Origin: a virus
Virus record (IMG/VR): IMGVR_UViG_3300032073_000236
Location: 1 to 24,613 of that record
Length of the DNA stretch: 24,613 nt
Reading direction: 5' to 3' (one strand)
Shown here piece after piece: positions 1-24,613 of the stretch (the first letter of the stretch is position 1; each line of letters starts with the position of its first letter). A program made the translations under genes and the position numbers. Under the pieces are notes generated by a model. The model was not told where the DNA came from. It saw only the letters and a list, made by a program, of their open reading frames with translations, and did not search any database.

Positions 1-1029
1 ACTGCCGTGTCTAATGGTTCATATCAAACAGTAGATAGGTGGAAACTTTATAACGTAAGCGATGGTGCATATACTACAGCACAAACAGCTTTATCTTTAA
101 CTGACCAAGCAACAACTGACGGTCAAACACATGCTTTAGATATACAATGCACAACAGCTGATGGCAGTGTCGGTGCGGGTCAATATGCTTTTATTTATCA
201 TCTTGTTGAGGCACAAAACTGTCAACATTTAAAATTTGGTACAAGCTCTGCAGTTGATTTAACTTTACAGTTTTATGTAAAATCTAATTTAACTGGCACA
301 ACTTGTGGTTTTATAGCAAAAGAAGACAGCACTTATTGTCAAGCACCTTTTGAGTTTACTATCAATTCAGCAAATACATGGGAAAAGAAAGTTGTAACAA
401 TACCAGCTAACGCTGTTATACAAGCATCATCTAGTATAATCAATAATGATAACGGTGCAGGCATTGGAATTGGTTTTAACCTACTATTAGGTGGTAACTT
501 TGATAATGGAACTAATCTTACATGGGAAACGGGTGGGGCATCTTATGCAACAACTAACGTACTTAATTTTTTAAGCAGTACAGATAATGATTTTTTTATA
601 ACTGGATTACAGTTAGAAGTTGGAAATGATGCATCAGACTTTGAACATTTACCTATTGATGTAGAGTTACAAAGATGCCGAAGATACCTACAGAGAGTAG
701 AAGCATCAGGCACAGATTATGGCTCTTTTGGTTCTGGAGCAAATGCAAATACAGCAAGTTCCTTAACACAGCATTTGTTCAGTCCACCTATGAGGACTGT
801 TCCAACTTTACATACAACAGGCACAGCAGCAAATTATTCAGTATTTAACGGAAGTACAGGCTTAGATGCTTGTGCATCAATACCAGCAATAAATGGTAAT
901 GGTGGCACTAATAGTCAAATAAGATTAGAATTTATTGCTGCATCAGGAGCTTTAACAGCTGGTCAATCTACAGAAATGTTAGGTTCTGATGGAGTTGCTG
1001 CATATTTAATGTTTCATGCGGAGTTATAA
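1..1029 (+). CDS. Phage tail fibre / receptor-binding protein, 5' truncated
   Basis: The reading frame is open from the first base of the window to a TAA at 1027-1029, so the true start lies upstream; the GTG at position 7 is probably internal. The visible 342 residues are rich in Ser, Thr, Gly and Asn with alternating hydrophobics, as in beta-rich fibres. Residues about 202-232 carry LQLEVGNDASDFEHLP followed by ELQRCRRYLQR, a signature I associate with the end of a carbohydrate-binding-like domain in many phage tail fibres and appendages. The C-terminal 100 residues may be a tip or trimerisation domain. The next gene starts one base after this stop. By family resemblance it should sit on the outside of the tail and contact the host surface. 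The exact ligand cannot be read from sequence. Confidence 0.75.
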   Translation, partial: TAVSNGSYQTVDRWKLYNVSDGAYTTAQTALSLTDQATTDGQTHALDIQCTTADGSVGAGQYAFIYHLVEAQNCQHLKFGTSSAVDLTLQFYVKSNLTGTTCGFIAKEDSTYCQAPFEFTINSANTWEKKVVTIPANAVIQASSSIINNDNGAGIGIGFNLLLGGNFDNGTNLTWETGGASYATTNVLNFLSSTDNDFFITGLQLEVGNDASDFEHLPIDVELQRCRRYLQRVEASGTDYGSFGSGANANTASSLTQHLFSPPMRTVPTLHTTGTAANYSVFNGSTGLDACASIPAINGNGGTNSQIRLEFIAASGALTAGQSTEMLGSDGVAAYLMFHAEL

Positions 1030-1030
1030 T

Positions 1031-1207
1031 ATGAAAATAGAAAATGCAAAATATCACAAAGATTTAATTAGTGGAAAGAATGGTTCAATAAACTGTGTTA
1101 TAAATGGACAACATTGTTCTGTTCCCATGAATGAAGAAAACACAGAATATCAAGAAATAAAAAAACAACTTGATGCAGGAACATTAACAATAGAGGATGC
1201 AGATTAA
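1031..1207 (+). CDS. Small conserved phage protein (58 aa), tail-fibre-associated, chaperone-like
   Basis: I place the start at ATG 1031, not the in-frame ATG at 1016, because GGAG at 1020-1023 sits 7 bases before it and this start avoids overlapping the preceding fibre gene. The product is 58 residues and acidic at its C-terminus. The pattern CVINGQHCSVPMNEEN, then a Tyr-Gln-Glu-Ile run and a final DAGTLTIEDAD, resembles short proteins that follow tail fibre genes in many phages (a core of ...G....VP.d..N..y..i...l..G...), some annotated as XkdW-like or tail assembly proteins. It ends in a TAATG overlap with the next fibre gene. A role in fibre folding or assembly is inferred from position and family pattern only. 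Confidence 0.6.
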   Translation: MKIENAKYHKDLISGKNGSINCVINGQHCSVPMNEENTEYQEIKKQLDAGTLTIEDAD

Positions 1208-2286
1208 TGTCATACATAGGCAGAGGTTTACAATCAGGAGCGTTTAGACAACTCGATGACATCTCATCAGGGTTCGACGGTTCTGATACCACGCACACTA
1301 TGCAAGTTAATTCTACCAACGTAACCGTTGGTGATGTGAATCAAATACTTCTATCTCTTGGTGGTGTGATACAAAAGCCAGGCACAGACTTTACAGTATC
1401 AGCAAGTGTATTAACATTCACAACGGCACCTGCTGCCAACACAAGTTTCTTTGCCATACTACTAGGTTCAGATAATGGCGGAACGGTGACACCGACTGAC
1501 TTATCTGTTACTACAGCTAAAATAGCAGCTGACAATGTTACACCTCCAAAAACAAATTTTTTTAATACTGACCCAGGTAATGCTGCTGATCTTGGTATGC
1601 TGCACATTAAATCTGGAGACAGTGGAGCGTCAGTATCATCAACATCTGACGAATTAGTAATTGAAGGTTCTAGCGTTGGTATGAGCTTTTTAGATGCCAC
1701 AGATGGAGCAACAAGAATAGCTTTTGGTGACTCTGGAGACAATGACATAGGTAAAATTGTTTATGGACATAGCAGTAATCAAATGGAGTTTGTTACGAAT
1801 GCCGCAGCAGGACTAGTTATATCATCTTCTGGTGAAGTAACCAAGCCACTACAACCTATGGCTTCTGCAAGACCAACAAGCGCTGTGGCAAATATTACAG
1901 GAGATGGAACTCTTGCTTATCTTGGAAACTCTATTGGTGCAACAGAACGATTTGATGTAGGGGGTTGTTTTAGTAACGATGGAATGTTGTTTGTTGCTCC
2001 AATTACAGGTAAATATCTTTTATGTGGTCAATTTACGTTTTCTGGTTTAGCTAGTAATCATACAGCTTCTTATTTTGCGTTGGTCACTTCTAATCAAACT
2101 TATTACCCTCTTTATGGAGCTGAGCTTGATACCGTGAGTTATTTAGGAACTTTTGGAACTGCTTTTTCAATAATAGCAGACATGGATGCTAATGATTCTG
2201 CTCAATTAGCTGTTCAAGTGTATGGAGGTTCTAAAGTTGTTGATGCAACTACAGCCACATTTTTAACAGGAATGTTATTAGCATGA
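1207..2286 (+). CDS. Tail fibre-like protein with C1q-like C-terminal domain
   Basis: This 359-residue protein begins MSYIGRGLQSGAFRQLDDIS and continues with ILLSLGGVIQKPGTDFTV, an N-terminal module that I recognise from many marine phage fibre proteins and that probably anchors the fibre to the tail. The middle (about residues 105-230) is Ser/Thr/Asp/Gly-rich with repeats typical of a fibre shaft. The last 125 residues, from about GTLAYLGNSIG through SNDGMLFVAPITGKYLLCGQ to VDATTATFLTGMLLA, look like a C1q/TNF-like jelly roll, which trimerises and often forms a binding tip. It overlaps the previous gene by one base and ends with tandem TGA TGA. The C1q assignment is by pattern and should be checked by structure prediction. 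Confidence 0.7.
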   Translation: MSYIGRGLQSGAFRQLDDISSGFDGSDTTHTMQVNSTNVTVGDVNQILLSLGGVIQKPGTDFTVSASVLTFTTAPAANTSFFAILLGSDNGGTVTPTDLSVTTAKIAADNVTPPKTNFFNTDPGNAADLGMLHIKSGDSGASVSSTSDELVIEGSSVGMSFLDATDGATRIAFGDSGDNDIGKIVYGHSSNQMEFVTNAAAGLVISSSGEVTKPLQPMASARPTSAVANITGDGTLAYLGNSIGATERFDVGGCFSNDGMLFVAPITGKYLLCGQFTFSGLASNHTASYFALVTSNQTYYPLYGAELDTVSYLGTFGTAFSIIADMDANDSAQLAVQVYGGSKVVDATTATFLTGMLLA

Positions 2287-2302
2287 TGAAACAATCTACT
2301 TT

Positions 2303-2310
2303 AAAGGAGG
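2303..2310 (+). promoter_or_regulatory. Near-consensus Shine-Dalgarno before the 96-aa gene
   Basis: AAAGGAGG lies 5 bases before ATG 2316 in a 29-base leader. It is the strongest ribosome binding site in the window; most neighbouring genes have weak sites and rely on stop-start overlap. It implies independent, strong translation of the small gene that follows. Confidence 0.8.
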
Positions 2311-2315
2311 TATAA

Positions 2316-2606
2316 ATGGCTAATCACACAAAAACAATAACACTAACAGATCTTCAACAAAAGATACTGTCTAATGATTTATACAATGACACAGATAATG
2401 CTGGTATAGATGGTTGGATACAAGACGCTATGGATGCAAAAGTTGGCAGTTGTTGGAAACGTATGAGAAGTGAATGGGTAACTAAGTTAATGAATGATGA
2501 TTCATTTACAGATTCTATTCCATCTAACCAAGCTGACTTTGTAGCATTGGTCACGGCTCGTTCTGATTACAAAAACAGAAAAGCTAGAGACGACGCGAGT
2601 AGCTAA
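2316..2606 (+). CDS. Conserved small phage protein (96 aa), function unknown
   Basis: A 96-residue helical-looking protein with N-terminal TKTITLTDLQQKILSNDL, a central DGWIQDAMDAKVGSCWKRM and C-terminal LVTARSDYKNRKARDD. I recognise the general pattern (a leading TLTDLQ..., a WIQ.A...K...C..RM block, and an ARSDYKNRK end) as a small protein recurring among the tail genes of marine phages. It has no signal peptide or membrane segment. It is preceded by the best ribosome binding site in the window, suggesting high copy number, as for a minor structural or assembly protein. Its function is not known to me. Confidence 0.65.
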   Translation: MANHTKTITLTDLQQKILSNDLYNDTDNAGIDGWIQDAMDAKVGSCWKRMRSEWVTKLMNDDSFTDSIPSNQADFVALVTARSDYKNRKARDDASS

Positions 2607-3082
2607 TGTTCGGGTTCGCCTCTTTTTCTGACGCAGGATTCTCGTCACAGACGACGGCAGATGCTCGGATCATAGCAGGCACACAAGTCGTAACAGGAAC
2701 AGTTGCTGGCGCTACCATTCTCGGTGGTGCGATTGTCGTGGTCACTACAGCTGGATCACTGACCTCAGCAACGGGGACAACGGCACAAACAGTTATTGCT
2801 TTACCTGCTACAAATGTGATAGCAAGCAGCATTGCTGGCGTAACTCCAGAAACAAGAGTTATTGCCACAACCGCTGGATCTATGACGGCAACAGTACAGG
2901 CCATGGGTAGTGAGTATACTTTAAAACTCATAAAGATTCCTGGCACAAACCTGCTCACAGGCACAATAGGGCCACCTTCGTTGTTTACATGGGGCGATGT
3001 AGATGATAATGTGACGGGAGAAACGTGGACGGATGTAAGCACAGACGATACAGACGAAACGACAACATGGAGTAATGTATAA
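2606..3082 (+). CDS. Putative virion/tail structural protein (158 aa)
   Basis: The gene starts by TAATG overlap with its upstream neighbour and stops immediately before ATG 3083. The N-terminus (FGFASFSDAGFSSQ) and the Trp/Asp-rich C-terminus (TWGDVDDN, ETWTDVSTDD, TTTWSNV at residues about 128-158) resemble a short structural protein repeatedly found between fibre genes of marine phages. The middle is Ala/Thr/Val-rich and likely beta. It has no catalytic motif. A virion role is inferred from composition and the surrounding tail genes. Confidence 0.6.
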   Translation: MFGFASFSDAGFSSQTTADARIIAGTQVVTGTVAGATILGGAIVVVTTAGSLTSATGTTAQTVIALPATNVIASSIAGVTPETRVIATTAGSMTATVQAMGSEYTLKLIKIPGTNLLTGTIGPPSLFTWGDVDDNVTGETWTDVSTDDTDETTTWSNV

Positions 3083-3796
3083 ATGGCATCAACTTTTTCA
3101 ACGAGATTAAAGATAGAGCTGATCGGTGATGGTGAACAGGCAGGTTCTTGGGGAACTACGACCAACAATAACCTTAACCAGTCACTAGAACAATCGATCG
3201 CTGGTGTCTTGACTATTGCTACATCTGGCACAGGCACGACTACTTTAACCACAGGTAACGGGCCACAAGCACAAGCGGACAACCAAGCACGACAAGCAGC
3301 ACTAAGATTCACAAGTTCTGAAGCAACACACACAGTGCAATACCCAGCTGTTGAAAAATTATATTTACTTGTCAATGGTAGCTCTACTTGCACCTTTACA
3401 CACAGACTAGGCGCTAGTGGCAACACCACTACATTAGGTCCAAACAGAACTAAGTTTGTTGCAACGGATGGTACAAACTGGTTTGAATTACAAATAGAAC
3501 CTTCTTACATAGAAAAAACAACAACCTATACAGCTGTTGCTGGTGATAATATTTTTGCAGATACAAGTGCTGGTGCATTTACAATTACTTTGCCCTCATC
3601 TCCAACTCAAGGAGATGAAGTTTCTTTTATAGATTCTGAAGGAACGTTTGATACAAATAATTTAACAGTAGAACCGGGTAGTGAAAAAATTATGGCAAAC
3701 ACAGCGGGAGATGAAATGGTCGTTGATAGCAATAATGCGGCATTTACTTTAGTCTATCAAGACTCAGGTTTTGGATGGAGGTTTAGGGAAAAATAA
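3083..3796 (+). CDS. Tail fibre / appendage protein of the STFSTxLKIELIG type
   Basis: A 237-residue protein whose first 35 residues (MASTFSTRLKIELIG, then DGEQAGSWGTTTNNNL) form a conserved N-terminal head that I know from many marine and other phage fibre-like proteins. The rest is Thr/Ser/Gly-rich and predicted beta; the C-terminal segment (VAGDNIFADTSAGAFTITLP and DEMVVDSNNAAFTLVYQD) looks like a short beta-solenoid or sandwich tip ending in Trp-Arg-Phe. It follows the previous gene without a gap and overlaps the next by one base. It probably attaches to the tail through its N-terminus; the binding partner is unknown. Confidence 0.65.
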   Translation: MASTFSTRLKIELIGDGEQAGSWGTTTNNNLNQSLEQSIAGVLTIATSGTGTTTLTTGNGPQAQADNQARQAALRFTSSEATHTVQYPAVEKLYLLVNGSSTCTFTHRLGASGNTTTLGPNRTKFVATDGTNWFELQIEPSYIEKTTTYTAVAGDNIFADTSAGAFTITLPSSPTQGDEVSFIDSEGTFDTNNLTVEPGSEKIMANTAGDEMVVDSNNAAFTLVYQDSGFGWRFREK

Positions 3797-4836
3797 TGGC
3801 AACTTTTACATACGAATCAATAAAATACAGATTTAAAAATCCAACAGTTGATGGCAACTTAGAGTTATTGGATGATGGTGCATCACTTAAAATAGCAGCG
3901 GATGATGACTTAGTCTTAACACACTCTGGTAGTGTTGGTGATATTACATGCAGCACTGGTGCTCTTGATATTAACGCTGGCACACTTAATATAAAAGATG
4001 AAGCTAGTTCAGAGACAATGGCAAGCTTTGTATCTGATGGAGCTGTAACATTAAACCACGACAACGCAGCTCGTCTTGCAACTAGCAGTGCGGGTGTTTC
4101 TATTACAGGGACAACTACATCATCTGGCACAATAACTTCATCCGCTAATTTAGTTATTGCTGATGGTGGCACAATTGGTTCTGCATCAGATACTGATGCA
4201 ATTACAATAGCTGCAGGTGGTGCTGTTACTTTTTCTCAAACACCAGTATTTCCTGATGGCAGTTTACCATTAGCTGATTTGGATATTGATGGCGGCACCG
4301 ATATTGGTGCAGCTTTAGTTGATGCAGATTTAATGATTGTTGACGATGGTGCTGGCGGCACTAATAGAAAGTCAACTATGTCAAGAATGAAAACATATAT
4401 CTTGTCATCTGTGTATCCAGTTGGTTCTATTTTTATTAGTACCAGTTCTACGAGTCCCGCAACGTCACTTGGTTTTGGTAGTTGGTCACGTTTTGGTGAA
4501 GGTAAAATGTTAGTCAGTCAAAACAGTTCCGATAGTGATTTTGATACAGCTGAAGAAACAGGCGGAGCAAAAACTCATACGCTTAGTGAAGCGAACTTGG
4601 CAGCTCACACACACCTTACAATGAATACAGGTAATGGTTTTGGAACTAATTTAGAAAACAACACAACTGGTACAGGAACTACAAACTCAAGAGGTGGTTT
4701 GGGTAACAATGACTACATTATGCAAAGTGTTAGTTCCGCTGCAAACGCTGGTAAAACAAGTTCTACTGGATCTGGTACCGCGGTAACTCACATGAACCCG
4801 TACATTGTAACTTACATGTGGAAGAGAACTAGTTAA
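3796..4836 (+). CDS. Tail collar-type short fibre / appendage protein
   Basis: This 346-residue protein has a repetitive shaft-like N-terminal half (residues about 15-165; patterns such as LKIAADDDLVLTHSGSVGDI and repeats of GTITSSANLVIADGG type) and a distinctive C-terminal half. From about residue 205 it reads SVYPVGSIFIS, then LGFGSWSRFGEGKMLV, DTAEETGGAKTHTL, LAAHTHL and finally THMNPYIVTYMWKR. This is the classic phage tail-collar/short tail fibre receptor-binding fold, with the AHTH histidines and the MNPYI..Y.WKR end typical of the family. It overlaps its upstream neighbour by one base and is followed by a 15-base leader. Assigned to host recognition at the tail tip. Confidence 0.75.
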   Translation: MATFTYESIKYRFKNPTVDGNLELLDDGASLKIAADDDLVLTHSGSVGDITCSTGALDINAGTLNIKDEASSETMASFVSDGAVTLNHDNAARLATSSAGVSITGTTTSSGTITSSANLVIADGGTIGSASDTDAITIAAGGAVTFSQTPVFPDGSLPLADLDIDGGTDIGAALVDADLMIVDDGAGGTNRKSTMSRMKTYILSSVYPVGSIFISTSSTSPATSLGFGSWSRFGEGKMLVSQNSSDSDFDTAEETGGAKTHTLSEANLAAHTHLTMNTGNGFGTNLENNTTGTGTTNSRGGLGNNDYIMQSVSSAANAGKTSSTGSGTAVTHMNPYIVTYMWKRTS

Positions 4837-4837
4837 C

Positions 4838-4845
4838 AAAGGAGA
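4838..4845 (+). promoter_or_regulatory. Shine-Dalgarno before the 785-aa tail protein
   Basis: AAAGGAGA precedes ATG 4852 by 6 bases. It supports this start and independent initiation after a 15-base non-coding gap. Confidence 0.7.
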
Positions 4846-4851
4846 CACATT

Positions 4852-7209
4852 ATGCCTTTGGCTACAGTAAAATTTGCACCAGGTTTTGACAAACAAAGCA
4901 CCGCGTACGGTGCTGAGGGTAAATGGATTGACGGAGAAAACGTTCGTTTTCGTTATGGCCAACCAGAAAAAATTGGCGGTTGGGTAAAACTTATTGCTGC
5001 TAAATTATATGGTTCTGTCAGAGCACAGTTTGCGTGGTCATCGCTTGATGGAACGAGGTTCTTGGCTTTAGGTACAGATAAAAAATTATACATATACACA
5101 GAGGGTGCCATACATGACATCACACCTATTCGTGCAACAGAAAGCGATCTTACAAATCCGTTTGTTACAACCGATGGATCTGCAGTCGTGACCGTAACAG
5201 ATGCGGGTCATGGTGCAACAGCAGGAGATTTTGTAACATTTTCTAATGCAGATGCTGTTGGTGGACTAGATATGAATGCAGAGTTTGAAATTACATCTGT
5301 TACCAGTTCTAGTGTGTATACAGTCACACATTCAAGCAACGCTAGCTCAGGTGCCACGGGCGGTGGATCGAGCACCGTGGATGTAGAGTATCAATTAAGT
5401 GTTGGTCAAGAAGTCAACACATACGGTTATGGTTGGGGTATTGATCCATTCAATGGACTAAGCGATACAGGTAGAATTACAGACCAACTTAACGAAGCAT
5501 TAGATGCAACTGAGACAGGTGTCGATGTTGACGATGGCAGTAAGTTTGCAAACGGTGACTATATTTTAGTGGACCAAGAAATTATGAAAGTGACTGGTGT
5601 ATCGAGCAACACACTAACCGTTACTAGACAACTTACAACTAACGAAGGCACAACAACTGTATCTGCTGGTAGTCACGACGCAGCAACACATACAGATAAC
5701 ACAGCTGTTACAATTATTTTTGATGCATCAAACACAGATATTAATGCTACCAGTTGGAACGAGGCAGCATCGTCTTCTACAACAGTTCTAGATTCTAGAT
5801 ACTGGGTGTTTGAAAACTTTGGTGAGGATTTACTGGCACTGCAAAGTAATGGTAAATTATTTAAGTGGGACAAATCAGGTGGTGTTACCACACGCGCAAC
5901 TGTAGTAGATGCAAATGCACCGACGGCATCAAGACATTTAATTTTATCAACACCAGATAGACACGCTATACTTCTTGGCACAGAAACAACTATTGGTAGC
6001 ACAACAACACAAGATGATTTATTCTTACGTTTCTCATCACAAGAAGACACATCTACATGGTCACCGACAAGTACAAACACAGCAGGTTCTTTTAGAATAC
6101 AAGATGGCTCTAAAATTATTACAACACTAAGATCTCGTGGATCTATTTTAATTTGGACAGACACATCATTGCACTCACTGCAATTTATTGGACCACCTTT
6201 TATATTTGGTTTATCACAAGTGGCTTCTAACTGTGGAGCGGTATCGCCGTATGCAGCTGTAGATGTTAACGGTACAACTTTCTGGATGAGTCAACAGTCT
6301 TTCTATATGTTTGATGGTGCAGTTAGAAAGATACCGTGTTCTGTACAAGATTATGTGTTTGATGATTTTAGTATTACACAGCAACCTTTAATCTATGCTG
6401 GTTTAAATTCTGACTTTAACGAAATCACTTGGTTCTATGCAAGTGCTGACTCAAGCTTCATTGATAGAAATGTAACTTACAACTATGTCGAGGGCACGTG
6501 GTACACAAACTCACTTGATAGAACGACTTGGTTAGACTATGGTGTGTATCAAGTTCCGTATGCAACACAATACAGCGCAACTGTTGTTGGTGATACACCA
6601 ACAGTATTGGGTGCAACAGATGGCTCAAGCATTATCTATCAACACGAACAAGGCACAGACAACGACACTGAAGCTATGGAATGTTTCTTACAGTCTGGTG
6701 ACTTTGACATTGAAGATGGACAAAACATTTTATCTGTATCTCGTTTCATACCTGACTTCAAAGACCAGGAAGGTAGTGCAGAAGTATTATTAACATTTAA
6801 AGACTTTTCACAAACAACAAGCACAACAGCATTGAAAAATGCTATTACCAGTTCATCATCAACTAGTGACATCACTGTTAAAAAATCTGTAAATCTACCG
6901 TCAGAGGGCACGATACTTATTGGTACAGAATTAATTACTTATACATCAAACAACACAACGACTGGTGTATTGAGCGGCATTGCTCGTGGAGCGAGCAGCA
7001 GCACAGCAACGACACATGCATCAAACAAAAAAGTTACAAACTACACAGACGTTAGAATCAACAGATCTACAGTGACACCGACAACAACAAAGATAGACAC
7101 ACGTGGTCGAGCACGACAAGCAAACGTCGTGATCTCTAGCACAGCGGTTGGTGACAAGTGGAGATACGGCACACTAAGACTAGATGTTAAACCAGACGGA
7201 GGTAGGTAA
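4852..7209 (+). CDS. Large tail structural protein (785 aa), tail-tube/hub-like
   Basis: The first 50 residues (TVKFAPGFDKQSTAYGAEGK, then DGENVRFRYGQPEKIGGWVK) match an N-terminus conserved in large tail proteins of marine podo- and siphoviruses. Blocks in the middle resemble a beta-propeller-like or tail-nozzle fold (SSLDGTRFLALGTDKKLYIY; FIGPPFIFGLSQVASNCGAV; QSFYMFDGAVRKIPC). Two related beta modules are inserted, at about residues 213-288 and 663-730, each with a ...ILVDQEIMKVTGV / ILIGTELITYTSN core followed by TR or AR and a THxxN segment. The size, the family and the position after the fibre genes suggest a structural component to which fibres attach, possibly functionally equivalent to a tail tubular protein B; that equivalence is inference. 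Confidence 0.65.
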   Translation: MPLATVKFAPGFDKQSTAYGAEGKWIDGENVRFRYGQPEKIGGWVKLIAAKLYGSVRAQFAWSSLDGTRFLALGTDKKLYIYTEGAIHDITPIRATESDLTNPFVTTDGSAVVTVTDAGHGATAGDFVTFSNADAVGGLDMNAEFEITSVTSSSVYTVTHSSNASSGATGGGSSTVDVEYQLSVGQEVNTYGYGWGIDPFNGLSDTGRITDQLNEALDATETGVDVDDGSKFANGDYILVDQEIMKVTGVSSNTLTVTRQLTTNEGTTTVSAGSHDAATHTDNTAVTIIFDASNTDINATSWNEAASSSTTVLDSRYWVFENFGEDLLALQSNGKLFKWDKSGGVTTRATVVDANAPTASRHLILSTPDRHAILLGTETTIGSTTTQDDLFLRFSSQEDTSTWSPTSTNTAGSFRIQDGSKIITTLRSRGSILIWTDTSLHSLQFIGPPFIFGLSQVASNCGAVSPYAAVDVNGTTFWMSQQSFYMFDGAVRKIPCSVQDYVFDDFSITQQPLIYAGLNSDFNEITWFYASADSSFIDRNVTYNYVEGTWYTNSLDRTTWLDYGVYQVPYATQYSATVVGDTPTVLGATDGSSIIYQHEQGTDNDTEAMECFLQSGDFDIEDGQNILSVSRFIPDFKDQEGSAEVLLTFKDFSQTTSTTALKNAITSSSSTSDITVKKSVNLPSEGTILIGTELITYTSNNTTTGVLSGIARGASSSTATTHASNKKVTNYTDVRINRSTVTPTTTKIDTRGRARQANVVISSTAVGDKWRYGTLRLDVKPDGGR

Positions 7210-7376
7210 TGGCTAAGATAATAATAGGACGATTGCCAAGTGCAACACCAGAGTATGACAGGACACAGTTTGATACACTGATTAGAGAACTTGATCAAAT
7301 TATTACACAACTAAACTTTTCGTATGAGCAACAAGCAAAGGACGAAAACTTAGCAAGGAGCTTCTATCTTGGCTGA
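7209..7376 (+). CDS. Small conserved phage protein (55 aa)
   Basis: The ATG at 7209 overlaps the previous stop (TAATG) and the frame runs 55 codons to TGA at 7374-7376. The product begins MAKIIIGRLPSATPEYDRTQ and contains the helix FDTLIRELDQIITQLNFSYE. I recognise the D...FD.L.R.L.QI...LN..Y pattern as a very small protein commonly found in marine phage tail regions just before a beta-rich structural gene. Its last 8 bases overlap the next gene, whose ribosome binding site lies inside it. Function unknown; the family pattern, the overlaps and the downstream coupling make it a real gene despite its size. Confidence 0.65.
   Translation: MAKIIIGRLPSATPEYDRTQFDTLIRELDQIITQLNFSYEQQAKDENLARSFYLG
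7355..7360 (+). promoter_or_regulatory. Shine-Dalgarno that fixes a TTG start
   Basis: AAGGAG lies inside the 55-aa gene, 8 bases upstream of TTG 7369. This spacing is optimal and no ATG is available nearby in that frame, so the downstream protein very probably starts at TTG. Confidence 0.7.
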
Positions 7377-7731
7377 TACATTTTTATTAAAAGCAGTTGA
7401 CCTGACAACAACGAACGCCACACAGATATACAAGGTGCCAATTACCGATGATACGTCTACACCGCCTACAGCATCGACAACAGCTCTTGTAAAGTCTATA
7501 CTTGTCAGTGAGGACAGCAACAATGCAGATACAATTACAGTGACTATAACCAGAGATAATGTGTCTGGAGACCCTGTATTTAGCGTGTTTAAGGACAAAG
7601 CGGTCGGTGCAAAAGGGACCGAAGAGCTTCTGACACAGCCTTTGGTGCTACAAGAAGGCGATGAAGTTAAAGCTACCGCTGGTACTGCGAATAGATTACA
7701 TGTATTATTATCAGTATTGGAGATTACATAA
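7369..7731 (+). CDS. Putative virion structural protein (120 aa), TTG start
   Basis: A 120-residue beta-rich protein starting MADTFLLKAVDLTTTNATQI from a TTG with a well-placed Shine-Dalgarno. Its pattern (...IYKVP, ALVKSILVSED, ITVTITRDN, LVLQEGDEVKATAGTANRL, VLLSVLEIT) matches small phage structural proteins in which an N-terminal ...T.IYTVP... strand is followed by a jelly-roll-like fold; these are often annotated as tail or decoration proteins. It overlaps the upstream gene by 8 bases and the downstream gene by one. No catalytic residues are apparent. The role on the particle is inferred. Confidence 0.6.
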   Translation: MADTFLLKAVDLTTTNATQIYKVPITDDTSTPPTASTTALVKSILVSEDSNNADTITVTITRDNVSGDPVFSVFKDKAVGAKGTEELLTQPLVLQEGDEVKATAGTANRLHVLLSVLEIT

Positions 7732-7982
7732 TGGCAATGAAACTTATCAGAGAAGCTAAAAAGACAGAATATAAAGTCGAAGACGGCAAAACTTTGGTTA
7801 TTATGCAGCCAGAGATATATCAACGAATATATTGTAAAAACTGTGGAAATGAAGTAGATTCAGAAGAACAGGCAACTGGGACCTGCAACGATTGCGGCAA
7901 GCCATGGGCAGAATTTATGGCAAAAGATATAACCGTAAAAGTTATTGAAATGCCACCAATGGGGTCAGACTCAGGCGACTAG
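7731..7982 (+). CDS. Small zinc-ribbon protein (83 aa)
   Basis: The protein contains two CxxCG knuckles, C35/C38 (YCKNCGN) and C52/C55 (TCNDCGK), separated by 13 residues: a four-cysteine zinc ribbon. It is flanked by beta-like segments (TLVIMQPEIYQRI and KDITVKVIEMPP) and ends acidic. It overlaps the preceding structural gene by one base and precedes the acyltransferase-like gene by 28 bases. Zinc ribbons of this size may bind nucleic acid or stabilise a structural protein. Which applies here cannot be told; its placement among virion genes favours an assembly or minor virion role. Confidence 0.6.
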   Translation: MAMKLIREAKKTEYKVEDGKTLVIMQPEIYQRIYCKNCGNEVDSEEQATGTCNDCGKPWAEFMAKDITVKVIEMPPMGSDSGD

Positions 7983-8010
7983 ACTACAAGATTAAACTCT
8001 TGCATAAAAT

Positions 8011-8436
8011 ATGAATGACATAGACGATATATTGGAAGTCATAGACTTATATAAAGATGATTATCCAGTGTGGAACGGAGCAAAGGTCAAAGAAATATTT
8101 TATCACATATATCCATCCATAGTATTAGGACAGTGCAAAGCACATAGAGACGAAGATGGTGTATATGGTTTTAGAAACTGGGCATTCTTGAGTAAGGAAG
8201 CCGAGCAAAAATTTTTAGAAACTAGAGAAATTGGTTTCGATGATTGGAAAAGCGGAGAGAACTTGTGGGTCATCGATTCTATTTTTAAAAGGAAACATAA
8301 CGAGGCTATGCTATACTACAGAACTTTCTTCACACATTTAATAGGAGTTGGTAAACCAGTACAATGGTTGCGTCTTGCAGCTAATGGTTTAATTCGTAGT
8401 CACGTAAAACTTACAACTAGAGAGTATCATCTATAA
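8011..8436 (+). CDS. HlyC-like (RTX toxin-activating) lysine-acyltransferase family protein
   Basis: The 141-residue protein follows the HlyC layout: an N-terminal helix, then IYPSIVLGQCKAHRDEDG (compare HlyC LPAIRANQYAL), NWAFLSKEAEQKFL at 56-69 (HlyC SWANLSLENEIKYL) and DDWKSGENLWVIDSI at 77-91 (HlyC EDWTSGDRKWFIDWI). Asp89 falls on the HlyC catalytic Asp92. The catalytic His23 of HlyC, in its SPLHRNW motif, has no equivalent: this N-terminus reads DLYKDDYPVWNG. The family uses acyl-ACP to acylate internal lysines of RTX toxins. Here it is followed directly, by a one-base overlap, by large virion proteins rather than a toxin. It may modify a virion or host protein, or be a catalytically altered relative. 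No Shine-Dalgarno is evident. The family call is by memory of motifs, not a search. Confidence 0.65.
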   Translation: MNDIDDILEVIDLYKDDYPVWNGAKVKEIFYHIYPSIVLGQCKAHRDEDGVYGFRNWAFLSKEAEQKFLETREIGFDDWKSGENLWVIDSIFKRKHNEAMLYYRTFFTHLIGVGKPVQWLRLAANGLIRSHVKLTTREYHL

Positions 8437-9758
8437 TGGGATCTATTGGTAAAAAAGTTAAAAAAACAGTAAAAAAAGTAGCTAAGCCAGAAGTAATATT
8501 ACCTCTTGCATTATTAGCAGCAACAGGTGGTGGTTCAGCTGCTCTTGGAGCTTTTAAGGGTGCGGGTTTAAAAAACATATTAATGAACCAAGCTATTACA
8601 GCTGGATTATCTAAAGCAACTACAGGTGAAATAGATCCAAAAGCACAATTGTTAGCGTTAGGCATGTCTGGTTTAGCAGGAGCTGCAAAACCTTTTACAG
8701 GCGCAGAATCAATAAAACAATTTGGGGCTTCAACAGGTTTAAGTAAAGATGCATCAGCAGCCTTAGCTCAAAAATTAGCAACTAACCCTGCTTACGTAGC
8801 TCCACAAACAGGTCTTGCTAGTATGTTTGATAAAGGTGCTCAATTTGCAAAAGCTGGTTTTGCTGACCCTCTTTCTTTAAAAGGGGCTGTAACATACGGG
8901 TTGCCAACAGCAGCTGGTGCTATGATGGGATCACCAAAAACAGAAGAACAAAAAAATTTAGGTGTTGATCCTCAAGCGCAATATGATTTAGCAAGATTAA
9001 TGAATCAAAAAATGGGTGGTGCGTATACTGACGAAGAATTAAATACACTAGTCGCACCAATGTTATCACAATATGGTGGTGAGTATGAAACAATTACAGG
9101 CCCAGAAAAAGAAAGACGACCTATGTTTCCAGGATTAAATTATTCAGGACTAACCAGATTTGCAAAAGACGGTGGATCTATAAAACCTAAAAAAAGAAGT
9201 GAAGCTGTTGATGAAATAGTAAATGCTGCAGAGCAAAGAGAAATAATATTAGATGCTCTGTTTGGTGGTGTTAGCCCTGGTGCAAACGAAGAAGCAATGG
9301 CAAATCAAATGTTTGATTTGCGAAGACGACAAAGGTTAAACCCTATGGGTAGAAAAGATGGTGGTTTAATGCAATTAGCATCAGCTCCAGATCCAATGGA
9401 TGAGAGAAATACTATGATGGAGAACTTAGCATTAGATAAATTTGGTAAATCATTAGATCGATTGTCAGATGATGAAATTATACAAATAGAAGACATGATA
9501 GAAAACATGCTGCCAATGGCTAATGGTGGTAGCATACCACAAACTAAAAGTATACCAGCGGGTATGCAATTAAATGGCCGCGGTGGTGGATTCATACCAA
9601 TGGGCGCACAAGAAAAGAAAGATGATGTGCCAGCGATGCTCGCTAAAAATGAATTTGTTATGACATCTGATGCAGTGAAAGCAGCAGGAGGCGGTGACAT
9701 CAATAAAGGTGCACAAAAAATGTATGATTTAATGAATAGTTTGGAGTCTAAAGTATAA
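8436..9758 (+). CDS. Internal virion protein (440 aa), Gly-rich with conserved C-terminal motif
   Basis: The protein begins MGSIGKK with a Lys/Val-rich stretch (KKVKKTVKKVAKPEV) and a hydrophobic Ala/Gly-rich segment (about residues 19-45). It has scattered GG motifs (AKDGGSIK, RKDGGLMQ, ANGGSIPQ) and a C-terminal block at about 394-440 containing DDVPAMLAKNEFVMTSDAV and then AAGGGDINKGAQKMYDLMN. That C-terminal block is familiar to me from virion proteins of marine phages. Two basic and hydrophobic N-terminal features would suit a protein that inserts into or crosses a membrane during DNA ejection. It sits first in a run of four large proteins, joined to its neighbours by TAATG overlaps. Confidence 0.6.
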   Translation: MGSIGKKVKKTVKKVAKPEVILPLALLAATGGGSAALGAFKGAGLKNILMNQAITAGLSKATTGEIDPKAQLLALGMSGLAGAAKPFTGAESIKQFGASTGLSKDASAALAQKLATNPAYVAPQTGLASMFDKGAQFAKAGFADPLSLKGAVTYGLPTAAGAMMGSPKTEEQKNLGVDPQAQYDLARLMNQKMGGAYTDEELNTLVAPMLSQYGGEYETITGPEKERRPMFPGLNYSGLTRFAKDGGSIKPKKRSEAVDEIVNAAEQREIILDALFGGVSPGANEEAMANQMFDLRRRQRLNPMGRKDGGLMQLASAPDPMDERNTMMENLALDKFGKSLDRLSDDEIIQIEDMIENMLPMANGGSIPQTKSIPAGMQLNGRGGGFIPMGAQEKKDDVPAMLAKNEFVMTSDAVKAAGGGDINKGAQKMYDLMNSLESKV

Positions 9759-11068
9759 TGGGATCTAAGTCACAACCACAACAAACAACGGGCACAACCA
9801 CGCAACAAACTTTATCTTCGCCGTCATTAGAAGCGGCATTATCTTTATACACACCACAACTTATGGGCATGTTATCAGGCACTATTGATACATCTAAATT
9901 TGCACCGCAAGTAGCATCACAAACAGGTCTTCAAGGACAAGCCATAAAGTCTGCATTAGCAGGTCAAGGTTTTGATTATGATATAGGAACTGGCGCGGTC
10001 ACCGGATCGGGTATCGGGGCTTATCAACCATTTTTAGATGCAGCGGGTACAGCTGCAGGACAAATTCAAGGTGCTGGAGCAGGCGCACTTGGTCAAGCAC
10101 AATCTGCATTAGACCAACAACAAGCACTAGCGCAAGGTTTAAGTGCTAGTGGAGCGGCTTCACCATTTATGCAGAAGGCCAGCGGTGCTGTAGACGCTGC
10201 ACAATTAGCAGCACTAGCTGGTCAAGGAGCGGGGACCGCGGACTTTCAAGCGGCAAGAGATTTAACAGGGCCAAAAGCTTATGAACAGTTTATGTCACCG
10301 TATCAACAAGAAGTCATAGATGCATCTATGGCAGCATTTCAAAAACAAGCACAAGAACAAACAGCAAAACTTGGTGCTAGCGCTGGTTCAGCTTTTGGTG
10401 GTGGACGTTTTGGAGTGGCACAAGGCCAACTAGCCGCGGACCAGGCTTTAGGTGCCGGACAATTACAAGCAGGTTTATTGAGCCAAGGCTTTCAACAAGC
10501 TAATCAATTAGCGGCGCAAGCTCAACAACAAAAAATGGGACTTGGACAAGCTGAGCTAGGTCAAGCAGCACAGAATGTTGGGTTATTAAGTCAAGCAGGT
10601 CAAATGCAATCTGGTCTTGGCACACAAGCAGCACAACTTGCAACAGGAGATATGCAAGGGTTGGCAGCTGTAGCACAAGGTCAAGGAGCATTAGCGCAAT
10701 CACAAATGTCACCTTTCCAACAAGCACTACAAGCTAACATGCAAGTGGCACAAGCCATACCACAATTTGGTGCACAACAGTTTGGAATATTAAGTAGCTT
10801 TGGTGATCAACAACAACAATACGCACAAGCAGGTTTGGATGCCATATCTCAAACTAATAAACTGGCACAGTATGCACCGTATGAACAAATGGGATTCGTC
10901 GGTTCACAACTTGCAGGGCTTATCGGTGGTTACCCTGGTGGTACCACTATCGGATCAACAACAGCACCTGGACCTACAGGTACGCAATCAGCACTAGGCG
11001 CAGGCTTAGTAGGTAGTGGTATACTTGCAAACTTAGGTGGCTTATTTGGATACGGGGTGCCGAGCTAA
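9758..11068 (+). CDS. Internal virion protein (436 aa), Ala/Gln-rich
   Basis: The protein starts MGSKSQPQQ and is dominated by Ala, Gln and Gly. A recognisable conserved block lies at about residues 177-220: QFMSPYQQEVIDASMAAFQK, then AGSAFGGGRFGVAQGQLA, as in ejection-type or internal virion proteins of marine phages. The stretch at about 225-320 consists of imperfect helical repeats with many LGQA/LLSQA/AQQ units and probably forms a long amphipathic helix bundle. The C-terminal 60 residues are Gly-rich and hydrophobic (LIGGYPGGTTIG, LVGSGILANLGGLFGYG). No cysteine pair or catalytic motif stands out. It is likely part of the internal core or ejectosome, comparable in role to T7 gp14/gp15; that comparison is inference. 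Confidence 0.6.
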   Translation: MGSKSQPQQTTGTTTQQTLSSPSLEAALSLYTPQLMGMLSGTIDTSKFAPQVASQTGLQGQAIKSALAGQGFDYDIGTGAVTGSGIGAYQPFLDAAGTAAGQIQGAGAGALGQAQSALDQQQALAQGLSASGAASPFMQKASGAVDAAQLAALAGQGAGTADFQAARDLTGPKAYEQFMSPYQQEVIDASMAAFQKQAQEQTAKLGASAGSAFGGGRFGVAQGQLAADQALGAGQLQAGLLSQGFQQANQLAAQAQQQKMGLGQAELGQAAQNVGLLSQAGQMQSGLGTQAAQLATGDMQGLAAVAQGQGALAQSQMSPFQQALQANMQVAQAIPQFGAQQFGILSSFGDQQQQYAQAGLDAISQTNKLAQYAPYEQMGFVGSQLAGLIGGYPGGTTIGSTTAPGPTGTQSALGAGLVGSGILANLGGLFGYGVPS

Positions 11069-12582
11069 TGGGATCATCAAAAACAGGAAGTTTAGATAAA
11101 TTTGTACCGTTTAGTCCAGCGGCAGCTTTTGGATCTGGTAAAGTTAAATTACCAGAAACAGGTTTGATTGGCATGATGCAACAAGGACAAGAAGATAAAA
11201 TGGCAATGAACGCTGCAAACATAGCTACTCAACAAAAACAAGCTAATCAAAAAGCACAACAAGCTGCGCTTATGGAAACTATGAGATCTAGAATGCAAGG
11301 TGGTCAAGGCACACCTCTCACTAATTTATTTATGAAAGAGGGTGGTCACGTAGCACTAAGAAGAAAAATGTTTAAGATGGGTGGTGTGGCTAACACGCAT
11401 GGTGTTGGCTTAACATCTGGTTTGTCTTTTAATAAAGGAGGTCCAGTTGTAAAACCAGGGCCTGATGGTCAACCAAGACAGCACGCAGTTGCTGGTGGTG
11501 TAATAGCGGCTGCGAGAGCTCTTTTAGCCGCTGGAAAAGCTAGACAAGCAAAACCACTTTTTGATTTTATTAGAAGAAGCGCTGGTCCAACAGTAGGACC
11601 AACTGGACCTTTACCTCGTGTGGCACCTGGATTTTTAAGGCAAGCTGGTAGAACAGCAGAGCTCGCTGGTGTAGCTGGCACACCTTTTGCAGCAGCCTCT
11701 TTGGGGGCTGATCTTTTAGGGTTTGATAGACTCACAGAGGAAGAGAAAAAAACAGCAACTGATCTTGAAATAGGTTTGGACAAAGCTAGAGGAGTGGTTG
11801 AATTTTTACCTGCTCTTACAGGTCCAGGCGCTATTGCCGAAGGTGTAGGATTAGGTGTCGATACACTAGTAGAGGCGGCCAAAGAAGATCCTAACTATTT
11901 TCAAGCTGTTACAATTCCTGATTTAATTAGAAAAGCAGCCGGCACTTTACCGGAAAGAAAAAAAACACAACTTGAATTAGACCAAGACCAAATAGATCCA
12001 GGCATAAGTGTTGCTGAGTTATCTGAACTTGCATCTAAAAGACAGAGAGAAGATTTGGAAGCAGCTATGGCTATGTATCAAGATCTTATAAGAGGTGAAG
12101 ATAACACTAATAAATTAACAACTCTTGGTGATGCAGCTATTGCAGCCGGATCAGCACTCATGGAGGGTGAAGGATATGGTGGAGCTGCAGCAGCATTCAA
12201 CGAACCATTATCACAAGCAAGAGCAACACAACGAGAATTAGATCAAACAGCGCGAGGTGCAGCAGCACAACTAGCAATTGGTGAGGACATAGCAAGTCGT
12301 CAACAGGACGAAGCATTGTTTGCTGAATTAGCTGCAACTGGTCAATTCGATACTGCAGAACAAATTGGTCAAGTGGTGTTGGCTCGTAAGTTTGGAGTAA
12401 CAAGAACAGTGCCTGAGGACGACAAAGGTGAGATTGATGAAGATGCATTAGCCTCTGCAGGAGCTGGCGTATACGTGGATCCTAAAACAAGATTTGGTGC
12501 TGTGTTTATTGCTGTCAATAGTGATAAAAAAGTTGAAGCCACAAACGATCCAGAGGTAGCAAAACAACACGCTAAAGGATAG
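11068..12582 (+). CDS. Internal virion protein (504 aa)
   Basis: The protein starts MGSSKTGSLDKFVPFSPAAA and has a Gln/Lys-rich helix (about 50-75). A Gly-Gly cluster at residues about 88-128 (MKEGGHVALRRKMFKMGGVA, then VGLTSGLSFNKGGPVV) is followed by a hydrophobic helix (VAGGVIAAARALLAAGKA), a mid-region with further hydrophobic segments and a long, charged helical part (GISVAELSELASKRQREDLE). The C-terminus is acidic and Ala-rich. The Gly-Gly motifs recur in the two flanking virion proteins. It overlaps its upstream neighbour by one base; the next gene follows after 8 bases with AGGAG overlapping this stop. An ejection-core role is inferred from context. Confidence 0.55.
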   Translation: MGSSKTGSLDKFVPFSPAAAFGSGKVKLPETGLIGMMQQGQEDKMAMNAANIATQQKQANQKAQQAALMETMRSRMQGGQGTPLTNLFMKEGGHVALRRKMFKMGGVANTHGVGLTSGLSFNKGGPVVKPGPDGQPRQHAVAGGVIAAARALLAAGKARQAKPLFDFIRRSAGPTVGPTGPLPRVAPGFLRQAGRTAELAGVAGTPFAAASLGADLLGFDRLTEEEKKTATDLEIGLDKARGVVEFLPALTGPGAIAEGVGLGVDTLVEAAKEDPNYFQAVTIPDLIRKAAGTLPERKKTQLELDQDQIDPGISVAELSELASKRQREDLEAAMAMYQDLIRGEDNTNKLTTLGDAAIAAGSALMEGEGYGGAAAAFNEPLSQARATQRELDQTARGAAAQLAIGEDIASRQQDEALFAELAATGQFDTAEQIGQVVLARKFGVTRTVPEDDKGEIDEDALASAGAGVYVDPKTRFGAVFIAVNSDKKVEATNDPEVAKQHAKG

Positions 12583-12590
12583 GAGCGGGT

Positions 12591-15500
12591 ATGGCCATAC
12601 TAAACCCTTTAACTAAAATAACTTTGAAAGCTGGTAAAGCAGCAGCCGATGCTTTAAGTGAAATTAATAAATTAGGTAAAAAAAATCAAACTTTAAACGT
12701 TCAAAAAAAAGAAGTTATACAAAGTTATCATAAATTTTTTGTTAGAGAAAATAGCAGACTACCACAGAAAAATGAGTTTGATAGATTGTTAAGCGGTAAA
12801 GGTATTAATTATGATGCAAAAGGTCATAGGTATACAAAAACTAAAACTTTAATTGAAGGTCTTGAATTTGGTTCACCTCAAAATGTTACATATGAAAACT
12901 TTCTTGTTAAACAAGCTAGAGGTAAAGCTAATAAAATTACTGATCCTTATTTTGTTTCGGCCGAAACACTAGCTCAAAGAAAAAGAAGAGCAAAACAAAA
13001 AAAACTTGGTGATGATCCAACTTTTATAACAGAAAATTTTTCAGTTGGTTCAAAACAGTATGGAGATATCATTGATCCAAAAACAAATGAAATTACAGTT
13101 AAAGGTTATCAAAGTATGGGTTTAAAACCATATGACATGACTATGTCTCATGGTGCAAGAAATAGAAAAACTACAAAAGATACAGCTAGAATAGCTGCAG
13201 GAAAATTAAACTTGCCGCAAGATAAAAATTTTGGTGAAGCTGAAAAATCTTTGGACTTAATTACTAAAAAACAAAAAGAATTAGTTAAAGGAAAAACACC
13301 AAAACAATTACTAGATGTTAGAAAAAAAGTTGAAACGTTTAACCAAGACAAGTTAGATATAATTCTAGGTAAAAATAATAATAAAATTGCAAGACAATTA
13401 GATACAGAATTATATGACATTAATAACAGGGGTGTTTTAGAAATACGTCCAACAAATTTTGGTAGCCAAAGATTTAAGATAGATCAATATGGTTTGTTGG
13501 GAGATGATTTAGATCCAAACATGTTGTCCTCTACAGATAGAAGTGCTTTTGAGTTTGGTAAAAGACAAGCTTTGGAAAATGCCGTTGAGTATGAAAAAGC
13601 TTTAATAAAAGATTATGGAAAAAATTATAAGGACGGTGGCCGCGTTGACATGTCAATCGGTGGCCTTACAGGTAGCAAAGGTGGTATAAGTTTAGATGAT
13701 CGTGTCAGTAAAGTTGGCACGCTAGAATCTATGTTGGCCGGTGTAGGTGCTGGTTTAATCGACATACCTAAAGGTGCGTTTACCTTGGGTGCTGCTCTAC
13801 TAGACATGGGCTTTGGAACGAGCAACGCGGCTAAAGTAGAAAAATATTTTGACGACTTAACAACATTTGATGAGAAAGCCGAACAAACTTTTGCTGGTGA
13901 TCTTACACGTATCATGGTCAACCTTGGTGTGCCTGGTGGTTTTGCATTTAAAAAAGGTGCTGACCTTGCAACCAAGGCAATGCTTAGTAAAAAAAATGGT
14001 AACTATTTCAGGTTAACAGATCCAAAGTTACAAGAAAGATTTAACACATCTCTTAATGCAAAGGGTAGATTATTTGCAACACTTGGTGGAGCAGGCGCTG
14101 CCGGTGTATCTGATATGATATTTGTGGGTGACCCTGAACACGTGGGCACAATAGGAGATATGTTTGGTGGACCAACACAACTTAAACCTAACGACGAGAA
14201 CAATGCAGCTAGAGAAGTAGCAAACAGAATGAAATTTGGTTTGGATTCATCACTATTAATCGGTGCCGTTGGTGGATTAGGTTCATCAATTAAATCTTTA
14301 GTGCGAAGAAGCAATGACTTAAACTCAAACAATGATGCTATAGATAAGTTTTTTGCATACCTACGACCAAGAGGTAAAAAGACACAAGAATTTTTTGATA
14401 TAGAAAGAGAAAACTTAGGTCTTAGACGTAGTGATATTAATAGAGCAGAAGAAGTATCTAGAAAATTAGACAAACACATCGATGCAATATTTCCCTTTGT
14501 AAAAAACCCGTTTAATAAACTAGGTAACGACGGTCGCCGTGAGTTTATGCAAAAATTAAATGATACATTATTGTCAGGTGACTACACAATAAGCAGTGCC
14601 ACTGGTAAAACAGAGTTTGGTCTTATGGATAAAAGCAAACTTAAAGAAATTACAGATATGATGCTTAAAAAAGGTGGCAAGGCTGAAGACGTACAAGGCG
14701 TAATAAATGAGTTTTATAATATCAGAGCTGGTTGGCAACTTATGTTTGATGATTTAGGCACAGCCATGGGTAAAGATGCTCTTAAAGATTTTTCACCTTT
14801 GTTTGGTAAAAAATTTAAAGATTACCTTGGTCAAACTTATGAAATATTTAGGAACAAGTCTGTCATACCAATGCTTAATTACAAACCAACAGAGCAAGCT
14901 GTAAAGAAAATGATAAAATTATTTACAGAATCAGCTGCTGATAAAGGTGTTAAACTAGAACCAGAAATGGCTGAGTATTATGTAAATGAGTTACTAACTT
15001 CGGCAAGGTTACCAAAATCAATAGCAACCACAACAGAAAAATCATCGGGCGTATACTTTAATGCTCCAGACTTTTTTGTAAACAAAACAACACTAGCTGA
15101 TATTGAAACTCCACCAAAAACATTACCTCTAGAAACACTAACAGATGATGCAAAAGTTGTGGTGGAAGAGTTACTTGGTAAAGTAGAAGATCCACTACAA
15201 ACTATTCTTACCGGCACAAACAGATTGTCTTTAGTCACAAGACGTAATCAATTGTTTCAAACATTAAATAAGAGCAACCAAGAAATATTAGAAAAAAGAC
15301 TTAAATTTATAGAAGAGAATCCAGGCAAAGAAATACCAGCCGCATTACGCGGTATGTTTAGAGAAACAGAGTTAGAAGCAATAAACGATCTTGGTAAAAA
15401 TATAAAAAAAATAGAACTAGATCCAAGCAGAACTGAAGAGGCTGGCATAGTCAATCCTCTTGATGGATTGTACGCGGAACGTGGTGTTGCAGAAGCCATA

Positions 15501-17501
15501 GAAGAAACAGCGATGATAGCTAGAGACAAGTCTAGCCTGTTTCAACTATATCAAAATTTTATTTTATACCCTAAAGCAACATCACAACTTGCAAAAACAG
15601 TTCTAAGTCCTATTACACATGCACGTAACTTTATATCTGCCGGTGCTTTCGCTGCAGCCAATGGTATTATACCAGGACTAACAGTTAGTTTTGATGACAC
15701 GGGTAGAGCTTTTAAAGAAGCGTACGGTGCACTTCAAGTGCCTGGAGCTAGATTAGACAACACAAGATATCGTGAGCTCTTGAGACTTGGTGTTGTTAAT
15801 ACAAACGTGCGTCTTGGTGATCTACAAAAATTACTTAAAGATGTAAACTTTGGTGAATCTTTTGATAGTAATGTTGCGCTCAGAAATATGATGAGGCCAC
15901 TTTCTAAACTTAAAAAGTGGACAGAAGATATGTATACGGCAGAGGATGATTTTTGGAAGATAACAACTTTTGCACTAGAGAGATCAAGGCTTAAGGACAC
16001 CTACGAAAAATTTGGTATGAAATACACAGACGATTTATTAGACAACGAAGCCGCAAAAATTGTTAAAAACAATGTGCCTAACTATGATTATGTTAACGAT
16101 TTTGTAAAAGATTTAAGACAGTTACCGTTTGGTAACTTTGTATCGTTTCCTGCAGAGATATACAGAACAGGATACAACATCATGAACCAGGCATGGAAAG
16201 AAATATTTACAACACATACACTAGCTGATGGTAGAGTCGTGACACCGTTTAGAAACATAGGTATGAAAAGAATGTTTGGTCTAGCGTCAACAGTTGTTGG
16301 TGTGCCATACGGAACCGTGGAAGCTTTCAAAGCGATACACGACGTAACAGAAGAAGAGATGGCAGCGCTAAGACGATTTGTACCTGAGTGGTCAAAAAAC
16401 TCTACTCTCGTGCCAATAAGAGATGAAGATGGCACATTAAAATATGTAGACTTTTCACACGCAAATGCATACGACACATTAATTAGACCAATCACAACTT
16501 TAATGAACGGTGTTCAACAGGGTCTAGAAGAGGACGCTGTATTTAAAAATACTTTCTTAGCCATGGTTGATGCAACAAAAGAAACCGCATCACCATTTGT
16601 TAGTGAATCTATTTGGACACAAGCTTTGTTTGATGTTGCACCGATTGCAGGTAGAGGTGGTCGTACGCTTGAGGGTCGTAGATTATGGACAGACGAAACG
16701 CCATGGGGTGATGCTTTCTTCTCAGGCATAAAACATTTAGGTGCAACAGTTGTACCTGGATCATTACCAGCACTTGGTAGAATGAGAGACTCATTAACAG
16801 AAACTGTTGACGAGTATGGTAAAAGTTATGAATTTAGTGATGAACTTCTTGGTGTTGCTGGTATGCGTGTAGTTGATGTTGATCCAGTAAGATCTATGAA
16901 GTTTAAAATTGCAGATTTTAGAACAGGTATTAACAACTCACGTCGTGAGTTCACTGGACCATTACTTAGAGGTGGGCCAATCACACCTGAACAAGTAGTT
17001 GATCAATATGAAAAAGCAAACGACTCTTTGTTTAGAGTTCAGAAAAGAATGTTCCAAGATTATTATGCAGCTAGAACACTTGGTGTATCTGACAGAGCTT
17101 TAGAAAATACATTCCAAGACCGTGTGTCTAATAAACAAGTGAGAGCTATACAAACAGGTAGGTTTACGCCTTTCATACCATCAGAAAATATTGAACAAGC
17201 GTTTAGAGATAATGCTAGAGCTATAGGTGAGCCTGATGCATACAGAGCAGCTAAGAGTCAAATACAAAGACTAATTAGAAATTATCAAAGATTAAGATTT
17301 GGTGATGAGTTCCCATTAATTGACAATCCATTTAGAACAACTATAACTGAAAGAGCGCTTGAACCAATAGCACAATTAGGGGGGACACCTTTGGACAATA
17401 CATCTTTAGCACAACCACTAGTCGGTGGACAACAAACACCTACAGCACAACGAGGACAACAAGTTTTTGGACCACTCGATACAATATTTGGGGGCAGTTG
17501 A
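12591..17501 (+). CDS. Very large internal virion / DNA-ejection protein (1636 aa)
   Basis: ATG 12591 is preceded by AGGAG at 12581-12585. Residues 1-345 are Lys/Asn-rich and unlike anything I can name (SMGLKPYDMTMSHGARNRK; LEIRPTNFGSQRFKIDQYGL). At about 346-364 the motif YKDGGRVDMSIGG and a second Gly-rich SKGGISLDD mark a junction, followed by hydrophobic stretches at about 380-410 and 440-510. The central and C-terminal parts are long helical regions; ILYPKATSQLAKTVLSPITH then ARNFISAGAFAAANG (about 987-1025) and AEDDFWKITTFALERSRL are conserved in giant virion proteins of marine phages. Length and position resemble T7 gp16, but I see no transglycosylase motif. It should be ejected with DNA and span the cell envelope; this is inference. 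It ends with a TGATG overlap into the holin-like gene. Confidence 0.6.
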   Translation: MAILNPLTKITLKAGKAAADALSEINKLGKKNQTLNVQKKEVIQSYHKFFVRENSRLPQKNEFDRLLSGKGINYDAKGHRYTKTKTLIEGLEFGSPQNVTYENFLVKQARGKANKITDPYFVSAETLAQRKRRAKQKKLGDDPTFITENFSVGSKQYGDIIDPKTNEITVKGYQSMGLKPYDMTMSHGARNRKTTKDTARIAAGKLNLPQDKNFGEAEKSLDLITKKQKELVKGKTPKQLLDVRKKVETFNQDKLDIILGKNNNKIARQLDTELYDINNRGVLEIRPTNFGSQRFKIDQYGLLGDDLDPNMLSSTDRSAFEFGKRQALENAVEYEKALIKDYGKNYKDGGRVDMSIGGLTGSKGGISLDDRVSKVGTLESMLAGVGAGLIDIPKGAFTLGAALLDMGFGTSNAAKVEKYFDDLTTFDEKAEQTFAGDLTRIMVNLGVPGGFAFKKGADLATKAMLSKKNGNYFRLTDPKLQERFNTSLNAKGRLFATLGGAGAAGVSDMIFVGDPEHVGTIGDMFGGPTQLKPNDENNAAREVANRMKFGLDSSLLIGAVGGLGSSIKSLVRRSNDLNSNNDAIDKFFAYLRPRGKKTQEFFDIERENLGLRRSDINRAEEVSRKLDKHIDAIFPFVKNPFNKLGNDGRREFMQKLNDTLLSGDYTISSATGKTEFGLMDKSKLKEITDMMLKKGGKAEDVQGVINEFYNIRAGWQLMFDDLGTAMGKDALKDFSPLFGKKFKDYLGQTYEIFRNKSVIPMLNYKPTEQAVKKMIKLFTESAADKGVKLEPEMAEYYVNELLTSARLPKSIATTTEKSSGVYFNAPDFFVNKTTLADIETPPKTLPLETLTDDAKVVVEELLGKVEDPLQTILTGTNRLSLVTRRNQLFQTLNKSNQEILEKRLKFIEENPGKEIPAALRGMFRETELEAINDLGKNIKKIELDPSRTEEAGIVNPLDGLYAERGVAEAIEETAMIARDKSSLFQLYQNFILYPKATSQLAKTVLSPITHARNFISAGAFAAANGIIPGLTVSFDDTGRAFKEAYGALQVPGARLDNTRYRELLRLGVVNTNVRLGDLQKLLKDVNFGESFDSNVALRNMMRPLSKLKKWTEDMYTAEDDFWKITTFALERSRLKDTYEKFGMKYTDDLLDNEAAKIVKNNVPNYDYVNDFVKDLRQLPFGNFVSFPAEIYRTGYNIMNQAWKEIFTTHTLADGRVVTPFRNIGMKRMFGLASTVVGVPYGTVEAFKAIHDVTEEEMAALRRFVPEWSKNSTLVPIRDEDGTLKYVDFSHANAYDTLIRPITTLMNGVQQGLEEDAVFKNTFLAMVDATKETASPFVSESIWTQALFDVAPIAGRGGRTLEGRRLWTDETPWGDAFFSGIKHLGATVVPGSLPALGRMRDSLTETVDEYGKSYEFSDELLGVAGMRVVDVDPVRSMKFKIADFRTGINNSRREFTGPLLRGGPITPEQVVDQYEKANDSLFRVQKRMFQDYYAARTLGVSDRALENTFQDRVSNKQVRAIQTGRFTPFIPSENIEQAFRDNARAIGEPDAYRAAKSQIQRLIRNYQRLRFGDEFPLIDNPFRTTITERALEPIAQLGGTPLDNTSLAQPLVGGQQTPTAQRGQQVFGPLDTIFGGS

Positions 17502-17761
17502 TGAACGACACAGTACAAGGCATAACACCAGAAGACGATAGAGAACATATCATATCTCTGTATGGTCACGTTAAAGGTGTTGAGCGTGAAATAGAATTAA
17601 TAAAAACTAATCACCTCGCGCACCTAGATCAAAAAATTTCACACGTGCATGAAGACGTAGAGAAATTGGGCGGTAAAATAGATAAGATCTATTGGGTTGT
17701 TTTGACTACGGTGGGGGCTGTAGCGTTAATGATACTAGAAACTTTATTGGGGATGTTATAA
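17501..17761 (+). CDS. XhlA/holin-like single-span membrane protein (86 aa)
   Basis: I start at ATG 17501, which overlaps the preceding stop (TGATG) and has GGGGG 6 bases upstream, rather than the TTG just before it. Residues about 15-60 form a charged heptad-like helix (HVKGVEREIELIKTNHLAHL; HEDVEKLGGKIDK), followed by one hydrophobic segment at about 63-86 (IYWVVLTTVGAVALMILE). A coiled coil plus one C-terminal transmembrane segment is the layout of haemolysin XhlA-type proteins found in phage lysis cassettes. The endolysin gene follows by a one-base overlap, which supports a role in membrane permeabilisation or endolysin release. It could also be a holin accessory rather than the holin. 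Confidence 0.6.
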   Translation: MNDTVQGITPEDDREHIISLYGHVKGVEREIELIKTNHLAHLDQKISHVHEDVEKLGGKIDKIYWVVLTTVGAVALMILETLLGML

Positions 17762-18222
17762 TGAAACTATCAGAAAACTTTTCACTAGCAGAGATGACTA
17801 AATCTCAAACTGCAACTCGTAAGGGTATTAGAAACGAACCTTCAACAGAGCACATAGAAAATCTTATTCACCTAGCGGAGACTGTCCTGCAACCAGTGCG
17901 TGAGCATTTTGGTAAACCGGTCGCTATATCCTCAGGCTATCGTAGCCCAGAGTTGTGCGAGGCTATCGGGTCTTCGGCTAAGTCACAACATGCCAAGGGT
18001 GAGGCAGCAGACTTTGAGATACCTGGAGTAGACAACATGCAGCTTGCAGCGTGGATTAGTAAAAATACAATATTTGATCAGTTAATCCTGGAGTACTATG
18101 AACCAGGTGATCCGAATTCAGGATGGGTGCACTGTTCAGCGGTGAAGGAAGGACCGAGAGCACAAGTACTAAAAGCAACAAAAGTAGAAGGGAAGACCAA
18201 ATACGAAAATATACTTCTCTAG
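17761..18222 (+). CDS. Endolysin, peptidase M15 (VanY/Peptidase_M15_3-like)
   Basis: The start is ATG 17761 (TAATG with the holin-like gene and GGGGA upstream); an in-frame start at 17692 would bury 70 bases in the previous gene. The 153-residue product is a compact single domain. The zinc-peptidase M15 signature is clear: ISSGYRSPELCEAIG (57-70), SQHAKGEAADFEIP (75-88) with His77 and Asp84, and WVHCSAVKE with His124 as third zinc ligand; Glu111 near LILEYY may act in catalysis. Such enzymes cut peptide cross-bridges in peptidoglycan. There is no signal peptide, so release needs a holin, consistent with the upstream gene. Its stop overlaps the stop of the convergent helicase gene. Confidence 0.88.
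   Translation: MKLSENFSLAEMTKSQTATRKGIRNEPSTEHIENLIHLAETVLQPVREHFGKPVAISSGYRSPELCEAIGSSAKSQHAKGEAADFEIPGVDNMQLAAWISKNTIFDQLILEYYEPGDPNSGWVHCSAVKEGPRAQVLKATKVEGKTKYENILL
18219..18222. other. Shared CTAG stop of two convergent genes
   Basis: The endolysin stop TAG (18220-18222, plus strand) and the helicase stop TAG (18221-18219, minus strand) lie on the same palindromic CTAG. The genes overlap by 4 bases, so there is no intergenic terminator between converging transcription units. Confidence 0.9.
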
Positions 18223-19664
18223 ATCCAGTCTCTGATATCTTCTCCCATAATTTCATTAGCTATGTTTACTTTATTCTTAAGTGATTTGATTATACGCTCA
18301 TCTATAGTCTTTTCTGCAACCAAGTCTATATAAGTTACGCTGCCAGTTTGGCCGATACGGTGAGCTCGATCTTCTGATTGCAATCTTTTTTCCAAGTCAT
18401 AGTTGTTAGAATAATAGATTACCGTGTTCGCAGCAGTCAGTGTAATTCCATACCCTCCCGTCTGTGCATTTCCTACGAAATAGCGAGCAGGGCCGTTTTT
18501 CTCTTGAAATAGAGCAATGTTCTCCTGGCGAAGGGTAGCATCCACCCCACCGTGATATTCAACTGTAGACGCATCTCCGTAAGCTTTTTTCAAAGATTCT
18601 ACTATATTTTTTATATCTTCTCTATAATTTGCCCAGATAATAACTTTACCATCAGTTTCTTCTAAACAATCCATTAGAGCTGTGAGTCTATTATTTTTTA
18701 TAGATAATATTTCTCCGTCATCTGTTTTCATGTGACCACATGTAATCTGATGCAAGCGTAGTAAAGTTGTGAGCGCTGACATTGAACTCATAATCTTGCC
18801 ATCTTGTTCTGCTATGGCAGCATGCTTCATTGTCTTATACATTTCTTTTTGCTCGTCTGATAAATCCACATTCCTGGTGGTAAATACTTTTGGTGGTAGA
18901 TCTAAACAATCTTCTTTCAACACCCGATAAGAAAACTTATCTAACTTTTGTGCTAACTCATCGAGTCTTCTGTAGCTTGTTACAAGTTGCACTGACCGGC
19001 CACCGAAATTTCTCTTGACCATGTTTGCGTATCTTGCACGAAAACTATAGTAAGAGGCTTCATCTAGATAGAAAGGATCTAAGAACTTACACTGAGTGTA
19101 TAAGTCAAGTGGAGACTTTGTAACTGGAGAGCCTGTCAATATTCTACGGTACTTTGCGAGTTCCCCTATTTTCAAAATATTTTTTGTTCGCTTTGCTGTC
19201 GGACTCTTGATCGTCGTAGACTCATCGATTCCTATTAAAGCTCTTCCAAGAAAGATGTTAAGGAAAGAGTATGCAAAGTCCAGTCCTTTCTTTGTAGAAA
19301 ATGCTTCTACGTTCATTATCAATATCTTAAGGTCGTCACCACCATCAAATAAAGTGTCAAGCTCCATTTGTTTTTTCTTCGTAATACTCGGATCCCACAA
19401 TACTTTTGTGTGTTCCACGTGATCTGGCAAATGCACAGGGAACTCTATGTCGTTCCAGTTTTTGTACACGCCTTTGGGCGCCACGATTAATGCACCGCGG
19501 ATCGCGCCTTTATCATATAGCATAGCGATATTATCAACGAGGACCTTGGATTTACCGGTGCCCATTTCCATAAATAAAGCATAGGTATCTTGGGCCCATG
19601 ACTTTTCTAATGCCTCGAGTTGGTGCTCGTAAGGCTTAGTTTTAAACTTATAATGTTTTATCAT
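18219..19664 (-). CDS. SNF2/SF2-family DNA helicase/ATPase
   Basis: The 481-residue protein carries the full set of SNF2-like SF2 motifs: a Q-like YEHQLEALEK (12-21), motif I EMGTGKSKVL (33-42), Ia LIVAPKGVYKNW, II IDEST (146-150, in place of DEAH), III LTGSPV (176-181), IV KVIIWANYRE, V QTGGYGITLTAANTVIYYSN and VI EDRAHRIGQ (431-439). No extra chromatin-reader or nuclease domain is present, matching the short phage versions thought to act in replication, recombination or repair. It is the only gene on the minus strand in the window, between lysis and replication modules, with its own promoter-like sequence at 19683-19711. Its stop codon shares CTAG with the endolysin stop. Confidence 0.85.
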   Translation of the reverse strand: MIKHYKFKTKPYEHQLEALEKSWAQDTYALFMEMGTGKSKVLVDNIAMLYDKGAIRGALIVAPKGVYKNWNDIEFPVHLPDHVEHTKVLWDPSITKKKQMELDTLFDGGDDLKILIMNVEAFSTKKGLDFAYSFLNIFLGRALIGIDESTTIKSPTAKRTKNILKIGELAKYRRILTGSPVTKSPLDLYTQCKFLDPFYLDEASYYSFRARYANMVKRNFGGRSVQLVTSYRRLDELAQKLDKFSYRVLKEDCLDLPPKVFTTRNVDLSDEQKEMYKTMKHAAIAEQDGKIMSSMSALTTLLRLHQITCGHMKTDDGEILSIKNNRLTALMDCLEETDGKVIIWANYREDIKNIVESLKKAYGDASTVEYHGGVDATLRQENIALFQEKNGPARYFVGNAQTGGYGITLTAANTVIYYSNNYDLEKRLQSEDRAHRIGQTGSVTYIDLVAEKTIDERIIKSLKNKVNIANEIMGEDIRDWI

Positions 19665-19674
19665 ATTTTCTTTC

Positions 19675-19711
19675 TTGACATTTATATAATCATCACTACA
19701 TTAAATGTCAA
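19675..19711. promoter_or_regulatory. Interlocked divergent promoter element with 10-bp inverted repeat
   Basis: TTGACATTTA (19675-19684) and its exact reverse complement TAAATGTCAA (19702-19711) flank 17 bases. Each arm supplies a consensus -35 TTGACA pointing inward. Leftward, TTGACA is followed after 17 bases by TATATA (19688-19683), or after 19 by TATAAA, for the helicase. Rightward, TTGACA has a weaker TACATT at 19697-19702 after 16 bases; a perfect TATAAT also occurs at 19685-19690 but without a good -35. The arms could alternatively, or also, be an operator for a dimeric regulator. Confidence 0.6.
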
Positions 19712-19719
19712 CCATAAAC

Positions 19720-19725
19720 AGGAGA
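19720..19725 (+). promoter_or_regulatory. Shine-Dalgarno fixing the start of the 58-aa gene
   Basis: AGGAGA lies 6 bases before ATG 19732. It argues against the in-frame ATG at 19705, which falls inside the inverted-repeat promoter element. Confidence 0.7.
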
Positions 19726-19731
19726 AAGAAA

Positions 19732-19908
19732 ATGGAACAAGATCAGATTATAACTTCTTTATTTAACATGTTGCAAAAAAGCAACAATGAAAAAATAAAT
19801 ATGCAATTAACGATAGATAAGTTGACAGCAGAGGTCAACGCACTTAAGAAAGAAAAAGAAGAACAGAAAGACGATTGGAAAGTAGAAATAGATAAAAGTG
19901 AGAAATAG
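19732..19908 (+). CDS. Small coiled-coil protein (58 aa), first gene of the right module
   Basis: This 58-residue protein (MEQDQIITSLFNMLQKSNNE, then INMQLTIDKLTAEVNALKKE and a Lys/Glu-rich tail) is almost entirely helical, with hydrophobic residues at heptad spacing from about 8 to 45, so it likely forms a dimeric coiled coil. There is no recognisable DNA-binding motif. It is the first gene downstream of the divergent promoter region and overlaps the next gene by 11 bases. A regulatory or host-takeover role is possible, but nothing in the sequence shows it; I do not recognise the family. Confidence 0.55.
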   Translation: MEQDQIITSLFNMLQKSNNEKINMQLTIDKLTAEVNALKKEKEEQKDDWKVEIDKSEK

Positions 19909-20296
19909 ATTATTTGAACTATACAAACCAAAACAGCTAGCAGAGTTTTTAGATTTTATAAAAGAAAATCCGAACGAAGACTTTGTATATGTTTTACAGC
20001 ACCCGCCGCAGAATATAAATATTTTGCAGGCGTCTGATTATGGTTATCTAGTAATTTGCTTACCAGAAAACTCACAAATGATATTTAGTTCTGGACCATT
20101 CGTACACAAGATGAGAAAGAACTTACGAGATTTTAAAGAGAGAGACTACATACTTTGCACAGGTGATCCTGCAATCATAGGATTATCTACCGCTATAGCT
20201 AGTGACGTTACGCAAGGTAAATTCAATCTTTTAAAATGGGATAGACAAGAGAGAAGATACTATCCACTTTCATTTAACCTTTATGAGAAAGAATAA
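19898..20296 (+). CDS. Conserved hypothetical phage protein (132 aa), GTG start
   Basis: The only usable start is GTG 19898, inside the end of the preceding gene (11-base overlap); ribosome binding is weak, suggesting coupling. The protein has a helical N-terminus (LAEFLDFIKENPNEDFVYVL), a beta-rich middle (QASDYGYLVICLPENSQMIF) and a conserved-looking end (KFNLLKWDRQERRYYPLSFN). I have the impression of a family of hypothetical proteins in marine phage replication regions with this ...F.F..ENP...FVYVL...P and LKWDRQ.RRYYP pattern, but I know of no assigned function. No catalytic motif is apparent. Confidence 0.6.
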   Translation: MRNRLFELYKPKQLAEFLDFIKENPNEDFVYVLQHPPQNINILQASDYGYLVICLPENSQMIFSSGPFVHKMRKNLRDFKERDYILCTGDPAIIGLSTAIASDVTQGKFNLLKWDRQERRYYPLSFNLYEKE

Positions 20297-20301
20297 TAAC
20301 A

Positions 20302-20943
20302 ATGACTTTAATAATAAAAGAAAAAATAATAAAAGAAAATTTAGGCCCTTATAGAACTAATTATAAGTCAATCTTGCAGGTAGCTTCTCATCGCTATCAA
20401 GACAGGGAGGATGTTAGGTGGGCGTATGAAAACAACATACAAGATGGTTTTTTAGACCCTCTTCACAATGAATCAAGTATGTTTGTTATAGAAAGCGAAC
20501 AGTATTTTTTAAGTCATGAAAAAAGATGGGTTAATTTTCACGCCAGTACGTATCCTAGGGTAAACAAAAAACTTCGTTGGAACACTCATGAATACTGGCA
20601 AGAGAGTAACAAACATTTTTGGGAAGATTTAGAATCTGTAGATAATAATAACGCTTTGGTGGATGATTTACAGGAAGGTGTTTTATATAAAGCTGTAATA
20701 GATGCAAATCTTGCTGTTCCTAGTGTTGATAAAGATTTAATGTATCAAACTCACGAAGGTAAATATTATTTTAAACAAGTTGTGAATTACTCTGATGGAG
20801 TTAGCTTTGATTATGATCTTGAGGGAAGACGAGAATGGAATGATTTTCATGATCAGGCAGAACATATTGACTCTTATACGGAGGGTTATTGGAAAAGAAA
20901 CCCTGAATATATGATTAAGCAAAAAATAGAAAGTGTGAATTAG
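20302..20943 (+). CDS. Hypothetical protein (213 aa), Trp/Tyr/His-rich
   Basis: ATG 20302 follows the previous stop by 5 bases. The product is 213 residues with seven tryptophans, many His and Tyr and an acidic overall character (KKLRWNTHEYWQESNKHFWE; GRREWNDFHDQAEHIDSY). The repeated W-x-x-H/F pattern at about 75-115 and 175-205 hints at two related helical units. I do not recognise the family and see no metal-site or nucleotide-binding signature, though the histidines and acidic residues could bind metal. It stops directly before the next ATG at 20944. It may be accessory (moron-like) cargo in the replication module. Confidence 0.55.
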   Translation: MTLIIKEKIIKENLGPYRTNYKSILQVASHRYQDREDVRWAYENNIQDGFLDPLHNESSMFVIESEQYFLSHEKRWVNFHASTYPRVNKKLRWNTHEYWQESNKHFWEDLESVDNNNALVDDLQEGVLYKAVIDANLAVPSVDKDLMYQTHEGKYYFKQVVNYSDGVSFDYDLEGRREWNDFHDQAEHIDSYTEGYWKRNPEYMIKQKIESVN

Positions 20944-21501
20944 ATGGTAGAAATAAACGACATTGATTTTGAAGAAGATCAACAAAACATAATAGAGAAA
21001 ACAGATATTCAAACACTGGCATCTTACTGTCAAGAGTTGCAACAAACTGAAGATCACATTGCAATGTTGGAGAAAGAAGTCAAAACACAAAAAGAAAAAG
21101 CAGACAAGATTGGTTCAGAGATCATACCTAATATGCTCGCGGAGCAAGGGCTATCATCTTTGAAATTAGCTGACGGCAGTTCTATTGATGTACGAAAGTC
21201 ATACAACTGCACCATCAAAAAAGATCAGATGGAGTTAGCTTACAACTGGCTTCGAGAGAACGGACTTGGTGACATCATTAAAAATGAGGTTGCTGTACAG
21301 TTCGGGAAAGGCGAAGATAACAAGGCGGAGCAATTGCTTACCCTTGCAGAGCACGAAGGTTATGAGCCTACCCAAAAACAAAAGGTAGAACCCATGACAT
21401 TGAAGGCTCTCTTTAGAGAGCGTGTCGAGGCCGGCCTCGACATGCCCTCACAACTCTTTAATATTTTTATTAAAGATCAAACAAAAATAGGCCGGAAATA
21501 A
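20944..21501 (+). CDS. Conserved replication-module protein with N-terminal coiled coil (185 aa)
   Basis: Residues about 20-60 form a coiled coil (CQELQQTEDHIAMLEKEVKT). A small domain follows with SEIIPNMLAEQGLSSLKLAD (58-77), a beta hairpin DGSSIDVRKSYNCTI and a helix ELAYNWLRENGLGDII (97-112), then PMTLKALFRERVEAGLDMP (150-168). I have seen this combination in phage proteins encoded just upstream of the phage SSB; none has a firmly known function to my knowledge. The tight link (13-base gap) to SSB suggests a partner in replication or recombination. The 3' end of the coding region holds three consecutive inverted repeats (21407-21476), described separately. Confidence 0.6.
   Translation: MVEINDIDFEEDQQNIIEKTDIQTLASYCQELQQTEDHIAMLEKEVKTQKEKADKIGSEIIPNMLAEQGLSSLKLADGSSIDVRKSYNCTIKKDQMELAYNWLRENGLGDIIKNEVAVQFGKGEDNKAEQLLTLAEHEGYEPTQKQKVEPMTLKALFRERVEAGLDMPSQLFNIFIKDQTKIGRK
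21407..21476. repeat. Cluster of three inverted repeats inside a coding region
   Basis: Three adjacent palindromic units occur within 70 bases. First, CTCTCTTTAGAGAG (21407-21420) with 6-bp arms. Second, TGTCGAGGCCGGCCTCGACA (21423-21442), a perfect 20-bp palindrome that extends to 21421-21444 with one G-U pair and could fold in RNA as a 10-bp stem with a CCGG loop. Third, TCTTTAAT (21455-21462) and ATTAAAGA (21469-21476), 8-bp arms around a 6-base loop. It could be a replication origin element, a protein-binding site or an mRNA structure acting on the SSB gene 39 bases downstream. Confidence 0.75.
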
Positions 21502-21514
21502 GGAAACAAGAAAC

Positions 21515-22279
21515 ATGAACCAAGTAGCGAAAAAAGAAAAATCAGACGTAGCCTTAACAGGTATGTTTGAAGAAGATGCTAACACGAGTTTTAGTAACAT
21601 GGGGTCTGACGACTTTGCGTTGCCATTTCTTAGAGTGTTAGGTCAATTGTCACCCGAGACAAACAAACGGGACGCCAAGTATGTGGAAGGTGCTGAACCA
21701 GGTATGATATTCAATACCGTGACTAAGCAACTATACGATGGTGAGAAGGGCGTCAGCATAATACCGTGTTATTATAAACGCGAGTATGTTGAGTGGTCTG
21801 ATCGTGGTGAGGGCACCAGTGCTCCTATTGCGATACACGCAGTCGACAGCGGTATCATTAAAGATACAACACGAGATGCAAGTTACAAAGATAGATTACC
21901 AAACGGCAACTATCTAGAGAACACAGCATCGTATTTCGTGCTGTTGGAAAGTGGTGAGGCTGCTTTGATTTCTATGAAATCTACACAGTTAAAAGTGAGT
22001 AGATCGTGGAACTCAATGATGAACAGTATCAAACTTAAAGGTAAGAATGGTATGTTCACACCGGCTATGTGTAGTCACGTGTACAACTTAAAGACAGTGC
22101 AACAATCAAATGACAAGGGAACTTGGTTTGGTTGGAGTATAGAAAAGGTTGGTCCTGTTCAAGACAAAGGTCTATACGAGCAGGCAAAGAGTTTTGCTGT
22201 AAGCGCTAACAAAGGTGACGTTACTGCAAAACATGGTGAAGAAGATACTAAGTCTAAAAAAGACGAAGTACCGTTTTAA
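21515..22279 (+). CDS. Phage single-stranded DNA-binding protein
   Basis: The 254-residue protein ends in KSKKDEVPF, which matches the acidic SSB C-terminal tip (D-D-x-I/V-P-F) used to recruit replication partners. The body is beta-rich, consistent with an OB fold: SDDFALPFLRVLGQLSPE (31-48), YVEGAEPGMIFNTVTKQLYD (56-75), VSIIPCYYKREYVEWSDRG (80-98), LESGEAALISMKSTQLKVS and GTWFGWSIEKVGPV. The N-terminal F.LPFLRVLGQLSP and PGMIFNTVT blocks are shared with proteins annotated as phage SSB or hypothetical in marine phages. AAGGAAAC upstream serves as ribosome binding site. It lies beside primase and helicase genes. The family is assigned by pattern; the SSB function rests largely on the tail and the context. 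Confidence 0.7.
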   Translation: MNQVAKKEKSDVALTGMFEEDANTSFSNMGSDDFALPFLRVLGQLSPETNKRDAKYVEGAEPGMIFNTVTKQLYDGEKGVSIIPCYYKREYVEWSDRGEGTSAPIAIHAVDSGIIKDTTRDASYKDRLPNGNYLENTASYFVLLESGEAALISMKSTQLKVSRSWNSMMNSIKLKGKNGMFTPAMCSHVYNLKTVQQSNDKGTWFGWSIEKVGPVQDKGLYEQAKSFAVSANKGDVTAKHGEEDTKSKKDEVPF

Positions 22280-22284
22280 TCATG

Positions 22285-22319
22285 TAGGCCCACCGACTAC
22301 CCCCCTGTTGGTGGGCCTA
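22285..22319 (+). terminator. GC-rich hairpin between SSB and primase-side genes
   Basis: TAGGCCCACC (22285-22294) pairs perfectly with GGTGGGCCTA (22310-22319); three more inner pairs (one G-U) give a 13-bp stem with a 9-base C-rich loop. It begins 6 bases after the SSB stop. The downstream bases AATTATATAG are not a proper U-tract, so it may be a weak or partial terminator, or an mRNA end-protection or processing hairpin rather than a strong intrinsic terminator. Confidence 0.6.
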
Positions 22320-22340
22320 ATTATATAGAAAGAGAGAAGC

Positions 22341-22562
22341 GTGGACAACAGAAGTATTTATCACAAAAAATATTATAGAGTTAGGACTTTACAAAAGTTA
22401 AGGAATAAGATTAAAAGTCTTGAAGAAACATTACAAATGTTTAGAGATAGTCCTGAAGGTAAGGATTATTTTCAACGAAAGGCTAAGGAGTATCAGAAAG
22501 AATACCGAGAACATAATAGAAAGAAGATAGAAGAGTACAGAAAACAATATGCAACGTTTTAA
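22341..22562 (+). CDS. Small basic helical protein (73 aa), GTG start
   Basis: GTG 22341 is the only plausible start, with a purine-rich AGAGAGAAG just upstream. The product is very rich in Lys, Arg, Tyr, Gln and Glu (KKYYRVRTLQKLRNKIKSLE; YQKEYREHNRKKIEEYRKQY) and is predicted to be one long basic helix or helical hairpin, suitable for contact with nucleic acid. It overlaps the primase gene by 14 bases and so is probably translated together with it. I do not recognise a family; the repeated K-E-Y-Q/R-K units could be low-complexity similarity only. Confidence 0.5.
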   Translation: MDNRSIYHKKYYRVRTLQKLRNKIKSLEETLQMFRDSPEGKDYFQRKAKEYQKEYREHNRKKIEEYRKQYATF

Positions 22563-24072
22563 AGAAATATTTGAAGGTAACAATAGTGCCTTTGGTCAAC
22601 TAATTTTATCAGGATCAACGACAGATAAAGGTAAAGCAGAAGGTAAAGCGTTTATAAAACGTCAACCGGTTATAGATAAACTTTGGGAAGATCACCTGGA
22701 GGGTAAAGATCCGGCTCTTGGAGTTATACCAATCAACGAGAACAATGAATGTAAGTGGGGTTGTATTGATGTAGATCAATATAACTTAGACCATTTATCT
22801 ATTATGCGTAATATAAAAGGGTTTGGTTTTCCGTTGGTCACATTTAGATCAAAGTCTGGTGGAGCGCATCTATTTTTATTTGCAAAAGATTTTATACCTG
22901 CAGCATTAATGCAGTCAAAACTAAAAGCTATGGCTGAGGCTTTGGGTTTCGGTGGTAGTGAAATATTTCCAAAACAAACTGAGATACTCGTGGAGCGTGG
23001 AGACACAGGTAATTTTTTAAATCTACCTTACCATGGTGGCACCAGAGGACTTAGGTATACATTTAAGGCTGGAGGTGAAGCTGCTAGTTTAGAATCATTC
23101 TATTCTATATATGATGAGTGGGTACAGACAAAAGAACAAATAGAAAATATTATCGTCAAACAAAAAGCAGAGAGCAACGATGCTTTTAAAGATGGTCCAC
23201 CTTGCCTAAATAAGTTGGCTCAAGATGGTTTTGGTGAAGGATCTCGGAACAATGCACTATTTAACGTGGCCGTCTATCACAAACAAGCAAGCCCAGACAA
23301 CTGGGAAGACAAGGTCATGGAGGACAATAGCAAGTGGATGAACCCGCCTTTAAGCTTTCAAGAAGTTAAACAGTTATTAGGTTCTGTTGGTAAACGAGGC
23401 TACGATAAATACAGATGCAAAGAGCAACCGATATGTGGTGTATGTAATGCTGCAAAATGTAGAACTAAAAAATTTGGTGTTGGTTTTGAAGAAGAGCAAA
23501 TGCCAGAGTTAGATACACTAACAAAAATTACATCTAACCCACCACAATGGTTTTTAAATGTTGGTGGCAAACGTGTAGAATTAAAAACAGAACAACTACA
23601 CAATCCTAATTTATTTGCAATCGCAGTATTAGATCAAGCGAACGTGGTGTCACCTATACCAAAGGCAGCAGACTGGAGAGAGATTTATCTAAAAACTTTG
23701 ATGAATAACTTACAAGAAATAGAACCATTGGAATCATTAGATCCAATAAACCAAATAGTAAATTTATTATATGACTTCACAGTCAACAGACCTGCGGCAA
23801 GAACCAAAGAAGATATACTTAACAAAATGTCCTGGACTGATGAAGGGCACACATATTTTAGAATGGATGACTTCTATTCTTTTTGTAAACGAAACAACTG
23901 GGAGATGGATAAAATAAAAACAGGTAACTTAATAAAAACTTTGAAAGATGTTTTTGTGAAAGAAGAACGGATAACTTTGAAGAATCAAACACCAAGACTT
24001 GTTAAGATAAAAGCGATGAGAAAAACAAAACCAGAGGTTAGCCAAGAGAAATATCAGGAGACGCCTTTCTAA
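22549..24072 (+). CDS. AEP-superfamily primase (TOTE-type primase domain)
   Basis: The 507-residue protein has the archaeo-eukaryotic primase core: motif I GCIDVDQYN with Asp74 and Asp76 as metal ligands, motif II RSKSGGAHLFLF (100-111) with His107, and GGSEIFPKQTEI (135-146), which fits the phage/TOTE-like primase family. After it, GEGSRNNALFNVAVY and NPPLSFQEVKQLLGSVGKRG (265-284) resemble a PriCT-like helical domain, followed by a four-cysteine cluster C290/C296/C299/C304 (RCKEQPICGVCNAAKCR) likely to bind zinc. Residues 330-507 include a winged-helix-like segment (RMDDFYSFCKRNNWEMDKIK). No helicase domain is fused; the next gene supplies a helicase. It makes primers for phage DNA replication. 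It overlaps both neighbours. Confidence 0.75.
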   Translation: MQRFKEIFEGNNSAFGQLILSGSTTDKGKAEGKAFIKRQPVIDKLWEDHLEGKDPALGVIPINENNECKWGCIDVDQYNLDHLSIMRNIKGFGFPLVTFRSKSGGAHLFLFAKDFIPAALMQSKLKAMAEALGFGGSEIFPKQTEILVERGDTGNFLNLPYHGGTRGLRYTFKAGGEAASLESFYSIYDEWVQTKEQIENIIVKQKAESNDAFKDGPPCLNKLAQDGFGEGSRNNALFNVAVYHKQASPDNWEDKVMEDNSKWMNPPLSFQEVKQLLGSVGKRGYDKYRCKEQPICGVCNAAKCRTKKFGVGFEEEQMPELDTLTKITSNPPQWFLNVGGKRVELKTEQLHNPNLFAIAVLDQANVVSPIPKAADWREIYLKTLMNNLQEIEPLESLDPINQIVNLLYDFTVNRPAARTKEDILNKMSWTDEGHTYFRMDDFYSFCKRNNWEMDKIKTGNLIKTLKDVFVKEERITLKNQTPRLVKIKAMRKTKPEVSQEKYQETPF

Positions 24073-24613
24073 TGAAAACAATAATACTAGGGCCACCAGG
24101 TACAGGTAAAACAACAACACTATTAGATTTAGTAGAAGAGTTTTTGCGTGCAGGCACAGACATAAAAAAGATAGGTTATTTTTCTTTCACAAAGAAAGCT
24201 GCATGGGAAGCAAGCACAAGAGCTCAAGATAAATTTATGTTAGATCAAAAAGAGATACCATACTTTAGAACTTTACACTCACTGGCATTTAGAATGTTAG
24301 GTGCAAAAAAAGAAAATGTTATGAAACATTCTGACTACAGAGACTTTGGTTTGAAATGCGGTATACCAATTAAGACAGCTTGGTACGAAGAGAGCAACGG
24401 CATATTTAATTCTGACAATGAGTATCTTCGTTTGATAAACAAAGCACGGGTTTTAGAGATACCTGTATTGGATTTGTACGATAGAAATCAACATGGTATG
24501 GACATTGAGCGAGATTTATTATATCTTTTAGATCAAGAACTTAGTAGATATAAAAAAGAGAAAGGGTTAATTGATTACAATGACATGGTTTCAAAATTTA
24601 TCGACCAAGATAT
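24072..24613 (+). CDS. SF1 (UvrD/Dda-like) DNA helicase, 3' truncated by window end
   Basis: The frame opens at ATG 24072 by TAATG overlap with the primase gene and continues past the end of the window; about 180 residues are visible. Walker A is GPPGTGKTTTLL (7-18), motif Ia is GYFSFTKKAAWEA, and YFRTLHSLAFRMLG matches the TLHSL helix of UvrD/Rep/Dda-like SF1A helicases. The last visible part, KGLIDYNDMVSKFI, corresponds to the DYxDL helix that precedes motif II, so the DExx box would fall just outside. Such phage helicases unwind DNA 3'-5' or 5'-3' in replication or recombination; the polarity cannot be decided from this fragment. Confidence 0.8.
   Translation, partial: MKTIILGPPGTGKTTTLLDLVEEFLRAGTDIKKIGYFSFTKKAAWEASTRAQDKFMLDQKEIPYFRTLHSLAFRMLGAKKENVMKHSDYRDFGLKCGIPIKTAWYEESNGIFNSDNEYLRLINKARVLEIPVLDLYDRNQHGMDIERDLLYLLDQELSRYKKEKGLIDYNDMVSKFIDQD

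Follow-up and report, generated by a model that had tools for sequence, protein, structure and literature searches.

In phage T4, translation of gene 32 is repressed by its product, gp32, which binds a pseudoknot in the mRNA leader and spreads over the unstructured region of the ribosome-binding site (PMC535899, PMC3014915). The gene 32 pseudoknot spans ~28 nt; downstream of it come over 40 nt of leader that contain UUAAA repeats (PMC535899). In the window analysed here, a 24,613-nucleotide marine phage fragment (IMG/VR record IMGVR_UViG_3300032073_000236), the last third of the ORF for a Pam3 gp33-like protein carries an RNA structure of ~175 nt (21321–21495), ending 5 nt before the SD-like site of the gene for gp34, an SSB-like protein. 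We put the probability that this element is a cis-acting translational operator for autogenous control of gp34 at roughly 0.47.

The locus and its relatives

The gp33-like gene is followed by the gp34-like gene and then by a gene for an AEP-type primase. The features of the locus are as follows.

20944–21501, + strand: host ORF, Pam3 gp33-like protein (DUF7307), 185 aa; PF23984 E 2.2e-33, phrog_2378 E 1.2e-45
21321–21325 with 21342–21346 and 21328–21331 with 21336–21339, + strand: helix P0, hairpin CAAGG..GAGC-AAUU-GCUU..CCUUG; helix score and frozen codons
21348–21352 with 21406–21410, + strand: helix P1, AGAGC with GCUCU, closing ~53 nt; covariation
21357–21359 with 21367–21369, + strand: tentative short helix P2; helix score 6.2 and RNAalifold
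21420–21429 with 21436–21445, + strand: pseudoknot stem 1 (S1), holding the 20-bp palindrome; 99.3% of cells paired
21430, + strand: pseudoknot loop 1, one nucleotide; position 163.1, G or U in relatives
21431–21435, + strand: 5′ strand of stem 2 (S2), CCGGC, the apex of the palindrome; best partner 21491–21495
21456–21462 with 21469–21475, + strand: hairpin H3 within pseudoknot loop 3, the third repeat; 95.1% of cells paired
21491–21495, + strand: 3′ strand of stem 2, GCCGG, codons 183–184; loop/tail covariation
21496–21514, + strand: unstructured A-rich stretch with the gp33 stop (21499–21501) and an AAGGA SD-like site (21500–21504)
21515–22279, + strand: gp34-like ORF (Pam3 gp34-like), 254 aa, predicted OB-fold ssDNA-binding protein; PF23977 E 6.2e-69

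The closest named relative, MW574966, is 58% identical in gp33 and is reported as an HTVC023P-type pelagiphage genome (PMC9599517), from which we infer a SAR11 host for the phage of the window. An ORF of 213 aa (20302–20943), unmatched in Pfam and PHROG, lies between the gp32-like and gp33-like genes; the annotated gene preceding the gp33-like gene in phage 023Pt_psg01 ends just 2 nt upstream of it.

The gp33 clade carrying the element spans ~53–99% protein identity and was sampled from IMG/VR relatives as 192 distinct coding sequences (151 distinct at the 3′ end). All are metagenomic contigs, with some overlap from one search to another, and identical sequences were dropped before counting. 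A gp34 ORF lies directly 3′ of gp33 in 135 of the 151, with most remaining cases truncated by the contig end. The element occurs on two contigs (L445 and L446) from the MAG Flavobacteriaceae ARS19; these are probably phage contigs binned with a bacterial genome. Another locus, L442, is only 43% identical to HTVC027P gp02 and retains the pseudoknot motif in full (GCCGGC in the loop, AGCCGG in the tail), its H3 being written differently. As a candidate for an equivalent structure in HTVC027P relatives, a CCACGAACGTGG hairpin was rejected, being lost in close sisters.

Inverted repeats and frozen codons

A first-pass annotation had noted three consecutive inverted repeats, including a perfect 20-bp palindrome, before a gene that it guessed to encode an SSB, and all three are present in the sequence. 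The first is GCTCTC-TTTA-GAGAGC (21406–21421), the second is the palindrome TGTCGAGGCCGGCCTCGACA (21423–21442, extending to 21421–21444 with one G.T) and the third is TCTTTAATA-TTTT-TATTAAAGA (21455–21476). The accompanying hand estimate of 0.02 zero-gap palindromes of this length per window held up against dinucleotide shuffles, which give 0.027, and the 20-mer is the sole zero-gap perfect palindrome of at least 20 nt in the window. As conserved structure, the second and third repeats stand and the first does not: pair 155.3–159.2 of its hairpin is formed in just 33% of sequences, and its 5′ arm pairs upstream, in helix P1.

Sharing the longest-arm rank in the window with the palindrome is an inverted repeat at 9300–9321 (GCAAATCAAATGTTTGATTTGC, perfect 10-bp arms, 2-base loop) inside ORF 8436–9758. 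A GC-rich inverted repeat (TAGGCCCACCGAC..GTTGGTGGGCCTA, 22285–22319) immediately follows the gp34 stop; it has no T-run and is not a classic terminator. An internal promoter (promoter-like TCGACA/TAATAT, 21437–21464) was discarded, its occurrence being at chance level and its bases varying between relatives.

Synonymous codons in the element are frozen. Across the gp33 clade Arg160 is CGT in 192/192, Glu159 is GAG in 191/191 and Glu162 is GAG in 187/189, and Arg184 is CGG in 176/188, yet CGG makes up 1.7% of Arg codons in this genome; third positions elsewhere in gp33 have a median of 23 substitutions on the tree. Relatives within the clade do not freely lose the palindrome, a check that the first-pass annotation had proposed. 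Only in more distant lineages is it lost by synonymous change, and in these lineages, which lack stem 1, the tail CCGG is lost too. Together with the co-changing pairs described below, the frozen codons bear out the suggestion that the nucleic-acid sequence, and not only the protein, is under selection.

Protein constraint with codon bias could in principle make the palindrome incidental, gp33 simply needing RER[VI]EAGLDMP, and in distant relatives a similar peptide, RERIEAGKDMP, does persist where the palindrome is absent. Synonymous sites and covariation contradict this explanation and leave it scarcely credible: sites are frozen to genome-rare codons (CGG, as above, and CTC at 3.1% of synonyms; CCC at 2.8% and GCC at 7.8% also occur in the palindrome region), paired partners change together, and in 20,000 redraws of the codons for residues 156–170 under the genome's own usage no such palindrome arose.

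Helices, pseudoknot and strand

Covariation was judged against our own simulated null on a FastTree/Fitch reconstruction, not with R-scape, and compensatory changes were counted on a tree of gp33 codons 8–150; the covariation signal could be inflated by recombination between phages. The helix scan exceeds the simulated null for P0, S1 and H3. Control scans gave a top score of 4.8 in gp34, and 11.7 followed by 4.0 in the primase gene; P0 and S1 are clear of both controls and H3 is clear of gp34 only. Helices scoring 5–6 are tentative; the case for P1 and for S2 comes from a focused test of each. Over the full named structure, pseudoknot included, 95.3% of cells are paired, against 28–43% in slid registers. 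RNAalifold independently recovers P0, stem 1, H3 and the short P2.

Two further signals lie outside the named structure. The control score of 11.7 comes from a covarying local helix in primase codons 146–154 (~22984–23010; simulated-null maximum 2.4), perhaps another conserved mRNA structure. In gp33 itself, codons 75–77 and 97–99 (21166–21174 with 21232–21240) have nested co-changing third positions (76.3–98.3, 75.3–99.3 and 77.3–97.3), and folding may extend along more of the gp33 mRNA.

At the upstream end is P0 (codons 126–135), with a helix score of 24.8 against a simulated-null maximum of 2.7; Leu134 is CTT in 151/151 and Lys127 is AAG in 143/143 Lys codons. P1 joins codons 135–137 to 154–156. 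All five of its pairs form in every sequence of one clade (n = 65), where pair 136.2–155.3 is UA in 34, AU in 26, CG in 4 and GC in 1 (65/65 paired). The remaining 86 sequences use a register slipped by one base, in which three pairs form in 94–95%, the key pair in 95%, and two in 80% and 59%. Same-branch double changes in P1 lead from one Watson–Crick pair to another in 13/15 and 9/11 cases. The first pair of the tentative P2 is broken in 20 of 70 sequences.

Stem 1 pairs codons 159–162 with codons 165–168. Its pair 161.1–166.3 is AU in 94 sequences, GC in 51, GU in 4 and UA in 1, with one unpaired; all 17 of its 17 same-branch double changes go from Watson–Crick to Watson–Crick, and it ranks first of 19,110 column pairs. 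Val/Ile161 is thus swapped jointly with the synonymous GAC/GAT of Asp166.

The palindrome apex pairs with the end of the gp33 ORF. In a scan of partners for the five loop bases, 183.2–184.3 came first of 541 at 95.9% paired, supported by 7 compensatory events; the second-best partner, 84.9% paired, had none. Among the 192 sequences the loop/tail combinations include CCGG/CCGG (152), CCGG/UCGG (24), CTGG/CCAG (3) and CTGG/TCAG (1), so that each of the four CTGG loops faces a tail in which Arg has become Gln. Pair 164.3–183.2 is CG in 96, GC in 37 and UG in 5 of 151 sequences. The generic helix score of stem 2, 4.8, equals the best control score in gp34. Non-synonymous partner changes that keep pairing include both Val/Ile161 and Arg184Gln. 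In H3, compensatory changes number 7/7 at 173.3–176.1 and 6/7 at 173.1–176.3, and pairing persists through N/H/S173 and I/V176 changes.

The resulting layout of ~76 nt (stem 1 of 10 bp, loop 1 of 1 nt, stem 2 of 5 bp, no loop 2, and a loop 3 containing H3) is plausibly that of an H-type pseudoknot, the comparative evidence pointing to hairpin-loop bases paired with a downstream single strand. H-type pseudoknots stimulate programmed ribosomal frameshifting in other viruses. That this one does so within gp33 has next to no probability, as an upstream slippery heptamer occurs in just 7/151 sequences and the −1 frame closes at once in many, without a common length.

The stability of stem 1 (−18.6 kcal/mol) and the several helices in a row over ~175 nt would also suit an element for mRNA processing or stability, or a stable RNA freed from the 3′ end of gp33 (an RNase barrier, a processing site or a 3′-derived small RNA); stability and processing are both known for T4 gene 32 mRNA (PMC535899, PMC3014915). 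We consider such a role rather improbable: a simple stabilising hairpin needs no conserved pseudoknot, fixed loop or near-fixed sequence, and there is no U-tract. The missing U-tract also argues against an intrinsic terminator; a GC hairpin with a T-run was looked for and none lies at the element.

Substitution counts at paired third positions differ with the mismatch that a synonymous transition would create on the mRNA. Sites at which this is G.U have 20, 11, 23, 19, 14 and 6 substitutions; sites at which it is A.C have 0, 0, 2, 2, 5 (all G>T), 1 and 0. Such an asymmetry is not expected of a duplex-DNA site, and with G.U-giving changes common and A.C-giving changes almost absent, it argues for a structure in sense-strand RNA; formally, a folded sense strand would also be compatible with single-stranded DNA. 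Pairing is kept by covariation beyond phylogeny, and the signal is strand-specific, G.U being tolerated and A.C not. Judged by this comparison of relatives, selection on the helices and the pseudoknot acts on the sense-strand RNA, independently of the protein, and the RNA structure itself is very probably real.

A double-stranded DNA site (a replication origin, or an initiator, partition or recombination site) is correspondingly very unlikely. Although a perfect GC-rich 20-bp palindrome adjoins an AT-rich one within a replication gene cluster, arm sequences vary while pairing persists, and the symmetry is broken by G.U-type changes, for example TCC/GGG in 37/151, in addition to the strand asymmetry of substitutions. 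There is a single strong site per phage genome; in whole phage genomes, a search for second copies found weak matches only besides the gp33 site. Among the matches listed for the motif elsewhere, all AT-rich ones are in gp33 and the other 44 are, by eye, GC-rich sequence. GC-skew analysis, which the first-pass annotation had suggested for locating an origin, detects no switch at the repeats. Of its proposals, an origin and an initiator or partition binding site do not fit; the best fit is the third, an mRNA structure that acts on the SSB transcript.

The gp34 gene and its possible operator

gp34 is likely an SSB, a call that began as a guess from sequence and now has moderate support from fold matches of the model and from acidic tails. 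The model has a pLDDT of 81.9, with residues 240–254 below 50. Foldseek returned no match for it at E ≤ 0.001; a second look at the fold gave phiC31 RDF (Z 9.4), BRCA2 OB folds (7.0) and, third, the RB69 gp32 core (163 residues, a modest Z of 6.6, below 8), and also lists RPA and bacterial SSBs at Z 4–5. Nearly all gp34 relatives have an acidic C-terminal tail ending in [TV]P[FY], such as DEVPF, EDVPF or DSTPY. A sequence search of gp34 against solved structures and a second look at the gp33 fold were uninformative.

Between the pseudoknot and the gp34 start codon, on the same mRNA strand, is an unstructured leader (AAATAAGGAAACAAGAAACATG): the segment 21496–21540, which covers the leader up to the gp34 ATG (21515), folds at 0.0 kcal/mol, and the SD itself is unpaired. 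No UUAAA or UAAA repeats occur over the ribosome-binding site in this leader.

This anatomy (a pseudoknot, an unstructured A-rich leader and an SSB-like gene) matches the logic of T4, for which reason we favour autogenous translational control. By analogy, gp34 may bind this RNA and repress its own translation. Once in excess over the available phage ssDNA, gp34 would occupy the pseudoknot together with the A-rich leader next to it and stop further translation of its own message, in the manner of T4 gp32; with ssDNA abundant, the leader would stay free. Ribosomes finishing gp33 would melt the structure and so couple control of gp34 to translation of gp33.

Several observations count against the operator. 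The element exceeds that of T4 in size and, being within coding sequence, is disrupted by elongating ribosomes; the distance from it to the apparent gp34 start varies between relatives; the gp34 fold matches are modest; and distant relatives with the same gene order lack it. The primase control helix at 11.7 counts likewise, as there may be mRNA structure at other sites too.

The same structural evidence would serve a translation element acting without a protein, one that determines gp34 initiation, or how this is coupled to termination of gp33, or that senses a small molecule, gp34 not being the ligand. SD-proximal pseudoknots occur in riboswitches and ribosomal-protein operators, and the present one resembles them in lying 5 nt before an SD-like site and in its H-type geometry with a one-nucleotide loop 1. 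We regard this alternative as unlikely, at perhaps one chance in a few: Rfam gives no credible match in 20900–21900 at gathering score, the SD is not paired, and an SSB-like next gene makes autoregulation the simpler reading.

If the autogenous operator is real, the locus could tentatively be a second, independently evolved phage SSB autoregulation through an mRNA pseudoknot, somewhat short of an even chance in our estimate. That system, in marine phages akin to the HTVC023P-type pelagiphages, would be a multi-helix RNA of ~175 nt wholly inside the upstream coding sequence, in which amino acids have changed so as to preserve RNA pairing; searching the literature for the element in pelagiphages gave no result. 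A second, unrelated case upstream of an SSB-like gene would mean that SSBs are prone to being wired to mRNA pseudoknots. It would also offer probing experiments a compact conserved RNA of which over 150 natural variants exist, and account for frozen rare codons inside phage ORFs.

Set against known families, both ORFs are clear members of the Pam3 gp33 and gp34 families (PF23984 and PF23977), and the RNA element is not a feature of these, being missing in HTVC027P-like and HTVC023P-like relatives. Like the E. coli rpsO (S15) operator and the SAM-II and preQ1 riboswitches, it has an H-type pseudoknot adjoining the site where translation of the target gene, here a presumed one, begins; unlike in these, the SD is outside the pseudoknot, and Rfam gives no match.

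Among the nearest known systems is the gene 32 operator of T4, RB69 and T2, which likewise has an H-type pseudoknot upstream of a phage SSB-type gene and an unstructured A-rich leader over the ribosome-binding site; the likeness to RB69 extends to the gp32 core among the gp34 fold matches. The two differ in that there is no sequence relation, the pseudoknot here is ~76 nt rather than ~28 nt, holds a hairpin in loop 3 and ends 5 nt from the SD, extra helices lie upstream, the whole is within the upstream ORF, and UUAAA repeats are absent. On account of its own sequence and size, the additional helices, the missing UUAAA repeats and its position within an ORF, we class the element not as a T4-type operator but only as one that may work like it.
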